NCBI RefSeq assembly: GCF_025813715.1
Contig: NZ_CP107532.1
Span: 2,542,001 to 2,606,000, forward strand
From: Methylobacterium sp. FF17
GTDB taxonomy: Bacteria > Pseudomonadota > Alphaproteobacteria > Rhizobiales > Beijerinckiaceae
Direction of reading: 5' to 3'
Length of the DNA: 64,000 nt
Both the position numbers and the translations under genes were made by a program. The notes under the pieces were generated by a model. That model saw nothing but the letters and a program-made list of their open reading frames with translations. It had not been told where the DNA came from and searched no databases. Position 1 is the stretch's first letter, and each line of letters opens with the position of its first letter. Below, in pieces: positions 1 to 64,000 of this stretch.

Positions 1-302
1 CGCTCCACCTGCGCGTCGAGGTCGCGGTCGGCGATGTCGTTGTAGGTCGAGCCCGCTCCCCGCATGGCGACCGCGCCGACGAAGAACAGCGCGAGATGGG
101 CGGGATCGGGATAAGCCGCGCCCGAGGCGATGGCGGCCAGCGCCGCCGACCACCAGCAGGGCAGCAGGAGCAGCCACCAGCCGATGGGCCGGTCGATGCG
201 CGCCAGGCGCAGGTAGGGCCTTGCCCGCCGTGGGGCGAGCCGGTCGACCCAGTGTCCCGTCACGGCGTCGGCGACGCGGTGGTCGGCGTGCGGAGAACTC
301 AC
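1..302 (-). CDS. ubiA: 4-hydroxybenzoate polyprenyltransferase UbiA, N-terminal part (runs off the window)
   Basis: UbiA is an integral membrane prenyltransferase that attaches the polyprenyl tail to 4-hydroxybenzoate in ubiquinone synthesis. Reading leftward from a GTG at 302 there is an open frame to the window edge. It contains the first membrane helix (near PIGWWLLLLPCWWS) and then the family signature MRGAGSTYNDIADRDLDAQV, with the aspartate-rich Mg-diphosphate motif NDIADRD. A TGA lies in frame just upstream of the GTG, so the start cannot be much further out; a second GTG 13 codons in is the alternative. The C-terminal two thirds lie outside the window. The upstream gene at 360-842 runs the same way, and a strong hairpin separates them. 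Confidence 0.9.
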   Translation of the reverse strand, partial: MSSPHADHRVADAVTGHWVDRLAPRRARPYLRLARIDRPIGWWLLLLPCWWSAALAAIASGAAYPDPAHLALFFVGAVAMRGAGSTYNDIADRDLDAQVE

Positions 303-323
303 GCGGCCCCTCGCGGGGCCGCG
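302..323 (-). terminator. GC-rich hairpin between the 360-842 gene and ubiA
   Basis: Perfect inverted repeat CGCGGCCCC / GGGGCCGCG with a four-base loop. It lies just downstream of the minus-strand gene ending at 360 and abuts the ubiA GTG start at 302. There is no T-run, so it may act as a weak terminator or as structure occluding ubiA translation initiation. Confidence 0.5.
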
Positions 324-359
324 TCAGGCAGGACCATCAACGAGCCGTGCAGCACCGGA

Positions 360-842
360 TCAGAGCGCGCCCTGGGGCATCTTCAGGCTGCCTGTGAGGC
401 CCGGCCCGCCGAGCAGGCCGCCGCCTCCGCCGCCGTTCTGGGCCTGCGCCTTGGCCTGCGCTTCCATCTTGGAGGCCTGGGCGGCGATGCCGCAGATCTT
501 GGTGCGGATGCCGGAGACCTTGGTGTGATCGGCCTTGAAGCCCTCGGCGAAGGAATCCGGGATCGAGCACCATTCCTTGTTGGCGGAGATCCACTTCATC
601 CCGGCGACGCCGTTGGCCTGGAGCTTGCCGAACAGGGCGCAGGCCTCGGCGGGCGTCATCTTCTTCTTCGAGTTCGACGCGGAGTTGGCCTTGGCGACGA
701 GGTCCTTGCGGTCCTGAAGCGTCTGCTGGATCTCGCCGCATTGAGCGGATTGCGCGAAGGCCTGGCCGCTGACGAGGAAGGCCTGGCCGCCGAAGAGGGC
801 GGTGCTGACGACGGCCAGGGCCGCCACGGTCTTGAACGACAT
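360..842 (-). CDS. exported protein of unknown function with Gly-rich tail
   Basis: 160 aa. It begins with a signal-peptide-like stretch (MSFKTVAALAVVSTALFGGQ, hydrophobic to about residue 29, likely AFA cleavage). A mature region of about 100 residues follows with four cysteines (QCGEIQ, ACALF, EWCSI, KICGI), suggesting two disulfides, and then a helical MEAQAKAQAQ stretch and a run of glycines. I recognise no named domain. The conserved cysteines and the Sec signal suggest a periplasmic protein. It is transcribed toward ubiA but separated from it by a hairpin, so probably forms its own unit. Confidence 0.75.
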   Translation of the reverse strand: MSFKTVAALAVVSTALFGGQAFLVSGQAFAQSAQCGEIQQTLQDRKDLVAKANSASNSKKKMTPAEACALFGKLQANGVAGMKWISANKEWCSIPDSFAEGFKADHTKVSGIRTKICGIAAQASKMEAQAKAQAQNGGGGGGLLGGPGLTGSLKMPQGAL

Positions 843-1128
843 GCCTTGTGTTCCTTTTCCCCGACCTGCGCCCGGCGGGCGGAGCCGGTCGTGGCTTGCG
901 GATTATTTCCGATTCGCGTCGGAGCGCGCCCGCTCGCGTCGCGCGGTCCGTACCTGATTCCCGTTTCGGCATAGGAATGTGGCGTCTTTCAAGCCGCAAA
1001 CGCCCGGGCGCGATCGTATGGGGATTCGTAACGCAATATGAGCCGGTGTTGCCGTTCCGCATCGGGTCCGAGGCGAGGGCGCGGCGGCCGCGTTGACAGG
1101 GCCGGTGCGGCACGCGACCACCCGGGGC

Positions 1129-1878
1129 ATGGCCGCCTACGATTTCACCGCCCCCCGCCTCCATGTCGAGGCCGACCTCGCGTCCGGGACGACGCTGCCC
1201 CTCGACAGGGCCCAGGCGAACTATCTCCTGAACGTCCTGCGGCGGGGCCCCGCCGATCCGGTCCTGCTCTTCAACGGGCGGGATGGGGAGTGGCGGGCGG
1301 AGATCGCGCCCACCGGCCGCAAAGGCGCCGACCTCGTCGTGCGCGAGCGCACACGCCAGCAGCCCCCGCGCCCGGACCTGCATTACCTGTTCGCGCCCCT
1401 CAAGACCGCCCGGCTCGACTACATGGCGCAGAAGGCGGTGGAGATGGGAGCCGGCACCCTGCGGCCGGTCTTCACGCGTTACACGCAAGGCGAGCGGCTG
1501 AACGCCGACCGCCTGCGCGCCAACGCGGTGGAGGCGGCCGAACAATGCGGCATCCTGAGTCTTCCGGACTTCCCCGAACCGGCCAAGCTCCCGGCGGCCC
1601 TGGCCGAGCTCAACCCGTTGCGTCTGCTGGTGTTCTGCGACGAGGACGCGCCCATCGCCGATCCCGTTCTCGCCCTGCGACGCGCGGCCGGCGAGGCCAC
1701 GCCGCCGCTGGCGGTGCTGGTGGGGCCGGAGGGCGGTTTCGCGCCGGAGGAGCGCGCGCTGATCCTCGCCCGCCCGAACACCGTGGCCCTGTCGCTCGGC
1801 CCCCGCATCCTGCGCGCCGATACGGCGGCCGTGGCCGTGCTGGCCCTGGTGCAGGCGGTGCTTGGGGACGCCCGGTGA
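1129..1878 (+). CDS. rsmE: 16S rRNA (uracil1498-N3)-methyltransferase RsmE
   Basis: 249 aa SPOUT-family methyltransferase that N3-methylates U1498 of 16S rRNA, a late modification on the 30S subunit. The N-terminal PUA-like part (YLLNVLRRGPADPVLLFNG) is followed by the SPOUT knot with VLVGPEGGFAPEE and LSLGPRILRADTAAV, the SAM-binding loops typical of RsmE. The ATG at 1129 (MAAYDFTAPRLHVEA) is preferred over an upstream TTG because family members begin just before the RLHVEA strand. It is followed after 125 bp by glutamate-cysteine ligase in the same orientation, a pairing common in Methylobacterium-like genomes (from memory). Confidence 0.93.
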   Translation: MAAYDFTAPRLHVEADLASGTTLPLDRAQANYLLNVLRRGPADPVLLFNGRDGEWRAEIAPTGRKGADLVVRERTRQQPPRPDLHYLFAPLKTARLDYMAQKAVEMGAGTLRPVFTRYTQGERLNADRLRANAVEAAEQCGILSLPDFPEPAKLPAALAELNPLRLLVFCDEDAPIADPVLALRRAAGEATPPLAVLVGPEGGFAPEERALILARPNTVALSLGPRILRADTAAVAVLALVQAVLGDAR

Positions 1879-2003
1879 GGCGACGGAACCCCGCGTTGTT
1901 CGCGCACGTCCCCTGGCCTATGAGGCTCCACATCCCGAAAGGGGCCACGCCGCTGCGGTCCGGTGCGCCTCTCCGCTGAACGACCTTCGATACGAGGCAG
2001 CGC

Positions 2004-3371
2004 ATGGCGCGCGATACGTCCGACACGACGCCCCTGACGACGCGAGACGAACTCATCGCGTGGTTCGCGGAAGGCGAGAAGCCGCGCGAGCGCTTCGCGA
2101 TCGGCACCGAACACGAGAAGGTGCCCTTCTACCGGGACGGGCACCGCCCTGTCCCGTATGCCGGGCCGAACGGCATCCGGGCCCTGCTCGAGGGCGTGGC
2201 GCGGGAGACCGGGTGGGAACCGATCGAGGATGCGGGTCACCTCATCGGGCTCGCCGGTTCCGAGGGCGGGGCGATCTCCCTGGAGCCCGGCGGACAGTTC
2301 GAACTCTCCGGCGCACCTCTGCCAAACGTCCACGCGACCGCCGACGAACTGCGCGCGCATCTGGAGGCCACGGCGCGGGTCGCCGACGCCCTCGGTATCG
2401 GCTTCCTCGACCTCGGCATGAGTCCGAAATGGACCCAGGCCGAGACGCCCGTGATGCCGAAGAGCCGCTACAAGATCATGGCCGGCTACATGCCGAAGGT
2501 CGGCACCCTCGGCCTCGACATGATGCTGCGCACTGCCACGGTACAGGTGAACCTGGATTTCTCCTCCGAGGCCGACATGGCCGCCAAGATGCGCGTCGCG
2601 CTGGCGCTGCAGCCGGTCGCCACCGCGCTCTTCGCCAACTCGCCCTTCACGGATGGACGGCCGAACGGGTTTCTCTCCCGGCGCTCCGAGATCTGGCGCG
2701 ACACCGATGGGGACCGCACCGGCATGCTGCCGCGCGCCTTTGAGCCGGGCTTCGGCTACGAGGCCTACGTCGACTGGCTGCTCGACATGCCGATGTACTT
2801 CGTCAAGCGTGGCGAGACCTACCACGACGTCTCCGGTGCCTCGTTCCGGGACCTCATGGCGGGGCGCCTCGCCGCCCTGCCGGGCGAGCGGGCCACGGTC
2901 TCGGACTGGGCGAACCACGCCTCGACCGCCTTCCCGGAGGTGCGGCTCAAGCGCTTCATCGAGATGCGCGGCTCCGATGTCGGCGGGCCGGCGATGATCG
3001 CCGCGCAGGCCGCCTTCTGGGTCGGTCTCCTCTACGATCCCGCGTCCCTCGATGCGGCCTGGGACATCGTGAAGGGCTGGAATACCTGCGACCGCGAGAG
3101 CCTGCGCGCTACCGTGCCGCGCCTCGGCCTCGCCGCGCGCATCGCCGGCCGCCCCCTCGGCGCCGTGGCCGCCGAAGCCCTCACCATTGCCCGCGCGGGG
3201 CTTGCCGCCCGCGCACGGCGCGACGCCCAGGGGCGGGACGAGACGCGGTTCCTGCAGCCGCTGGAAGCCATCGTGGCCGCCGGCCGATCCCTCGCGGAGG
3301 AGCGCCTCGCCGATTACGAGGGGCCCTGGAAGCGTTCGGTGGAGCCGGCCTTCACGCACTGCATCTTCTAG
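2004..3371 (+). CDS. gshA: glutamate-cysteine ligase (GCS2-type)
   Basis: 455 aa cytosolic ligase forming gamma-glutamylcysteine from glutamate, cysteine and ATP, the first step of glutathione synthesis. It belongs to the plant/alphaproteobacterial type rather than the E. coli type: FAIGTEHEKVPFYR near the N-terminus, SLEPGGQFELSGAP (the substrate/ATP glycine-rich segment), then MSPKWTQAETPVMPKSRYKIM, VQVNLDFSSEADM and FIEMRGSDVGGP. Length matches that family. Glutathione is central to formaldehyde detoxification and redox control in methylotrophs. The start codon follows ACGAGGCAGCGC, a plausible ribosome site. Confidence 0.95.
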   Translation: MARDTSDTTPLTTRDELIAWFAEGEKPRERFAIGTEHEKVPFYRDGHRPVPYAGPNGIRALLEGVARETGWEPIEDAGHLIGLAGSEGGAISLEPGGQFELSGAPLPNVHATADELRAHLEATARVADALGIGFLDLGMSPKWTQAETPVMPKSRYKIMAGYMPKVGTLGLDMMLRTATVQVNLDFSSEADMAAKMRVALALQPVATALFANSPFTDGRPNGFLSRRSEIWRDTDGDRTGMLPRAFEPGFGYEAYVDWLLDMPMYFVKRGETYHDVSGASFRDLMAGRLAALPGERATVSDWANHASTAFPEVRLKRFIEMRGSDVGGPAMIAAQAAFWVGLLYDPASLDAAWDIVKGWNTCDRESLRATVPRLGLAARIAGRPLGAVAAEALTIARAGLAARARRDAQGRDETRFLQPLEAIVAAGRSLAEERLADYEGPWKRSVEPAFTHCIF

Positions 3372-3540
3372 GCTCTTGCGGCGCCGGCCCTCCCTCGGAT
3401 CTCCGGGGACAAGGCGCCCCGTCACCGCCGAATGTGCTTGATCGCACCCGTTCTCCAGGCTTGACTGTGGCGGCTCTGGAACGGATCGCCACCTCCGCCG
3501 TTTCCAGGGATATCGCAACCCTGTGACGGAGAACGCTCGC

Positions 3541-3966
3541 ATGACGCGCATCTTGTCCCTCGCCCTCGCGGGCGTCACCGCCGTCGGCCTCTCGGCCGGT
3601 TCCTTCACCGCGGCGCAGGCCGCGCCGCTGCCGGCCCTGGGCGCCGCGCAGGTGAGCGGCGGCAACGCGAACGTCGAGAACGTCCGCTATCGCGGCGGCT
3701 ACGGCTACGGCCGGGGCTACTACGGCGGTTACCGCCGTGGTCCCGGCATCGGCGGTGCGCTGGCGGCCGGCGCGGCCCTCGGCATCATCGGCGGCGCCAT
3801 CGCGGCCAGCCAGGCGCCCCGCTACGGCTATTACGACCGTGGCTACGGCTACTACGACCGCGGCTACGCGGGCGTCGGGTATGGCGGCTACGGCGCCCCG
3901 GCCTATGGCTACTACAGCGCCCCGGCCTATGGGTACGGCTACCCGGCCTACGGCTACGGATACTGA
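3541..3966 (+). CDS. small exported Gly/Tyr-rich protein
   Basis: 141 aa from the ATG at 3541, which opens a clean Sec signal (MTRILSLALAGVTAVGLSAG, likely cleavage after AAQA). The ORF can be extended six codons upstream, but the signal argues for this start. The mature part has RYRGGYGYGRGYYGGYRRGP, a Gly/Ala membrane-like stretch (ALAAGAALGIIGGAIAASQA), then Gly-Tyr-Ala-Pro repeats to the end. Such low-complexity proteins are frequent in Rhizobiales cell envelopes, with no established function. A strong terminator follows. Confidence 0.8.
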   Translation: MTRILSLALAGVTAVGLSAGSFTAAQAAPLPALGAAQVSGGNANVENVRYRGGYGYGRGYYGGYRRGPGIGGALAAGAALGIIGGAIAASQAPRYGYYDRGYGYYDRGYAGVGYGGYGAPAYGYYSAPAYGYGYPAYGYGY

Positions 3967-3976
3967 ACCCTATCAT

Positions 3977-3998
3977 CCCGGCGCCGAAGGGCGCCGGG
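3977..3998 (+). terminator. hairpin terminator after the Gly/Tyr-rich gene
   Basis: Perfect 9 bp stem CCCGGCGCC / GGCGCCGGG with GAAG loop, starting 11 bp past the stop codon. Confidence 0.65.
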
Positions 3999-4013
3999 AA
4001 CTCACCGACAGCC

Positions 4014-4049
4014 ATCCCGTCACCGGTTCACGCCGGGGGCGGGATTTTT
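4014..4049 (+). terminator. second terminator with T-run
   Basis: Imperfect hairpin with outer arms ATCCCG / CGGGAT and inner CCGG / CCGG, followed by five Ts. It sits between the Gly/Tyr-rich gene and the TusA-like gene and looks like a classic intrinsic terminator in tandem with the 3977 hairpin. Confidence 0.6.
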
Positions 4050-4095
4050 CGTTATGGTGGGGGCACGGCGGTGCGAAGCGGGGAGCGGAGGGGGG

Positions 4096-4359
4096 ATGAC
4101 GGACGAGTCGGAGACGCATCTCGACCTCAGCGGATTGAAATGCCCGCTGCCGACCCTGCGCACGCGCAAGGCTCTGCGCGTCCTGGCACCCGGCGCTCTG
4201 CTCACCGTGACCTGCACCGATCCGATGGCGGCCATCGACATCCCCAACCTCGTGCGCGAGGCCGGCGACGAACTGGTGCGCCAGGAGCGCATCGCCGCGA
4301 CCTTGTCCTTCACAATCCGTAAGGCCGTGGCCGAAATCCCGCACCCCTCGCCTCATTGA
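4096..4359 (+). CDS. TusA-family sulfur carrier-like protein
   Basis: 87 aa. The TusA/SirA signature is LDLSGLKCPLPTLRTRKAL, with the conserved Cys-Pro pair (CPLP) that carries persulfide sulfur in TusA; the second half (LTVTCTDPMAAIDIPNLV) completes the small alpha/beta fold. The ATG at 4096 follows GGAGGGGGG, a strong ribosome site. TusA proteins pass sulfur for tRNA thiolation, molybdopterin synthesis or sulfur oxidation; nothing nearby specifies which. It could feed the Nudix-containing downstream unit but no functional tie is evident. Confidence 0.85.
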   Translation: MTDESETHLDLSGLKCPLPTLRTRKALRVLAPGALLTVTCTDPMAAIDIPNLVREAGDELVRQERIAATLSFTIRKAVAEIPHPSPH

Positions 4360-4430
4360 TGCGACAAGGCGCTGCTAGTGCCCCGCTGTCTTGGCTGCCC
4401 TGGTGGTGGCGGCCGCAGGGGGAGAGCAGC

Positions 4431-5003
4431 ATGGCGCCGATCATCCGCGGCACCCGGATCGTGCATGATGGCTGGAGCCGGTTCCTCGTCGCCGAGGTGA
4501 CGATGACCGACGGAACCCGGCTCGCGCGCGAGATCGAGGATCACGGACGCGCCGTCGCGGTCCTGCCCTACGATCCGGTCCGCCGGGTGGCGCTCCTCGT
4601 GGAGCAGTTCCGCACTCCGGCCTTCTACGCCGCCGGCATCACGCAGGTGCTGGAGGTCCCTGCCGGACTCCTCGACGAATCGGAGCCGGAGGACGGTGCG
4701 CGCCGCGAAGCCTACGAGGAGACGGGGGTCCGCCTCGGGGCCCTGGAACCCGTGACCTGCGGCTGGAGCATGCCGGGCATCTCCACCGAGCAGATGGACC
4801 TCTACCTCGCTCCCTACGCGGCGACGGATCGGACAGGGCCGGGCGGCGGATTGGCCGAGGAGCACGAGGCCATCACCGTGCGGGAGATACCGCTGTCCGA
4901 GCTCGCGCGCCTAAGCGACCGGGGCGAACTCACGGACCTGAAGTCCCTGGTCCTCGTCCTCACCCTGCGCCTGCGGCGCCCCGAGCTGTTCATGGCGGCC
5001 TGA
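4431..5003 (+). CDS. Nudix hydrolase, NudK/ADP-ribose pyrophosphatase-like
   Basis: 190 aa Mg-dependent pyrophosphohydrolase. The Nudix box runs from GLLDESEPEDGARREAYEET to GV, with the catalytic RE..EE core. The spacing between the first Glu and RE is one residue shorter than the consensus; from memory this is also seen in the GDP-mannose hydrolase NudK, so a nucleoside-diphosphate-sugar substrate is possible. The upstream beta-strand region VLPYDPVRRVALLVEQFRTP is typical of ADP-ribose/GDP-mannose pyrophosphatases. The ATG at 4431 follows GGAGAGCAGC; earlier ATGs give an unconserved Trp-rich leader. It lies beside a polysaccharide cluster, which weakly favours a nucleotide sugar. Confidence 0.85.
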   Translation: MAPIIRGTRIVHDGWSRFLVAEVTMTDGTRLAREIEDHGRAVAVLPYDPVRRVALLVEQFRTPAFYAAGITQVLEVPAGLLDESEPEDGARREAYEETGVRLGALEPVTCGWSMPGISTEQMDLYLAPYAATDRTGPGGGLAEEHEAITVREIPLSELARLSDRGELTDLKSLVLVLTLRLRRPELFMAA

Positions 5004-5010
5004 ACCGCCC

Positions 5011-5805
5011 TCAGGACGAGCCGGGTGTGCCGCGTCGCGGCTCGCCGGTGACCACGGCCTTGCGCCGCCGGTCGCGCAGGGCCCTGAGCGCGATCCCCAA
5101 CAGACGCCAGGAGCGCAGGAAGTAGCGGCCGAACAGCCGTCGCGGCGCGTGCAGGAACCGGAAGAACCATTCCATTCCGATGCGCTGCATGAAGAGGGGT
5201 GCGCGCGGCACGAGGCCGGCGGCGACGTTCAGGGCTTCCCCGACCGCAAGGACCACCGGCCCGCCCAGGGCCGCCCCCTGACGGGTGACCCAGATCTCGG
5301 AACGCGGCGCACCGACGCCGAGGACGAGCAGCGTGGTGCCGTGCCGGCGGATGGCCCCGGCGAGTTGCTCTCCGTAAGCCTCGTCTTCCTCGAAGCCGAA
5401 GGGCGGTACCGTTACGGCGACGGCGTCGCGCTCGAGGCCCGCCGCGACGAGGCGCTCGACGAAGTAGTCGCCGACCGCCGGGATCGCGCAGACGAGGAAG
5501 ATCCGCTGTCCCGCGGGCCAGGGGGCGGCCATGGCGGCGGCGATGAGGTCGTGGCCGGTCACGCGCACCACCTCGCGGGCCCCACGCAGGCGCGCGAGCC
5601 AGACCAGGGGCATCCCGTCGAGGGTCCGGGCCACCGCCGCGTCATAGGCCTCGCGGAAGGCCGCGTTGTCCGCGAGCGTGACGACGTGGTCGAGGTTGGC
5701 GGTGACGATGAGGCGGGGCCGCGTCGGCGGATGCGCCGCGGCGAGGCGCAGGAGGTCGGCCGCGCGTCCCGGCGTGAAGGCGATGTCGAACAGGCGGATG
5801 CTCAT
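5011..5805 (-). CDS. WecG/TagA/CpsF-family glycosyltransferase (GT26)
   Basis: 264 aa. The family transfers N-acetylmannosaminuronate or ManNAc-like sugars from UDP-sugar to a lipid-linked acceptor at the inner membrane. Motifs seen: TANLDHVVTLADNAAFREAY, ARTLDGMPLVWLARL (DGMP motif), VTGHDL, and LLVLGVGAPRSEIWVTRQ, the equivalent of the usual GxGxPxQExW. An Arg-rich C-terminal tail (RRLFGRYFLRSWRLL) resembles the membrane-binding tail of TagA. The ATG at 5805 was chosen because family similarity begins at once; in-frame starts exist upstream. It is the last gene of the minus-strand polysaccharide set. Confidence 0.88.
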   Translation of the reverse strand: MSIRLFDIAFTPGRAADLLRLAAAHPPTRPRLIVTANLDHVVTLADNAAFREAYDAAVARTLDGMPLVWLARLRGAREVVRVTGHDLIAAAMAAPWPAGQRIFLVCAIPAVGDYFVERLVAAGLERDAVAVTVPPFGFEEDEAYGEQLAGAIRRHGTTLLVLGVGAPRSEIWVTRQGAALGGPVVLAVGEALNVAAGLVPRAPLFMQRIGMEWFFRFLHAPRRLFGRYFLRSWRLLGIALRALRDRRRKAVVTGEPRRGTPGSS

Positions 5806-5976
5806 GCGCGCCTCGCAGGCGAGGCGTTCCCATCCGGTGACATGACGCGGTGCCCTTCCGATCCCATGACGCTCCTGCCGCGGGGAATGACCCCGGTGGT
5901 ACGGCAAAGGTTCCCTGGCCGATCCCATAGGCAGGGTCGGGTGGCAACACTCCGGGGCGGATTGTCCCGGGGACCG

Positions 5977-7455
5977 TCAGGCATCGAGGGCCCGGAAGCT
6001 GCGCGCGCCTTTTGCGCTGGTGGGGATCGGACGTGCGGGTGCACGCTGGTCGCGCCGGGACCCGAGCAGCAGTGCGAGGCCCGCCCCGAGGGCCAGGCCC
6101 ACCACCAGGGCGAGAGGCAGGACTACCTTCGGCGACGGCGGCCAGGTCCGCAGGCGCGGCGGCGTCGCCGAGGAGATCACCCGCACGTTGGAGCTGTTCA
6201 GGCGCTCCTGCTCGTTGGTCTCGCGCGAGCGCCGCAGGAAGGTCTCGTAGACCGAGCGGCGCGATTCGACCTCGCGCTCGAGTTCGCGCAGGCCGACATT
6301 GGCGCGGTCGTTTCCGGCCGTCTCCACCTTGGCGCGGTCCAGGCTGCGCTGCACGGCGGCCTCGCTGGCGACCGCCCGGTCGTAATCCTTCTGCGAGGTC
6401 TCGATGATCCGCTCCTTCTCGCGCTGGATCAGGCGCTGGAGGTCGCGCTGCTGGGCGTACTGCTCGGCCATGGCGGGGTGGCGCTCGCCGAGCCGGGCCG
6501 CGAGTTCGGCGGTGTTGCGCGAGAGGCCGGCATATTGCTGCCGCAGGTTCTGCATCTCCAGGGATTGCAGCATCTCGGGCAGGGCGGTGCCGGCCTCCCC
6601 GGCCCGCATGCGCCGGGCCTGTTCGAGCCGGGACCGTGCCTCGGCGGTGCGCAGGTTGGCGGTGACGAGCTGCTGGTTGAGGTCGCTGAGCTGCTGGTCG
6701 CTGAGGAGGCGGCCGCTCGTCGTCACCAGCCGGTTCGTCTCGCGGTACTGCAGCACCTTGCGCTCGGACTCCTCCACCGCCTGGCGCAGGCCGGTGAGGC
6801 GGCCGGTCAGGGCGTCCGAGGCGCGCCGCGCCGCCTCACGGCGCGCGCCCGCCTCCTCGGCGAAGTAGGCATCGGCGATGGCGTTGGCGATCCGGGCGGA
6901 TTTCTCCGGGTCCCAGGTCTGGACGTAGATGTCGATGACGAAGGTGCGCTCCGCCCGGCGCACGCCGAGCTTGAGGCGCAGGGTGTCGAGGGCGAGGTTC
7001 ACGGGGTCCCGGCTCGCGGGCGGCGTCTCCATGCCGAGGAGGGCCTTCAGCCGGATGACCAGCGGGTTGGTCGAGGGCGGCGCGACGAATTCCTCGTCGG
7101 CGCTGAGGTCGAGGCGCTCCACCACCCGGCGCAGGACGCTGTCGGACTGGATCACCCGCGCCTGGCTCTCGGCGATGGAGACCCCGCTATCGGCCTGCGG
7201 CTGGCGGTTGCTGAGGTCGTTGGCGATGACGGGCAGGTCCGCCGGATCGACCAGGATCTGGGTGTTCGCCGTATAGGTCGGGCGCGCGAGGTTGAGCAGC
7301 ACCACCGCGAGGATCACCGCGCCGAGGCCGCCGAGCAGGATGAAGGCGCTGCCCCGCCAGAGGCGCTGCAGGATCAGCCGGGCTTCGAGGCCGTCAGCCG
7401 AGCGCCGTTCCACGATGACCGGCTCGCCACTGACCCGGCTTCCGAAGTCGAACAT
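5977..7455 (-). CDS. polysaccharide chain-length determinant / GumC-like protein (Wzz domain)
   Basis: 492 aa inner-membrane co-polymerase that sets polysaccharide chain length and bridges to export. TM1 lies at about residues 35-57 (FILLGGLGAVILAVVLLNLA), then TYTANTQILVDPADLP starts the Wzz periplasmic domain. A long coiled-coil (about 200-380, rich in QREKERI and RLEQARRMR) follows, and TM2 lies near the C-terminus (VVLPLALVVGLALGAGLALL). There is no C-terminal tyrosine-kinase domain, so any kinase partner is encoded elsewhere. It is separated from WecG by 171 bp and preceded by a 377 bp region with direct repeats, which probably carries its promoter. Confidence 0.9.
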   Translation of the reverse strand: MFDFGSRVSGEPVIVERRSADGLEARLILQRLWRGSAFILLGGLGAVILAVVLLNLARPTYTANTQILVDPADLPVIANDLSNRQPQADSGVSIAESQARVIQSDSVLRRVVERLDLSADEEFVAPPSTNPLVIRLKALLGMETPPASRDPVNLALDTLRLKLGVRRAERTFVIDIYVQTWDPEKSARIANAIADAYFAEEAGARREAARRASDALTGRLTGLRQAVEESERKVLQYRETNRLVTTSGRLLSDQQLSDLNQQLVTANLRTAEARSRLEQARRMRAGEAGTALPEMLQSLEMQNLRQQYAGLSRNTAELAARLGERHPAMAEQYAQQRDLQRLIQREKERIIETSQKDYDRAVASEAAVQRSLDRAKVETAGNDRANVGLRELEREVESRRSVYETFLRRSRETNEQERLNSSNVRVISSATPPRLRTWPPSPKVVLPLALVVGLALGAGLALLLGSRRDQRAPARPIPTSAKGARSFRALDA

Positions 7456-7832
7456 CTGTGTCGTCTCCTGACTTGGCCGCCTTCAGCAATGGCTCATGGC
7501 CCTCCTGAATGCATCCGTCCCGATTCGCCTCACCCGCTGTGCCAGTTCAGGACGCGAGATCCCCGGAACGAGAGCGATGTCGTCACCTGCGCGATCTCCG
7601 TGCCAGGGACACGACCTGTCGCTGGAGATAGCCCGAATGCTTGAACCTGTCCCGTTCGTACCGGCGCTGATCTTGGCCGGTTCTTTTCCTGGCAGATGCT
7701 TTTCCTCGCACGCGCTGATTTTGGCATGACGATCGCGCGAAAGGGTAAATAGCCAGGATGCGGAGTGCTGAGAGGCCGTTTGCCGGCGCAATCGCCTGTG
7801 CACGGCGTGCGCGCCCCGCATCGCGCGTGCGG
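7456..7832. promoter_or_regulatory. intergenic control region upstream of the Wzz-like gene, with direct repeats
   Basis: No convincing gene. Two 14-mers, GCGCTGATCTTGGC (7664-7677) and GCGCTGATTTTGGC (7712-7725), differ at one base and lie 48 bp apart, each associated with a TTTTCCT tract. The region is less GC-rich than its flanks. Position and repetition suggest activator or repressor sites for the Wzz-WecG transcript. Confidence 0.45.
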
Positions 7833-8933
7833 TCAGGTAGCAGCGACGACCGCATTCGGTGCCTCCGTATAAACCAAGGGCCCAATCCGGAGAAAGCGGG
7901 CGAAGCGCGCCGCATCGGCCGCCGCGAGATCGTTCCAGCGCCGGACGTTGTCCCGCGAGGCGGCGCGTGCGGCCGCGAAGGCGGGGCTGCCGGCCCAAGC
8001 CCGTATCGCGTCCGCTGCGCCGGCGGGATCCACCGGATCGATGAACAGGCCGGAGGCGCCGAGCACCTCCGAGAAGACGGGCCCCGCCGGGGCGACGATG
8101 GGCAGGCCGCCATGCTGCGCCTCGAGCAGCGGCAGGCCGAGCCCCTCCGCCTTCGAGGTCGACAGGAGGAGGTGGCAGCGCCCGGCGAGGTGGCGCAGGG
8201 CCGCGTCGTCGAGGTAGCCGTGCAGGGTCAGGAAGGGTGGCGGCGCGTCGAGGAAGGCGTGGCGCCCCCAGCCGACCCGCCCGACGATGTGCAGTTCCGC
8301 CCGCATTCCGGCGGCGTTGAGGGCCGCCACGATGGCGATGGCGGACGGATAATCCTTGCGCGGCTCGATCGTACCGATGGCGAGCAGGCGCAGGGGCTCC
8401 CCCGCCACCGGCGCCGGTGGCGGAGACAATCCGGCGAGGCCGAACACGTCGTGCACCGGCGGCCGCAGCAGGGCGACGAGGGCCTGACGCGCGCAGAGTG
8501 CCCGCACCGCGGAGCCGGTGGTGCGGGAATTCACCAGGAAGCGGCGCCCGAAGCGCATCGCGAAGGCGAAGCTCGGCGCCATGTAGAGCCGGGTCTTCCA
8601 GCTGAGATCCTCCGGGCGCGTCAGCAGGAAGGTATCGTGGATGTAGGCGATGCAGCGGTCCCGCAGCAGAAGCGTCGCCAGCGGGCCCGGCGGAAAGCCG
8701 GGAAAGATCGCCAGCGCCGTCGGATCGGCGAGCGCGCGAAGCGGCAATTCGACCTGCTGGCTCAGCATCAGGCCCGGCAGGTTCGCCGAGCGGATCGCGA
8801 CGACCGGATGGGGACGCAACGTCTCCGCGCCGAAGAGATCGACCGTTACCCGCTCGATGCCGGTGATGTGGTCGCGCAGGTGGGTGTGGTCGACGTAGAG
8901 GCGCACCGGTTCGGCGCGGTGTGCGGCCGTCAT
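7833..8933 (-). CDS. glycosyltransferase family 4
   Basis: 366 aa GT-B glycosyltransferase. The N-terminal acceptor half begins RLYVDHTHLRDHITGIERVT and continues through RCIAYIHDTFLLTRPE. The donor half has LRLLAIGTIEPRKDYPSAI (the usual VG.lepRKN), HIVGRVGWG, FLTLHGYLDDAALRHL and the sugar-binding STSKAEGLGLPLLEAQHGGLP (EGFGLPxxEAxxxGxP). It probably adds a hexose to a lipid-linked oligosaccharide on the cytoplasmic face. The ATG at 8933 overlaps the stop of the preceding glycosyltransferase by four bases (ATGA), so the two are translationally coupled. Confidence 0.9.
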   Translation of the reverse strand: MTAAHRAEPVRLYVDHTHLRDHITGIERVTVDLFGAETLRPHPVVAIRSANLPGLMLSQQVELPLRALADPTALAIFPGFPPGPLATLLLRDRCIAYIHDTFLLTRPEDLSWKTRLYMAPSFAFAMRFGRRFLVNSRTTGSAVRALCARQALVALLRPPVHDVFGLAGLSPPPAPVAGEPLRLLAIGTIEPRKDYPSAIAIVAALNAAGMRAELHIVGRVGWGRHAFLDAPPPFLTLHGYLDDAALRHLAGRCHLLLSTSKAEGLGLPLLEAQHGGLPIVAPAGPVFSEVLGASGLFIDPVDPAGAADAIRAWAGSPAFAAARAASRDNVRRWNDLAAADAARFARFLRIGPLVYTEAPNAVVAAT

Positions 8934-11041
8934 CGCGAACCTCGCCGCATCCAGGCCCCGAGACGGACACCGGCATAGAGCCCCCGGCGCAGCCAGAGCG
9001 GCATGCCGCGGCCCAGCACGGCCTGCTTGATCCGGCGTGCCGTGCGGATCGCGGCCGGTGAGGGAGCGGGCACGGTGCCGCTGCGGCCGGGCGCTCGCTC
9101 CCGCGCCATGGCGAACTGCCCGAGCATCTCGGGCGCGAAGCGGATGCGCCCCGTGCCGGCACTCGGCGGCAGGAGGCCGTCCGCCACGAGGGCATCGTTG
9201 AGCCGCATCAGGGCCGCCGCGTGGCTGCTCCGCGCCTCCGCCGCGACCCGGCCGAGGGCGCCGAGGCGGTGCCGCTCGGCGGCGTCGCGGATCAGGGCCC
9301 GCAACGCAGTCTCCAGGGCCTCGGGCTCCGGGTCGGTGAGGCGGCCCGAGACGCCGTCGATCACCGCCGTGGTCAGGCCGGTCGAGCGGTAGGCGACGGT
9401 CGGCGTGCCGCACAGGGCGGCTTCCACGGGCGTCTGGCCGAGCGTCTCGTTGCGGCTCGCGGTCACGTAGATGTCGCAGGCGCCGTACCAGCGCGCCAGG
9501 GTGTCCTCGTCGCCGATCGGCCCGGCCACCACGAGGCCGGCGAGGCCGAAGGCGGCGGGATCGTCCAGGCGGCCGACCGCGACGAACCCGATGCCCGGCC
9601 CCGCCACCCGCGCCAGGATCGCGGCGAGATCGGCCGCGCCCTTGCCCGGCGCATCGGCGATGACGGCCGCGAACATCACCAGGACCACATCCTGTGGAAG
9701 GCCGAGCGCGCGGCGCAGGGCGGCGCGGTCGCCCGGCCGGAACACGCCGGTCGGGAAGGCGAGGCCGATGCGCCCGATGCGGGCGCTCTCCGGTGCGAGG
9801 CGACGCGCGATCGCCTCCGTCCAGGCCGAATTCGCCAGGAGGAGCGGCGCGTGCGGGCCGGTGAGGACCGCGCGCTTGCCCGCATGAGCCGCCGCGATCC
9901 GGTCCGGGGCGAGCTGCGGATAGGCGGTGGGAGAGGGGCAGCCGGCATCGCAGCCTCGGGCAATCACCGGGCAATCGCCCGGGAAGGCGCAGCGGCCCGT
10001 GAGCGGAAACAGGTCGTGGAGGACGGCCGCGACGGGCGCGTGCCGCCCCAGGCGCTCGAGGATCCCGGTGCTCCGCGTGGCGCCGTGAAGGTTCCCCGCC
10101 AGGATCAGGTCGTAGCCCCTCGCCGCGACTGCCGCCTCGGCGCGCGGGACGTGCTCGGTCCATTCGGCCGCCGCCGCCGGGACCTCCGCCCCGAGGGTGA
10201 GGTGCGTCACCCGGTGTCCTCCAAGGACGAGGGCGTCGGCGAGGCGACGATGACCGATGCCGGCGCCGCCGGAATAACCCCGGTCCGTCAGCATCGCGAC
10301 CGAAAGGCCGGGCGGCATCGGCGCGACGGTGTCCTCGAGGGTGTGCTGGAGCAGGACGGGACGCTCGACGCGGGCGAGCCGGGCCCCCCGACGGACGAGG
10401 TGCGGCCACAGAGCCGAGACCGGGGACGCGGCTTCGGGATCGAACCCGCCGGCGGCCTGGACGCAGGCGCGCGACAGCAGCATCTCACCCCCGGTGAACG
10501 GCGCGAGCGCCCCCTCCGGCGGCGCTTCCTCCCGCAGGAGGCCGGGCGGGGCCGCCGGGGCATCGAGGCCGAGGGGCTCTGCCCCGAAGACGAGGCGCAG
10601 GCCCGCGACGATGTCGGCACCGCTCAGCGCCGCCTCCAGCCCCAGGGCGGCGAGCGCGCCCGGCGCGAGCAGGTCGCCTGCCCGCAGGAGCATCACGGCG
10701 TCGGTTTCGGGATCGGCGAGGCCGTCCGCGAGCCGTGCGCCCGCATCGGTGTCCCGGTGGACGAGGTCGCAGCGCAGGTCGCGATAGCCCTGGGCCTCGA
10801 CGGAGGCGCGGGTGGCGGCCAGACCCCGGGTTCGCGGGTCGCCGAGGATGAAGATACGGATGCGGGGCCAGACCCGGTCCCCGGGCAGCGCCCAGGCGTT
10901 CGCCACAATGGCCGGCGCCCCGAAGGGCCAATCGGCGACGCCGTGCGCCGCCGGGCCGAAGGCGACGGCCTCCGGCTCCGGATCGGCCATCGCGGGGGAA
11001 GCCTCGAGCCGGTTCGTCACGCTGCGTCGATCACCCGCCAT
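8930..11041 (-). CDS. two-domain glycosyltransferase (degenerate GT2-like N-terminus plus GT4)
   Basis: 703 aa. Residues about 50-235 look like a GT2-type domain (IFILGDPRTRGLAATRASVE, then DAVMLLRAGDLLAPGALAAL in place of a DxD, and FTGGEMLLSRACVQAAGGFD). Residues about 250 onward form a GT4 domain (SVAMLTDRGYSGGAGIGHRR, AAVLHDLFPLTGRCAFPGDC, LLANSAWTEAIARRL, CDIYVTASRNETLGQTPVEA). The ASRNETLGQTPVEAALCGTP segment is the donor-site EX7E-like motif. The GDCPVIARGCDAGCPSP cysteine cluster occurs in some GT4 enzymes. I infer sequential sugar addition; whether the first domain is active is doubtful. It is the first gene of the operon, with the next glycosyltransferase coupled by ATGA. Confidence 0.85.
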   Translation of the reverse strand: MAGDRRSVTNRLEASPAMADPEPEAVAFGPAAHGVADWPFGAPAIVANAWALPGDRVWPRIRIFILGDPRTRGLAATRASVEAQGYRDLRCDLVHRDTDAGARLADGLADPETDAVMLLRAGDLLAPGALAALGLEAALSGADIVAGLRLVFGAEPLGLDAPAAPPGLLREEAPPEGALAPFTGGEMLLSRACVQAAGGFDPEAASPVSALWPHLVRRGARLARVERPVLLQHTLEDTVAPMPPGLSVAMLTDRGYSGGAGIGHRRLADALVLGGHRVTHLTLGAEVPAAAAEWTEHVPRAEAAVAARGYDLILAGNLHGATRSTGILERLGRHAPVAAVLHDLFPLTGRCAFPGDCPVIARGCDAGCPSPTAYPQLAPDRIAAAHAGKRAVLTGPHAPLLLANSAWTEAIARRLAPESARIGRIGLAFPTGVFRPGDRAALRRALGLPQDVVLVMFAAVIADAPGKGAADLAAILARVAGPGIGFVAVGRLDDPAAFGLAGLVVAGPIGDEDTLARWYGACDIYVTASRNETLGQTPVEAALCGTPTVAYRSTGLTTAVIDGVSGRLTDPEPEALETALRALIRDAAERHRLGALGRVAAEARSSHAAALMRLNDALVADGLLPPSAGTGRIRFAPEMLGQFAMARERAPGRSGTVPAPSPAAIRTARRIKQAVLGRGMPLWLRRGLYAGVRLGAWMRRGSR

Positions 11042-11282
11042 GCTCCTCCCGCCGGAACGTGTCCGGGAGTATGGCTGCCGAGGACTGAATCTTCGATGAG
11101 TCGGAATCCTCGAATGGGCGCCATGACTGCGAGGGGAACCGCTTCGGTCTCGCGGGCGAGGCCGTCCTCGCGCCGGTCGAGGCCGTCCCGGAAGTGTCCG
11201 CGCGCCGCGAGGGGCTCGGCATGCGGGGGGCGCTCCGCCCGAACGCGGACCACCCCCACGACGCGATGATGGCGGGGCGCGC

Positions 11283-12347
11283 TTACGGAATGATCCGCTC
11301 GGCCCGCAGGCGCGTGAACAGGTCGAAGAACGAATCGTCGCTCGCCTGGTAATCGAGGAAGCCGAGGCGCCGGCTCTTGCTCATGTCGGTGACGACCTCG
11401 ATGGGCCGGCCGAGATCGGCATCCGTGTGCCAGGCCGAGGCGAGGCGTCCGAGGTCGCTCTCCTTCAATGTCTCTCGGGCGGCGATCTCGCTCCAGAGCT
11501 GCGCGGCGCCGTCCATCTGCTGCTCCAGGGGCTGGGGCGCGCCATCGAAGGGGGCGGCCTCGATGCCGAACCATTCGGCGATCCGGCCCCACATCCAGCT
11601 CCAGCGGAAGACGTCGCCGTTGACGATGTTGAAGGCCTCGTTGCGGGCGGCCGGGGTGGTCGCGGCCCAGGCCAGCTGGCGCGCCAGGATGCGGGCGTCA
11701 GTCACGTCGGTCAGCCCGTTCCACTGCGCGGCTGAGCCGGGGAAGCGGAAGGGGCGGCCGGTCTCGCGGCAGAGGGTGGCGTAGGTGGCGAGCGTCACGC
11801 CCATGTTCATGGCGTTGCCGAGCGCGTAGCCGATGATGGTGTGGGGCCGGTGCACGCTCCAGCCGAAGCCGTCCCGCGCGGCGGCGGCGAAGACCGCGTC
11901 CTCCTGTGCATAGTAGAAGTTCTCGACATCGAGCCGTCCCTGCGATTCGCGGAACGGAGTCTCGGGCAGGGTCCCCTTTCCGTAGGCCTCGAAGGGTCCG
12001 AGGTAGTGCTTGAGGCCGGTGACCAGCGCCACGTGCTCGACGCCGCCGTTCGGCCGCAGTGCGTCGAGGAGGTTGCGCACCATCGCGCCATTGACCCGGA
12101 TGTTCTCGGCCTCGGTCTCCTGGCGCAGCCAGGTGGTGATGAAGACGTGGCTCGGTCGCAGATCCGTCAGGGCGCTCGCGAGGCTCGCCGGATCCAGGAG
12201 GTCGGCGGCCACCGGCGTGATGCCGGGCAGGTCGGCCGGAGGACGCCGCGCGAGGCCGGCGACCTCCCAGCCTTCCGAGACGAGGTGCTGCGCCAGGTTG
12301 TTGCCGACGATGCCGCTGACGCCGGCGATGAGTGCGGTCCTGCCCAT
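11283..12347 (-). CDS. SDR-family NAD(P)-dependent reductase, PRISE-like
   Basis: 354 aa extended SDR. The Rossmann motif is ALIAGVSGIVGNNLAQHL. The catalytic region has GLKHYLGPFEAYGKG and, downstream, FYYAQEDAVF, with HRPHTIIGYALGNAMNMG near the substrate loop. These are hallmarks, from memory, of the progesterone 5beta-reductase/iridoid-synthase-like (PRISE) enone reductases, where a Tyr in the YYxxED segment replaces the usual YxxxK. Likely role: reduction of an activated C=C bond of a small enone. The ATG at 12347 follows AAGGAGGCCCGC. It is divergent from an HxlR regulator, the usual arrangement for an inducible detoxifying reductase. Confidence 0.85.
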   Translation of the reverse strand: MGRTALIAGVSGIVGNNLAQHLVSEGWEVAGLARRPPADLPGITPVAADLLDPASLASALTDLRPSHVFITTWLRQETEAENIRVNGAMVRNLLDALRPNGGVEHVALVTGLKHYLGPFEAYGKGTLPETPFRESQGRLDVENFYYAQEDAVFAAAARDGFGWSVHRPHTIIGYALGNAMNMGVTLATYATLCRETGRPFRFPGSAAQWNGLTDVTDARILARQLAWAATTPAARNEAFNIVNGDVFRWSWMWGRIAEWFGIEAAPFDGAPQPLEQQMDGAAQLWSEIAARETLKESDLGRLASAWHTDADLGRPIEVVTDMSKSRRLGFLDYQASDDSFFDLFTRLRAERIIP

Positions 12348-12461
12348 GCGGGCCTCCTTGACTGAGGTTGCGTCGTCTTGATCCGTCGGGGAGCTATGCA
12401 GACGGTGGCGGCCCTGCCAGACGGCACCGTTCGGGGACATAGGCACCAAAGGGTAACCGGC

Positions 12462-12839
12462 ATGGAGCGGCATGGGACGGAGGAAGAATGGCGGGAGGAT
12501 TGCGCCCCGCGCCGGGTGCTCGAACTCTTCGCGACCAAGTGGACCAGCATGGTGCTGCACACCCTGAAGGCCCGCCACGGCGGCAGCGCCCGCACCGGGG
12601 TGCTCCAGCGCAGCCTGCCCGGCATCTCGAAGAAGATGCTCACGCAGACCCTGCGCGACATGGAGGCGAGCGGCCTCGTCACCCGGCACGTGGCCGGCAC
12701 GGTGCCACCGGCGGTGGCCTACCACCTGACCCCGCTCGGCGAGCGCTTCGTCGAGCCAGTGGAGATGCTCTACGGCTGGGGACGCGCGAATGCCGACGCC
12801 CTCGACGCCTTGAAATCCCGTCCGACCTCCCGCCGCTGA
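12462..12839 (+). CDS. HxlR-family transcriptional regulator
   Basis: 125 aa winged-helix regulator. It has the diagnostic HxlR layout: an N-terminal cysteine (EDCAPRRVLELFATKWTSMV), then RTGVLQRSLPGISKKMLTQT, LRDMEASGLVTRHV and PPAVAYHLTPLGERF. Members often sense electrophiles through the Cys and repress a divergently transcribed oxidoreductase, here the PRISE-like reductase. The ATG at 12462 follows AAAGGG; another in-frame ATG at 12396 would add a poorly conserved tail. Confidence 0.88.
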   Translation: MERHGTEEEWREDCAPRRVLELFATKWTSMVLHTLKARHGGSARTGVLQRSLPGISKKMLTQTLRDMEASGLVTRHVAGTVPPAVAYHLTPLGERFVEPVEMLYGWGRANADALDALKSRPTSRR

Positions 12840-12840
12840 A

Positions 12841-12870
12841 CAGGGCCTCGCCGCCGGAACGGCGACCCTG
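12841..12870. terminator. hairpin between convergent genes
   Basis: Arms CAGGG...CGCCG / CGGCG...CCCTG around a six-base loop, two bases past the HxlR stop and facing the 12884-13072 gene. It is probably bidirectional; there is no T-run. Confidence 0.5.
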
Positions 12871-12883
12871 CGCGTGCGTCCGG

Positions 12884-13072
12884 TCAGGCCTCGCTGCCCT
12901 GAGGCCGAGGCGGTGCTTCGTAGCCGCCGGTCTCCGGGGGTTTGTCCGATTTCGGGTAGGGGGAGGCCGGCGCGTGGGGGCCCCCGACCGCGGCCTCCAT
13001 CTCGGCTTTGTCGGCCTGCCGCGCCTGCGGTGTGCCGGCGGGTTCGGGTGTCCGGTTCTGCTCGGTGCTCAA
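12884..13072 (-). CDS. small Pro-rich hypothetical protein
   Basis: 62 aa, hydrophilic and apparently disordered: MSTEQNRTPEPAGTPQARQA, then a short Ala/Glu helix (KAEMEAAVGG) and a Pro/Tyr-rich end (SPYPKSDKPPETGGYEAPPR). No signal peptide, membrane segment or known domain. Codon use is as GC-rich as its neighbours. Gene status rests on the clean start after a GGAGGG-type ribosome site and on its fit between two hairpins. Confidence 0.5.
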   Translation of the reverse strand: MSTEQNRTPEPAGTPQARQADKAEMEAAVGGPHAPASPYPKSDKPPETGGYEAPPRPQGSEA

Positions 13073-13159
13073 AGCGCCCTCCTGCCTGTTTCATCAGGGG
13101 AAGAAGCACCAGTTCTTCCGGTTCCCTTCGTGCGTCCGCTTCCCTTGCGTTCCCCGTTC

Positions 13160-13181
13160 CCCGGCGGCGCGGGCCGCCGGG
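13160..13181 (-). terminator. hairpin after the 13195-13659 gene
   Basis: Perfect 9 bp stem CCCGGCGGC / GCCGCCGGG with a four-base loop, 14 bp beyond the minus-strand stop at 13195. Confidence 0.55.
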
Positions 13182-13194
13182 ACGGATCGATGCC

Positions 13195-13659
13195 TCAGAA
13201 GGTGGGCAGGCAGGCGGACCGGTCGGTGTGAAGCACGATGTCGCCCTGTCGCGGGTTGTTCAGTGCGAACGGCCGGGTCGTCTCGTAGGGCGCGAAGCCG
13301 CGCCCCAGTTCGTTGGCGAAGAAATCGTGGCCGAACTCGAAGTAGCAGCGGTCCAGGACCGCCTGGTAGCCGAAGGTTTCCTGTACCACCGGGGCGCCGA
13401 GGGCGGCGGGATCGCCGCGCAGGCCGGGCCGTCCGCAATAGCCGGCGAGATTGAGCGTGCCCGGGCGCGAGAGGCGGATCGACCGCGAGCCGCCGGGCCG
13501 GACGCTGAAGGACGGGCCGCCATCCTGAGAGGCGACCAGCACCAGCGGCGAGCGGTTGTGGACGGTGCGGACGCAATCGGCGGCGGCACCGGCCGCTCCC
13601 ATCAGCAGCGAGGCCGCGCAGAGGGCGCCTCCGAACAGCAACCGCGTCGAACCAGACAT
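13195..13659 (-). CDS. exported protein of unknown function
   Basis: 154 aa from the ATG at 13659: MSGSTRLLFGGALCAASLLM opens a Sec signal with likely cleavage at AAGAAAD. The mature part is about 127 residues of probable beta structure, with four Cys (ADCVRTVHNR, GYCGRPGL, DRCYFEF, SACLPTF) and several N-R-S-P-like turns. It contains FSVRPGGSRSIRLSRPGTLN, reminiscent of an Ig-like or C2-like beta-sandwich, but I do not recognise the family. Upstream in-frame starts would destroy the signal peptide. Likely periplasmic. Confidence 0.75.
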   Translation of the reverse strand: MSGSTRLLFGGALCAASLLMGAAGAAADCVRTVHNRSPLVLVASQDGGPSFSVRPGGSRSIRLSRPGTLNLAGYCGRPGLRGDPAALGAPVVQETFGYQAVLDRCYFEFGHDFFANELGRGFAPYETTRPFALNNPRQGDIVLHTDRSACLPTF

Positions 13660-14032
13660 GCGAATCTCCAAGGCGTCACCGGACGGGCCACGGCATGGGT
13701 GTGGCCGGGGCCGGCGGCGCGGATGCGCCGTCCGCTCGGCAACGCCCGACACCCCGATCGGTGCCGGATGCCCGCGACGCTTCCGCCGACGTGATGAATC
13801 GCCCCGTCCCGAAGCCGCCGTGGCCCCGTGTCAGGCGCTGTCCCGCCGGCGATCGGGACACGGGGTCGGTCCCGACGCTTCAGGAACATGAGCCGACGGA
13901 GCGCTTTGCACCAGGTCGGATGCCGTCTCGGCGTACGGCACCGCGTTCACGACAAAGGCTCGGAACGGCTTCCCATCGCAACGCGCGGGAACGGCTCCAG
14001 CCGCCCCTGAACATCGTTCCGGATCGCGCCGC
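13660..14032. other. 373 bp intergenic region between divergent genes
   Basis: No gene supported. It holds the promoters for the exported protein (minus) and the SMP-30 gene (plus). A perfect 7 bp inverted repeat TGTCCCG / CGGGACA with an 8-base spacer lies at about 13840-13861. Confidence 0.4.
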
Positions 14033-14935
14033 ATGCCAGAGACCGCCATTTCCCTCCTCGATGCGCCCCGCTGTCACCTCGGCGAGGGGCCCAGCTACGA
14101 CCCGGCGACGGATACCGCCTGGTGGGTCGACATCCTGGAGCGGCGCCTGTTCGAGGCGCCCCTGGCGGGGGGCGCCGTCCGGGTGCATGCCCTGCCGGTG
14201 ATGGCGAGCGCGGTGGCGGCGGTGGACGCGGACCGGCAGTTGCTGGCGGCGGAGGACGGCCTCTACCTGCGCGGCCTCGCGGACGGACAGCTCACGCGGT
14301 TCTGTCCACTGGAAGCCGAGGAGGCCGGCACACGCTCCAATGACGGCCGGGTCCATCCGAGCGGCGCCCTCTGGATCAGCACGATGGGGCGGGCGGCCGA
14401 GCCGCAGCGCGGCGCGATCTACCACGTCGCCGGAACGCGCGTGACGCGCCTCTACGGTGGCCTGACCATTCCGAACGCGATCTGCTTCGCCCCGGATGGG
14501 GCGACCGGGTACTTCGCCGACACCGACAGGGGCCTGCTGAACCGCGTCGCCCTCGATCCCCGCACCGGCCTGCCGACCGGGGAGCCGGCCACCCTCTACG
14601 ACCATCGCGGAGGGGAGGGCGGCCTCGACGGTGCCACCGTCGATACCGAGGGCCGGATCTGGTGCGCGCGCTGGGGCGCGTCCTGCGTCGACGCCTACGG
14701 GCCGGACGGCGCGCGCCTCCGCACCGTGCGGGTGCCGGTGTCGCGCCCGAGCTGCCCGACCTTCGCCGGACCCGGCCTCGACCGCCTCCTCGTCACCAGC
14801 GCCTACGAGGGCATGACCCCGGCGGAGCGCGCCGCCGACCCGGAGCACGGGCGCACGCTCCTGGTGGATCTCGGGCGCCTCGTGGATTTCGACGTGCGCG
14901 GCCTACGGGCGCCGGCCTTCCGCGTTTCGGCCTGA
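14033..14935 (+). CDS. SMP-30/gluconolactonase-family protein
   Basis: 300 aa six-bladed beta-propeller hydrolase acting on sugar lactones with a divalent metal. Metal-site landmarks are visible: the first-blade Glu in CHLGEGPSYDPATDTAWWVD, the Asn in TRSNDGRVHPSGALWISTMG, IPNAICFAPDGATGYFADT and the Asp in GGLDGATVDTEGRIWCARWG. The catalytic Asp is probably in the SAYEGM-preceding or GGLDGA blade; I cannot fix it further. Length is normal. The next gene, a hydroxyacid reductase, starts 108 bp later in the same direction, suggesting joint sugar-acid metabolism. Confidence 0.9.
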   Translation: MPETAISLLDAPRCHLGEGPSYDPATDTAWWVDILERRLFEAPLAGGAVRVHALPVMASAVAAVDADRQLLAAEDGLYLRGLADGQLTRFCPLEAEEAGTRSNDGRVHPSGALWISTMGRAAEPQRGAIYHVAGTRVTRLYGGLTIPNAICFAPDGATGYFADTDRGLLNRVALDPRTGLPTGEPATLYDHRGGEGGLDGATVDTEGRIWCARWGASCVDAYGPDGARLRTVRVPVSRPSCPTFAGPGLDRLLVTSAYEGMTPAERAADPEHGRTLLVDLGRLVDFDVRGLRAPAFRVSA

Positions 14936-15043
14936 GCGCCGGAGCCACGGCTCTCCTCACGGGCCGAAACTTCGGCGTCCGGGTCTGATAGGGATCGTAC
15001 GTCGCGGCCCGGCCCGGTGCCGTCCCACAGGGAGCCGACCCGC

Positions 15044-15997
15044 ATGCCATCCCCCATCCTGCTGGTCACCAGCCTGGAGCCCGCCGAGGAGGCGGCCTGG
15101 CGCGCCGCCCTCGTCGAGGCCATGCCCGGGGAAACGCTCCTGGGGGCCACAGAGTCGGGACACGTTGAATCCGGGGCCGCGCCTTCCGCCGAGATCGCGA
15201 TCGTCGCCAATCCGCCCCCCGGCGCGCTGGCGGGACTGCCGGCCCTGCGCTGGGTCCACAGCCTCTGGGCGGGGGTGGACCGCCTGGTCCTCGACGAAAC
15301 CCTGCCGCCGGTACCGGTCGTGCGCCTCGTCGATCCGGCACTCGCCGGCGCCATGGCGGAGGCAGTGGCCGCCGCCGTCCTGCACCTGCACCGCGACCTT
15401 CCCCGCTACGCCGAGCAGCAGCGCCAGGGCCTGTGGCGCCAGCACGCGGTGCGCCCGGCGCGTGAGCGGCACGTGACCCTCCTGGGGATGGGTGAGATGG
15501 GGAGCGCTGCGGCAAAGCTGCTGCAGGCCATCGGTTTCACGGTCCAGGGCTGGAGCCGCTCCGGCACGGCACGGGACGGTGTTCCCGTCCTGTCCGGTCC
15601 GGAGAGCTGGGCGCGGGCGCTCGCCTGCACCGACATCCTCGTCAACCTTCTGCCCCTGACCGTCGAGACGCGGGGGCTCCTCGATCGGGAGGCCTTCGCG
15701 CGCCTGCCCCGGGGCGCTGCCCTGGTGAATTACGGGCGGGGCGCGCACGTGGTCGAGGGCGACCTGATCGAGGCCCTGGATGCGGGCGTCCTGAGTCACG
15801 CCATCCTCGACGTGTTCGAGACCGAGCCCCTGCCGCGCGGCCACCGGCTGTGGTCGCATCCCGGCGTGACGATCCTGCCCCACGTCGCCGCGCCGACGAC
15901 GCTTGCCTCGGCCGCCGCCATCGTCGCGGCGACCGTGCGCGCGTTCCGCGAGACCGGGCGGGTGCCGGCCGGCATCGACCGCGCGCGGGGATATTAG
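15044..15997 (+). CDS. glyoxylate/hydroxypyruvate reductase A-type D-2-hydroxyacid dehydrogenase
   Basis: 317 aa. NAD(P)-binding motif GMGEMG at residues 148-153, followed by a WSRSG strand end that favours NADPH. The catalytic set is typical of GhrA: Arg in VNYGRGAHVVEGDL, Glu in LDVFETEPLPRGHRLWSHP, and His in VTILPHVAAPTTL. It reduces glyoxylate or hydroxypyruvate; in a methylotroph hydroxypyruvate reduction belongs to the serine cycle, but the dedicated HprA is a different subgroup, so this is probably accessory. The ATG at 15044 is preferred over one nine codons earlier. Its last four bases overlap the convergent gene at 15994. Confidence 0.88.
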   Translation: MPSPILLVTSLEPAEEAAWRAALVEAMPGETLLGATESGHVESGAAPSAEIAIVANPPPGALAGLPALRWVHSLWAGVDRLVLDETLPPVPVVRLVDPALAGAMAEAVAAAVLHLHRDLPRYAEQQRQGLWRQHAVRPARERHVTLLGMGEMGSAAAKLLQAIGFTVQGWSRSGTARDGVPVLSGPESWARALACTDILVNLLPLTVETRGLLDREAFARLPRGAALVNYGRGAHVVEGDLIEALDAGVLSHAILDVFETEPLPRGHRLWSHPGVTILPHVAAPTTLASAAAIVAATVRAFRETGRVPAGIDRARGY

Positions 15998-16890
15998 CCG
16001 CGCGTCCCCGACTCGGCCGCCCGCACGAGCGTGTGGAGCACCCGGTTCACCGGAGTCGCCACGCCTGTCGCGGCGCCCTGGCGGAGGATGAACCCGTTCA
16101 GGTGGTCGATCTCGCTCGGCTTGCCCCGGGCGAGATCCTGCGCCGTCGAGGAGAACTGCTCCGGCATGGCGGTGGCCAGGGCGAGAACGCGGCTGAGGAT
16201 GTCGGCGGGGAGCGCGATCCCCGACGCCTCCGCCACCGCGGCGCATTCGGCCACCACGTCCGCCATTACGTCGGCGATGCCCGCCACCCCCAGCATGCGC
16301 CCGTAGGGCAGGCGCGTGAGGGCCGAGAGCGCGTTGTAGGCGCAGTTCATGACGAGCTTGCCCCAGAGCGCCTCGAGGGCGTTCGACGACACCGTCGTGG
16401 GAATGCCGGCGGCGGTGAAGGCGACGGCGATCCGGTCACTCGCGGGGCCGGGACCGATCACGAGGTCGCCGCGCCCGTGGTGCTTGACGTGGCCCGGTCC
16501 CGCCATCTCGGTGGCGACGTAGACCGCCACCGGCACCACCGGCCGGCCGATGACGACGCCCAGACGCTCGGCGTTGTCGACACCGTTTTGGAGGCTCAGC
16601 ACCGTCGCGTCGGCGTCGAGGTGCGGGGCGATGCCCCGCCCGACCGCCTCGGTGTCCCCCGACTTCACGCAGACCAGCACGCAGGCGGCCCCGGCGACGC
16701 CCCCGGCCTCCGTCGTAGCCCCCATCGGCACGAACCCGCTCCACGCCTCGGCCTCGAGGTGCAGGCCCCGGGCGCGCACCGCCGCCACGTGCGCCCCGCG
16801 CCCGATCAGGGTGACGGGCAGGCCCGCCCGCGCCAGCAGGGCGCCGTAGTAGCACCCCACCGCGCCGGCTCCCATGATGGCGATCCGCAT
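15994..16890 (-). CDS. 2-dehydropantoate 2-reductase family protein
   Basis: 298 aa ketopantoate reductase (ApbA/PanE fold). It has the N-terminal Rossmann motif GAGAVG at residues 7-12 (MRIAIMGAGAVGCYYGALLA), LQNGVDNAERLG, the catalytic-Lys helix ALWGKLVMNCAYNALSAL, and the C-terminal GKPSEIDHLNGFILRQGA that binds substrate. Many such paralogues act on other 2-ketoacids, so panE is not assigned. The ATG at 16890 begins the Rossmann strand directly. It converges on the GhrA-type gene with a 4 bp overlap, hinting at antisense interplay but no more. Confidence 0.88.
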   Translation of the reverse strand: MRIAIMGAGAVGCYYGALLARAGLPVTLIGRGAHVAAVRARGLHLEAEAWSGFVPMGATTEAGGVAGAACVLVCVKSGDTEAVGRGIAPHLDADATVLSLQNGVDNAERLGVVIGRPVVPVAVYVATEMAGPGHVKHHGRGDLVIGPGPASDRIAVAFTAAGIPTTVSSNALEALWGKLVMNCAYNALSALTRLPYGRMLGVAGIADVMADVVAECAAVAEASGIALPADILSRVLALATAMPEQFSSTAQDLARGKPSEIDHLNGFILRQGAATGVATPVNRVLHTLVRAAESGTRG

Positions 16891-17502
16891 CCGACCCTGC
16901 TCCCCGCGACGGTGTCCCGGGTCATGCGTTAGACCCCGGCCGGCGTCCGTGCCAGCGGTTCCGCCGGACGGAATTCCAAGCCTGTTCCTCCGCGACCGAT
17001 CCCGTCGCGGGTCCGGTGGTTCGAGCCGCTCGCCTCGGACCCTATAGTGATCAAATGTTAGAAACCGGCGCGCTGGGTACAGTCGTCGGGTCGTCGACGA
17101 ACAGGCCAAGGCCAAGCTTGACCGGTATTCGGAGGATCAGCTTCGACCTTCGGGCTGCGCCCCCGCAGTGTCTCTGCTTCTCGACAAATCGAACCGGCAG
17201 CGGGTCATTGCCTTCGGCAGAACAGCGGCGCACGTGCGACGTATCGAAGACATGGCTGTCAATAAGTCAGATATCGCGATTTCTCTTAAAACTCGAAGAT
17301 GACGCCTAAGTATTGATAGATGTCATACTTCGGCCTGCCACATTCATGACACATTGTTTTGTGTCTTTTGTATAGTAATCACAGGTCAGAGGAGGATTAT
17401 ATACACAAAATAGAATTCCTAATCATAGGATATCAGTCTGTAAAACCTTCAAATGTTTATGATCATCTTGTGCGATTGGAACACTCGGATTCTCCGGTGA
17501 TC

Positions 17503-17526
17503 TGACGGGCTCGGCCGAGCCCGTCA
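17503..17526. repeat. 24-base perfect palindrome
   Basis: Half-site TGACGGGCTCGG is followed directly by its exact reverse complement. It may be a terminator hairpin without a T-run or a large dyad operator. It lies about 410 bp upstream of the RTX gene. Confidence 0.55.
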
Positions 17527-17799
17527 CGGTGCTGCGCGAAACGCTCCGTGACCCGCAAGGCCCGATCCAGGCGTCGGAAGGCGCGGCTTCGTCCGAGGCT
17601 GTGTCCGTTCCCCCTCGCACCTCCTCCCGCCTCACGTGGACCTGACTTCTCGAGCAACGCAACCGTCGTGCGGAAGACCTGTGCCTGTCGTGCGCCGGTC
17701 ACCGTCCCCTCTACACAGCATCGTCTCCAAGTCGACGTGACGTCGTAGGCCGCCCATCGCGGCATCGACGGGTGCTGCGTCGTGGAAACTCGGGCCCAT

Positions 17800-17842
17800 G
17801 AGATCGCTATCAAGGTCGACTTGAGATCCCGATCAAGGTCGA
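17800..17842. promoter_or_regulatory. tandem 20-base repeat upstream of the RTX gene
   Basis: Two 20-mers beginning GAGATC and ending ATCAAGGTCGA, starting at 17800 and 17823, match at 18 of 20 positions. A spacing of 23 bp (about two helical turns) and a position 97 bp before the start codon suggest a pair of activator-binding sites. Confidence 0.5.
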
Positions 17843-17938
17843 GCCGCGTCCGTCTTCGTTCGCGGGACGATCCAGCGTTCGGTCAAGACGACGATCCTTC
17901 CATCACAGCAGAATAACGATCAAGAAAGTTCAACACGC

Positions 17939-19909
17939 ATGGCTCAATACGGTGTCACCGCTGCGCAGAAGCCCCCGGGCTCCATCGAACTCGCGGTCGG
18001 TGCGAATTATCAGCAGATCGTCAACCAGGCTCCGACCGGATCCACGTTCTGGTTCGCCGCCGGCACGCACCGGGAGGTGACAATCCAGCCCAAGGACGGA
18101 GACGTGTTCATCGGCGCTCCCGGCGCCGTGCTGAACGGGTCGGAGCTCGTCACGTCCTTCACCAAGTCCGGGTCGGCCTGGGTCATCGGTGGACAGACGC
18201 AGGAAGGCGTTCGTAACCTGACGGACCACGCGGCCCCCGGCGCCCAGCGCGGCGGCTACCCGGAGACCGTCTTCTTCGACGACAAGCCCCTGAAGCCGGT
18301 CGACGCGCTCTCGAAGCTGACGGCGGGATCGTTCTACTTCGATTATGCAGCCGACAAGATCTATCTCGGCAGTGACCCGACCGGGCACAAGGTCGAGACC
18401 GGACAGAGCGCGGTCGCCTTCAACGGCACCGCCAACAACGTGACCATCTCCAATCTCACGGTGGAGAAGTACAACACGCCGGCGCAGTTCTCGGCCATCG
18501 ACGGTGGCAGCGGCCAGGGCTGGACCATCCAGAACAACGAGATCCGCCTCATCTACGGCGTCGGCGCGAATGTCGGCACCAACGGCAAGATCATCGGCAA
18601 TTACGTCCACGACAACGGCGAGATGGGGCTCGACGGCGGCGGCGCCAACATCGTCGTCCAGGGCAACGAACTCGCGCGCAACGGGTCCTGGTCGGGGATC
18701 GACATGAGCTGGGAGGGCGGCGGCTCCAAGTTCACCGAGACCACCAACCTCCTGGTCAAGGACAATTACTCCCACGACAATGCCGGAAACGGTCTCTGGA
18801 CGGACATCAACAACTACAAGGCGACCTACGACGGTAACCTCGTGGTGCACAACGCGCTCGGCGGCATCAGCCACGAGATCAGCTACGATGCCGTGATCAA
18901 GAACAACGTCCTGATCGGCAACGGCTACAACAGCATCGGCGGCGGCACCCCCGGCAACCCCGCCTGGCTCTGGGGCGGCCAGATCCAGGTCCACAACTCC
19001 CCGAACGTCGAGGTCTTCGGCAACTACGTCGATTCCACCAATGCCGGCAACGGGATCAGCCTGATCGAGGAGGATCGCGGCTCGGGCAATCGCGGCGCCT
19101 ACCTGATCCGGAACGAGAACATCCACGACAACGTCATCGTGAACGGCGCGGGCAACGGCCTGAACGGGGGCGAGAGCAACATCAACAACGCCGCCTACAT
19201 CAACGGCGGCAGCATCTGGAACAAGAACGCCTTCCACACGGCCGACGGGCATTTCGACTGGGGTGATGCCTCGACCACCTACGCCCAGTTCGAGGCGGCC
19301 ACCACCGGCACGAACACGATGGGGTCGGCCGGCTCCGCCCCGGCGGCCCCGGACCTCAGCCACTGGATGCCGGGCACCTCAGGCGGCACGCTCCCTGTCC
19401 CCACCCCTACTCCGACGCCGACACCCGTGCCCACCACGCCGGTGCCGGTTCCCACGACGCCGGCCCCCGTGCCCGGTGCCGAGATCCGGGGCGACGCCCG
19501 CGCCAACACCCTGAACGGCACCGCGAACAGCGAGACGATCTCGGGGCTCGCCGGGAACGACATCCTCGACGGGAAGGGTGGCAACGACACCCTCCTCGGC
19601 GGCGACGGCAACGACCGCCTCACCGGAGGAGCCGGGAACGACGTGCTGACGGGCGGTGCCGGAAACGATCAGTTCCTCTTCGGCAACAACTTCGGCAAAG
19701 ACAAGATCCTGGATTTCTACGCCGAAGGACGAGGAACCAGCCACGACGTGCTGACCTTCAGCCGCGACGTCTTCCAGAGCTATGCCGATGTCATGGCCCA
19801 CACCGCCACCGTGGGAAATGACACCGTGGTAACGCACGGGGCCGACCAGCTCACCATCGTGGATACGGTCAAGAGCGAGCTCCACACCGACCACTTCCTG
19901 TTCGTCTAG
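17939..19909 (+). CDS. secreted parallel beta-helix protein with C-terminal RTX repeats
   Basis: 656 aa. There is no N-terminal signal peptide. Residues about 20-470 are an Asn/Gly-rich right-handed beta-helix of the pectate-lyase/polysaccharide-lyase type (VTISNLTVEKYNTP, GWTIQNNEIRLIYGVG, GKIIGNYVHDNGEMGLDGGG, NLLVKDNYSHDNAGNGLWTD). Then come a Pro-Thr linker (about 485-512) and hemolysin-type Ca-binding nonapeptides (about 536-580: GLAGNDILDGKGGNDTLLGG and further GGAGND units). A C-terminal block ending DHFLFV is typical of type I secretion substrates. Likely an extracellular polysaccharide-acting enzyme or adhesin. No ABC exporter is encoded nearby, so secretion would use a transporter from elsewhere. 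Confidence 0.88.
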   Translation: MAQYGVTAAQKPPGSIELAVGANYQQIVNQAPTGSTFWFAAGTHREVTIQPKDGDVFIGAPGAVLNGSELVTSFTKSGSAWVIGGQTQEGVRNLTDHAAPGAQRGGYPETVFFDDKPLKPVDALSKLTAGSFYFDYAADKIYLGSDPTGHKVETGQSAVAFNGTANNVTISNLTVEKYNTPAQFSAIDGGSGQGWTIQNNEIRLIYGVGANVGTNGKIIGNYVHDNGEMGLDGGGANIVVQGNELARNGSWSGIDMSWEGGGSKFTETTNLLVKDNYSHDNAGNGLWTDINNYKATYDGNLVVHNALGGISHEISYDAVIKNNVLIGNGYNSIGGGTPGNPAWLWGGQIQVHNSPNVEVFGNYVDSTNAGNGISLIEEDRGSGNRGAYLIRNENIHDNVIVNGAGNGLNGGESNINNAAYINGGSIWNKNAFHTADGHFDWGDASTTYAQFEAATTGTNTMGSAGSAPAAPDLSHWMPGTSGGTLPVPTPTPTPTPVPTTPVPVPTTPAPVPGAEIRGDARANTLNGTANSETISGLAGNDILDGKGGNDTLLGGDGNDRLTGGAGNDVLTGGAGNDQFLFGNNFGKDKILDFYAEGRGTSHDVLTFSRDVFQSYADVMAHTATVGNDTVVTHGADQLTIVDTVKSELHTDHFLFV

Positions 19910-19927
19910 GCTCCGCACCGACCAGGC

Positions 19928-19965
19928 CCCGGGCGCGGCGGGTCGATGGACCCGACGCGCCCGGG
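19928..19965. terminator. strong bidirectional terminator hairpin
   Basis: Arms CCCGGGCGCG-CGGGTC and GACCCG-CGCGCCCGGG pair across a four-base GATG loop with one opposed mismatch. It sits between the convergent RTX (plus) and GspS-like (minus) genes. Confidence 0.7.
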
Positions 19966-19999
19966 ACACTCTGATCCACTGGGCGGCACCGATCTCCGG

Positions 20000-21166
20000 T
20001 CAGGCGTCGATCAGGTGGGGCAGGAAGCGCGCCCGGTCCGTGGTGATGAGGCCGTCCGCCTCGCGCAGGCAGAGGCCGGCCGGTGCGTCGCCCACGATCC
20101 AGCTGCCCACGAGGGCGCGGCGCCCGTCGAAGCCGGGCAGTTCGGCCAGGGCCTGTCGCACATGCCCCTCCGCGCCGTAGGGGCCTTCGCAGCGTTCCGC
20201 CACCGCGCCGTCGCGCACGATGAGGACGTTGGCGCCCTCCCGCGCGTAGAGCGGCTTCTTCACGAAGCTTCGGCCGAGCACGGCCTTGGCGGGGTCGTCC
20301 TCGAAGAAGGTCGGCAGGAGGTTCGGGTGGCCCGGCGCCATCGCCCAGAGATGGGCGAGCAACCCCTTGTTGGAGAGCACGGCCTTCCAGGGCGGCTCGA
20401 GGAAGCGGGTGGGGGTGGCGCCGACCGCGCGCCCGAACGGATCGGTGAACATCCACTCCCACGGGTAGAGCTTGAACAGGCAGGCGATCGGCTGTCGGGC
20501 CTCGTCCACGAAGCGGCCGTCCGGGGCGAGGCCGATCGACTCCACGGGCAGGAAGGGGGCGCGGGCGCTGGCCTGGACGGCGCAATCCTGCAGGTAGGCC
20601 AGCGTGCCGCGATCCTCCGGCGCGTCGGCGAAGCCCGCGAAGGTGATGCCCTGCGGCGGGGCGATCTCGGCGAGGCGCGCGATCAGCCGTTCGTGCAGCG
20701 CGTTGAACTGGTCGGAGCCCCCCGGCAATCGGCCCCGGGCCAGCCCATCCTCCAGCCACAGCCACTGGAACACTGCGCTCTCGTAGAGGGCGGTCGGGGT
20801 ATCGGCGTTGTATTCGAGGAGCTTGGCCGGTCCGGTCCCGGTCCCGCCGTAGCTGAGGTCGAGGCGCCCGTAGAGGCTGGGGTCGCGCCGTCGCCAGCTC
20901 GCCCGGATCGCGTCCCACGCATGCTCGGGGATGCGCAGCGAAGCGAGGATTCGTTCATCCGCCACCGCCCGGTCGGCGAAGGCGAGGCAGAGCGCGTGGA
21001 GCGCCCGGCTCGGCTCCTCGAGGTCGTCCTCGATCTCCGCGAGGCTGAAGGCGTAATAGGCGCTCTCGTCCCAGTAGGGCGCGTCGTCGAAGGTGTGGAA
21101 GCGAAAGCCGGCCCGGGCCGCGTGGTCGCCCCAATCGGGCCGCTCGGGAAGGGCGACGCGGCGCAT
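20000..21166 (-). CDS. glutathionylspermidine synthase-like ATP-grasp ligase (YjfC/YgiC type)
   Basis: 388 aa. It matches the synthetase domain of glutathionylspermidine synthase but lacks the amidase domain: start RPDWGDHAARAGFRFHTFDD, then YWDESAYYAFS, LLEYNADTPTALYESAVFQW (metal/ATP Glu-Asn-Asp), VLSNKGLLAHLWAMAPGHPN, LGRSFVKKPLYAREGANVLI (ATP-grasp Lys), and RALVGSWIVGDAPAGL. It forms an amide bond between a carboxylate and an amine using ATP; the true substrate of this subfamily is not established. The ATG overlaps the stop of the DUF1190 gene (TGATG), so translation is coupled. Third gene of a DUF350-DUF1190-ligase operon. Confidence 0.88.
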   Translation of the reverse strand: MRRVALPERPDWGDHAARAGFRFHTFDDAPYWDESAYYAFSLAEIEDDLEEPSRALHALCLAFADRAVADERILASLRIPEHAWDAIRASWRRRDPSLYGRLDLSYGGTGTGPAKLLEYNADTPTALYESAVFQWLWLEDGLARGRLPGGSDQFNALHERLIARLAEIAPPQGITFAGFADAPEDRGTLAYLQDCAVQASARAPFLPVESIGLAPDGRFVDEARQPIACLFKLYPWEWMFTDPFGRAVGATPTRFLEPPWKAVLSNKGLLAHLWAMAPGHPNLLPTFFEDDPAKAVLGRSFVKKPLYAREGANVLIVRDGAVAERCEGPYGAEGHVRQALAELPGFDGRRALVGSWIVGDAPAGLCLREADGLITTDRARFLPHLIDA

Positions 21167-21882
21167 CAGCCGCCTCCGGAGCCGGAATGCCCGCCCGAGA
21201 AGGCCGTCGCCCGCCCCGTCCCGCCGAAGCCGCCCCGGCTGATCGTGCCGGCCGCCACCATGCGCGGGGCGGTGGCGGTGGTGCGGGCGACCGAGGACGG
21301 AACGGAGACGCGCGAGGCGCCGCCCGCATAGGCGACCCGGCCGCCCGTGCCGGTACAGTAGCCGCCCGCGTGCCCGCCCGCGTATCCTCCCGTGTCGCCT
21401 TCCGCCTCGGCCTCCGGGGCGTGTGCGTAGAGCGGCTGAACCGGGATATCCCCGTCCTCCGTCCGCCCCATCATGTAGGCGGCCATCACCGGCAGGTAGT
21501 GCCCGCGCGCGGCCTCCGTCACGTCTGCGCCGGGGAGGCATCCGCCCTTCCCGTGGTGGCGCGCGCACGTGGCCTCGGTGTCGTAGCGCGGCGCGGTCGC
21601 GGCGTAGCGCTCCCGCGCGGTGCTCTCAGCGTCGGTGCAGGCCGCGATGCTGCGCAGCCCTTCGGCGATGCAGGCCCCGAGCGTCCCGTACACGAGGGCG
21701 TCGTCCTCCCGCTGCGCCGGGTCGATGCGTCCGAGGGCGAGGGCGGCGGCGCCCGCTCCCGCCACGAGCACCAGCGAGACGGTGACAGAGCGCTTGGTGC
21801 GACGCCGCGGCTGCGCCGCTTCGGGAGGGCTTCCGGCTGGATTGGCCGCGGCAGGATCGGCAGGGGGAGCGGTTCCGGTCAA
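21166..21882 (-). CDS. DUF1190 (YgiB/YjfM-type) protein
   Basis: 238 aa. It has a cytoplasmic Pro/Arg N-terminus, one membrane anchor (SVTVSLVLVAGAGAAALALG, about residues 32-52), then the DUF1190 core: a Cys pattern (LGACIAEGL, AACTDAEST, ATCARHHGKGGCLPG) and Y-rich PVMAAYMMG. The tail is low-complexity Gly/Thr/Ser (GGYAGGHAGGY, then SGSGGG at the end). E. coli YjfM and YgiB are similarly anchored and encoded beside a glutathionylspermidine-synthase-like ligase. It overlaps the downstream ligase and is preceded by DUF350 after 7 bp. Its function is unknown; the Gly-rich tail could be a modification substrate, which is speculation. Confidence 0.82.
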   Translation of the reverse strand: MTGTAPPADPAAANPAGSPPEAAQPRRRTKRSVTVSLVLVAGAGAAALALGRIDPAQREDDALVYGTLGACIAEGLRSIAACTDAESTARERYAATAPRYDTEATCARHHGKGGCLPGADVTEAARGHYLPVMAAYMMGRTEDGDIPVQPLYAHAPEAEAEGDTGGYAGGHAGGYCTGTGGRVAYAGGASRVSVPSSVARTTATAPRMVAAGTISRGGFGGTGRATAFSGGHSGSGGG

Positions 21883-21889
21883 CCGGGCC

Positions 21890-22288
21890 TCAATAGGTCA
21901 TCGCGGCGGCGTTCAGGACGCCGCCCGCCAGGGAGGCCGCGCCGAGCAGGATCGCGGCCGCCGCCCGGTCCTCCTCGATCCGCCGCGACAGGTCCGGCAC
22001 CGCGAGGCGGACCAGCCAATAGATCGCGATCTGCACCACGAGGGCGACGAGGCCCCAGATCAGGCAGTCGAGCAGGGAGCCAGCGTTGTAGATCGCCACG
22101 GCGAGCGGCAGGGTGAAGCCGAGCAGGCTGCCGCCGAGCGCGATCGCAGCCGCCGTCACGTCCCGCCGGATCAGCGCGACCTCGTTATGCGCCGTGGCGA
22201 GGGTGTAGGTCAGCAGGTACAGGCCGACCAGTCCCGCCGCCGTGCCGAGGTAGATCAGGAAGTCCGGCAGGCCCGCGATCGATGTCAT
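21890..22288 (-). CDS. DUF350 membrane protein (YjfL-type)
   Basis: 132 aa, four hydrophobic segments: PDFLIYLGTAAGLVGLYLLT, TAAAIALGGSLLGFTLPLAV, LLDCLIWGLVALVVQIAIYW and AAAAILLGAASLAGGVLNAA. The second and fourth lie in the repeated DUF350 half-units. It is the first gene of the operon with DUF1190 and the GspS-like ligase, an arrangement like E. coli yjfL-yjfM-yjfC. The start may be six codons further upstream (22306); neither has a clear ribosome site. The role is unknown; the conserved triad suggests a membrane-associated amide-ligation pathway. Confidence 0.82.
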   Translation of the reverse strand: MTSIAGLPDFLIYLGTAAGLVGLYLLTYTLATAHNEVALIRRDVTAAAIALGGSLLGFTLPLAVAIYNAGSLLDCLIWGLVALVVQIAIYWLVRLAVPDLSRRIEEDRAAAAILLGAASLAGGVLNAAAMTY

Positions 22289-22528
22289 CACGCGGCGTGA
22301 ACCCATGTGACAAGAGCCGGCGAAACATAAGGCCGGTCTAGCACGGCGAGCCCAGAGGCTCGTGAGGCATTTGCGAGAAGGATCACGCTCAACCGGTAAG
22401 TCTACTTCGAATCGGGATGGAGAAAGAATAGCATCGGGCGAGCTTCGTCAAGCTTGCCTGAGCAGAATAAGTTGCTAGCCTGGGCTTCCACCACATTCGA
22501 TCAACGGACTATCGGGTCGTCCCGACGC

Positions 22529-23911
22529 ATGACTCTGACGAGCGCACAGATCCTCGACCTCGCCCCCGATGCGGCGAGCCGCAAGGCGGGCCAGGACCAG
22601 GCCAAGCCGGCGAAGTGGAGCGGCACCGGCCGGGCCGGGACGATGATCTGGGGCGAGATCAAGGGCAGCGGCGCCAGCCCCTACCGCACCGTCGCGGATC
22701 CGGCCGGCCCGGCCTCGAAATGCACCTGCCCGAGCCGCAAGTTCCCCTGCAAGCATGCGCTCGGGCTGATGCTGGTCGATGCGGCCGCAACGCTCGCCGA
22801 GGCCACGGCCCCCGACTGGGTCGAGGCGTGGGCGAAAGGCCGCGAGAGTCGTGCCACGGCCGCCGAGACCCGGGCGCGCGAGCCGGCCAAGCCCGTCGAC
22901 GAGCGCGCGCAGGCCAAGCGCCGCCAGGCCCGGGAGGAGAAGGTCGCGGCGGCGCTGGACGAGCTCGACCTCTGGCTGCGCGACCTGATGCGGCGCGGCC
23001 TCGCCGGCGCCCGGAGCGAGCCCTACGCGTTCTGGGACCGCATGGCCGGGCGCCTCGTCGACGGGCAGGCGCCGGGCCTTGCCCGCCGGGTCCGGGCCCT
23101 GCCGGGCCTCGCGGCGGCGGCCCAGCCCGGCGCGCTCCGGCCCGAGGCGGCCCTCGGGCTTGGCCTCGGGCGCCTCGCCCTCCTGGTCCGGGCCGCGCGC
23201 CGCCTCGACCTCCTCGACCCCGAGCAGGCGGCGGGCGTACGCGCCGCGCTCGGCTCCCCCGTCGGCGCCGAGGAGATGGCGGTCCGGCCGGACCAGTCCG
23301 ATGACTGGGCGGTGCTCGCCCACAGCGTCGAGGAGGAGGACAAGCTCACCGCCCGCTCGGTCTGGCTCGCCGGCCGCACCACGGGCGCCCTGGCCCAGGT
23401 GATCGATTACGGCACCGCCGGCGCGCCCCCACCGCCCGGTCCCATGCCCGGTCAGGACTTTCGCGGCGCGCTCGCCTTCCTGCCGGGCGACCCGCCCCTG
23501 CGCGCCGCGCTTCGGGAGGGCCGGGCCGAGACGGGTTCGTGGGACGCCCTGCCGGGCGGGGGAACCGTCGCGGCGGCGCGGGACGGCTTCGCGGCGGTCC
23601 TGGCCCGTGCGCCCTGGGCCGAGCGCTGGCCGGTGCGGCTCGCCGGTGTGCGCCTCGGTCGCCTCGCGGGGAGCGTCGGGGCGGGGGGCTTCGGAGCAGG
23701 GAGCTTCGGGGTGGGGGATGGGACCGGCTGCCTCGCCCTGCGGGCCGATTCCCATCTCCCGACACTGCTCGCGGTCTCCGCCGGCCGACCGGTCGACCTG
23801 TTCGGCCTCCATGACGGCCACGCCCTCGTCCCCCTCGCCGTGGTGGCGGGGGGCCAGCTTTTCGCGGTTCCGGCGCATGGTCCGCACGCGATCCTGCGCC
23901 GGGTCGCCTGA
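22529..23911 (+). CDS. SWIM zinc-finger protein (YehQ-like)
   Basis: 460 aa. The SWIM motif CxCx6CxH is at C65, C67, C74 and H76 (SKCTCPSRKFPCKH), preceded by WSGTGRAGTMIWGEIKGSG, a strand-rich lead-in. A basic coiled region follows (about 100-150, ERAQAKRRQAREEKVAAALD), then a long alpha-helical Ala/Leu-rich body. SWIM fingers bind nucleic acid or protein partners. First gene of the SWIM-DUF5691-MoxR-DUF5682-VWA unit; its stop overlaps the next start by one base (TGATG). E. coli yehQ is a SWIM protein in the corresponding yehL-yehM-yehP cluster (from memory). No clear ribosome site; a TTG 25 codons upstream is an alternative start. Confidence 0.85.
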   Translation: MTLTSAQILDLAPDAASRKAGQDQAKPAKWSGTGRAGTMIWGEIKGSGASPYRTVADPAGPASKCTCPSRKFPCKHALGLMLVDAAATLAEATAPDWVEAWAKGRESRATAAETRAREPAKPVDERAQAKRRQAREEKVAAALDELDLWLRDLMRRGLAGARSEPYAFWDRMAGRLVDGQAPGLARRVRALPGLAAAAQPGALRPEAALGLGLGRLALLVRAARRLDLLDPEQAAGVRAALGSPVGAEEMAVRPDQSDDWAVLAHSVEEEDKLTARSVWLAGRTTGALAQVIDYGTAGAPPPPGPMPGQDFRGALAFLPGDPPLRAALREGRAETGSWDALPGGGTVAAARDGFAAVLARAPWAERWPVRLAGVRLGRLAGSVGAGGFGAGSFGVGDGTGCLALRADSHLPTLLAVSAGRPVDLFGLHDGHALVPLAVVAGGQLFAVPAHGPHAILRRVA

Positions 23912-25491
23912 TGACGGAGATCGAAACCCGCCCGACGGACGACGGCTGGGAGCCGGTCCTCGCCGCGGCCCTGCTGGGGGCCGAGCGCGCGCCGCCGGCC
24001 GCGCCCGGCCCCGTCGCGGACCTCGTCGCGGAGACCGATTCCGGCGGCGCGCTGCTGGCGCGGCTCGCCGCCCACGGCGCCCTGCACCGCGCCGGGACGG
24101 GGCTCGGGGCGGAGGCGCTGGTGCCCCTGCCGCCACGGGAGGTCTTCGGACCCGAATGCCCGCCCGCCGCGGCGACCCGGCTCCACGGCATCCTCGTGGG
24201 CGACTACGTCGTGCGCAAGCATCTGGCGGAGTGGTGCGAACTGGCCGCCGAAGCCGGGCTGCGCCCGCCCGCCTGGCTGCTCCCGGCGCTCGCCGCTCAG
24301 CGCAACACCCTGCCCGAGGCGATCGACCGGATCGCCGGCCCCGAGCTCGCCTGGCTCGCGCGCGTCTGCGGCGAGGCCCCCGCCACAGCGACCGAGGGGC
24401 CCGCCGACTGGACCGAAGGCACCCCGGGTGAGCGCCGCGCCGCTTTCGCGGCCTTCCGGGCCCGCGACCCGGAGCAGGCCCGCGCCGCCCTGGAGACTCG
24501 CTTCCGCAAGGAGAAGGCGGATCTGCGCGAAGCCCTGGTGTACGGGCTGGAGATCGGGCTGTCGGAGGCCGACGAGACCTTCCTCGAAGCCTGCCTCGAC
24601 GACCGTGCCAGCGGCGTGCGCACGGCCGCGCAGCGCCTGCTGCCGCGCCTGCCCGGCTCGCGCTTCGCCGAGCGCATGGCGGAGCGGGCACGCGCGGCGC
24701 TCGCCATCGCGGGCGAAGGCGGCCCCGACGGCACGACGCCCACCCTCGTCGTCACCCTGCCGGAGGAAAGCCCCGCGCTCCTGCGCGACGGCGTGGAGGG
24801 GAACACCTGGAAGGTCCGGAACGGCGGCGCCCGGTCGGTGCTGCTGGAGGGCATCCTCGCGCGCACGCCGCTATCGGTCTTCGCCGAGCATCCACCCCGT
24901 CTCTGGATCGCGCTGGCGCTCGCCAGCGAGTGGTCGGAGCCGGTCCTCGACGGGCTCTCCAGCGCGGTCGGGCGCAGCCTCGACCCGGACTGGACGCAGG
25001 CGATGGCCGACGTGCTGGCCGAGGCCTACGCCGAAAAGCTCCCGGGCGTGCGCCGCACCAGCCAGCTCCTCGACCGCTGGGCACAGGCGCTCGATCTCCT
25101 GCCCGACGCGGCGTGGGAAGCGCGGGTCGCCGAACTGATCCGGGCCCGCCGGATCGAGGTGGTGACGACCATGCTCGCCCACGGGCCCGAGCGCTTCTCG
25201 GAGCCGTTCAGCGCCACGCTCCTCGATTGGCTCGCCCTGGTGAGCCGCGGCTCCGACAGCCTGCGTCAGACCCTGGCGAAGGGCTGGACCGTCGAGCGGC
25301 TCGGCGAACGGCTTTGGCCGAGCGCGGATGCGACGGCGGGTGCCGCCGCCATCCTGGCACATCTCGGCGAGGCGGAGGGCACTCGCCTGCGCAACCAGCT
25401 CACGGCGCTCGCCGAGACGCTGGCGCTCCGCGTGGCGATGCGCGGGGATTTCGAACCCGAGACCGGAACAGGGGAGGACGCCCGAGCATGA
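23911..25491 (+). CDS. DUF5691 alpha-helical repeat protein
   Basis: 526 aa, almost entirely helical and rich in Ala/Leu/Arg, with HEAT/ARM-like repeats (KADLREALVYGLEIGLSEAD, then FLEACLDDRASGVRTAAQRL, PRLPGSRFAERMAERARAAL). This pattern of paired helices probing damage or partners is typical of scaffolds. The DUF5691 assignment is by neighbourhood plus sequence style. It is translationally coupled at both ends: TGATG with the SWIM gene and ATGA with the MoxR gene. In this family of operons it probably bridges the ATPase and effector; no enzymatic motif is visible. Confidence 0.78.
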   Translation: MTEIETRPTDDGWEPVLAAALLGAERAPPAAPGPVADLVAETDSGGALLARLAAHGALHRAGTGLGAEALVPLPPREVFGPECPPAAATRLHGILVGDYVVRKHLAEWCELAAEAGLRPPAWLLPALAAQRNTLPEAIDRIAGPELAWLARVCGEAPATATEGPADWTEGTPGERRAAFAAFRARDPEQARAALETRFRKEKADLREALVYGLEIGLSEADETFLEACLDDRASGVRTAAQRLLPRLPGSRFAERMAERARAALAIAGEGGPDGTTPTLVVTLPEESPALLRDGVEGNTWKVRNGGARSVLLEGILARTPLSVFAEHPPRLWIALALASEWSEPVLDGLSSAVGRSLDPDWTQAMADVLAEAYAEKLPGVRRTSQLLDRWAQALDLLPDAAWEARVAELIRARRIEVVTTMLAHGPERFSEPFSATLLDWLALVSRGSDSLRQTLAKGWTVERLGERLWPSADATAGAAAILAHLGEAEGTRLRNQLTALAETLALRVAMRGDFEPETGTGEDARA

Positions 25492-26588
25492 CGTCGAGCA
25501 ACGGACAGGAGACCGCGCGGCTGCGCGAGGCCGCCGAGGATGCCTTCGCGGAGGAGATCACGGCGCTGTCGGCGTCCGACGACCGGCCGCGCCCGCCGAA
25601 CTGGCGGATGTCGCCGCAGGCCGTCGTCACCTACCTCATGGGCGGCACCCTCGAATCCGGGTTCGCCGTCACCCCGAAATACATCGGAGACCGGCGCCTG
25701 ATGGAGGTCGCGGTGGCGACGCTGGCTACCGACCGCGCCCTGCTGCTGCTCGGCGTGCCCGGCACCGCCAAGAGCTGGGTCAGCGAGCATCTGGCGGCCG
25801 CGATCTGCGGCACCTCGCGGCTCATCGTGCAGGGCACGGCCGGCACCAGCGAGGAGGCGATCCGCTACGGCTGGAACTACGCGCTGCTGCTCGCCAAGGG
25901 GCCGAGCCGTGAGGCGGTGGTCGCCTCGCCGATCATGCGGGCCATGGAGGAGGGCCGCATCGCCCGCGTCGAGGAACTCACCCGCATCCCCTCCGAGACG
26001 CAGGACAGCTTCATCACCGTCCTGTCGGAGAAGACCCTGCCGATCCCGGAACTGAACGCGGAAGTCTCGGCCCGGAAGGGCTTCAACCTCATCGCGACCG
26101 CCAACAACCGGGACCGGGGCGTCAACGAATTGTCGAGCGCCCTCAAGCGCCGCTTCAACACCGTGGTGCTGCCGCCCCCCGCCACCATCGAGGCCGAGAT
26201 CGCCATCGTCGAGAGCCGGGTGGCGGCCCTCGGGCGCGCCTTCGAGATTCCGGCCGAGCCGCCCGGCGCCGAGGAGATCCGCCGGGTCGTCACGATCTTC
26301 CGCGAATTGCGCGAGGGCATCACCGTGGACGGCAAGGCCCGGGTGAAGCAGCCCTCCGGCACGCTCTCGACGGCGGAGGCGATCAGCGTCGTCGGGAGCG
26401 GGTTGGCCCTCGCCGCCCATTTCGGCGACGGCCGCCTCAGCGCGCGGGACCTCGTCTCGGGGATCAATGGTGCCGTGGTGAAGGACCCGGTGCAGGACGC
26501 CATCGTCTGGCGGGAATACCTGGAGACGGTGGTCAAGGAGCGCGACGGCTGGAAGGACTTCTACAAGGCCGCCCGCGCGGGTGCCTGA
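25488..26588 (+). CDS. MoxR-family AAA+ ATPase (YehL-like)
   Basis: 366 aa. Walker A GVPGTAKS at residues 89-96; Walker B/adjacent region IARVEELTRIPSETQDSFIT (about 158-177); sensor 1 LIATANNRDRGVNELSSALK (201-220) followed by the RRF arginine finger. The helix-2 insert typical of MoxR is present. MoxR ATPases act with VWA-domain partners as chaperone-like remodelling complexes that insert metals or activate effectors. The ATG at 25488 overlaps the DUF5691 stop (ATGA). The VWA partner lies two genes downstream, after DUF5682. Confidence 0.93.
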   Translation: MTSSNGQETARLREAAEDAFAEEITALSASDDRPRPPNWRMSPQAVVTYLMGGTLESGFAVTPKYIGDRRLMEVAVATLATDRALLLLGVPGTAKSWVSEHLAAAICGTSRLIVQGTAGTSEEAIRYGWNYALLLAKGPSREAVVASPIMRAMEEGRIARVEELTRIPSETQDSFITVLSEKTLPIPELNAEVSARKGFNLIATANNRDRGVNELSSALKRRFNTVVLPPPATIEAEIAIVESRVAALGRAFEIPAEPPGAEEIRRVVTIFRELREGITVDGKARVKQPSGTLSTAEAISVVGSGLALAAHFGDGRLSARDLVSGINGAVVKDPVQDAIVWREYLETVVKERDGWKDFYKAARAGA

Positions 26589-26592
26589 CGGT

Positions 26593-26620
26593 CCGCCACG
26601 CCCTTCCCGCTTCGTGGCGG
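26593..26620 (+). terminator. hairpin after the MoxR gene
   Basis: Perfect 8 bp stem CCGCCACG / CGTGGCGG with a 12-base loop, four bases past the MoxR stop and followed by a G-run rather than Ts. It could attenuate read-through into DUF5682-VWA, which begin 239 bp on and may have their own promoter. Confidence 0.45.
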
Positions 26621-26858
26621 GGGGATCGCGGAGCGGCCGGGAGCGGGGAGCGCCGGTGCCGATGCGGGCGCCGTCCTTCCCATCCGGCCAGCCGCGTCCG
26701 TCGCCATAGTCCCCCCGTCTCGACGCGGCCCAACCCTCACTTCCGCGCAGGGGGGAGGACGCGGAGGCCCGTCACGTTCCGCACAAACCCTCACGAGGAC
26801 GCCAGCAGCATGAGTGTTCGCCGCATCGGTCTTCGCCGCACGGCCGCATGGGATCGCG

Positions 26859-29168
26859 ATGCCTGACATCCGCCTCTTCGGCATCCGCCACCACGGACCC
26901 GGCTCCGCCCGCTCCCTGGCGGCGGCCCTCGACGCGTTCGCGCCGGATTGCGTGCTGATCGAGGGGCCGCCCGATGCCGATGACCTCATCGGGCTCGCCG
27001 CCCATGCGGAGATGACGCCGCCCGTGGCCCTCCTCGTCTACCGGCCGGACAGCCCGCGCACCTGCGCGTTCTTCCCGTTCGCGGCCTTCTCGCCCGAATG
27101 GGTGGCGATGCGCCAGGGGATCGCGGCGGGCGCGGCGATCCGCTTCATCGACCTGCCGCACGCGATCCAGCTCGCGGACGGGTTCGGGGTGCCGGACCAG
27201 GTTGAGACCCTCGACGGCGCCGAGACTGCTCTGGAGGTCGCGGCAGAAGCCTCACCCGAAGACGGCCCCGCCCCGATCCCCGCCGAGATCCGGCGCGATC
27301 CGCTGGGAGAACTCGCCGAGGCCGCCGGCTACCCGGACGGCGAGCGCTGGTGGGACGCCCTGATCGAGAGCCGCACGGCGACGGACGGCGACGTCTTCGC
27401 CGCGATCGCCGAGGCGATGTCGGCGCTGCGCGAGCAGGCCGAACCCGACTGCAGCGAGGCGTTCCGCGAGGAGGCCCGCGAGGCGCACATGCGCACCGCG
27501 ATCCGGAAGGCCGGCAAGGACTTCGCGCGGATCGCGGTGGTCTGCGGCGCCTGGCACGTGCCGGCGCTCGCCCGCCACGACGCGCGCGGTCAGTCGGGCC
27601 TCGATGCGGCGACGCTGAAAGGCCTGCCGAAGACGAAGGTCGCCGCCGCCTGGGCGCCGTGGTCCTACGAGCGGCTGGCCACCGCCTCGGGCTACCGCGC
27701 CGGGGTGCTCTCGCCCGAATGGTACGACACGCTCTGGCACCACGGCGACCGCGTCGCCGCGCGCTGGCTCGCCCGCGCCGCCGCCCTGCTGCGGGCGGAG
27801 GATCTCGACGCCTCGCCGGCCTCTGTGATCGAGGCGGCCCGCCTCGCCGAGGCCCTGGCGGGGTTTCGCGGCCGGGCCCGGCCCGCTCTGGAAGACCTCG
27901 ACGAGGCCGCGCGGGCGACGCTGTGCTTTGCCGACGATGCCCCGATGGTGCTGATCCGGCGCCGGCTCGTCATCGGCGAGCGCCTCGGCGCGACCCCGCC
28001 GGACAGTCCCGGCACGCCGGTCGAGGCCGATTTCGCCGCCCAGTGCAAGCGCCTGCGCCTCAGGCCCGGCGCGGATGCGGGCGAGATCACCCTCGACCTG
28101 CGGAAGGAGACGGACCTCGCCCGCAGCCATTTCCTCAACCGGTCGCGCCTCCTCGGCATCCCCTGGGGCGAGCGCCGGCAGGCGCGCGGGCGCGGCACCT
28201 TCAAGGAGGCGTGGTTCCTCGCCTGGAAGCCCGAATGGGTGGTGGAACTGGTGGCGGCCTCGGCCGAGGGCGGCACGCTGGCCGAAGCCGCCGCCGGCCG
28301 GGTGCGGAACCAGGCCCGCGCCGCCACCCGCGTCGCCGAACTCTCGGGCCTGATCGGCACGCTCCTCGACGCCGACCTCGCCGGGGCGACCGCCGACGTG
28401 ATCCGGGCGCTGGAGGACCGTGCCGCGGTCTCGGCGGACGTGTTCGACCTCATGGACGCCCTGCCGCCGCTCGCCGAACTCGCCCGCTACGGCTCGGTGC
28501 GCGCCGCCGACACCGAGCCGGTGCTGGCGGTGGTGCGCGGGCTGGTGCCACGCGCCGCCGCCGGGCTGGTCGCCGCCTGCCAGAGCCTCGACGACGACGC
28601 GGCGGCGGTGGCCAAGGCCCGCATCGTCGCGGTCTCGGGCGCCGTGACCCTGCTGGAGGAGCCGGCGTTGAAGGCTCTCTGGGGGGAGGCGCTGACGGCG
28701 CTCGCCGACCAGGAGCACGTCCACGGCCGCGTCGTCGGCCGGGCGGTGCGGCTGCTGTTCGACCAGGGCGCGATGACGGCGGCGGAGGCCGGGGACCGGA
28801 TGCGCCGCGCCCTGTCCCGGGCCGCTGGGGCGCTGGCCGCCGCCGCCTGGATCGAAGGATTCCTGGAGGACAGCGGCACGGTGCTGATCCACGGCGAGGG
28901 CCTGCTCGGCGTGGTGGACGGCTGGCTCTGCGACCTCGCGCCGGAGACCTTCATCGAACTCCTGCCCCTGGTGCGCCGCACCTTCGCGACCCTGCCCGCG
29001 CCCGAGCGCCGGACCATCGGCGAGACCCTGGCCCGACCGGGCGGCCCCGCCCTCGACGCCGCGACCGGCCCCGAGACCTTCGATGCCGGCCGCGCCGCAC
29101 GGGTGCTGCCCCTCCTGCGCCTGCTTCTGGGCCCCGAGCCGGCCCGCACCACCGGAGACCCCGCATGA
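26859..29168 (+). CDS. DUF5682 protein (YehM-like)
   Basis: 769 aa. It opens with the family signature IRLFGIRHHGPGSARSLAAA and CVLIEGPPDADDLIGLAA, a fold resembling the TraB/ChaN-like domain (His-rich motif, acidic EGPPD, later VVCGAWHVPAL with a His). Such domains may be metal-dependent hydrolases, but activity is unproven. The C-terminal two thirds are helical. The ATG at 26859 starts the conserved motif. Its stop overlaps the VWA start (ATGA). E. coli yehM, next to MoxR (yehL) and VWA (yehP), is a DUF5682 protein (from memory), matching this order. Confidence 0.85.
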   Translation: MPDIRLFGIRHHGPGSARSLAAALDAFAPDCVLIEGPPDADDLIGLAAHAEMTPPVALLVYRPDSPRTCAFFPFAAFSPEWVAMRQGIAAGAAIRFIDLPHAIQLADGFGVPDQVETLDGAETALEVAAEASPEDGPAPIPAEIRRDPLGELAEAAGYPDGERWWDALIESRTATDGDVFAAIAEAMSALREQAEPDCSEAFREEAREAHMRTAIRKAGKDFARIAVVCGAWHVPALARHDARGQSGLDAATLKGLPKTKVAAAWAPWSYERLATASGYRAGVLSPEWYDTLWHHGDRVAARWLARAAALLRAEDLDASPASVIEAARLAEALAGFRGRARPALEDLDEAARATLCFADDAPMVLIRRRLVIGERLGATPPDSPGTPVEADFAAQCKRLRLRPGADAGEITLDLRKETDLARSHFLNRSRLLGIPWGERRQARGRGTFKEAWFLAWKPEWVVELVAASAEGGTLAEAAAGRVRNQARAATRVAELSGLIGTLLDADLAGATADVIRALEDRAAVSADVFDLMDALPPLAELARYGSVRAADTEPVLAVVRGLVPRAAAGLVAACQSLDDDAAAVAKARIVAVSGAVTLLEEPALKALWGEALTALADQEHVHGRVVGRAVRLLFDQGAMTAAEAGDRMRRALSRAAGALAAAAWIEGFLEDSGTVLIHGEGLLGVVDGWLCDLAPETFIELLPLVRRTFATLPAPERRTIGETLARPGGPALDAATGPETFDAGRAARVLPLLRLLLGPEPARTTGDPA

Positions 29169-30337
29169 ACGGGACCGAACGCACGACCGAGGCCGAGCGC
29201 CTGCGCCGCTGGCGCCTCGTCCTCGGCGGCGGTGCGGCCGAGGGCACGCGCGCCGACCTGTCGGAGCACGACGCGCGACTCGACCGGGCGATGGGCGCCC
29301 TCTACGATTCGGATCGCAAGGGGAGTCTCGCCGCCTCCGCCCCCTCCGTGCCGCGCTGGCTCGGCGACATCCGCGACTATTTCCCGGCCTCCGTCGTGCA
29401 GGTGATGCAGCGCGACGCCTTCGAACGCCTCGACCTCAAGCGCATGCTGGCCGAGCCCGAGATGCTGGAGGCGGTCCAGCCCGACGTGAATCTCGTCTCG
29501 ACGCTCATCTCCATGCGGGCTCTGCTGGGCGGCGGCACCAAGGAGACCGCCCGCCTCGTGGTGCGCAGGGTCGTGGACGAACTGATGCGGCGACTGGAGG
29601 AGCCCCTGCGGCAGGCGGTGAGCGGGGCGATCGACCGCGCCAGCATCAACCGCCGCCCGCGCCACAGCGAGATCGACTGGAACCGCACGATCCGGGCGAA
29701 CCTGCGCCACTACCAGGCGGCGTACCGGACCATCATCCCGGAGACCCGCCTCGGCCACGGACGCCGCAGCCGGGGGTCGCTCAAGGACGTGATCCTGTGC
29801 ATCGACCAGTCGGGCTCGATGGCCAATTCCGTGGTCTATTCGAGCATCTTCGGCGCCGTGATGGCTTCGCTGCCCGCGGTCTCGACCCGGCTCGTGGTGT
29901 TCGACACCGCCGTGGTCGACCTCTCCGACCAGATCGACGATCCAGTGGAGGTGCTGTTCTCGGTCCAGCTCGGCGGCGGCACCGACATCAACCGGGCGGT
30001 GAGCTACTGCGCCGCACGCATCACGCGCCCCGAGGACACCGTGCTGGTGCTGATCTCCGACCTCTACGAGGGCGGGGTCGAGGCGGGGCTGCTGGCCCAG
30101 GCCCAGCGCCTCGTCGCGTCGGGCGTCCAGGTGGTGGCCCTCCTCGCCCTCTCCGACGAGGGCGCGCCGGCCTACGACCGGGCGCTCGCCGGCCGGCTCG
30201 CGGCGCTGGGCGTCCCCGCCTTCGCCTGCACGCCGGACCTTTTCCCCGACCTGATGGCGGCGGCGATCCGCAAGCAGGACCTCGCCGCCTGGGCGGCCGG
30301 CGCCGGCATCGCGGCGGTGCCGCCGACGACCGCCTGA
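29165..30337 (+). CDS. VWA-domain protein, CoxE-like (YehP-like)
   Basis: 390 aa. The N-terminal half (about 1-200) is helical; the C-terminal von Willebrand A domain (about 206-380) has a full MIDAS: DxSxS at D214, S216 and S218 (LCIDQSGSMANS), T273 in QLGGGTDINRAVS, and D299 in VLVLISDLYEGG. It should bind Mg and, as in MoxR-VWA systems, act as the ATPase's partner adaptor. It is the last gene of the unit, coupled to DUF5682 by ATGA. The next transcribed unit, the retron, begins about 350 bp downstream past a terminator-like hairpin. Confidence 0.92.
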   Translation: MNGTERTTEAERLRRWRLVLGGGAAEGTRADLSEHDARLDRAMGALYDSDRKGSLAASAPSVPRWLGDIRDYFPASVVQVMQRDAFERLDLKRMLAEPEMLEAVQPDVNLVSTLISMRALLGGGTKETARLVVRRVVDELMRRLEEPLRQAVSGAIDRASINRRPRHSEIDWNRTIRANLRHYQAAYRTIIPETRLGHGRRSRGSLKDVILCIDQSGSMANSVVYSSIFGAVMASLPAVSTRLVVFDTAVVDLSDQIDDPVEVLFSVQLGGGTDINRAVSYCAARITRPEDTVLVLISDLYEGGVEAGLLAQAQRLVASGVQVVALLALSDEGAPAYDRALAGRLAALGVPAFACTPDLFPDLMAAAIRKQDLAAWAAGAGIAAVPPTTA

Positions 30338-30683
30338 GGCCCTGAGATGTCCGTCGTCCCCGCTGTCCGACCTTCATCCCCCGAGCCCCGATGAATCGGT
30401 CGATGCGACGCGCTCCGAGCCGCGAAGGCCCTCGCCGGGAGGAAAGCCGGTCGCATCGGCGGGATTTGAATCTGCGGCTCCCACGCGCCGAACGGCGTGA
30501 GCGTCCGATAGCCTGTCCCGAGTCGACCGGATCGATCGCGCTCCCGGAGGCGGCGCAGCCAGGGGCCGACGGGTTGCCCCCTGGCTCCCGGGCCGGGTAG
30601 ATATTCTTAATCGGTCACAATGTCGCGGAGTCGCGGATGCGCGTGGGTGATCGGTGCCTGTTTCGCCGCCGCAAGGAGACACG
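30338..30683. other. intergenic region between the MoxR-VWA unit and the retron
   Basis: No ORF here is convincing. It contains a short hairpin at 30478-30501 with arms CTC.CACGCGCCG / CGGCGTGAG, the terminator hairpin at 30557-30586 and an AT-rich GATATTCTTAATCGG segment (about 30601-30615) that could hold the retron promoter. Confidence 0.45.
30557..30586 (+). terminator. hairpin ending the MoxR-VWA transcript
   Basis: 9 bp perfect stem AGCCAGGGG / CCCCTGGCT around an 11-12 base loop. It separates the two modules; followed by GC-rich sequence, not a T-run. Confidence 0.5.
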
Positions 30684-30734
30684 ATGTCCGCCATCATCGA
30701 TCGCCGCGACGCCCGGTCCGGGCTGCCTGCATGA
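30684..30734 (+). CDS. 16-codon leader ORF of the retron operon
   Basis: AAGGAG stands six bases before this ATG, the best ribosome site in the region. The ORF reads MSAIIDRRDARSGLPA and its TGA overlaps the ATG of the large WGR protein as ATGA, so reinitiation at the next gene is likely. I infer a translational-coupling leader; it may simply be a misplaced start, since it is not in frame with the large gene and has no recognisable function. Confidence 0.4.
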   Translation: MSAIIDRRDARSGLPA

Positions 30735-33700
30735 GGGTCATCCGCTCGGCGCGCCTCCACCTGGCGGAGGGAACCTCCGACAAGGTCTACGAGGTCGACC
30801 TCGTCGAGAACGACGCCCTCGCCGGCCCCGAGCGGTTCCTCGTCAATATCCGCTACGGCCGACGCGGTGCGATCCTGCGGGAAGGGTCGAAGACGCCACA
30901 GCCCGTCGCGCGCGATGCGGCCGAGCGGGTGTTCGACAGCGTCGTCGTGTCGAAGATCAACGGCGGATACAGCCGGAAGGACGTCCCCGGCTCCGGAATC
31001 GCTGTGGCGAGCGCCCCGGCCGAGGGCCGCGCCGGTGTGCTCCTGGCGCGCCTCGCCGGCTGCCGGCGCTGGGCCTGGCCGGAGGCGGATCGCGAACGCC
31101 TGCTCTGGCGCATCGGACAGCTCCGGCTCCCCGCAGCGGCGCCCGACCTCCTTGCGCTTGCCCGGGAACGCGGACCGTCGGAGGCGAGCTACGCCCTGGT
31201 CTGGGCCCTCGCGCGCGCCGTGGGCGCCGAAGCCGCGCCGACCCTCGAGGCCGTGGCGGCCGGCACCCGAAGCGTCGTCATCCGCGATCTCGCCCGGTTC
31301 GCCCTCGTCTGCCCGCTGATGGGCTCCGAGCGACGCGTGGCGGGCGCGGATCCCGACCTGCCCGCCATGCTCGCGGGGCCGGCCGGGGCCGGCGACCCGG
31401 ATGGCCTCGTGGGGGCGCTCCTGGGCCTGGCCGAACAGCATCCGGCCGAGGTCGGGCCGGCGCTGGTGGCGCTCGGCCGGTGCGCACAGGACGACGCCGG
31501 GCTGCACGCCGCCCTCTGCGCCGCGCTGCCCCGACTTCCGGCCCGGCCGCCTTTCCTCATCGGCCTGCGCCGGCTCTTCAAGCATGCCGAGATGGCCGAC
31601 GATGCCGGTCTCTTCGCGGCGACGGCCCGGCGGTTCGAAACCGCGACGGCGATGTATCGCTCCGGCAACAGCCACGTCTACCTGCCGGAGGTGAGGCGGC
31701 GCCTCGCGATCCGCGAGGAGCTTGGTACGGCGCAGGCGCGGATCGGCCTGTCCTCGGCGACCCTCCTCTACTTCAAGCGCCGGATCTGGCGGGCCCTGCG
31801 CAAGCGCGGCGAGGTTGGTGACCCCGCCTTCGCCGAGTTGGCCGCCGCCGTCCTGCTGAGCCTGCGGCCGGAGGATCTGGGACCGCGCACGGCCTCGGCG
31901 ACCTGGAAGCGACAGCCGGATGGCAACTGGGGCCGCGTGCCGCGCGTGCGGGGCCCCCTCGCGGGAAACTGGACTGCGAACCACCTCCTGTACCGCCACG
32001 CCGCGCAGGCGCGTCCGTGTTCCGGCTCCGCCACGTTCTTCCTCGAGGCCGATCCCGATCCCGACCTCCGCGACGAGGCTTTTCCGGACCTCTGGAGTCC
32101 ACGCCCGGACCTCGCCTTGCGCCTCGCGGCCGATGCGCGGATCGAACCCGCGGCGATGCTGGGCCTGCGCCTCCTTCGGGCCGACCCGCAGACCTGCGAA
32201 GCCCTGGTGGCGGCCGACCTGGGGCGCCTGCTCAGTGCACCCTTTCCGGCCGTTCAATGCCTGGGCCTGGACATCGCCCGCGCCCGGCTGGCGCAGGGGG
32301 AGGCGGACCCGGAACTCCTGTCGGCTCTGATCCGGGCGGCCATGCCCGAGGCGCGGAGCCTCGCCCTGCGCCGGATCGAGTCCGAGCCGGGACTGCCCTG
32401 GTCGAGCCCGTCGCTGGCCTTCGCGCTGGTGACGAGCCCCGAACCGGAGACGACGGAGGCCGTCGCCCGCCTCGCCCGCGAGCGCCGCCTTCCGGCTGAC
32501 GTCGCCGGTCCGCTCACCCTTCGGCTGGTCGAGTGGTTGCGCGCGATGCCGCCGGCGCTCGACCCGACGGACAGTGCGGCAATTCGGGCCCTGCGCATGG
32601 CGCTTCCCGTCCTTTGGCCGGATCGCGACATGCCGGCGGCGGGCGCGGATGCCGCCGCCCTGATGGCGCATCCCGCCCCCGAGGTCGCCGCGGCGGGCAT
32701 CGCCCTGCTGGCGCAATCCAGTATCGGGGCTGATGATGTGCCGGCAGAGCGCTGGGACGCCCTGATCGGATCGGACTCCGCAGAGATCCGCGAAGCCGTG
32801 CTCGGCCTCATGGCCCGGCTCGACGACGCGCGTCTGGCTGGATATGCCAACCGCATCCTCACCCTCGCGAGCGGTCCGGGGAGCGCCCTGCGCCGGGCGG
32901 CGCGCCCCCTCGTGCGGCGCCTTGTCGAGGCCGATTCCAGCAGCGCCCCGGATCTGGCGCAGGCCGTGATCGCGAGCCTGTTCCGCACCGCCCCCGACGA
33001 TCGTTTCGCCGGCGACATGATCGCCCTCCTGCAGGGGGCGGTGCCGGGCGAACTCGCCGCCCTCGATCCCGGCACCGTGTGGCGCCTGTCGCAAGCGCGG
33101 GCGAAGGGCGCGCAGCGCCTCGGCGCGGTGGTCCTGGCCGAGCGGAGCCCCGACCTCTTCAGCGTGCGCCAGATCGCGCGGCTCGGCGGTCATCCGCATC
33201 TCTCGGTCAGAACATGGGCGTGCGCCGCCTTCGAGGCCGAGCCGGCCCGCTTTCAGGCGGAGGCGGCGGACGCGGTGCTCCTCGTCGAGAGCGACTGGCC
33301 GGACAGCCTCGCCTTCGCGCAGAGCCACTTCGCGACCTGGCCGGAGGAGGCCTGGACACCGGCTGCGCTCGCCGTGGTGACCGACAGCGTGAAGCCGGAC
33401 GTGCTGGCCTTCGCCCGCCAGCTCCTGCGCACGCGGCTCCGGCCGGAGGATGCCGACGCACAGGTTCTGCGCCTGCTGGAGCATCCCTCGCCCTCCATGC
33501 ACCTGCTGCTCACCGAACTCCTGACGGAGCGGGCGGTGGCGAGCGAGGATGCCTTCGCGCGCCTGGTCCCGCTCGCGCGCATCGTCCTGCTGCAGGTGCT
33601 GACCGGCCGGACCGCCAAGGACCGCATGGCCGCGTTCCTCAGGGCCGAGGCGTTGCGGAGCCGCGCGCGGGCGGAACGCCTGGTGCCCCTCTTCGCCGAC

Positions 33701-33853
33701 CTTTCCTTGAGCGGCACCGCCCGCGACCGGAGCGCCGCGATCCTGACCCTGCGCGATCTCGCGGCGGTCTATCCGGACCTCGCCACGCCGCTCGTCGCCC
33801 GCCCGCCCGAGGCGCGGCGGACCTCAGGCGCGCGCGCGGAGGCCACCCCATGA
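30731..33853 (+). CDS. type XIII retron accessory protein ARM: WGR domain plus HEAT/armadillo repeats
   Basis: 1040 aa. Residues 1-85 are a WGR domain: IRSARLHLAEGTSDKVYEVD, FLVNIRYGRRGAILREGSKT (the YGRRG at 42-46 takes the WGR place), and FDSVVVSKINGGYSRK. WGR domains bind DNA ends in PARPs and occur in MolR-like proteins. The remaining roughly 950 residues are helical HEAT/armadillo repeats (SYALVWALARAVGAEAAPTL, ASVIEAA-like pairs, LGGHPHLSVRTWACAAFEAE). From memory, type XIII retrons carry an armadillo-repeat protein and a winged-helix/SWIM protein with the RT. The stop overlaps the SWIM gene (ATGA). Confidence 0.88.
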   Translation: MRVIRSARLHLAEGTSDKVYEVDLVENDALAGPERFLVNIRYGRRGAILREGSKTPQPVARDAAERVFDSVVVSKINGGYSRKDVPGSGIAVASAPAEGRAGVLLARLAGCRRWAWPEADRERLLWRIGQLRLPAAAPDLLALARERGPSEASYALVWALARAVGAEAAPTLEAVAAGTRSVVIRDLARFALVCPLMGSERRVAGADPDLPAMLAGPAGAGDPDGLVGALLGLAEQHPAEVGPALVALGRCAQDDAGLHAALCAALPRLPARPPFLIGLRRLFKHAEMADDAGLFAATARRFETATAMYRSGNSHVYLPEVRRRLAIREELGTAQARIGLSSATLLYFKRRIWRALRKRGEVGDPAFAELAAAVLLSLRPEDLGPRTASATWKRQPDGNWGRVPRVRGPLAGNWTANHLLYRHAAQARPCSGSATFFLEADPDPDLRDEAFPDLWSPRPDLALRLAADARIEPAAMLGLRLLRADPQTCEALVAADLGRLLSAPFPAVQCLGLDIARARLAQGEADPELLSALIRAAMPEARSLALRRIESEPGLPWSSPSLAFALVTSPEPETTEAVARLARERRLPADVAGPLTLRLVEWLRAMPPALDPTDSAAIRALRMALPVLWPDRDMPAAGADAAALMAHPAPEVAAAGIALLAQSSIGADDVPAERWDALIGSDSAEIREAVLGLMARLDDARLAGYANRILTLASGPGSALRRAARPLVRRLVEADSSSAPDLAQAVIASLFRTAPDDRFAGDMIALLQGAVPGELAALDPGTVWRLSQARAKGAQRLGAVVLAERSPDLFSVRQIARLGGHPHLSVRTWACAAFEAEPARFQAEAADAVLLVESDWPDSLAFAQSHFATWPEEAWTPAALAVVTDSVKPDVLAFARQLLRTRLRPEDADAQVLRLLEHPSPSMHLLLTELLTERAVASEDAFARLVPLARIVLLQVLTGRTAKDRMAAFLRAEALRSRARAERLVPLFADLSLSGTARDRSAAILTLRDLAAVYPDLATPLVARPPEARRTSGARAEATP

Positions 33854-35532
33854 ACTTCGTCCATCGCTATCTCGGCGAGAGCCGCGCCGTCACGGAAGGC
33901 GGGGCGACCCGGCTCGGCTTCGCCCCCGACACCTTGCGCGAACCGACCTTCTTCACCGGCAGGGTCTCGCGTCATCTGCCGTTCCGGGAGGCGATCTCGG
34001 CCCTGCACCACGTCGTGGTCTCGGATCTGCGCTTCAAGCCGAAGGACCAGACCGCTTACTTCGCCTGGTTGCAGGCCAACGAGCAGCAACTCCTGGCCGA
34101 AGCGCTCACCGAGAAGGACACGATCCGCGCCGAGATCGAAGCCCTGAGCAAGGAGATCAAGGACATCGATGCGCGCTCCCAGGTCGTGATGCGGCCCTTC
34201 TACGACGCGCGCCAACGTTACTTCAATCGTCTCTACAAGGAGGATCTCGACGCCTGGATGGTACTCGACCCGGTCATCACCGTGCATCCGGACGAGATCT
34301 TCTTCGAGTGCTTCAGCCTCGACGAATCCACCTACGGGCGCCTGTCCTGCGACCACGACGTGTTCGAGCGCCTGGGCGACATGGCCTTCGGCACCACCAA
34401 CATCGACTACAGCCACACCCTCTACGACGAATTCCAGAAGATCCGCAGCGACCGGCACACCGAATTGTCCATCGATCCGGACGGGTTCTCGGTGGAGACC
34501 ACCGGCGAGGCGGCGTTCCGCGAGGACAAGATCGACCTGCCCGAGTCCTGGATGCGGGGCTTCCTCCAAGTCTCGAGCGCCATGGCGCAGCCGGCGCACG
34601 TGGTCGACCTGCACCCCGTCGACATGCACGCGATCCTGACACGGCTCGCGGCGCGCCGGGAGCGGCACGGCCCGCGCTCCCTGCGCTTCCTGCTCGAACC
34701 CGACCGGCCGGTGAGCGTGGTGATCGAGCCCTGGAACGAGCGCCTGACCTTTCGGCGCTCGATCTATCGCGGTGCCACGGGGGCCGAGATCCGGCTCTGG
34801 GGCCGGCGCCGGCTGGCGATCCTTGCCCGCGCCCTGCCGCTGGCCAAGGCCGTGCGCCTGCATCTCCTCGGCACCGGGCTGCCGTCCTTCGCGGTGGTGG
34901 ATTTCGGGGGCCTGCGCTTCACCCTCGGCCTCTCCGGCTGGACCGCCAACGACTGGTCGCGGGCCGGGCAGTTCGACCTTCTCGCCCCGCGCGCGGATAT
35001 CGATGCGGACACGGCCGCACGGGTCTTCGCGGCACTGAGCCGCCACCACTTCGCCGATGCCGGCGCCCTGGCCGCCGAGACCGGTCTCGACAGAGGAATC
35101 GTGGGAGCAGCCCTGGGGGGCTACGTGCAGGCCGGCCGGGCCATGTTCGACCTCGACAAGCGGGTGTACCGCCTGCGCGAACTGACCCGCACACCGCTGG
35201 ATGCCGGGGCCCTGCGCTTCGCGTCCGCGCAGGAGGCCAAGGCCGACCGCTTCCTCGGCGCCGGCCTCGTGACCCTCGGCCCCGTCGATCGGGCTGATGG
35301 CCGGCGCAGCCTCACCGGAACGGTCCTGGACGACGGCAGGGCCGTGTCCCCCGCCATCGAGATCGACGCGGACGACCGCATGGTCGGCGGCCGCTGCGCC
35401 TGCGGTTTCTATATCCGCAACCGGCTGGCGCGCGGCCCGTGCGAGCACATGCTGGCCCTGCGCCGCCAGTTCCACGCTCAGGTCGAGGGCAGATTCGAAG
35501 CCGAGAAAGAGCCCATGGGGAGCCAGGCGTGA
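33850..35532 (+). CDS. type XIII retron accessory protein WHSWIM: winged helix plus SWIM finger
   Basis: 560 aa. The N-terminal half contains a helical FKPKDQTAYFAWLQANEQQL segment and a charged coiled-coil (KDTIRAEIEALSKEIKDIDA, about 95-115). A winged-helix-like module lies at about 383-445 (DADTAARVFAALSRHHFADA, RGIVGAALGGYVQAGRAMFD). The SWIM finger is C516, C518, C531 and H533 (GRCACGFYI ... GPCEHM; CxCx12CxH). The ATG overlaps the WGR gene stop. The stop is 52 bp before the retron RNA, so all three proteins and the RNA are probably one transcript. Its molecular function in the retron is not known to me. Confidence 0.88.
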   Translation: MNFVHRYLGESRAVTEGGATRLGFAPDTLREPTFFTGRVSRHLPFREAISALHHVVVSDLRFKPKDQTAYFAWLQANEQQLLAEALTEKDTIRAEIEALSKEIKDIDARSQVVMRPFYDARQRYFNRLYKEDLDAWMVLDPVITVHPDEIFFECFSLDESTYGRLSCDHDVFERLGDMAFGTTNIDYSHTLYDEFQKIRSDRHTELSIDPDGFSVETTGEAAFREDKIDLPESWMRGFLQVSSAMAQPAHVVDLHPVDMHAILTRLAARRERHGPRSLRFLLEPDRPVSVVIEPWNERLTFRRSIYRGATGAEIRLWGRRRLAILARALPLAKAVRLHLLGTGLPSFAVVDFGGLRFTLGLSGWTANDWSRAGQFDLLAPRADIDADTAARVFAALSRHHFADAGALAAETGLDRGIVGAALGGYVQAGRAMFDLDKRVYRLRELTRTPLDAGALRFASAQEAKADRFLGAGLVTLGPVDRADGRRSLTGTVLDDGRAVSPAIEIDADDRMVGGRCACGFYIRNRLARGPCEHMLALRRQFHAQVEGRFEAEKEPMGSQA

Positions 35533-35584
35533 GTGGACGCAGCCGATTGAAACCCGTGCCAGAATCCCCTACGTTTTCGACCCT

Positions 35585-35813
35585 GAGGGGCGTCGGCCGG
35601 AGCGGACCTTGCACCCTGGGCGGCGCTTCGCCGTCCCTGCACCCTGCCCGGCAAAGCGTCACTGGTCCGTTCTTCACTGGGCCGGCACTGACCTCCCCGG
35701 CGCATTTTCGGTTTGGGTTCCTTGAACCCAAATGCGCCGGGGAGGTCGTGCCGGCATCGAGTGGACCGGACCAGTCCCGAGACTTGACGAAGGCTTTCCG
35801 GCCGGCGTCCCTC
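35585..35813 (+). ncRNA. msr-msd: retron msr-msd RNA
   Basis: This 229-nt region precedes the RT and has every retron RNA element. The a1 repeat (35585-35600, GAGGGGCGTCGGCCGG) pairs over 16 bases with a2 (35798-35813, CCGGCCGGCGTCCCTC), with two G-U pairs. AGC follows a1 (35601-35603), so the branch guanosine is predicted at 35602. An msr stem-loop lies at 35618-35637. The msd is a long hairpin, 35661-35775: outer stem ACTGGTCCG (35661-35669) with CGGACCAGT (35767-35775), and inner stem 35681-35755 with 8 + 15 bp perfect arms, one bulged T, a 7-base bulge and a 9 bp apical stem on a CTT loop. Predicted msDNA is about 135 nt. Confidence 0.88.
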
Positions 35814-35842
35814 GCTCAAGCCATCGTCGGGGCTTCCCGCCC

Positions 35843-37651
35843 ATGACGGTCCAGCCCGGTTCGCTGACCCGCCAGCAGCTCTACGACCGCATCCGCGAAA
35901 GTTCGAAGGACGAGGTCGTCCTCGAAGAGATGATCCGCCTCGGCTACTGGCCGGACGGGGCCGACCAGCCGAACCCGCCCGAAGACCTGAACCGCCGCCG
36001 GGGCGAGATCGTGCGTGAGCTGACCGACCTGCACCGCCGCGCAGCCTTGTGGGCAAATCCGGACGCCGCCCTCAAGGCGATGCACAAGCGCCGCAAGACA
36101 GAGGCCCTGAAGCGTCGGGGAGAGACCCGGCTGCGCAACGCCCGCGGCCGCCATGAGCGGGCGCTCGCCTGGCATGCGCGCGGCAAGTCCGAGATCCTCT
36201 ACCTCGGCGAGGGCGTCTCGGCCGGGCTCTCGTCGCGCGAGACGGCCCCCGCCGCGCCGTCGGGCGGTCTCCCGGTGCTGGCGAGCCCCGCCGCGCTGGC
36301 GCAGGCCATCGGGATCAGCCTCGGCGAGCTGCGCTTCCTCGCCTATGACCGGGCGCTCACGACGGTGAGCCACTACCAGCGCTTCACCATCCCCAAGAAG
36401 ACGGGCGGCGTCCGCGCCATCTCGGCGCCGATGCCGCGCCTGAAGCGGGCGCAGTACTGGGTGCTCGATGCCGTCCTTGATCAAGCCCCGGTGCACGACG
36501 CGGCCCACGGCTTCGTGCCCGGTCGCTCCATCCTGACGAACGCCGCCCAGCATGTAGGGCGAGACGTGGTGGTCAATCTCGACTTGAAGGACTTCTTCCC
36601 GACCCTCGATTATTGCCGGATCAAGGGCAAGTTCCGGGGTCTCGGCTATGCCGAGCCCGTCGCCACCGTGCTCGCGCTCCTCTGCACCGAGCCGGACGTG
36701 GACGCGGTCGAGATCGACGGGCAGCGCCTCTACGCGGCGCGCGGCCCCCGGCGCCTGCCGCAGGGGGCGCCGACCAGCCCGGCCCTGACCAACCTCGTCT
36801 GCACCCGCCTCGACGCGCGGCTCGCCGGCCTCGCCCGGTCGCTCGGCTTCACCTATACGCGCTACGCCGACGACATGACCTTTTCCGCCTCCGGCGCGGC
36901 GGCGGCCAAGACCGGCGCGCTGCTGAAATACGTGCACGAAATCGTCGAAGCGGAAGGCTTCACCGTCCATTCCGACAAGACCCGGGTGATGCGGCGGGGC
37001 CGGCACCAGGAGGTCACCGGCCTGACGGTGAACGAGCGGGTCGCGGTGCCGCGCGAGACCCTGCGCCGCTTCCGCGCCCTGCTGCACGGGATCGAGCGGC
37101 ACGGGCCTGCCGGCCGGCGCTGGGGCCGGAGCGCGGACGCGGCCGTGCTGGGGGCCGCCCTCGGCTTCGCTCGCTTCGTCCGGATGGTAACGCCCGAGGC
37201 CGGCGCACCCCTGGTCGCCGAGGCGAGAAGGCTCGTCGAGCGGCACGGGACGGGTCAGCAGATCGCACAGCCCCGGATCACCGCCTTTCGCGCGCGCTCC
37301 GCGCAGGGCGTGCCGCCGCGCGAGGGCTGGTGGGTTCCGGCCGAACGGGCCGCGCCGCAGCCCGATCCGGTCCTGATCGCGGCGGAGGCGGCCCAGGACG
37401 AGGCGGATCGCCGCGCAGCGAGCACGACCGGCCGCCGCGTCGTCCCGCCGATCGGTCGCCCGCCCGTGCCGGAGCGGCCGGGTTCCGACCAAGTCTTGGA
37501 GCCCGGCGACCCGCCCGCCCTGAAGCCCTGGATGGCCTTCCTCGGCGTGTTCGTCCTGTTCCAGGCCGCCGCCCTGCTGCATCCAGGCCTCGGCCTCGTC
37601 GTGCTCGCGGCCGCGCTGGTGATCGGCGTTCGTCGCTGGCTCCGCCGGTGA
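35843..37651 (+). CDS. retron-type reverse transcriptase with N- and C-terminal extensions
   Basis: 602 aa. The RT core spans about 145-450: FTIPKKTGGVRAI (181-193), HGFVPGRSI (222-230), catalytic motif A NLDLKDFFPTL (D247), LPQGAPTSP (305-313), YADD (341-344) with catalytic aspartates D343/D344, then TVHSDKTRVMRRGRHQEVTG with the retron-type VTG at 391-393. A charged helical N-terminal extension (1-145, ELTDLHRRAALWANPDAALK) and a long C-terminal tail, ending in two hydrophobic segments (about 563-599, WMAFLGVFVLFQAAALL and LGLVVLAAALVIG), are unusual. The ATG at 35843 lies 30 bp past a2. It makes msDNA from the upstream RNA; the tail may tether it to membrane. Confidence 0.95.
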   Translation: MTVQPGSLTRQQLYDRIRESSKDEVVLEEMIRLGYWPDGADQPNPPEDLNRRRGEIVRELTDLHRRAALWANPDAALKAMHKRRKTEALKRRGETRLRNARGRHERALAWHARGKSEILYLGEGVSAGLSSRETAPAAPSGGLPVLASPAALAQAIGISLGELRFLAYDRALTTVSHYQRFTIPKKTGGVRAISAPMPRLKRAQYWVLDAVLDQAPVHDAAHGFVPGRSILTNAAQHVGRDVVVNLDLKDFFPTLDYCRIKGKFRGLGYAEPVATVLALLCTEPDVDAVEIDGQRLYAARGPRRLPQGAPTSPALTNLVCTRLDARLAGLARSLGFTYTRYADDMTFSASGAAAAKTGALLKYVHEIVEAEGFTVHSDKTRVMRRGRHQEVTGLTVNERVAVPRETLRRFRALLHGIERHGPAGRRWGRSADAAVLGAALGFARFVRMVTPEAGAPLVAEARRLVERHGTGQQIAQPRITAFRARSAQGVPPREGWWVPAERAAPQPDPVLIAAEAAQDEADRRAASTTGRRVVPPIGRPPVPERPGSDQVLEPGDPPALKPWMAFLGVFVLFQAAALLHPGLGLVVLAAALVIGVRRWLRR

Positions 37652-37819
37652 TCACCGGCAGTGCGGGGTTTGGAGTACGTTCCGCCGAAGCGGAGGCCGG
37701 TCGGGTCGAGGATTGAGCAAGCGGCCATGGATCGGCAGCCATCGGTCCTTGAAGTTCAGCGCCGGGAGCGAGGCCGGAGCCTCGCCCTTCGGGTTGGGCG
37801 TTGCGACGGAGGCGGTCGT

Positions 37820-38701
37820 TCAGGCCGTTGCGGCGTCGGGCCGTGACAGCGTGGCCGCGAAATCGCGGTAGGCGTGCAGCGGGCGGCCCAGGATGGCGGT
37901 CAGGCGCTCGCGGTCGCCCTCGGACGGGATCATGCCGTCGCTGACGTAGCGCTGGGCCATCAGGCGCATCTCGTAGGCCATCCACCTGGGCATGAACGAC
38001 GCCATGGTCGCTTCGAACCCGCTCGGATCATCACCGCCGTAGGCGACCGGGCGGCCGAGGAGGTCGCTCCAGATCGCGGCGATGTCCGCGCCCGTGAGCG
38101 TGTCGGGGCCGACGAGGTCGATCGTCTCGATCGGCAGCTTGCCCGGCGCCTGGTCGCGGCGGATCAGCTCGATCGCGGCGATCTCGGCGATGTCGCGCGC
38201 GTCCACCATGGCGACGCCCTTGGACCCGATCGGGATCGGGTAGACGCCGTGGTTCACGATCACGTCCCTGATCATCACCTCATTGTCGATGAAGTAGCTC
38301 GGGCGCAGGATCGTGGCGCTGAAGCCCATCGCCTCCAGCATGCGCTCGGCACCGAACTTCACCGCGAAGTGCGGCACGTTGACGGCTCGGTCGGCACCGA
38401 ACACCGACAGGTAGACGACCCGATCGACACCCGCCTCGCGCGCGACGTTGAGGGTGACGATCGCCTGGGTGAACTCGTCGCCCGTCACGGCATTCAGCAG
38501 GAACAGCGTGCGGACGCCGGCGAAGGCCGCGCGCAGCGCGTCGATGTCGAGGAGATCGCCCGTCGCCACCGCGACGCCTCCCGAAAAGCCGGCCTTGGCG
38601 GGATCGCGGGTCAGCACGCGGACGCTGGCGCCGCGCCGGGTCAACTGTTCGACGACGTTGCGGCCGACGCGGCCGGTGGCACCGGTAACGAGGATGGTCA
38701 T
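37820..38701 (-). CDS. NmrA-like atypical SDR (NAD(P)-binding)
   Basis: 293 aa. Rossmann motif ILVTGATGRVGRNVVEQL, then VRVLTRDPAKA with NmrA-type spacing, VDRVVYLSVFGADRAVN (no classical YxxxK), GFSATILRPSYFIDNEV, and DARDIAEIAAIELI. Members act as redox-sensing regulators or as quinone/aldehyde reductases (QorB-like). The ATG at 38701 begins the Rossmann strand; upstream starts would add an unconserved tail. It is divergent from a LysR gene 106 bp away, the probable regulator. Confidence 0.88.
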   Translation of the reverse strand: MTILVTGATGRVGRNVVEQLTRRGASVRVLTRDPAKAGFSGGVAVATGDLLDIDALRAAFAGVRTLFLLNAVTGDEFTQAIVTLNVAREAGVDRVVYLSVFGADRAVNVPHFAVKFGAERMLEAMGFSATILRPSYFIDNEVMIRDVIVNHGVYPIPIGSKGVAMVDARDIAEIAAIELIRRDQAPGKLPIETIDLVGPDTLTGADIAAIWSDLLGRPVAYGGDDPSGFEATMASFMPRWMAYEMRLMAQRYVSDGMIPSEGDRERLTAILGRPLHAYRDFAATLSRPDAATA

Positions 38702-38807
38702 GGAGGTCGCTCCTTCGGGTTGAGCCGTTTGGCTGACCCCACAATGAGCGATCCGAATTCGCCTCAATAGACGCTATATCGGGACGCTCCGTCTCACGGG
38801 TGGAACG

Positions 38808-39698
38808 ATGGATCTGCTTGCCCTCGCCGACTTCACCCTCGTTGCCCGCCATGGCGGGTTCGGGAAGGCTGCCCGCGCGGCCGGGCGCCCGAAGGCGACC
38901 CTGTCCCGGCGGGTGGCGGAACTGGAGGCGAGCCTGGGTTTGCGCCTGTTCGAGCGCGGTGCACGGGACCTGAAGCTGACGGAGGAAGGGCGGGCGCTGT
39001 TCACGCGGGCCGGCCTGCTGCTCACCGAACTGGAGGAAACCGCCGCCGCGATCGCGTCGGGGAGCGCGCGGCCCCGGGGCCGGCTGCGGATCAGCGCCCC
39101 TTTGCTGTTCTCGCAGACCGCGATGGGAAAACTCGCGGCGGGCTTCGCCCTCAAACACCCGGAGGTCCGGCTCGAGGTCACGACCGAGGACCGGGCCGTC
39201 GACATGATCGAGGAAGGCTTCGACCTGGTGATCCGGGTCAACCCCAGCCCGGATGAGAGCCTCGTCGGCCGCGCGTTCCTGCGCGACCGTCTGGTGGTCG
39301 TGGCGCGCCCCGACCTCGTCCGGCCGCCCGAAGGCATGACGGTCGCGGCCGTCGTGCGCGGCGTCGGCGAGCGCACAGCATGGCCGGTCAGGACGCCGGC
39401 CGGCCACGCCACGATCACGGTCGAGCCGGTTCTCTGCCTGGCCTCGCTGATCATGGTTCGCGACGCGGTGCGCGCGGGTGTCGGCGCAGGACGCCTGCCG
39501 ATCTCGCTCGTCAGCCGCGATCTCGCCGACGGCGGGCTGGTCCACTGGGGCGATGTCGACGCGCCGGACATCGTGCTGTGGACCCTCTACCCCACACGCC
39601 GACTGCTCAGCCCACGCGTTTCGGCCTTCCTCGACCACCTGAAACAGGCGTTTCCCAACGGGACGCCGGATGAACTGGCCGCCTACGTTGCGGGATGA
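38808..39698 (+). CDS. LysR-family transcriptional regulator
   Basis: 296 aa. N-terminal winged helix (MDLLALADFTLVARHGGFGK, ATLSRRVAELEASLGLRLFE) and a C-terminal substrate-binding domain (LRISAPLLFSQTAMGKLAAG, VRLEVTTEDRAVDMIEEGFD, DLVIRVNPSPDESLVGRAF). It closely follows the subgroup that begins MDxLALxxFxxVA. It is divergent from the NmrA-like gene, so it likely controls that promoter in response to a small inducer, and is probably autoregulated. Confidence 0.92.
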   Translation: MDLLALADFTLVARHGGFGKAARAAGRPKATLSRRVAELEASLGLRLFERGARDLKLTEEGRALFTRAGLLLTELEETAAAIASGSARPRGRLRISAPLLFSQTAMGKLAAGFALKHPEVRLEVTTEDRAVDMIEEGFDLVIRVNPSPDESLVGRAFLRDRLVVVARPDLVRPPEGMTVAAVVRGVGERTAWPVRTPAGHATITVEPVLCLASLIMVRDAVRAGVGAGRLPISLVSRDLADGGLVHWGDVDAPDIVLWTLYPTRRLLSPRVSAFLDHLKQAFPNGTPDELAAYVAG

Positions 39699-39795
39699 CG
39701 CCCCTCCGGCGCGTGTTCCCGTCCATTGATCGTCGCGACGTGCGCGCTCGGGGCACCCGCCTCCCGGCGCACACGACCGGGCCGGGTCGGGATCC

Positions 39796-41472
39796 TCAAG
39801 CCGAGATCCCGACGTCGGGACCAAAGACCCGCTGGCAGTACGCAGCCAGACGGTCGTGCCGCTCGGCCGTGTCGCGGAAGGCGATGTGTCCGTCAGGGCG
39901 GATCAGGAGGAGAGCCGCTTGGCCCTCCAGCCCGTAGGCGCCGTGGGCCTTTCCGTCGAGATCCGAGAGCACGGGCACGCCGCCCACGTCGAAGGACGGT
40001 CCGGCCAGCACGAGGCGCGGGCGCACGTTGCCCCAGGGCGCCACGGCCTCGATGGCCGCCCGCATCGAAGGCCCCGCGTTCGCTGAACGGCCGTCGAAGC
40101 ACAGCAACGCCCAGCCCGTCGTGCGCCCGTCCGGATTGTAGAGGAACGGAAACAGCGAGGTTGTCCGGCCGGCATGCGTCACCTCCGCCTCCGGGGCGCG
40201 CTCGCCCGGTCCCGGACCGCGTTGCAGCAGGTGGGCCACACCGGAGAGATGATCCTCGTTCAGCGGACTGTTCGGGTAGCGCACGCTCATCTGCTGCAGG
40301 TCGTCCGTTCCCTGGAGCAGGGCTCCGAGGCTCGGCACCGCCCGGGCCGCCATCCCGAGGGCAGCGTCCGTCACCGAGCCCCGGTAGACGGTGCGGCGGA
40401 AGCCCTTCGCCTGTTGCGCGCTGAGGCGGATATGCTCGCCGCCTCGTTCTGCGTCGTAGGAGCCCAGCACCACCGACGCGGCCTCGCCCCGCAGGGTCAT
40501 GGCCAGGCGCCAGGCGATCTCGACCCCGTCGTGCAGGCCGGCATTCATGCCCTGCCCGCCGATTGGGAGCGACAGGTGCCCGGCATCGCCGGCCAGGAAC
40601 ACGCGGTCCCGGGCGTAGCCCGGCGAGACGCCGTACTGGAAGCGGCTGTGCGTGAGCCATTGCGGGTCGCTCAGTGTCAGCGTCTCGTCCCCGGTCACCT
40701 CGCGCGCCACCGCCTGGATCTCGTCGAGCGTCGGATCCCGGTCGGGAACGCCCGCGTCGTCGGCCAGGAAGAACAGCCGATGGTAGCCGCCCCAGACCGG
40801 CAGCACGCCGCAGAAGCCGCGCTCGTAGTAGAAGAACCAGATCTGGTCCGGCTCCAGAGAGCGTCGCCAGGACAGCTTCGCGTCGACTTGCCGGTTCATG
40901 CGCCCCTCGAACCGCTCGGGCTCGAAGTCGAGATCCAGCAGCGGGCGCACCGTGCTCTTGGCGCCGTCAGCGGCCACGACGTAGCGACCGCGCAGGCGCT
41001 CCTCCCGACCGTCCTCGCCGTGCCTCGTCGTGACGGTCACGCCACCGTCGTCCTGGGTGATGTCGGTGACTGTGCGGTTCCGGGCCAGCCGTCCGCCCCA
41101 GGCCTCGAAGGTCTCGACCAGGGTCGTCTCGATGACGTCCTGCCCGCTGTAGAGAACCTGCGGGAAGGGACTGGCCACATCGTCGATTTGGATGGGCGTG
41201 GTCGGCGTCCCGTTGATGAAGAAGTTGACGAGACGGATAGGGTAGGCCTGCGCCGCCAGGGCGTTGCGAAGGCCGACGCTGTCCAACAGTTCCTGCGGCC
41301 GCGCCCAGAGGTTGTTGGCACGGGAGTAGGCCTGAAGCGCGGTGCGTTCCTCCAGGATCAGGCAATCGACGCCGTGGTGGCGCAGGCTGCAGCCGGCGGT
41401 CAGGCCGACCGGTCCGGCGCCGATCACGATGACGTCGGCATCGTACGGCTTCGCGTTCGCGTCTTCGAGCAT
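39796..41472 (-). CDS. FAD-dependent aromatic-ring monooxygenase (PheA/TfdB-type)
   Basis: 558 aa group A flavin monooxygenase. FAD-binding GxGxxG is in VIVIGAGPVGLTAGCSLRHH; the DG motif is in YVVAADGAKSTVR; the ribityl-binding GD motif is in RVFLAGDAGHLSLPIGGQGM followed by NAGLHDGVEIAWRLA. The C-terminal thioredoxin-like fold is typical of phenol hydroxylase-like enzymes. It hydroxylates a phenolic or polyketide-like aromatic with NAD(P)H and O2. The ATG at 41472 has GAGG five bases upstream; a GTG at 41505 that overlaps the ABM stop is an alternative. Third gene of a MarR-ABM-monooxygenase operon. Confidence 0.9.
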   Translation of the reverse strand: MLEDANAKPYDADVIVIGAGPVGLTAGCSLRHHGVDCLILEERTALQAYSRANNLWARPQELLDSVGLRNALAAQAYPIRLVNFFINGTPTTPIQIDDVASPFPQVLYSGQDVIETTLVETFEAWGGRLARNRTVTDITQDDGGVTVTTRHGEDGREERLRGRYVVAADGAKSTVRPLLDLDFEPERFEGRMNRQVDAKLSWRRSLEPDQIWFFYYERGFCGVLPVWGGYHRLFFLADDAGVPDRDPTLDEIQAVAREVTGDETLTLSDPQWLTHSRFQYGVSPGYARDRVFLAGDAGHLSLPIGGQGMNAGLHDGVEIAWRLAMTLRGEAASVVLGSYDAERGGEHIRLSAQQAKGFRRTVYRGSVTDAALGMAARAVPSLGALLQGTDDLQQMSVRYPNSPLNEDHLSGVAHLLQRGPGPGERAPEAEVTHAGRTTSLFPFLYNPDGRTTGWALLCFDGRSANAGPSMRAAIEAVAPWGNVRPRLVLAGPSFDVGGVPVLSDLDGKAHGAYGLEGQAALLLIRPDGHIAFRDTAERHDRLAAYCQRVFGPDVGISA

Positions 41473-41501
41473 GGTGACCTCGTCGGAAGGAAGGGGGTGG
41501 G

Positions 41502-41870
41502 TCACGCGGCGCAGATGCCGGGAACAGCAACCGTCCGGAACAGGTGCGGGCTCACGGTGGCGCGCGCCGGATAATCGGCCAGGCGCGCCCGGAACTCGGG
41601 GTTGGTGAAGGCCGCGCGGAACGTCGCGATGCTCTCCCAGACGGCGTAGTTCAGGAAGACGCCGCTGCCCGCGATGCCGCGGTGAAGCTGAGTGGACACG
41701 AATCCCGGCTGACGCTTCATGATGGCCGCGTCGGCGGTCCAGGCGGCCAGCAGGGCCTCCGCTTCCGCGGGCGGGACCACGAAGGTGTTGATCAGGACGA
41801 CGGATCCGCCCTCGTCCTCCAACTGATCCGCCAGCGTCACGGTCGGGTCCATTTCGATGAACGTCGGCAT
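41502..41870 (-). CDS. antibiotic biosynthesis monooxygenase (ABM)-domain protein
   Basis: 122 aa. The ABM ferredoxin-like fold reads SVVLINTFVVPPAEAEALLA, then IMKRQPGFVSTQLHRGIAGS, FLNYAVWESIATFRAAFTNP. Such small enzymes oxidise quinols without cofactor or help detoxify aromatics. Its stop abuts or overlaps the downstream monooxygenase region. It starts one base beyond the MarR stop. Possible partner of the FAD monooxygenase in quinone/aromatic handling. Confidence 0.85.
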   Translation of the reverse strand: MPTFIEMDPTVTLADQLEDEGGSVVLINTFVVPPAEAEALLAAWTADAAIMKRQPGFVSTQLHRGIAGSGVFLNYAVWESIATFRAAFTNPEFRARLADYPARATVSPHLFRTVAVPGICAA

Positions 41871-41871
41871 G

Positions 41872-42387
41872 TCAGGCTCCTTCGAACTGGTGATCGGCCG
41901 AGGATGTCAGGGCGTTCGGTTCGTCGAGGCGGCGCTGCATCTCGCGCAGGAGTTCGCTCGCGGCCTCGAAGGACTCGGCCGGAAGGCCGGCGATGAGCGT
42001 GTCGGCCCAGCGCTCCTGTCGCGCGCTCGCCGCGCGATAGGCCGCGTCCCCCGCCTCCGTCATCACCACCAGCATGGCCCGCCGGTGATGCGGATTGGGC
42101 TCCAGGCGAACCAGGCCGTCAGTCCGCATATCGTCGACCAGGCGCTGCACGGCTTGCCGGGTCAGGCCCATGTTGCGGGCGATATGCGCCACCGGCAGTG
42201 CGACCGGCGACAGGGCGATGGCGCCCAGCACCTGCCAGCGGGCGCTCGTCAATCCGAGGTCGCCCACCAGGGCGTCACCCGCAGCGAGCAGATCGCCATT
42301 CAGGCGGAAGACGTCGAGGACGAGGCCGGTCCAGGCGCGCCGAAGGCGGGCGGGATCGGACAGGGCGTTGGGTCGCTTGCTGGCCAT
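41872..42387 (-). CDS. MarR-family transcriptional regulator
   Basis: 171 aa from the ATG at 42387 (MASKRPNALSDPARLRRAWT); starts further out cross the operator-like site. The winged helix-turn-helix is LTSARWQVLGAIALSPVALP, VAHIARNMGLTRQAVQRLVD and DMRTDGLVRLEPNPHHRRAM (wing with NPHHRR). MarR repressors release DNA when a phenolic ligand binds, which suits the downstream ABM and aromatic monooxygenase. A palindrome 39 bp upstream is the probable autoregulatory operator. First gene of the operon. Confidence 0.9.
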   Translation of the reverse strand: MASKRPNALSDPARLRRAWTGLVLDVFRLNGDLLAAGDALVGDLGLTSARWQVLGAIALSPVALPVAHIARNMGLTRQAVQRLVDDMRTDGLVRLEPNPHHRRAMLVVMTEAGDAAYRAASARQERWADTLIAGLPAESFEAASELLREMQRRLDEPNALTSSADHQFEGA

Positions 42388-42425
42388 GACCGACGATATG
42401 GCCGTTTGGAGTTCTTCGTCAATAA

Positions 42426-42439
42426 GACAACACGTTGTC
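42426..42439. promoter_or_regulatory. candidate MarR operator
   Basis: Perfect inverted repeat GACAAC-AC-GTTGTC, centred about 45 bp upstream of the marR start. TTGTC-type half-sites with short spacing are typical MarR targets. Confidence 0.55.
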
Positions 42440-42964
42440 AATTTGCGCGGGCTTCTGACTTGGCTGCCGGTCGATCCTCGGTCCGTTGCCCCTCAACGCG
42501 TCGATCCGCGCGTGCACCGTGGCGCTCGGGGACTGGCTGAATCGAACCGAACGCGCCAGCAATTGGTGCCTCTTGGCCTGCCCACGGACTGAGACCGTTT
42601 CCACGCTCCGCGCATCAACGTTCGAGCGACCGCTTCCCGATGGGGGGTGAACGCGCTCTGATGCCTGGATCGGGTGATTTACTGCCTGACTGCTTACGGT
42701 CGACAATGCGCGGAAGCAGACGTCGTCTCTTTTGCCCGCTCTGGAGCCCAAGCGGGCATTCGAGCCGCTGCCGGCGAAGGACCGCTCGGGGTCTTAAGCA
42801 GCGATCTAGCAGCAGCGACCCTGACGTCGACTCATGGCGCAGAGCCGAACGAGAGATGCGTAAGATGCGCCTCGACAGACGTAACGACTGACATGAGATC
42901 TGCCGAAGTCGTGTTTCATGAAAGCCGAGGCCGCGGTCGCAACACACAGTGCCGATCTGTGACA
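42440..42964. other. 525 bp intergenic region containing repeat copy A
   Basis: Between the marR operator and ridA. No gene supported. It contains the shortest copy of the dispersed repeat described at 42673-42709. Confidence 0.5.
42673..42709. repeat. dispersed repeat, copy A
   Basis: 37-base core ending CGACAATGC. It matches 31 of 37 positions of copy B (45784-45820); a more distant copy C lies at 54629-54756. The conserved centre is GCTTACGGTCGACAA. Confidence 0.6.
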
Positions 42965-43351
42965 TCAAGCGGTGTGGACCGCAGCGATAGCCTCGATCTC
43001 GATCATCGCCGCAGGATCGTAGAGCGCCTTCACCTCCGCAATCGTGTCGGCTGGGTAGGGTTCGGAGAAGAAACGTCGCCGCAACTCGACCACCTCCTCG
43101 AAGTGGCTCATGTCGGTAACAAAGATCGTCACCTTGATGACATCCTTCAGGCTCGATCCACCAGCCTCAAGTGCGCGGCGTAGGTTGGCGAATGCCTGTT
43201 CGCCCTGTGCTCGGAAGCCGCCCTCGACGATCCTGCCATCATCCGCGGCGCCCGCTTGGCCGGAGATGAAGAGCAGGCTACCGTAGCGGATGCCTTGCGA
43301 TAGCAAAAAGGGCGCATAGTTGTCCGGTTCGGTGACCACACGTTCCAACAT
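42965..43351 (-). CDS. RidA/YjgF-family enamine/imine deaminase
   Basis: 128 aa. The family pattern is SQGIRYGSLLFISGQAG, GFRAQGEQAFANLRRALEAG, VIKVTIFVTDMSHFEEV and IEIEAIAAVHTA at the end. Archetypal RidA has an Arg in the C-terminal IARVEIEA stretch; here the equivalent reads MIEIEA, so the reactive Arg is apparently absent and this is likely one of the non-archetypal subgroups. Possible role in scavenging reactive intermediates or as a catabolic helper. Codon use is visibly less GC-biased than in neighbours. Confidence 0.85.
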   Translation of the reverse strand: MLERVVTEPDNYAPFLLSQGIRYGSLLFISGQAGAADDGRIVEGGFRAQGEQAFANLRRALEAGGSSLKDVIKVTIFVTDMSHFEEVVELRRRFFSEPYPADTIAEVKALYDPAAMIEIEAIAAVHTA

Positions 43352-43449
43352 CGTCTATCTCCTGTCGCTGCGTTGTGGCTGCGTGCCGTGCTTGAAATCT
43401 CAGCGGTCCGGCGACGGCATACGCATGCGCCGATCCGCGAAAGCGTGTG

Positions 43450-44550
43450 TCAGGCAGCCAACTCGCTCGGCTTGATGTTTGCGATGGGCCCGAGGACGGC
43501 GGGATCGAACGCGTTCATTTCCCGCTCGGCCCGGACGCGGTTCGGGAAGTCCGGGTTTGCGAGCGCGACCTTCCCGAGCGCCAAGACGTCCGCCCCGGCG
43601 GCCATGACCTCCTGCGCCCGCGCCGCATCCTGCACGCCGCCGTTGGCGATCAGCGGGACATGCGATGCGTAGTGGCGGGCTAGGGCGACGAGGCTGTCGC
43701 GACCGCCCTCGAAGGCAGGCTCCCACGCCTTATGCTCGGTGACGTGGATGTAGTTGACGCCGGCCTCGGCGAGCGTGCCGAAGATGGCTTCCGCGTCCTG
43801 TTCGCGGCCCGCCCACCTATGGGTGAAGTCGTTGACCTTGCCCTGCGAGATGCGCACGCCGACCGGCACGCCGGTCCCGACCCTGGCCCGCACAGCCTCG
43901 AACACGGCGCGCACAAGCGTGGTGCGTCGGCGGGTGTCGCCGCCCCATTGGTCGCCCCGCCGGTTGGCGTAGTCGGTCAGGAACTGGTCGATGAGGTAGC
44001 CGTTCGCGCCGTGTATCTCGACGCCGTCGAACCCGGCCGCGACCGCCCGTGCCGCCGAGGCGGCGAAGCCCTCGATGGCGTCCGCGATTTGCTCCTCGTT
44101 CATAGAGGCCGGCATCCTGTAGGCGCCCTCGCCGTAGTAGAAGTCCATCTGGTGACCCTTCGGCTGCACGGCCGAAGGTCCGACGGTGGTGTCGCGAAAG
44201 CGGTTGCCCTGGCTGATCGCGCCCGCATGCATGAGCTGTGCGAAGAAGCGCGCACCGTGCCGGCGCACGGCGTCCACCACCGGCCGCCAAGCCTGGATCT
44301 GGCCGTCATCGGTGATGCCGGGCTGGTGGATGTAGCCTTGGGCGAAAGCTTGGTCCGTGTAGATGCCCTCGGCAACCACTAGCCCGAAGCCGCCGCGGGC
44401 GAACCGCTCGTAGTAGCGGGCCATCGTCGCCGTGGCGGTGCCGTCCTCGGCGGCGCTAACGCGCGTCATGGGGGCGACCGCGAAGCGGTTACGAAGCGTC
44501 ACGCCGGCTATATCGGTAGCGGTGAAAAGGCCGTTTGTATCCGTGCCCAT
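43450..44550 (-). CDS. Old Yellow Enzyme-family NADH:flavin oxidoreductase
   Basis: 366 aa FMN-dependent TIM-barrel reductase. Landmarks: TLRNRFAVAPMTRVSA, FAQLMHAGAISQGN, AGFDGVEIHGANGYLIDQFL (the HxxN pair binds the enone/phenolate), RVRIGT-like VGVRISQGKVN, and the C-terminal IANGGVQDAARAQEVMAAG phosphate site. It reduces activated alkenes or xenobiotics. The ATG at 44550 is preferred; six further codons are possible upstream. It is divergent from a LysR gene 112 bp away. Confidence 0.92.
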   Translation of the reverse strand: MGTDTNGLFTATDIAGVTLRNRFAVAPMTRVSAAEDGTATATMARYYERFARGGFGLVVAEGIYTDQAFAQGYIHQPGITDDGQIQAWRPVVDAVRRHGARFFAQLMHAGAISQGNRFRDTTVGPSAVQPKGHQMDFYYGEGAYRMPASMNEEQIADAIEGFAASAARAVAAGFDGVEIHGANGYLIDQFLTDYANRRGDQWGGDTRRRTTLVRAVFEAVRARVGTGVPVGVRISQGKVNDFTHRWAGREQDAEAIFGTLAEAGVNYIHVTEHKAWEPAFEGGRDSLVALARHYASHVPLIANGGVQDAARAQEVMAAGADVLALGKVALANPDFPNRVRAEREMNAFDPAVLGPIANIKPSELAA

Positions 44551-44628
44551 GTGCGGCTCCCGGTTCACTCTCGCTGCTCGTTCGACAGCAAGGTAGCCTC
44601 CAATTCACCCGCTCAGTAGCCGAGCTGG

Positions 44629-44647
44629 ACGATAAGCATTTTATCGT
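44629..44647. promoter_or_regulatory. candidate LysR operator
   Basis: Perfect inverted repeat ACGATAA-GCATT-TTATCGT in an AT-rich stretch between the divergent OYE and LysR genes, 14 bp before the LysR start. It fits a T-N11-A LysR box and would permit autoregulation. Confidence 0.6.
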
Positions 44648-44661
44648 TCAGTGATATACCG

Positions 44662-45558
44662 ATGAACCTCTCGGATGTGGCTCTTTTCTGCGCCATCGTC
44701 GCGTCCGGCAGCCTCTCGGCCGCCGGACGGCAGGCGGGACTGTCCCCGATGGCTGTCAGCCGGCGCCTGGCGGCACTGGAACGGGAACTCGGGGTACGCC
44801 TGATCCACCGCACCACGCGCTCCGTCGCCCTGACGGCAGACGGCGAGACGTTCCTGCCGCTCGCGCAGACGATGCTGGACGCGCGCGAAGCCGCGACGGC
44901 GACCTTCTCCGAGCAGCACGAGGGCTTGAGCGGGGTGTTGCGCGTGACCGCGTCCCACCGCATCGGCCGGGCCCTCGTCGTGCCACTGGCCGTCCGGCTG
45001 ATGGCCGAGAACCCACGCCTCCATGTGGACCTGACCTTTTCGGACGGGATCGTGGACATCGTCGCCGCGGGAATCGACGTCGCGATCAGGGTGGCGACCC
45101 TGCAGGCCTCCGAGCTGGTCGCCGTGCCGGTGGCCGACAACCCGCGTATCCTGTGCGCCGCGCCGGCCTACCTCGCGGCGCACGGTTTCCCCGGGCGTCT
45201 CGCCGACCTCGATGCGCACGCCTGTCTGACGCTGCACGCGATGGAAGCCTGGACGTTCCGGCAAGCCGGGCATCCGGTAGCCAAGCGCATCAAGGGTCAG
45301 CTTTCCGCCAGCAGCGTCGACGCGGTGCACGCAGCCTGCATCGCCGGGGCCGGGCTCGCACTCCTGACCTACTGGGACGTGGCGCAGGACTTGGCAGACG
45401 GTACCCTGAATAACCTCGCCCTCGAAGATGCCGAGCCGGAGCATCTGGCCATCTGGGCCGTGCTCCCGACCCGACAACAGATGCCGGCGCGCGTGCGTCG
45501 ATTCATCGACGGACTCAAGACCGAGTTGGTGGTGTCTCTTCCTGCCCAGGGGCGATAG
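44662..45558 (+). CDS. LysR-family transcriptional regulator
   Basis: 298 aa. HTH MNLSDVALFCAIVASGSLSA, then PMAVSRRLAALERELGVRLI; effector domain LRVTASHRIGRALVVPLAVR, LHVDLTFSDGIVDIVAAGID, and VAIRVATLQASELVAVPVAD. The short N-terminal spacing and HRTTRSVALTADGE place it with the CrgA/AaeR-like subgroup (inference). It probably controls the divergent OYE gene through the palindrome at 44629. Confidence 0.92.
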   Translation: MNLSDVALFCAIVASGSLSAAGRQAGLSPMAVSRRLAALERELGVRLIHRTTRSVALTADGETFLPLAQTMLDAREAATATFSEQHEGLSGVLRVTASHRIGRALVVPLAVRLMAENPRLHVDLTFSDGIVDIVAAGIDVAIRVATLQASELVAVPVADNPRILCAAPAYLAAHGFPGRLADLDAHACLTLHAMEAWTFRQAGHPVAKRIKGQLSASSVDAVHAACIAGAGLALLTYWDVAQDLADGTLNNLALEDAEPEHLAIWAVLPTRQQMPARVRRFIDGLKTELVVSLPAQGR

Positions 45559-45700
45559 GCCATGATGATCAAGCATCCTGCCTGCGCCAACCTCGCTTCT
45601 GACACGAACTGTCTAATTTAGCCCGCAGTCCAGAGGCTCATCTATGGATACACGAGCTACCGCTTCCCACTCCGAGCTGAAGTCATCGGTCGGCCGACGA

Positions 45701-45820
45701 ATGTCTGCTTCTGGAGAACGCCGACAGTGCTTCCGGCGGCTGGGTTGCGTCGAGACCCGTCCGTCCGCTCTACGACTGGGTTAGGTGGATTTCCGCCTGA
45801 CCGCTTACGGTCGACAAAGC
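45701..45820. repeat. dispersed repeat, copy B
   Basis: About 120 bp starting ATGTCTGCTTCTG and ending GGTCGACAAAGC, within the 297 bp between the LysR and TetR genes. The start and end motifs and an internal GTCCG.TCTACGAC reappear in order in copy C (54629-54756). Otherwise the intergenic region shows nothing I can name. Confidence 0.6.
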
Positions 45821-45855
45821 ATGGATGCGGACCTTGTCTTCGTGCGGGTTTTTGA

Positions 45856-46431
45856 TCAGCTCGGCAGGAGTCCCGCCTCTTGGTAGCTCCTGACCAGCGA
45901 GTCGAACAGATTTATGTCCGAACGGCTTCGAGCGATGATCTGAGCTCCGGCTACGGCAGCATAGATGGCACGGGCTCTCGTCTCCCCGTCCTTCGGCTCA
46001 ACCAGTTTTGCTGCAACGAGCTGCTCGCGGAGCCAAGCCGTATTGACGTCTGCAAAGGACTGGACCTCCTTCAGAACCTGCTCAGGCAACGCGTCATACT
46101 CTGTCGCCATGAAGCTGCTGAGGCACATGCGATTGTCGCGCTCCAGAGAGAGGCGGAAAATACTGGGATATTGCCGCAGCGCTTCCATCGGGCTTTGCGT
46201 GTCCGTTGAAATAGCTTCAAGAGCTCGGGTAATGTCTTCCCAATAGCGGCGCGCGACGGCCTCGCCGAGGATGGCCTTGTTGGCGAAGTAGTAGTTGATG
46301 CTGGCGGCCTTGATGCCAACCACCTCTGCGAGGTCGCGGAAATTGATGCCGCCGTATCCATAGGCCATCGCTGCTTCCCTCGCGGCCACGAGGATCGCCT
46401 CACGCACATCCCTCTTCAGCGTCGCTGCCAT
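45856..46431 (-). CDS. TetR/AcrR-family transcriptional regulator
   Basis: 191 aa from the ATG at 46431. HTH at about residues 30-50: INFRDLAEVVGIKAASINYY (recognition helix AASINYYFANK). The C-terminal ligand domain has CLSSFMATEYDALPEQV, the TetR_C pattern of small-molecule sensors. Codon use is lower in GC than neighbours, suggesting acquisition. Two near-identical 20 bp sites lie between it and the GST gene, so it probably represses both. Confidence 0.9.
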   Translation of the reverse strand: MAATLKRDVREAILVAAREAAMAYGYGGINFRDLAEVVGIKAASINYYFANKAILGEAVARRYWEDITRALEAISTDTQSPMEALRQYPSIFRLSLERDNRMCLSSFMATEYDALPEQVLKEVQSFADVNTAWLREQLVAAKLVEPKDGETRARAIYAAVAGAQIIARSRSDINLFDSLVRSYQEAGLLPS

Positions 46432-46443
46432 TCTCACCCTCCA

Positions 46444-46463
46444 CCTGTCATATGGCAGACAGG
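46444..46463. promoter_or_regulatory. candidate TetR operator 1
   Basis: 20-mer CCTGTCATATGGCAGACAGG with CCTGTC / GACAGG arms, 13 bp upstream of the tetR start. Confidence 0.6.
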
Positions 46464-46498
46464 GGTTGACGCCGCAAGATGTCGGTCCTAGCTTCCTG

Positions 46499-46518
46499 CC
46501 TGTCATCTGACAGACAGG
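46499..46518. promoter_or_regulatory. candidate TetR operator 2
   Basis: CCTGTCATCTGACAGACAGG, 18 of 20 identical to operator 1, 55 bp away (start to start) and 27 bp before the GST start. Confidence 0.6.
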
Positions 46519-46544
46519 CAGAATCATTGGAAAGCGAGACATCG

Positions 46545-47242
46545 ATGTCCGACAAGCTCAAGCTCTTCACCTCGCCCTCGGCCTTCCCGAACCCGCAGCG
46601 CCTGCGGATCTTCATGCACGAGAAGGGCATTGCCGATCACTTCGACGAGACGGTCTACGACATGTCACCGGTCGGCGAGCACCGGGTTGGAAGCACCTGA
46701 AGATGAACGCTTGGGGCGAGACGCCGACCCTCGCGCTCGCCGACGGCTCTTACTTGAGCGAGACCTCCGCCATCGCCCGCTACCTCGACGACACCTTCGA
46801 AGGCCGCAAGATCATGGGCGGGACGGCGCACGAGCGTGGCCTCGATCAGATGTGGGACAGCCGGGTGTGGGTGCACATCCTCTATCCCATCGTCACTGCA
46901 TTCCATGTCCTGCATCAGGGGCTGGGCCCGAAGCTCGAGCTGACCAGCAATCCGGCCTGGGGCGAGCACTCCCGCAAGGTGGCACTGGCGCATGCCGGCT
47001 TGGTCGACCGGCACCTCTCCGACGGCCGTGCGTGGCTGCTCGGAGGCGATCAGCCGACGTTCTCGGACATCACGTTGGCGACGGCCATCGCGTTCTCCAA
47101 GTTCCCCGTGAACGCCACTCCGCTCGATGAGCGTTTCGAGCATCTCGATGCCTTCTGGCAGCGCTGGCAGTCTCGGCCGACCTTCATCGCTGCCTATGCG
47201 GACAGGAGCAGCGGTGTGCCGGAGATCGACAACCGGACGTGA
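46545..47242 (+). pseudogene. glutathione S-transferase, frameshifted
   Basis: The N-terminal thioredoxin-like part (LKLFTSPSAFPNPQRLRIFM, HEKGIADHFDETVYDMSPVG) runs to a stop at 46700 after GEHRVGST. The rest (KMNAWGETPTLALADGSYLS, ETSAIARYLDDTFEGRKIMG, then the helical C-terminal domain to EIDNRT) is in another frame. Restoring one G to the GGG at 46684-46686 would give HRGWKHLKMNAWG, the expected GST continuity. It is therefore a one-base deletion or a sequencing error. If intact it would be a roughly 230 aa soluble GST with Ser/Asn at the N-terminal active site, controlled by the divergent TetR. Confidence 0.8.
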
Positions 47243-47333
47243 GCGCGCAGCGGTCGGTCCCGGTCGGGTCCGACCGCAATCCTGCCCGGGGAGGTCATCA
47301 TGCCTTCTGCACGTGTCGATTCGATCCAGAAGA

Positions 47334-47426
47334 AGAGCCCTCGACGTGCTCTCAGACCTGTTCAGCCTGGGCGGCGTGCCAGGCCATATCCGCTCGGACA
47401 ATAGACCTCAGTTCATCGCGCGATGA
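47334..47426 (+). pseudogene. IS3-family transposase fragment
   Basis: About 30 codons read RALDVLSDLFSLGGVPGHIR then SDNRPQFIAR. This is the IS3 integrase-core segment (usually VPxHIRSDNGPEFIA) carrying the second catalytic Asp. No rest of the transposase or terminal repeat is seen; it ends at a TGA before the Gfo/Idh gene. Remnant of an insertion just downstream of the broken GST. Confidence 0.75.
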
Positions 47427-47449
47427 GGGACGACGGAGCGGTGAAGGGC

Positions 47450-48421
47450 TCACGCGGCGACGAGGTCTTCGACGATCCGCTGGACGTCCCACGCTTCGGC
47501 GAAGGTGGCGAGAGTGTGCGGCTCGCCGTGTGCCATCCGCACGACCCCGTCCAACTGGCGCCGGAGGGCGATCAGCCGCGCTCGGTCGTTGGGCAGCGCG
47601 TCCGGTGCGGCCTCGAAATGCCCGTCCGGCCGCAGCCGCTCCGCGATCGACCAATCGCGCAGGCGAACGGTCCCCGCATCGCCCTCCAGAGTCCAGGTGT
47701 TGTGGTCGTCCTGTCCCGTTCCGCCGACCCGCCCCCTGACCTGTACCGGAACGACGCCCGCGTGAAGCGTGGCATCGATCGTCCGCTCGGAACGACCGGG
47801 TTCCGGAAAATCGGCGATGCCCCGCAGCTCCCGCAGCGGGCCAACCAGGCGCCGGCTGAGGAACAGGAAATGCGAGACGACTTCGCGCGTGAAGCCTCCC
47901 TCGGGGCGCGCGTCGAGCCAGCCCGCCGCGTCGGCTTGCCAGGGCCGCGGCCAGGTCGCGAAGGCCACCTCGATGACCAGGCTGCGCGGGGTCCCGACAG
48001 CCCCTTCGGCGATCCAGCGCGCGAGCGTGGCGACAGCCGGCGAGGAGGCGAACGGGAAATTCACGGCGCCCACGGCGTCGGCATCGTCCAGGAAGCGGCG
48101 CGCCTCCGCCAGATCGACGGCGAGCGGCTTCTCGAGAAAGAGGCTTCGGCCCGCCGCCGTGGCCCTGCGGGCGTAGCCGAGATGGGAGGCGGGCGGCGAC
48201 GCCACGTAGACGCACGCGCTGGCCGCGATGAGCGCGTCAGGGTCCGCCACAAGCGGTACCGCCGGGAATTGGGCTGCGATGCGATCCAGGGACGCCGCGG
48301 ACGGGTCCCAGATCCCGGCGATGCGGATGGGGATGTCCGCATGCGCGGACACGACGCTGAGCATCCGCTCGCCCATGATGCCGGCGCCGATAATGCCGAG
48401 GGAGAGGGTTTCTCGTGACAT
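47450..48421 (-). CDS. Gfo/Idh/MocA-family oxidoreductase
   Basis: 323 aa. Rossmann LGIIGAGIMGERMLSVVSAH, then VYVASPPASHLGYARRATAA and the catalytic-Lys motif RSLFLEKPLAVDLAEARRFL. The C-terminal beta-sheet domain includes GGFTREVVSHFLFLSRRL. NAD(P)-dependent sugar or polyol dehydrogenase. It is downstream of the DeoR gene in the KdgT-DtnK-PdxA2 operon direction, so it may handle a related acid sugar. Confidence 0.88.
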   Translation of the reverse strand: MSRETLSLGIIGAGIMGERMLSVVSAHADIPIRIAGIWDPSAASLDRIAAQFPAVPLVADPDALIAASACVYVASPPASHLGYARRATAAGRSLFLEKPLAVDLAEARRFLDDADAVGAVNFPFASSPAVATLARWIAEGAVGTPRSLVIEVAFATWPRPWQADAAGWLDARPEGGFTREVVSHFLFLSRRLVGPLRELRGIADFPEPGRSERTIDATLHAGVVPVQVRGRVGGTGQDDHNTWTLEGDAGTVRLRDWSIAERLRPDGHFEAAPDALPNDRARLIALRRQLDGVVRMAHGEPHTLATFAEAWDVQRIVEDLVAA

Positions 48422-48579
48422 GTGCGAAGGATCTTCGGTCGGGTGCGGCGCGGCTGTTTTGACGCGAAAGCGCGCGGTTCACAACGGGCGAATGCGAGCC
48501 GGCGCGGTGGCATCCCGGCCCGATCGCCCGGGCCTTCCCAAACGGTACGAGCGCGGACGCCTCGGTGACACGTATCCGC

Positions 48580-49353
48580 TCACGCTTCGCGGCCGTCCGC
48601 GATGCGGATGTCGGCGCCCGCCTCGGAGAGGCGCCGCAACTGCTCCTTCGGCTCCGGGGAATCTGTGACCAGGGTCCAGTTGCGCGGCAGGGGAGCCCAG
48701 GCGGATTGTTCCGCCCGGCCGAGCTTGCTCGTATCGGCCAGCACGATCACCTCGCGCGATTGCCGCATCATGAGGGATTTGAGGATGACCTGGTCCAGGC
48801 TGACCTCGCAGAGGCCGCGCCCCGCCACGACGCCGTCCGCGCTCATGATCGCGCGATCCGCCGTCATGAGGCGCAGCCCTTCGACGGCAAGCGGCCCGAT
48901 GGTGCTCATGCTGGTCGCCCGCAGCGCGCCGCCGAGAACCACGAGTTCGAGGTCGGCCGCCTCGGCGAGGAAGGGGAGTAGCGCCAGGTTGTTGGTGATG
49001 ATCCGAAGGCGCCGCCGCGCGAGCAGTTGGCCGAAAGCCGCGACGGTGGAGCCGGCATCGAGGATCAGCGTGTCACCGTCCTCCACCAGGTCGAGGGCGG
49101 CGCGCGCGATCGCCCGCTTCTCGGCGCCGTTCACGGCGAGCCGCTCGGTCAGCGTGGTTTCCGGCGGATGGCTGGCGAGGATCGCCCCCCCATAGGTCCG
49201 CCGCACGGCGCGCGTGGCGGAGAGATGCTGGAGGTCGCGGCGTACCGTCGAGGCGGAGACCTTCAGGCGCTCGGCGATCTCGTCGACGTCGATCTCGCCG
49301 ACGCTCAGCGCCTCCAGCAGCAACGTCCGGCGCTCCCGGCTGCGCATCGACAT
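48580..49353 (-). CDS. DeoR/GlpR-family transcriptional repressor
   Basis: 257 aa. N-terminal DeoR helix-turn-helix (RRTLLLEALSVGEIDVDEIA, KVSASTVRRDLQHLSATRAV with the RTYGGA following) and the C-terminal sugar-phosphate sensor (DTLILDAGSTVAAFGQLLAR, IITNNLALLPFL, VVLGGALRATSMSTIGPLAV). Ligands are phosphorylated sugars. It is encoded within the acid-sugar operon, downstream of pdxA2, and is probably its repressor at the TGCGCA sites. Confidence 0.92.
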   Translation of the reverse strand: MSMRSRERRTLLLEALSVGEIDVDEIAERLKVSASTVRRDLQHLSATRAVRRTYGGAILASHPPETTLTERLAVNGAEKRAIARAALDLVEDGDTLILDAGSTVAAFGQLLARRRLRIITNNLALLPFLAEAADLELVVLGGALRATSMSTIGPLAVEGLRLMTADRAIMSADGVVAGRGLCEVSLDQVILKSLMMRQSREVIVLADTSKLGRAEQSAWAPLPRNWTLVTDSPEPKEQLRRLSEAGADIRIADGREA

Positions 49354-49449
49354 GGGGCGGTCCTCCGGCTTTGGTCCCGCGTCATGGCTGAGGTCGGCGG
49401 CGCTGGCCAGCCGTTTTCGCTGTCCCTGCGACGAGCGGGGCGTCGCCCC

Positions 49450-50444
<995 letters not shown>

Positions 50445-50448
<4 letters not shown>

Positions 50449-51695
50449 GAGAAGCTTCCTTGGGTTCGGACGGCGCGGAGGCGCTCGCTGATGCGGATGA
50501 GACTTTCGGCGTCGCCGAAGGCACCCGCCTTCGTGGCCACCGGAATGGACAGACGCCCCAGCGTCAGGCCGAGGGAGACCCCGGGCTCGATCTCGTCGAC
50601 GAGACGGATCCCGTCGATGCCGAAGCGCGCCAGGAGCGCGGCGGCCGTCTCGCCACCGGTCGCCGCGACGGCACCGATCCGCGCAGCGATCGGATCGAGG
50701 GCCTCGGCGAGGCTGCGTGCCAGTCGCGGTCCGATCGTCATGTCGAGGACATCGCCCAAGGTGATCTCCACCAGGGCGTCGTCGCCGGCCGCGATCACGG
50801 CGGCGACGCGTGCGGCGAGAGCTGCTCGGCCGGCCGGGTCGCTCAGGAGCGTTTCGGGCGAGACCGGAAGATGGGCGATCCCGTCCCGTGCGGCGAGCCT
50901 GCGCGTTGCGGCTCTCGAGGCGGCGGCAAGGGAGCCCACCACAAACAGGCTGCCGTCGGCCCTCGGCGGGATCCGCACCGTTGCGGTCGTCACCGGATCC
51001 AGGGTGCCCGCGAGGGCGTGGGCCAAGCCGGCGCTGCCGATGAAGAAGGGACACGGTGCCACGGACAGGCTCGCCACGGCGATGCGAGCGAGGTCCTCAT
51101 CCGTCTCGGCATCGCAGATCGCTACGACGTCACGAGCCGCGGCGATCCGCGCGAGACAGTCGGCGAGATCGGGACCACGCACCAGGGCAAGCGAAACGGC
51201 TTTCGTCCTGATCCCGGCGGTTCCAAAAACGACGGCTAGGTCGGCGCTTGGGTAGCTTCGGTCACGCTTCCAAACCTCTGCGTCTTCCAGAGGCCGTCCG
51301 TTGACAAGGACATGGCCCGAGACCGTGGTCCGGCCAGTCGCCGGAAAGGCCGGTGCGCAAATCCCGAAAGCGGTGCCATTGCTGCGCATCAGGTACGCGA
51401 TCGTTGCGGCGGCCTCGGCGGCGGGCTGTCCCCTGAGGGTCGAATCGATCTTCTTGAACAGGCTTCGGTCCGGTTCGAGCAACCGCTCCAAGAGGCAACC
51501 ATGCCTCTCTGCAGCGGCTTGCGCAGAGAGGCCGCGGCTGTCCGCGTCGTAGGAAAGGACCGACTGGAACTTCGCGTCGGCGGTCGAGGCGATGTCCCAG
51601 GTCACTGCCGCCGCGAGACCGCGACGCTTGAAAGCGATGGCGCAATCTGCGGCCCCCGTCAGATCGTCGGCCAAGATGAGCCAGCGGCCGGCCAT
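50445..51695 (-). CDS. dtnK: four-carbon acid-sugar kinase (DUF1537, DtnK-like)
   Basis: 416 aa. DUF1537 kinase N-terminal domain ADDLTGAADCAIAFKRRG (residues 9-26) with KKIDSTLRGQPAAEA; C-terminal nucleotide-binding domain VVGSLAAASRAATRRLA, AATGGETAAALLARFGIDG and LVDEIEPGVSLGLTLG. It phosphorylates D-threonate or D-erythronate at O4. It shares a 4 bp overlap with pdxA2 and follows KdgT, as in the D-threonate pathways assigned to this kinase family. No aldonate dehydrogenase (LtnD/OtnA) is present, favouring direct phosphorylation of D-threonate. Confidence 0.88.
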
Positions 51696-51696
51696 A

Positions 51697-52716
51697 TCAG
51701 CGACCGACGATGGGCTGTACGGGCGAGGTATCCGGGCTTTCCACGACCTCCGCTTCGGACACCTCGGCGTCGCCGAAGCGTCTTGAAACCCAGGCGGTTA
51801 GGATCGGAACGAGGATTGCCGTGACCACGACGCAAGCGGCAACCAGGATGGTCGCTGGCCCGGCAGCGTCGGCATAGGCTGGATTGGCGGAGGCGACGAT
51901 GGCCGGGACCGCGGCCGCATTGCCCGCGGTCGAGGCCGCGGCGACGCCGGCGACACCTGTGCCGCCCGTCAACCGATCGGCGAAGAAGAGCGGGATGCCC
52001 GTCACGACGACGACCGCCACGCCCATGGCAAGACCGAGGAGGCCGGCCTGCCAGACCTTCGAAAGGTCGAGCCCCGCCCCCAGCGCGAAGGCAAAGAACG
52101 GGATCATCACCGGGATCGCCCGTCCGAGGAAGGCGCGCATCTCGCGGTCGAGGTTGCCGATGATCATGCCGACGAGGAGCGGCAGGATCGCGCCGACGAG
52201 CGTCTGCCAGGGGAAGGCCGAGAGGCCGGCGACGCCGAGCGTCACCATGGTGAGGAAGGGCCCGCTCTCCAGGGACATGACGGTGTAGGCACCGACATCC
52301 CGAGGACGGCCATACTGGCCCATCAGAGCCATATAGAGGCCCCCGTTGGTGTCGTTCATCGCGGCGACGATCGCCAAGGTGGATAGGCCTGCGAACATGC
52401 CGGCCGCGACCGGCGCCTCCCCGAGCACTTGCCCGAAGATCAGTCCGAGGATCATGGCGATCCCGACTTTGACGATCAGAAGCGTGCCGCCCTTCTTCAT
52501 GATGTAAGGCGTCGCGCGGAAGTCGATGCTCGCGCCCATGCAGACGTAGAAGACGGCCAGGATCGTCAGGGCACCCGAGAAAAGCGCGCCCGTGAAGGAT
52601 CCGAAGAGCTTCGGCGTGCCGGGAAAGAAGGTGGCGATCAGCGCCCCGGCCAGCAACGGTACGACCATCATGCCGCCGGGCACCGACTCGATGGTCCGCT
52701 TGATCGGGATCTGCAT
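51697..52716 (-). CDS. 2-keto-3-deoxygluconate permease-like transporter (KdgT)
   Basis: 339 aa, about ten hydrophobic segments ([58 protein letters not shown] with the conserved Asn/Asp, [14 protein letters not shown]). It opens with [20 protein letters not shown], typical of KdgT. Proton symporter for KDG or acid sugars; by context it likely imports D-threonate or erythronate. First gene of the operon; the start follows TGTCCTCC. The upstream TGCGCA sites lie 16-113 bp away. Confidence 0.9.
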
Positions 52717-52731
52717 GTCCGATGTCCTCCC

Positions 52732-52746
52732 TGCGCATTTTGCGCA
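52732..52746. promoter_or_regulatory. candidate DeoR operator 1
   Basis: TGCGCA-TTT-TGCGCA: two copies of a self-complementary hexamer three bases apart, 16 bp upstream of the kdgT start. The identical 15-mer recurs at 52815-52829, an arrangement that suits looping by a DeoR-family tetramer. Confidence 0.6.
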
Positions 52747-52814
52747 TTTGCCGTTTTTGATTGGCTGGCGGACGAAGAATTCCGACGGGCTCGCCAGCAG
52801 CGTTGCCTAGTATC

Positions 52815-52829
52815 TGCGCATTTTGCGCA
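52815..52829. promoter_or_regulatory. candidate DeoR operator 2
   Basis: Exact second copy of the TGCGCA-TTT-TGCGCA site, 83 bp from the first (about eight helical turns). Confidence 0.6.
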
Positions 52830-53030
52830 ATTCGTCAATTCGATTGCTCAGAACGCGCATCGATCGAGGGGCAACGATCGCCCTCGGGTGCCGAGGGTCC
52901 TCACGATGCTTGACGACGGTGGCCGCATTCCCGTGGTGCGGAGCTTGCTCTCGGAAGCAGACCGACCCCGTATGGTCGTGACTCGAACCGGCCGTCGGGC
53001 CCGGCCGGGCAAGTATCGAAGGTGGATTTC

Positions 53031-54521
53031 ATGACGGATCTGATCGCGCGCCGCTCGGTCCTCGGCGGGATAGCCGCAGTGGGGACGCTCGCGACGCTCG
53101 GGCCGGCGAAGGCGCAGGCGGAGCGGGGTTCGATCACCGCGTCCTCAGCCAGCGAACTTGCCGAAGCGATCCGAACGAAGCACCTCAGTTCCCGCGACGT
53201 GGTTGAGGCGTACCTGGATCGCATCGCGGTCATCAATCCGAAACTCAACGCCATCGTGCAACTGACGACCGAGTCGGCGCGTCGGCAGGCCGCCGCGGCG
53301 GATGCCGCGCTCGCGCGTGGCGCAGTTGTCGGGCCCCTGCACGGTGTCCCGGTCACCATCAAGGACACCCTGGAGACGGAAGGCGTCATCTGCACGGGCG
53401 GCACGCTCGGCCGCGCGCACTACGTGCCGAAGGCCGACGCGACGGCGGTCGCTCGGCTTCGGGCTGCCGGCGCGATCATCCTGGGAAAGACGAACGTGCC
53501 CGAACTTGCGGGTGCGCTCGAGACCGACAACCTGATCTACGGGCGGACCAACAACCCCTACGACCTCACCCGCACACCAGGCGGAAGCAGCGGTGGCGAA
53601 GCGGCGATCGTTGCGGCCGGCGGTTCGCCGCTCGGCCTCGGGACGGACGCCGGTGGCAGCATCCGCGTGCCGGCCCATTATTGCGGCTTGGCGGCCCTGA
53701 AGCCCACCTCCGGTCGCGTGCCAAGGACCGGGCAGTTTCCTCGGCCCATGGGTGCCCGGAACTTCGTCTTCCATGTCAGCCTCATCGCCCGGAAGGTGGA
53801 CGACCTCGCGCTTGCCCTGCCGATCGTCTCGGGCTCGGATTTTCAGGACTATACCATCACCGACATGCCACTGCTCGACCATCGCGCGGTGGCTCTGCCG
53901 AAGCTGCGCCTCGCCTTCTTCGATCATGATGGGACGAATGCGCCAACGCCTGAGATTGCTGCGGCTGTCCGCGTTGCTGCCGACGCCCTTGCCGACGTCG
54001 GCGTCGCGGTCGAGGAGCGACGCCCGCCCGATGCTGGTCGCGCTGCGACGATCTACTACGACATGACCCGTGGTGATGGGGGGGCAGGGGTCCGCGCCTT
54101 TCTGAAGTCGGTGGGCACGGAACGGATCTCACCGCTGTTCGAGCAATCGCTCTCGTCGCGCTCCGCGCCCGCGATGGCGAACACAACAGAGGCTCTGGCG
54201 GCCTTCACGCGTTGGGACGCCTATCGCAACACCATGCTGGGCTTCATGCAGCGGTACGACGCCCTGCTGTCGCCGGTTCTTCCCTACGTGGCCCCGCGGC
54301 ACGGGACGAGCTTCGACCCGCTTCTGCAGGCCGGCACGGGCTACGCTCAGATGCACAACCTCACGGGATGGCCTTCGGCCACGGTTCGCGTGGGCACATC
54401 GCCGGAAGGCCTGCCCATCGGTGTACAGGTTGCGGCGCGACCCTGGCGCGAAGACGTCGCGCTCGCGCTCGTCCGGCACCTCGAGGAAAGGTTCGGCGGC
54501 TGGGTCGCCCCGGCGATCTGA
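53031..54521 (+). CDS. Tat-exported amidase (amidase signature family)
   Basis: 496 aa. Twin-arginine signal MTDLIARRSVLGGIAAVGTL (RR at 7-8). Catalytic triad of the amidase signature: Lys K111 (GVPVTIKDTL), cis-Ser in RTPGGSSGGE (S186/S187), and nucleophile S210 in GTDAGGSIRVPAH. It hydrolyses a small amide, likely in the periplasm. The ATG at 53031 is preferred over a GTG three codons earlier. It is divergent from the acid-sugar operon, with no proven link. Confidence 0.9.
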   Translation: MTDLIARRSVLGGIAAVGTLATLGPAKAQAERGSITASSASELAEAIRTKHLSSRDVVEAYLDRIAVINPKLNAIVQLTTESARRQAAAADAALARGAVVGPLHGVPVTIKDTLETEGVICTGGTLGRAHYVPKADATAVARLRAAGAIILGKTNVPELAGALETDNLIYGRTNNPYDLTRTPGGSSGGEAAIVAAGGSPLGLGTDAGGSIRVPAHYCGLAALKPTSGRVPRTGQFPRPMGARNFVFHVSLIARKVDDLALALPIVSGSDFQDYTITDMPLLDHRAVALPKLRLAFFDHDGTNAPTPEIAAAVRVAADALADVGVAVEERRPPDAGRAATIYYDMTRGDGGAGVRAFLKSVGTERISPLFEQSLSSRSAPAMANTTEALAAFTRWDAYRNTMLGFMQRYDALLSPVLPYVAPRHGTSFDPLLQAGTGYAQMHNLTGWPSATVRVGTSPEGLPIGVQVAARPWREDVALALVRHLEERFGGWVAPAI

Positions 54522-54970
54522 CCGGGACTGCAAAGGTGCTTCCAGCATAGGTCCCGCCGTGCGGACGGCGTCACCGGAACACGGCACAGTCCCGGTGAAA
54601 CGCCCAATTCGCTCGAATGGCGTAGCAAATGTCCGCTTCTGAGCGACGAGCCGATCCCTCCCGACGGCGTTGTCGGGTCGGGACGTGTTTGTCCGTTCTA
54701 CGACCGGAATGGGTGGATTGCGGTCTGTCCGCTAACTGGCGGCGGATCGACAAAGCGGTCATCCAGCATTGCCGATCTGCCCCAGGATGAAGAACCCCGG
54801 CGGAGACCAGCCAGGTCCACGTAATTATGAGGAAAGGCATCACCGAGGAGGGTTCGGACTATCTCCTCGGCTACAATCCCGACTTAGTCGATGCAACGAG
54901 GTCCACGTCGCCCTCCGCAATCTCCAGCGTCGTCGTTCCATGACCAGACGCTTCAACTTCGAGGACCAGA
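54522..54970. other. 449 bp intergenic region containing repeat copy C
   Basis: No ORF here is convincing. Copy C of the dispersed repeat occupies 54629-54756; the remainder shows no recognised element. Confidence 0.5.
54629..54756. repeat. dispersed repeat, copy C
   Basis: 128 bp starting ATGTCCGCTTCTG and ending GGATCGACAAAGC, containing GTCCGTTCTACGAC and GGTGGATT. These are in the same order as in copy B at 45701-45820, with an extra roughly 9 bp insertion before the end. Confidence 0.55.
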
Positions 54971-56257
54971 ATGCGCAGCACAGCCTCCACGAGAAAGCTC
55001 GGCATGTCTCACCGTTCGGCCTGTGCGCTGGCCCTCCTGTGGGGGATCTCGGCCACCCCCGTGGTGGCGGTCACGCAGGTGACACCGGTGGGCGTCGAGA
55101 GCTGCGACGCCTTCCTGGAGGCTTATGCCCAGTGCGCCGCCAGCCCCGGCGTACCGGAAGCCGCTCGCCCCGGCATCCGCCAGGGCATCAACACGATGCG
55201 CGAGAGCTTCCGCGACTCGGTCCTGCGCAACGAGGCGGCGCGTCCGACCGTGGCCTATCAGTGCGCCCAGGCTCATGAGGCCGTGCGCAAAAGCTTGGTC
55301 GACGCATTCAAATGTGATTTTCCCGCCGCACCCGCGGCCTCACAGGCCGTATTGCAGAGCCCGCCGCCACCGCCGGGCTCGGCTCGGGCGACCGCCCGCC
55401 CGGCGCCGGCGCAGACGCCCGAGGCTCAGGCGCTGGCGAAGGCCAATGCCTACACCGAGGCCCAGAACCACCTCGTCCGATCGCATCCCCTGGAGCAGCA
55501 GTTGGCCGACTACCGGCGCGACAACGAGCGGGTGCTCAAGCTCGGAACGAAACTCGGCGCCAACGCCTGGTACCACTTCGGCATCGTGGATTTCGATGGG
55601 GTCATCGACGAGTTGGAGAAGGCCGTTGCCTTGCCGGGCGTCGTGCCAGAGGTGGATGCTCAGGCCTCCCAGCTGCTGGCAGCCCTGCGCGAGGTCAATC
55701 CCATCCTGAAGGCGCTCACGCGCTATCAGACCACGCGCGAATTCAAGGAGGATGGCTTCAAGTTCGCCCGCGAGCAGCACGCGATCCTCGTCCCCCGCGT
55801 CGAGGCGGCCGCCAAGGCGATGGACGCGTATGGCACGGCCCTGTTTGAGCGCGAGATCGCCCGGGATGAGCGCCGCCTGGCAACTCTGCCGGAGGATGCG
55901 CCGGCACGGCGCCTCCTCTCCACCAGCCTCACCCTGCGCCGCGCGGTCCGGCGGTTCGAGGCACTGGGACCGAAGGCGGATGTCGCTCCCTTCCTGGCCG
56001 CACTCGGCGAGGTCTCGAACGCCAACCGCCACCTCGGCACGGTCCTCGACGGCATGAGCCCGAAGGCGAACTCATCCTGCACCGGCTACACCGACACGGT
56101 TGCAAGCGTGATTGGGCACGGCCGGGACGTCGCCCGGGACATTCGCGCCAAGAGTGATCCGAGCCAACCGGCGCAACGCTTCAACGAGACCTACAACCGC
56201 TCGGTACGCGATCTAGAATCTTGCCATAAGAATGAGAGTCGGGTGCGTCCAGGCTGA
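54971..56257 (+). CDS. exported DUF3829-like protein
   Basis: 428 aa. GAGG lies seven bases before the ATG. A signal-peptide-like stretch (KLGMSHRSACALALLWGISA, to VVA about residue 33) is followed by a small Cys-containing helical domain (ESCDAFLEAYAQCAASPGVP, AYQCAQAHEAVRKSLVDAFK). Then come a Pro-rich hinge (PPPPPG, about 125) and a long helical domain (about 155-428). The Tyr/Asn-rich start NAWYHFGIVDFDGVIDELEK and the end NRSVRDLESCHK resemble DUF3829/YiiG proteins. The assignment is tentative. Function unknown. Confidence 0.65.
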   Translation: MRSTASTRKLGMSHRSACALALLWGISATPVVAVTQVTPVGVESCDAFLEAYAQCAASPGVPEAARPGIRQGINTMRESFRDSVLRNEAARPTVAYQCAQAHEAVRKSLVDAFKCDFPAAPAASQAVLQSPPPPPGSARATARPAPAQTPEAQALAKANAYTEAQNHLVRSHPLEQQLADYRRDNERVLKLGTKLGANAWYHFGIVDFDGVIDELEKAVALPGVVPEVDAQASQLLAALREVNPILKALTRYQTTREFKEDGFKFAREQHAILVPRVEAAAKAMDAYGTALFEREIARDERRLATLPEDAPARRLLSTSLTLRRAVRRFEALGPKADVAPFLAALGEVSNANRHLGTVLDGMSPKANSSCTGYTDTVASVIGHGRDVARDIRAKSDPSQPAQRFNETYNRSVRDLESCHKNESRVRPG

Positions 56258-56462
56258 GGTCAGCTGAAGATCGCTGAAGACAGGACTGATGTCTCCTTCA
56301 ATGTAAATGCTCGTCCTTACGCCTCCGCAAGTCTGCGGGGAGACGAGCAGGCCGATGTCAAGGAGCGTGCGTTCCACGGGTAGCATCGGCGTCTCTTGAT
56401 GAGGACGGACGGAGAGCGATCGCTGAACCTTTGCGCGGGATCGCGATCGCGTCGTCCGCTCC

Positions 56463-57056
56463 TCATCGGGGCCAGTCGAAGTAGCGCCGGGCGGCGCCTC
56501 GGCCTTCCGCCAACGGCCTCGTCAGCCGGCCGCGCCGGTCGATCAACCCCCATCGGCCCCCGATCATGGCGGATGGCTGGCGCCCGTCCGAGCGGCAGCC
56601 CTGGCAAACCAGGGCCTCGCCGCGGGCGTTGAACGGGAACGACCAGTCGAAATCCGTGGCCAGGACCCGGCGCAGGCGCCGATCGTGGAACGCAACCTTG
56701 CCGGCGTGACGCGCGCGCACCAACCCCTGCGCGAACGGGTCCGGCCCGTTGTCGAGGGGGAACACCGCCAGCGCCAGCCCGTCGCGGCGCGCCCAGAGCC
56801 AGCCGATTCCGTCGACGACGATCTCCGTCACCCCGCCCCGGAACGGCATGCGCGCGAGGCGGGCGGGATCGATGCGGACGAAGTCCCCCGCGCGGCGGGC
56901 ACACCCCTCATGGCGGGCGAAATCCGCGTGGACGTCACGGCAGGCCAGCGGGTAGGCGCCCCCGTCGCGCGCCTGCACGGCCTGCGGCGCGAAGCCGGAC
57001 GCAAGCCCCAGGAGGGCGAGCGCACCGAGCGCTCTTCCCCGTGCCGTCGGGCTCAC
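56463..57056 (-). CDS. exported WG-repeat-like protein
   Basis: 197 aa. GTG start overlaps the stop of the upstream gene (GTGA), giving coupling. Sec signal MSPTARGRALGALALLGLAS, cleavage near VQA. The mature part has WG-type units (GIGWLWARRDGLALAVFPLD, ATDFDWSFPFNARGEALVCQ, GGRWGLIDRRGRLTRPLAEG), giving a partial beta-propeller-like repeat. Four Cys (LACRDVH, EGCARR, CQGCRSD). Probably periplasmic; function unknown. Confidence 0.75.
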   Translation of the reverse strand: MSPTARGRALGALALLGLASGFAPQAVQARDGGAYPLACRDVHADFARHEGCARRAGDFVRIDPARLARMPFRGGVTEIVVDGIGWLWARRDGLALAVFPLDNGPDPFAQGLVRARHAGKVAFHDRRLRRVLATDFDWSFPFNARGEALVCQGCRSDGRQPSAMIGGRWGLIDRRGRLTRPLAEGRGAARRYFDWPR

Positions 57057-57337
57057 CTGAGGCCCCAGCGCCCGAGCGGGCCGGGCGCGCCCGTGGCGTC
57101 GTCTACGAACACGCGCCAGCCGCTGCCGTAGGCGACCTCGCAGACATCCCAGACGAGGCCGGTGTCCGTCCGGGTCGGCACGGCCGTGCCGGTGGTGGCG
57201 GTGCCCGTTCCCGCCGCGGCGCGCGCCGCGATCGCCGCCGCCTGCTCGGGCGTGAGGCGGCCCGTCGCGGGGGCAGGCCTGGCGGATCGGGAGAACAGGC
57301 GGTCTAAGATAGCCAGCACGGTTCGGGCTCCTCGCAT
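57053..57337 (-). CDS. small hypothetical protein, possible anchored or exported
   Basis: 94 aa from the ATG at 57337. A short hydrophobic start (TVLAILDRLFSRSARP) is followed by an Ala/Thr-rich linker (EQAAAIAARAAAGTGTATTG). A compact C-terminal domain reads LVWDVCEVAYGSGWRVFVDD with one Cys. No named family. It is translationally coupled to the WG-like gene. Confidence 0.5.
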   Translation of the reverse strand: MRGARTVLAILDRLFSRSARPAPATGRLTPEQAAAIAARAAAGTGTATTGTAVPTRTDTGLVWDVCEVAYGSGWRVFVDDATGAPGPLGRWGLR

Positions 57338-57463
57338 CGGCGAACGAGCATGGGCGTCCGGCCCCGAGATGTCACCCGCCCCGGTGCAGGTTGCGGAGCG
57401 GCCGCCTGTCAGCCACACCTCCCGGACCGTATCAGGCGGAAGAACCGCATGTGAGGAACCTGG

Positions 57464-57862
57464 ATGTCCCTGAAGCTCGACCACTCCTCCGTGGAGGAAC
57501 TCGACTTGGCCCTGCGCCTGTATCGGCGCCTGCTGGTCCGCCTGCTTCTGATCCTCGTCCTGGGCTTTGCCGGGGTGATCGGTCTGGCCAAACTCAGCAC
57601 GATCCTGTCGCCGCCCTACGGCGTCTACTTCCTCGGGCAGGGCCTGGTGACCTGGGGGCTACTCGGCCTCCTCGCCCTGCTCTTCGCGGGATTCTGGTGG
57701 GAGGGCCGCCAGATCGGCAAGGCCCTCAACCATCCGGACCTGCTCGATTCCCCTGTCGCCGGGCTGCTGGGCGGCCTCGCCGTGATCGGTGAGCGCGCCG
57801 CTGCCATCGGGATGGAGCCTGGCTTCTTCCACGGCCCCCTGCGGCCGATCCGCCGGCGCTGA
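57464..57862 (+). CDS. two-pass membrane protein
   Basis: 132 aa. It has an amphipathic start (KLDHSSVEELDLALRLYRRL) and two membrane helices (LLLILVLGFAGVIGLAKLST and GLVTWGLLGLLALLFAGFWW). A small cytoplasmic tail (GRQIGKALNHPDLLDSPVAG, LLGGLAVIGERAAAIGMEPG) follows. No family recognised. Divergent from the 57053-57337 gene. Confidence 0.65.
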   Translation: MSLKLDHSSVEELDLALRLYRRLLVRLLLILVLGFAGVIGLAKLSTILSPPYGVYFLGQGLVTWGLLGLLALLFAGFWWEGRQIGKALNHPDLLDSPVAGLLGGLAVIGERAAAIGMEPGFFHGPLRPIRRR

Positions 57863-57876
57863 CGGGTCCGTGGCGC

Positions 57877-58292
57877 TCAGCGCGCCGGCCCCTCGCGGGC
57901 GACCAGGCTGTCGCGGTGGACCGCGAGGCTCGCACACGCGCTCGCGAGGGTGACGGCGCAGCCGAGGGCGGGCAGCGTCCAATCCTCCGCCCGCCACAGG
58001 GCCGCCGCGAGGCCCGCGCGCCGAGGCAGGCCAGGGACAGGGCGGCCCGCCAGCACCGCACCGCGCGCGGCTCGAACCGCACCAGGCCGTTCGCCCACCA
58101 GACCAGGGGCAGCATCGACAGCCAGTAGAGCGGCTGGGCACGGGCGGCGCCGTGCGGTCCCGGCACGAGGCAGGCGGTGACCGAGACGGCGGCGGCGAGG
58201 CCCGCCACGACGGCGAGCCCGGCCGCCACGTTCGAGGGACGGTCCTTACGCAGGCGCTGCCAGTAGGCCGGCTCGCGGCGGATCAGGGAACT
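57877..58292 (-). pseudogene. membrane protein with probable frameshift
   Basis: On the minus strand one frame reads REPAYWQRLRKDRPSNVAAG then a membrane stretch (LAVVAGLAAAVSVTACLV), PLYWLSMLPLVWWANGLVRF and CWRAALSLACLG. After a CGCGCG run near 58020 the sense passes to another frame: LAAALWRAEDWTLPALGCAV, TLASACASLAVHRDSLVARE, ending GPAR. The two halves look like one small hydrophobic protein split by a one-base change. The start codon is unclear. Sequencing error is possible. Confidence 0.4.
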
Positions 58293-59002
58293 CTCTCCCG
58301 GGCCGGTGCCGGACGCTTCCAGGCCGCGAGGCGCGCCAGGACGTAGGCCGGCACGCGGTCGGCCACGGCGAGATTCTCCGGGCGCAGAGAGAAATCGTAG
58401 GTCAGGCCATCGCGGTGGACGAGGTAGGTGCAGGTGGAGACCTCGCGCCCGTCCGAGGTGTCCGAGGCGAGGCAGCTGGGCGGCGTCTGGTCGGCCGGCC
58501 GTGCCGCTTGCCGGGACGGGAGGCGGTAGAAGCGCCGGTGGTCGACGCCTTCGGAATGGACGAGGCGCTCGCCGCCGGACGGGTCGGGCCGCCACGGTGC
58601 GCCCTTGGCCAGCCGCGCATCGAAAGTGCCCCATTGCCGGGCGTGGAGGAATGCGAAGTGGCGACCGTCCGGGTCGCCCACGACGTGGACCACGAGGTCG
58701 GTGGCGAACGGGCCGGCATGGCCGTGGCTGAGGGGGCTGTAGCCGGGGAGGCCCGCCGCGACCTCGGCGGCGGGCAGCATCAGCCAGAGCGCGTCCGCCG
58801 GCTCCCGGCCGAGCCCCGGGAGCGCGTCGAGCCAGGGTAGGCGGAAGTTTCGGGAAAACTCGTAGGTGTGGGGCACGGCGTACGCGGTCCCGGCGAGGCG
58901 GTACCGCGTGGTGCCGAACCGGCCCTCCGCCGCGAAGGCCGCAATCACGAGGGGCAGGCCGAGGAGCGCGACGAGGAGCGCGACGCGGCGCGAGGGACGC
59001 AT
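58283..59002 (-). CDS. exported protein of unknown function
   Basis: 239 aa. The N-terminal hydrophobic segment is RVALLVALLGLPLVIAAFAA; the mature part includes LAGTAYAVPHTYEFSRNFRL, LPGYSPLSHGHAGPFATDLV, RHFAFLHARQWGTFDARLAK and two Cys (PSCLASDTSDGREVSTCTYL). No domain recognised. It ends just before the frameshifted membrane gene, 10 bp overlap, suggesting an operon. The HD gene lies 12 bp upstream. Confidence 0.65.
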   Translation of the reverse strand: MRPSRRVALLVALLGLPLVIAAFAAEGRFGTTRYRLAGTAYAVPHTYEFSRNFRLPWLDALPGLGREPADALWLMLPAAEVAAGLPGYSPLSHGHAGPFATDLVVHVVGDPDGRHFAFLHARQWGTFDARLAKGAPWRPDPSGGERLVHSEGVDHRRFYRLPSRQAARPADQTPPSCLASDTSDGREVSTCTYLVHRDGLTYDFSLRPENLAVADRVPAYVLARLAAWKRPAPARERVP

Positions 59003-59013
59003 GCGGGACGTCC

Positions 59014-59667
59014 CTATTCCGGGGGGCCGGCACGGAGCCCGGCCGCTTCCGCCGCGAGGTTGGCGCGGGCGGCTGCCTCCAAGCGGTCGTGGAAGAGGTC
59101 GGTCTGGTAGAGGCGCGGCCGGGCGAGGAAACGGTCGAGGACCTGGGCGCGCCCGAGCCGCCACGCCGCCTCGGAAACGGCGGCGTATTCCCGGCGGATC
59201 GCCGCCGCGTAGGCCGCATAGACGGCGCGCGGCGCACCGAGCACGGCGAGATCGAGGTCAAGGAGGAGCCGTGTCGCCAGGTCCGCGCTCGGGCCGTGCG
59301 CCGCCGTCGCGTGGATCATCGCGATCGAGGCCCGGACGAGCGCATCCCCGGACGCCGGCCCCGCCTCGGCACGCAGCAGGTCGGCGCTGCGGGTTTCGTT
59401 GTCGGCGCGGGCGGTGTCGTAGACGGCGTCGTGGAAGACGATAACAAGGTCGATGGCGTCACCGTCGAGGCCGGCGAAATCGGGATGCGCCCGCACGGAA
59501 TCGTGCCCCGCGAGCAGCGCCGCGACGTGGGGCCAGCCGTGATAGTGCCGGTCCGCCGCGCCGTAGCCCGCGTCGAGGGCCCGCCACGCCGCCGCGCCGG
59601 GCGTGCCGACGGTCCGTATCCACAGGGCGTCGAACCGCGCGTGGAGGGACGAGTCCCTGGCTTCCAA
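59014..59667 (-). CDS. HD-superfamily predicted metal-dependent hydrolase
   Basis: 217 aa. HD-type metal residues: HYHGWPHVAALL (H47 helix), FHDAVYD (H79-D80), then NETRSADLLR; the family pattern is HYHxxxHI...AxxFHDxxYD...NE..S. It hydrolyses a small phosphorylated or nucleotide-like molecule; the substrate is unknown. The ATG at 59667 starts MEARDSSLHARFDALWIRTV. It is upstream of the exported-protein gene in the same direction. Confidence 0.8.
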   Translation of the reverse strand: MEARDSSLHARFDALWIRTVGTPGAAAWRALDAGYGAADRHYHGWPHVAALLAGHDSVRAHPDFAGLDGDAIDLVIVFHDAVYDTARADNETRSADLLRAEAGPASGDALVRASIAMIHATAAHGPSADLATRLLLDLDLAVLGAPRAVYAAYAAAIRREYAAVSEAAWRLGRAQVLDRFLARPRLYQTDLFHDRLEAAARANLAAEAAGLRAGPPE

Positions 59668-59677
59668 CGCGCCGGCC

Positions 59678-59956
59678 TTAGTTCACGCGGTGGCAGGTCG
59701 AGGTGGTCTCGGCCGCGCCGCGCATCCCGCCCGCCGGCCGCACCTCGCAGACCACGTACTTGCCGCCCCGCTCCAGGGTGAAGCTCGGACCAGAGGCGGA
59801 GACGATGCGGTGGCCTCCGTTGAGGAGCGTGCTCATGGGCTCCTCGATTGTGATCCAGGTCGTGGCGGGGCGCGGCGGCCCGGCGGGCACCTGGGCGAGG
59901 GCGGGCCCGGCCGCGAAGACGATCAGGGCGAGGGTGAGGGGCAGCGATCGACGCAT
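59678..59956 (-). CDS. small exported protein
   Basis: 92 aa. Sec signal MRRSLPLTLALIVFAAGPAL (cleavage near ALAQ). A mature beta-rich part follows (TWITIEEPMSTLLNGGHRIV, SFTLERGGKYVVCEVRPAGG) with two Cys (VCEV, STCHRVN). No family recognised. It is the first of several small exported genes on the minus strand, 10 bp before the HD gene. Confidence 0.7.
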   Translation of the reverse strand: MRRSLPLTLALIVFAAGPALAQVPAGPPRPATTWITIEEPMSTLLNGGHRIVSASGPSFTLERGGKYVVCEVRPAGGMRGAAETTSTCHRVN

Positions 59957-60009
59957 TGGGTATCCTGTATGGGGGGCCGGCCTCCGGCCCCTTGGGGCGA
60001 TGAGGGGGA

Positions 60010-60618
60010 TTAGGGCATCACCACGGCGAGGTCGGCCGCCGGCAGCCAGCCGATGACCGGGGCCTTCTTCCCCCGGTAGCGTACGCGCACCCAGGCGTCC
60101 CGCCGCTCCAGCACCGCGACGGGATCGAGCTGGACGAGGTAGGGCGCACGGGCCGGAACCGGCCCGGGCTCCGGCCGGAAGGCCGTGCGCTCGGCCGTCA
60201 CGAGGCCGACGCCGATCCATCCGTCCGGGGCCGCCGCCGCACGCCGCGAAAGCGCGTAGGGGGTGCCCACCATCGTGCCAGTGGTCATCGAACAACCGCC
60301 GTGATCTTCCGCGAGGGTCAGGGCGGCGCCGTCCGGGGTGAAGGCGAGGTCTCCCGGAATGCGCTCCGGCTCGTCGGGAAACCACGTCTCGACCTTGGCT
60401 CGGTCGCCCGCGAGGGTCCCGCGCAGGAGGAACACGCAGGCGAATTGCGGGCTCCCGGCATCTGCCGCCCCCCGCTGCTCGGCGAAGACTCCCGTCACCG
60501 CATCGCCGGAAACCGCCAGGGTCAGGCTGTCGTAGGTGCCGGACCGGGCGGCCGGCTCGGCCGCCGCCGCGCCGCAGGCGGCGAGCAGGGCGGCGAGGCC
60601 CAGGGCGGTGCCACGCAC
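60010..60618 (-). CDS. exported SH3b-like protein
   Basis: 202 aa. Signal-like MRGTALGLAALLAACGAAAA (possible lipobox LAAC, which would make it a lipoprotein with Cys at 15). The middle beta domain (GTYDSLTLAVSGDAVTGVFA) contains FACVFLLRGTL and GGCSM. The C-terminal bacterial SH3-like fold reads PYLVQLDPVAVLERRDAWVR, VRYRGKKAPVIGWLPAADLA. Possible periplasmic/outer-membrane ligand-binding protein. Confidence 0.7.
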   Translation of the reverse strand: MRGTALGLAALLAACGAAAAEPAARSGTYDSLTLAVSGDAVTGVFAEQRGAADAGSPQFACVFLLRGTLAGDRAKVETWFPDEPERIPGDLAFTPDGAALTLAEDHGGCSMTTGTMVGTPYALSRRAAAAPDGWIGVGLVTAERTAFRPEPGPVPARAPYLVQLDPVAVLERRDAWVRVRYRGKKAPVIGWLPAADLAVVMP

Positions 60619-60620
60619 CG

Positions 60621-61121
60621 TCAGAGGCCCTTCTCCAGCACTTTCACCACGGCCTCGACCCGGTCCTTGCTGTCGGCGACGTTGGAGAACGGCCGCCAGT
60701 TCACGTCGAGGACCCCGCCGATGAACGTAAGGCCGTTGGGGTAGTTCGAAGCGGGGGCGGTCTTCTCGTCGAAGCGGACGCGGATGGTCTTGAGCTTCTG
60801 GGCCAGAGCCTCGCGGCCCATGGTGTCCTTGGCCACCTCCTTCAGACCGGTGGCGAGGGGCTCGAAGATCGTTTTCTCAAAGTAGCCCGGGTCGGAATAA
60901 TACTTGGCGTCGCCCGGAATCGTGAGCTGGTCCCACGCTACCTCCACCGGTACGGCAAAGCCCGCTGCCTCCTGGATCGCCTTCTCCTGCGCGGGGTAGC
61001 GGTCCTGTCGGTAGGCTGCGATGGCCCGGCGCTCGGCGAGGCCGATGGTCGGCTCGGCTTGCGCAGCGGTCGCGGACAGCACCGCCAGGGCGGCGGCGAA
61101 GGCGTGGCGGCGTGAGATCAT
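60621..61121 (-). CDS. exported protein, possible DUF-type lytic-related unknown
   Basis: 166 aa from the ATG at 61121. Twin-arginine-like start MISRRHAFAAALAVLSATAA with a Sec-type core, cleavage near AAQA. A mature domain of about 140 residues reads RAIAAYRQDRYPAQEKAIQE, FEKTIFEPLATGLKEVAKDT and FIGGVLDVNWRPFSNVADSK. No family recognised. It is followed by the SH3-like gene, 2 bp between them. Confidence 0.65.
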   Translation of the reverse strand: MISRRHAFAAALAVLSATAAQAEPTIGLAERRAIAAYRQDRYPAQEKAIQEAAGFAVPVEVAWDQLTIPGDAKYYSDPGYFEKTIFEPLATGLKEVAKDTMGREALAQKLKTIRVRFDEKTAPASNYPNGLTFIGGVLDVNWRPFSNVADSKDRVEAVVKVLEKGL

Positions 61122-61230
61122 GCGGTGTTTCCTCGGATGGGCGGACCCGGATGCGGGCTTGGCGTGACGTTTCGATGACGGGGTGAGATTTGCCTTCAGG
61201 GCGAAACCCGCCCTCACGGTGAGATCGCCC

Positions 61231-61996
61231 TCACGGTGTCGGGACGCAGCGCACCGGGCCGCTCGCCTCGACGGTGGGCGGGGCGGTCCCCGTGAGGCGT
61301 ACGGGAAATGAGACGATGCTGAGCGTGTCCTTCGGGGCCCTTCCGGCCCGATAGGTCTCAGCGCAGGCCTTTACGGGCGCCGGCAGAGCCGCGACGGCGG
61401 AGGGAAGCACCCCGTCGCGGGCGATCCGCATCCAGCACGCGGCCCCATGCTTCGGGATCGAGCAGGCCCCCTGCACGCCGCGCTGGAAACCGAGCCGCAC
61501 GGTCCCGTCCGCGACCGCGAAGGAGTCGATGCCGGCTTCGGCGGTCGTGTCCCGGATCAGGATACGGCCCGTGCCTGCGTCGAGCACCGCGAGCGGGACG
61601 GTGCCGTTGGTGCTCGCCTGCTCGATAGACGAGGAACCCGCCCGCGCGGCCGAGGAAGCGCTGGCCGGCGGTCGCCAGGATGCGCGCACCCGTCCCCGGC
61701 GCGGCGGCGCAGGCGGGAGCGGCGCCGTTCGCAAGGGGCACGAGGGTCGCGTCTTCGGGGTCCGGCGTGTCGGTGTCGCTCTCGCGCACCATGAGATCGC
61801 GGTAGGTGGTGCAGGTGATCTGCTTGCCCTCCCCCGACATCTTGCCCTCTCCAGACGTCGCGGTCTCGGTCTTTGCGGGCGGCTCGAACCGCGCCGCCTC
61901 CCATCCCACCGCCATTGACGAGGCGGGGAGGCACGCTGCGAGGAGCGCGAAGTGGGCGGCGGCGAAGCGGGCGGCGGGGAGAAGGCTGCGTCTCAT
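61231..61996 (-). pseudogene. exported protein with probable frameshift
   Basis: The N-terminal part (MRRSLLPAARFAAAHFALLA signal; then EGKQITCTTYRDLMVRESDT, VPLANGAAPACAAAPG, GQRFLGRAGGFLVY) leaves frame near 61615-61635. The sense continues in the next frame: EQASTNGTVPLAVLDAGTGR, IRDTTAEAGIDSFAVADGTV, GACSIPKHGAACWMRIARDG, to VRCVPTP. The junction lies in CGAGCAGGCGAGC; one extra base explains it. Restored length is about 255 aa, Cys-rich and periplasmic. Confidence 0.6.
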
Positions 61997-62050
61997 GCGG
62001 GTTCCCTGTATACGGCGCGGGACGCCCGAGGAAAGGCAGGATGGAGAGCC

Positions 62051-62377
62051 ATGCGGACCGTTCTCGCCAAGGTCGCCAAGGGTTCTGCCGGGCCGCTCGC
62101 AACGCTTCTCGCCGTGCCGCTCCTCGGACCGCTCGCCGTCCGGGCCGAGCCCGCTCTGCCGGGCGACGTGACGGCGTACGTGACGCGGCTGCGAGACTGC
62201 AACCATTGGGGCGGGGAGGATGCCACGGACGCGGCGCGCGGCCGGGCCATCGCGGCGGCCGTGAAGCGCCTGCGCTGCGACGCCGCCGAGGCGGACGAGC
62301 GGACCCTGCGACGGCGCCACCGGGGCGACCCCACCATCCTGAAGGCCCTCGACCAGGCGCGCGATGCGGACGGCTGA
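62051..62377 (+). CDS. small exported helical protein
   Basis: 108 aa. Signal MRTVLAKVAKGSAGPLATLL to about VRA. The mature part reads VTAYVTRLRDCNHWGGEDAT, AIAAAVKRLRCDAAEADERT and LRRRHRGDPTILKALDQARD, a two-helix fold with two Cys. Similar small proteins recur in alphaproteobacteria without function. Overlaps the next membrane gene by 14 bp. Confidence 0.65.
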   Translation: MRTVLAKVAKGSAGPLATLLAVPLLGPLAVRAEPALPGDVTAYVTRLRDCNHWGGEDATDAARGRAIAAAVKRLRCDAAEADERTLRRRHRGDPTILKALDQARDADG

Positions 62378-62849
62378 GCGGGGCCCCGACGCCGGCGATC
62401 CGGTCCGACGCTGCGTCCTGCGGCTGCTGCACGTTCCGCTCCTCGGGCTGCTGCTGGCGCTCGGCCTCGCCCCGGTCTTCCTGCTGTTTCCCCTCCTGTT
62501 CGCCGAACCCGGAACCGATCCGACCTTGCGGCCCGTCGAACTCTGGCTCGGCACGGCCCTCGTCGGCGGCCTCGTCGGCACCGTGGAAGGCGCGGCGCGG
62601 CCCCTCTACCGGGCGGCCGGCCTCGTCCTTGCCGTCGGCCTGCTCTCGATCCCGGTCCCGCACGGGCTCGCGCGCTGGCTCGGCCTCGATGGGGAAGCCG
62701 CCCTCGACGCCCACCCGTACGAGATCTGGCTTGCGGCGTGGTTTTCGGCCTGGGTTTTGGCTTGGGTTTTGGCTTGGCTCGGCCTCGTGCTCCTGGGCCG
62801 GCACCTCCCGGCGCGACGCGCCCGCATCGACCGTGCGGCCGTTCGATGA
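62364..62849 (+). CDS. membrane protein
   Basis: 161 aa, three to four hydrophobic segments (PLLGLLLALGLAPVFLLFPL, LGTALVGGLVGTVEGAARPL, AAGLVLAVGLLSIPV, AAWFSAWVLAWVLAWLGLVL). The last segment coincides with a short tandem nucleotide repeat (GGTTTTGGCTTGGG-type, about 62740-62775), giving the Trp-Leu-Ala periodicity. No family recognised. Confidence 0.55.
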   Translation: MRTAERGPDAGDPVRRCVLRLLHVPLLGLLLALGLAPVFLLFPLLFAEPGTDPTLRPVELWLGTALVGGLVGTVEGAARPLYRAAGLVLAVGLLSIPVPHGLARWLGLDGEAALDAHPYEIWLAAWFSAWVLAWVLAWLGLVLLGRHLPARRARIDRAAVR

Positions 62850-62901
62850 CGGCGCCGTTCGAGGATTCTGGTCGGGGATTCTCGGCGATGATCGTCCCGC
62901 C

Positions 62902-63594
62902 ATGATTGCCCCTCGGTCCGACGGGACGCGAAGGGCGGCCCTCATCGTCGGCGGCTGCGGTGTCGTCGTGTTCGGCTGGGCCCTCGTCGCCTACGCGCCG
63001 GCCCCGGGGATCGCCGCGGCCGTCGTCGCGGTGCCGGCGTTCGCCCGCGCGGCGAAGCGCCGGGTCGCGGCCTTCCTGGCCCTGGCGGTCTTCTCTGCTG
63101 CCGTGATCTGGGCGGCGTTCGGAACGACGACGGGCTACTTCGTTCTGAACCGATCGCGGCTCGACGCCGTGGTGGCGCAGATCGCGGCCATGCCCACCCT
63201 GGTGTCCTTCGAACGCGGGCGGGACGATCCTCCGGCGGAGGCGGAGCGAACGGCGTGGTGGGAGAGCACCCGCCTCGTCAACGGCCAGCGCGTCACCCCG
63301 TACCGCCCGCAAGGCGCGCGCGACACGGACAGCCTGCGGGAGATCGACGTCCTGCGGGAACTCGGGGTTCCCTACGACCGCTACCGCGCCCTCTGCGACG
63401 CCCTCGAACGCCTCGGGCTCGCGGGGTTCACCCGCGGTCCCGGCGGCGAGATCGGCCTGGACGAACCGATCCCGGGGGGCACGCCCTGGGGCACGTCGTT
63501 CTTGTACCGGCCGGACGACGTGTTTCCGGCCGCCTCCGAGGCCGAGAGCGACCGCCGCCTCGCGCCGAACTGGTTTTTCGTGTCGCGGGGCTGA
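62902..63594 (+). CDS. membrane-anchored protein of unknown function
   Basis: 230 aa. Two N-terminal membrane helices (AALIVGGCGVVVFGWALVAY and VAAFLALAVFSAAVIWAAFG), then a soluble domain (MPTLVSFERGRDDPPAEAER, YDRYRALCDALERLGLAGFT, SFLYRPDDVFPAASEAESDR) of 150 residues. No named family. It ends 3 bp before the convergent gene. Confidence 0.6.
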   Translation: MIAPRSDGTRRAALIVGGCGVVVFGWALVAYAPAPGIAAAVVAVPAFARAAKRRVAAFLALAVFSAAVIWAAFGTTTGYFVLNRSRLDAVVAQIAAMPTLVSFERGRDDPPAEAERTAWWESTRLVNGQRVTPYRPQGARDTDSLREIDVLRELGVPYDRYRALCDALERLGLAGFTRGPGGEIGLDEPIPGGTPWGTSFLYRPDDVFPAASEAESDRRLAPNWFFVSRG

Positions 63595-63597
63595 GAT

Positions 63598-63948
63598 TTA
63601 CCGAACAACGCCGCCGGGTTCTTGGAGGGAAGGGCGGGCGCGCGAGGCCTCCGCCGTGGTGATGGTGCCGGTCCCGAGCAGGGCCGCGAACACGAGCATC
63701 GGCACGGCCCAGACCTGCATCGGCAGCCCCCAAAAGGCGTGGTCGCGCCCGGCCGGCCCGAAGGTCGTGCCGTGGTTCCAGCGCCATCCGAGACCGAGGA
63801 CGGCGAGCGCCGCGAGACTCATGGTGAGGCAGACCGCCCTGTCAACTTCCGGCCCGTCGACCTGCCGCAGGACGATCAGGGGCAGGAACATCGCCAGCGC
63901 CACGAAGAGGACGACCCAGTAGCCGCGCCCGGTCCAGAAGACGATCAT
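63598..63948 (-). CDS. three-helix membrane protein
   Basis: 116 aa. Hydrophobic segments GYWVVLFVALAMFLPLIVLR, LTMSLAALAVLGLGWRWNHG and LPMQVWAVPMLVFAALLGTG. No family recognised. Convergent with the preceding gene. Confidence 0.55.
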   Translation of the reverse strand: MIVFWTGRGYWVVLFVALAMFLPLIVLRQVDGPEVDRAVCLTMSLAALAVLGLGWRWNHGTTFGPAGRDHAFWGLPMQVWAVPMLVFAALLGTGTITTAEASRARPSLQEPGGVVR

Positions 63949-64000
63949 GTACTGGTCCTTATCCCTCGTGTTTCGGAGCGATCCGCCCGGGCCGTGACCG

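Follow-up and report, generated by a model that had tools for sequence, protein, structure and literature searches.

The closest described system to the locus studied here, from Methylobacterium sp. FF17, is retron type XIII, a PADLOC/DefenseFinder class that is said to have been defined by Mestre et al. in 2020. The FF17 locus shares with it all three proteins, their order, the clade of the reverse transcriptase (RT) and a non-coding RNA upstream of the RT gene, and it is no different in kind. In the literature that we searched, type XIII was met as a PADLOC label; we found neither a published mechanism for it nor any work linking a retron to WHSWIM or to WGR as a whole word.

Parts of this system resemble other known proteins. 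The fusion retrons of types I-C (RT-Toprim), XI (RT-Protease) and XII (RT-TIR) also have an extra C-terminal RT segment, but there it is an enzyme domain, whereas type XIII combines a membrane-type or Trp-rich tail with two partner proteins. The core of one partner, the SWIM protein, is similar to PCNA sliding clamps in predicted fold over the whole two-domain chain, although no sequence similarity was found and the SWIM protein additionally contains a winged helix, a SWIM finger and a helical-hairpin insertion. WGR and SWIM domains are also present in cassettes of MolR/Yeh-type WGR-DUF4132 proteins (MolR and Yeh being E. coli gene names) with MoxR-DUF5682-VWA-SWIM, and such a cassette adjoins the FF17 retron. 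The WGR protein of the retron, however, carries HEAT repeats and gave no DUF4132 match, and the SWIM proteins differ. The FF17 locus itself belongs to a known kind; comparison with relatives suggests a clamp-shaped partner and a membrane-seeking RT tail, which, like our RNA model, pertain to the type as a whole and cannot be seen in the model names. Together, the clamp-like partner and the membrane tail turn the "unknown effector" of type XIII into a testable mechanism.

The type XIII retron locus of Methylobacterium sp. FF17

All coordinates refer to the window, the 64,000-nt stretch of contig NZ_CP107532.1 that was analysed. Positions 30731-37651 (+ strand) almost certainly represent an intact type XIII retron, consisting of a WGR/HEAT protein, a SWIM protein, an msr-msd RNA and an RT. 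All of its reading frames are open, and the RT active site and the RNA pairing are intact. The original prediction had proposed the type XIII label. Indeed, in a search with PADLOC models the three proteins had WGR_XIII (4.1e-254), SWIM_XIII (7.7e-212) and RT_XIII (9.5e-177) as best matches by wide margins, and the nearly full-length matches of the two accessory proteins bear out their proposed link to retrons. The locus had been said to begin at 30684, but the ATG at this position is out of frame with the WGR protein (30731-30684 = 47); a second possible in-frame ATG of this protein is at 30620. The ATGA overlaps that had been described throughout exist only at the WGR/SWIM junction (33850-33853), while the SWIM and RT genes are 310 nt apart.

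The RT (35843..37651, + strand, 602 aa) matched RT_XIII over residues 6-481. Its predicted place in the retron clade is supported by the score of this model (587 bits, compared to 326 for the next RT model) and by the tree, in which the FF17 protein and 11 other rows, all Methylobacteriaceae, make up a well-supported set (119 rows, i.e. 112 type-XIII-like RTs and 7 outgroup sequences). The previously listed motifs QGAPTSP (36761-36781), YADD (36863-36874) and VTG (37013-37021) were all located on the + strand, as was NAxxH (36539-36553), which had not been listed; NAxxH, VTG and YADD are retron RT motifs. In an alignment of 74 RTs, all of which matched RT_XIII at 1e-50, N233, A234, H237, A342-D344 and V391-G393 were invariant, and Y341 was conserved in at least 90%.

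The gap between the SWIM and RT genes contains the retron ncRNA (35585..35813, + strand, 229 nt), supported by an arm duplex test, covariation and a covariance model. The structured RNA suspected from the sequence stood up to a shuffle test (-150.5 kcal/mol, z -9.5, equalled by 0 of 200 shuffles) and to a stronger comparative pairing test: 93.4% of the alignment cells were paired compared to 68.7% in shuffles, and 32 of 41 pairs had changed on both sides. The RNA is bounded by the arms a1 (35585-35600) and a2 (35798-35813), both on the + strand; 60 of the 62 loci tested had arms whose pairing surpassed that of every one of 50 shuffles. Between them, on the same strand, lie a conserved msr stem-loop (35618..35636; helix 1, 98.9% of cells paired) and a long msd hairpin (35681..35755; helices 3-5, 25 of 26 pairs with changes on both sides), which in FF17 has exact 18-nt arms (35690-35707/35730-35747). 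Our covariance model R1 matches the FF17 RNA, itself one of the 22 model sequences, at 4.3e-55, and found a single R1-type locus in this genome. Rfam gave no match to the retron RNA at gathering scores, and the model thus makes the type XIII template findable where Rfam gives nothing at these scores.

Of 111 genomes of the genus, 21 have the RT, and these same 21 also have the SWIM protein and the RNA. All four components recur as a set in loci assigned by name to Pseudomonadota, Bacteroidota, Myxococcota, Planctomycetota, Chloroflexota and Cyanobacteriota (L054); this recurrence across phyla is more than chance.

The two partner proteins

The WGR_XIII protein (30731..33853, + strand, 1040 aa) matched its PADLOC model over residues 1-1028. 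The predicted structure (pLDDT 89) consists of an N-terminal beta domain followed by a HEAT-armadillo helical solenoid. In a Pfam scan with E up to 1, 28 of the 43 aligned members had a WGR match (best 2.4e-9) and 27 a HEAT_2 match, and the FF17 protein itself had no Pfam match. DUF4132 was thus absent from its matches, and for the 43 relatives it was not one of the 25 families listed out of 37.

The SWIM_XIII or "WHSWIM" protein (33850..35532, + strand, 560 aa), matched by its PADLOC model over residues 1-543, combines a predicted clamp domain with a winged helix and a SWIM zinc finger. The zinc-finger ligands are C516, C518, C531 and H533 (35395..35448, + strand): the cysteines are invariant and H533 is conserved in at least 90% of 39 sequences. 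Pfam SWIM was found in 37 of 39 aligned members (E up to 1, best 1e-5) and, at the same threshold, not in the FF17 protein. In fold searches, the predicted core (residues 34-371; 33949..34962, + strand) matched PCNA over the full length of its two-domain chain; a helical hairpin at about residues 68-131 is an insertion in this fold. On the strength of these structure models, the protein very probably has a PCNA-like fold. No PCNA was among the matches listed by a profile search with it (E up to 1), which is still compatible with remote kinship. The four helices expected to line a clamp contain or adjoin invariant basic residues (R46, K197, R199, R276, R319-R321, R327), and position 270 is always K or R. 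The SWIM protein, whose alignment has 111 invariant columns, is much more conserved than the WGR protein: outside Alphaproteobacteria, identities to the FF17 copies are 48-54% and 24-32%, respectively.

The C-terminal tail of the reverse transcriptase

The FF17 RT extends about 210 residues beyond VTG, while nine RTs of other groups, read from 10 regions in genomes with type XIII loci of their own, end 66-82 residues past this motif and have no hydrophobic tail. Hydropathy and comparison with 80 relatives delineate a C-terminal hydrophobic hairpin in FF17 (residues 560-597; 37520..37633, + strand), which starts with KPW as a motif; RRWLRR forms the extreme C terminus. Among 81 RTs (80 loci and FF17), 39 ended in hydrophobic helices, 33 in a Trp motif and 9 in neither, the TM class being judged by hydropathy alone and L041 being reassigned to it by hand from the Trp class (before: 38, 34 and 9). 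A hydropathy cut-off of 1.8 was passed by 38 of 39 TM-class tails versus none of the 39 cores of the same RTs, and by 5 of 66 WGR and 0 of 73 SWIM proteins; with the cut-off lowered to 1.6, the measure also picked up 20 of the 66 WGR proteins and, among 81 RT cores, 12. The two classes share a W at the motif column (67 of 74 sequences); in the majority of the Pseudomonadota RTs seen, a hydrophobic stretch comes after this W. On the tree, all TM-tailed rows fall into a single group (SH-aLRT only 80), next to groups with Trp tails.

Another list, comprising 120 RTs obtained with a planctomycete query and sharing few members with the first, contained the Trp motif in 84 proteins, of which 83 had a W at position -4 and 82 one at position -5. 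Short, tail-less RTs accounted for 30 of the 120 and were nested among the Trp-tailed ones on the tree; the tail is therefore dispensable in some lineages. L051, L054, L063 and L073 have partners and no RT tail by the rule used; the L063 RT ends in a possibly amphipathic segment. The 120 RTs nearest to FF17, some annotated as partial, included 11 long proteins without a tail by this rule and 4 short ones. The Chitinophaga motif is acidic (such as KPWWDVL), which is less typical of a membrane-seeking peptide. The hydropathy signal is strong in FF17 and in the TM class; although such a signal by itself is no proof, the RT is probably attached to the membrane by its tail.

Possible mode of action and its alternatives

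We consider a membrane-tethered RT-msDNA complex with surveillance by the partners, and the RT tail as the likeliest effector, to be the best explanation, with about even chances of being right. The RT would use the msd part as the template for an msDNA that stays RT-bound. The WGR/HEAT solenoid and the clamp/winged-helix/SWIM protein would join this particle and monitor nucleic acids, and the hydrophobic hairpin, replaced in other phyla by the Trp-rich motif, would hold the whole complex at the cytoplasmic membrane. A phage disturbing the msDNA or the partners might then cause the tails to cluster or insert, depolarising the cell (abortive infection). The original prediction had proposed anti-phage or stress defence as the likely role, in which msDNA would be a sensor or toxin neutraliser. 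Since Pfam scans and fold searches detected no toxin or enzyme domain in either partner, the membrane-active tail is the likeliest effector, an assignment that we make tentatively. A generalisation to the whole type, in which these retrons would be defence particles bound to the membrane, with an RT that bears the killing tail and a PCNA-like clamp that couples msDNA to DNA surveillance, some members having several different msDNA-encoding RNAs per RT, is doubtful.

The tail may instead merely position the complex at the membrane; the effector would then be one of the partners, WGR or SWIM, and would act on DNA or RNA by a chemistry that is not recognised by sequence. The SWIM protein may be the active part because it is far more conserved than the WGR protein; however, the clamp fold that its core matches is not enzymatic, and Pfam offered no fitting enzyme family. 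We regard an effector partner as rather unlikely. Somewhat less probable still is that the tail is a clamp-binding peptide tethering the RT to the SWIM protein of the same operon. PCNA-interacting (PIP) peptides can be written with the spacing K-x-x-W-x-x-F-W, and polymerases with C-terminal PIP peptides are known. The ending KKPWWKFW-COOH fits such a spacing, the partner has the PCNA-like predicted fold, and the motif, nearly invariant over 84 proteins, lies at the extreme C terminus past a hypervariable, probably disordered linker. Nevertheless, the hydrophobic stretch after W fits a membrane better than a clamp pocket, and Chitinophaga tails end in VL, IL, VV and similar, not in aromatic residues.

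A MoxR/VWA/DUF5682/SWIM cassette (22529-30337) is on the same strand and ends 393 bp upstream of the retron. A larger joint system could be imagined, as both use WGR and SWIM proteins and a divergent cassette version (gene content read in one genome) lies upstream on the same strand in five further genomes of the genus. But these five may represent one inheritance, 15 of the 21 genus genomes with the retron had no DUF5682 match on its contig at a distance of up to 20 kb (contig ends could hide some), and the genomes compared from outside the genus likewise had none over this distance. This reading is very improbable.

That the FF17 locus is an inert or domesticated remnant, as the broken look of some relatives might imply, is hardly credible given its open frames and intact active site and RNA pairing. 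As to these relatives, L041 had no partner protein and no retron RNA that we could find at the locus, the RT frame of L025 stops early, and L021, L033 and L066 have in-frame stops in a partner, near the C terminus in L033 and L066.

The retron locus and its relatives

On the forward strand, the locus comprises open reading frames for a WGR/HEAT protein (30731–33853), a SWIM protein (33850–35532) and a reverse transcriptase (RT; 35843–37651), which matched the PADLOC models WGR_XIII (4.1e-254), SWIM_XIII (7.7e-212) and RT_XIII (9.5e-177, residues 6–481 of 602); the RT also matched Pfam RVT_1. RT_XIII was the top RT model for this protein, and the next-best RT model scored 260 bits lower. These matches bear out the type XIII label of the original prediction, and the locus adds one more member to this known retron type. 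The predicted contiguity of the genes and the ATGA overlap of the WGR and SWIM genes were found as well, but no such overlap joins the SWIM gene to the RT gene, which lies 310 nt further on, and the proposed start at 30684 is outside the WGR frame, which reads from 30731. The structure model of the WGR protein (pLDDT 89) shows a beta domain at the N terminus and, after it, a helical solenoid. Pfam searches of 43 members of this protein family (E up to 1) detected WGR in 28 and HEAT_2 in 27, and no convincing enzyme-family match.

Relatives were sampled by scanning one genome per species and taking the best 80 of 531 stretches encoding an RT relative. With tblastn, 74 of these 80 loci (75 of 81 counting the window) yielded a SWIM relative; the exceptions were L041, L049, L053, L059, L065 and L081, of which L049 and L081 start close to the RT, where the contig ends. 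All 74 RTs of the alignment (73 relatives and the window's) matched RT_XIII. In Methylobacterium, RT_XIII (1e-100), SWIM_XIII (1e-20) and the retron RNA (1e-5) were each detected in 21 of 111 genomes; the 21 genomes were identical for all three, with a single match each at neighbouring positions. Some copies (L025, L021, L033, L066 and L041) appear altered or broken: the RT ends early, a partner has an in-frame stop, or neither partner nor RNA was found.

Retron RNA and tandem copies

The gap between the SWIM and RT genes, which in the window holds the msr-msd RNA (35585–35813), measured 150–700 nt at 70 of 75 loci, and 67 of those 70 contained a conserved core anchored by CTTGC. Fifteen alphaproteobacterial copies aligned without gaps. 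For 22 copies from several phyla, RNAalifold predicted 41 pairs, 32 of them with changes on both sides. Paired cells made up 93.4% of this alignment versus 68.7% after shuffling and 34–43% after sliding by 1–3 columns, double-change cells numbered 216 versus 65, and none of five pairing measures was reached by any of 500 shuffles; the structure was tested on the alignment that produced it, which biases the result in its favour, but the effect is large nonetheless. The a1 and a2 arms are highly divergent in sequence between groups and retain their pairing, for which 60 of 62 loci gave lower values than all 50 shuffles. A covariance model built from the 22 sequences (R1) found a single full-length locus in the window's genome; the same hairpin also gave a weaker echo on the reverse strand.

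A search with R1 of 28 sources, picked partly for odd gaps, revealed two RNA copies each in L026, L049, L057, L074 and L080, and in L075 three full-length matches and one fragment, the RNAs preceding one RT. The two copies in L026, L057, L074 and L080 have almost the same msr (75–76 of 78 positions identical), and their arms and msd stem vary more, with pairing kept as judged by eye; msr similarity is lower in L049 (66/78) and L075 (51–68/78). One RT thus probably makes several different msDNAs at such loci.

The C-terminal tail of the RT

A variable linker, in many cases Pro- and Ala-rich, follows the RT core, and after it comes, as a rule, one of two endings. In Pseudomonadota this is a hydrophobic segment or hairpin (TM tail; KPWMAFLGVFVLFQAAALLHPGLGLVVLAAALVIGVRRWLRR in the window's RT), and in Bacteroidota, Myxococcota, Planctomycetota and Chloroflexota a Trp-rich motif such as KKPWWKFW or DKPWWDVL. 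Among the RTs of the window and the best 80 of 531 loci, 39 had the TM tail, 33 the Trp tail and nine neither. Of these nine, those of L018 and L022 run off the contig, that of L025 stops early, and those of L051, L054, L063 and L073 have partners. The other two are cyanobacterial type XIII-like RTs (L053:10001–11407 and L065:6061–7467) that lack partners and RNA: no match to WGR, SWIM or the RNA turned up in their vicinity, and the frame in L065 contains an in-frame stop. The 120 RTs nearest to the window's, three of which are named 'partial', comprised 105 with a TM tail, 11 long ones without a tail and four short ones. A second list of 120 RTs, obtained with L032 as query and including L032 and, judged by tails, a small number of other loci from the first set, contained 84 with the Trp motif, 30 short ones and six long ones missing the pattern, five of which end in a Trp-rich variant. 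P0140, P0149 and P0163 are among the 30 tail-less type XIII-like RTs of 462–496 aa.

On the RT tree, the TM group required two changes and adjoins Trp-tailed groups (fork support 80). Most of the short RTs (26 of 30) cluster as a single group, placed within the Trp-tailed RTs of planctomycetes. From these positions, we read the history as an ancestral Trp tail that would have been lengthened into a hydrophobic hairpin on one occasion, in Pseudomonadota, and lost in another lineage, a reading that hinges on an uncertain root. Of possible shared roles, membrane attachment agrees best with both tails; binding of the tail to the clamp would fit the Trp form well, but the hydrophobic form badly.

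Beyond the gene set, RNA structure and conserved motifs that the comparison shows for the window's retron, a clamp fold in the SWIM protein and a membrane tail on the RT are predicted. The RT–msDNA particle of known retrons is reported to restrain a toxin (PMC12548924). Judging by PADLOC model names, types I-C, XI and XII carry an extra domain fused to the RT. Because no other effector was detected, and by analogy with these RT-fused domains, the tail is a candidate effector of type XIII: the retron components would form a complex located at the membrane, in which the tail would act as effector. What the comparison adds to type XIII is a subunit that is probably clamp-like, an RT tail of membrane type and versions with several RNAs; we found none of these in the portions of the literature searched.

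Neighbouring genes

Domain matches identified a SWIM – DUF5691 – MoxR-like AAA – DUF5682 – VWA cassette (22529–30337) directly upstream of the retron and on its strand; 393 bp separate the end of its last gene from the retron. A divergent cassette (MoxR-like AAA – DUF5682 – two WGR/DUF4132 – VWA – SWIM) lies directly upstream of the retron in locus L094 (genome G016). It is assigned to five genomes of the genus besides the window's, its gene content being read in G016 and the others (G042, G094, G097 and G098) sharing by coordinates the DUF5682–RT spacing of 16.3 kb. Thus, DUF5682 occurs within 20 kb of the RT in six of the 21 retron-bearing Methylobacterium genomes including the window's, in two different cassette forms. 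Among the 48 genomes searched, 29 contained DUF5682, part of them from Methylobacterium, and outside the genus no DUF5682 match shared a contig with the RT at a distance of 20 kb or less. We regard the cassette as a curiosity and not as a component of the retron system. Additional frames were also observed between the SWIM gene and the RNA (L058:6157–8298, L074:5544–9107 and L032:4180–9515); by eye, the frame at L058:6799–8298 resembles a further WGR protein.
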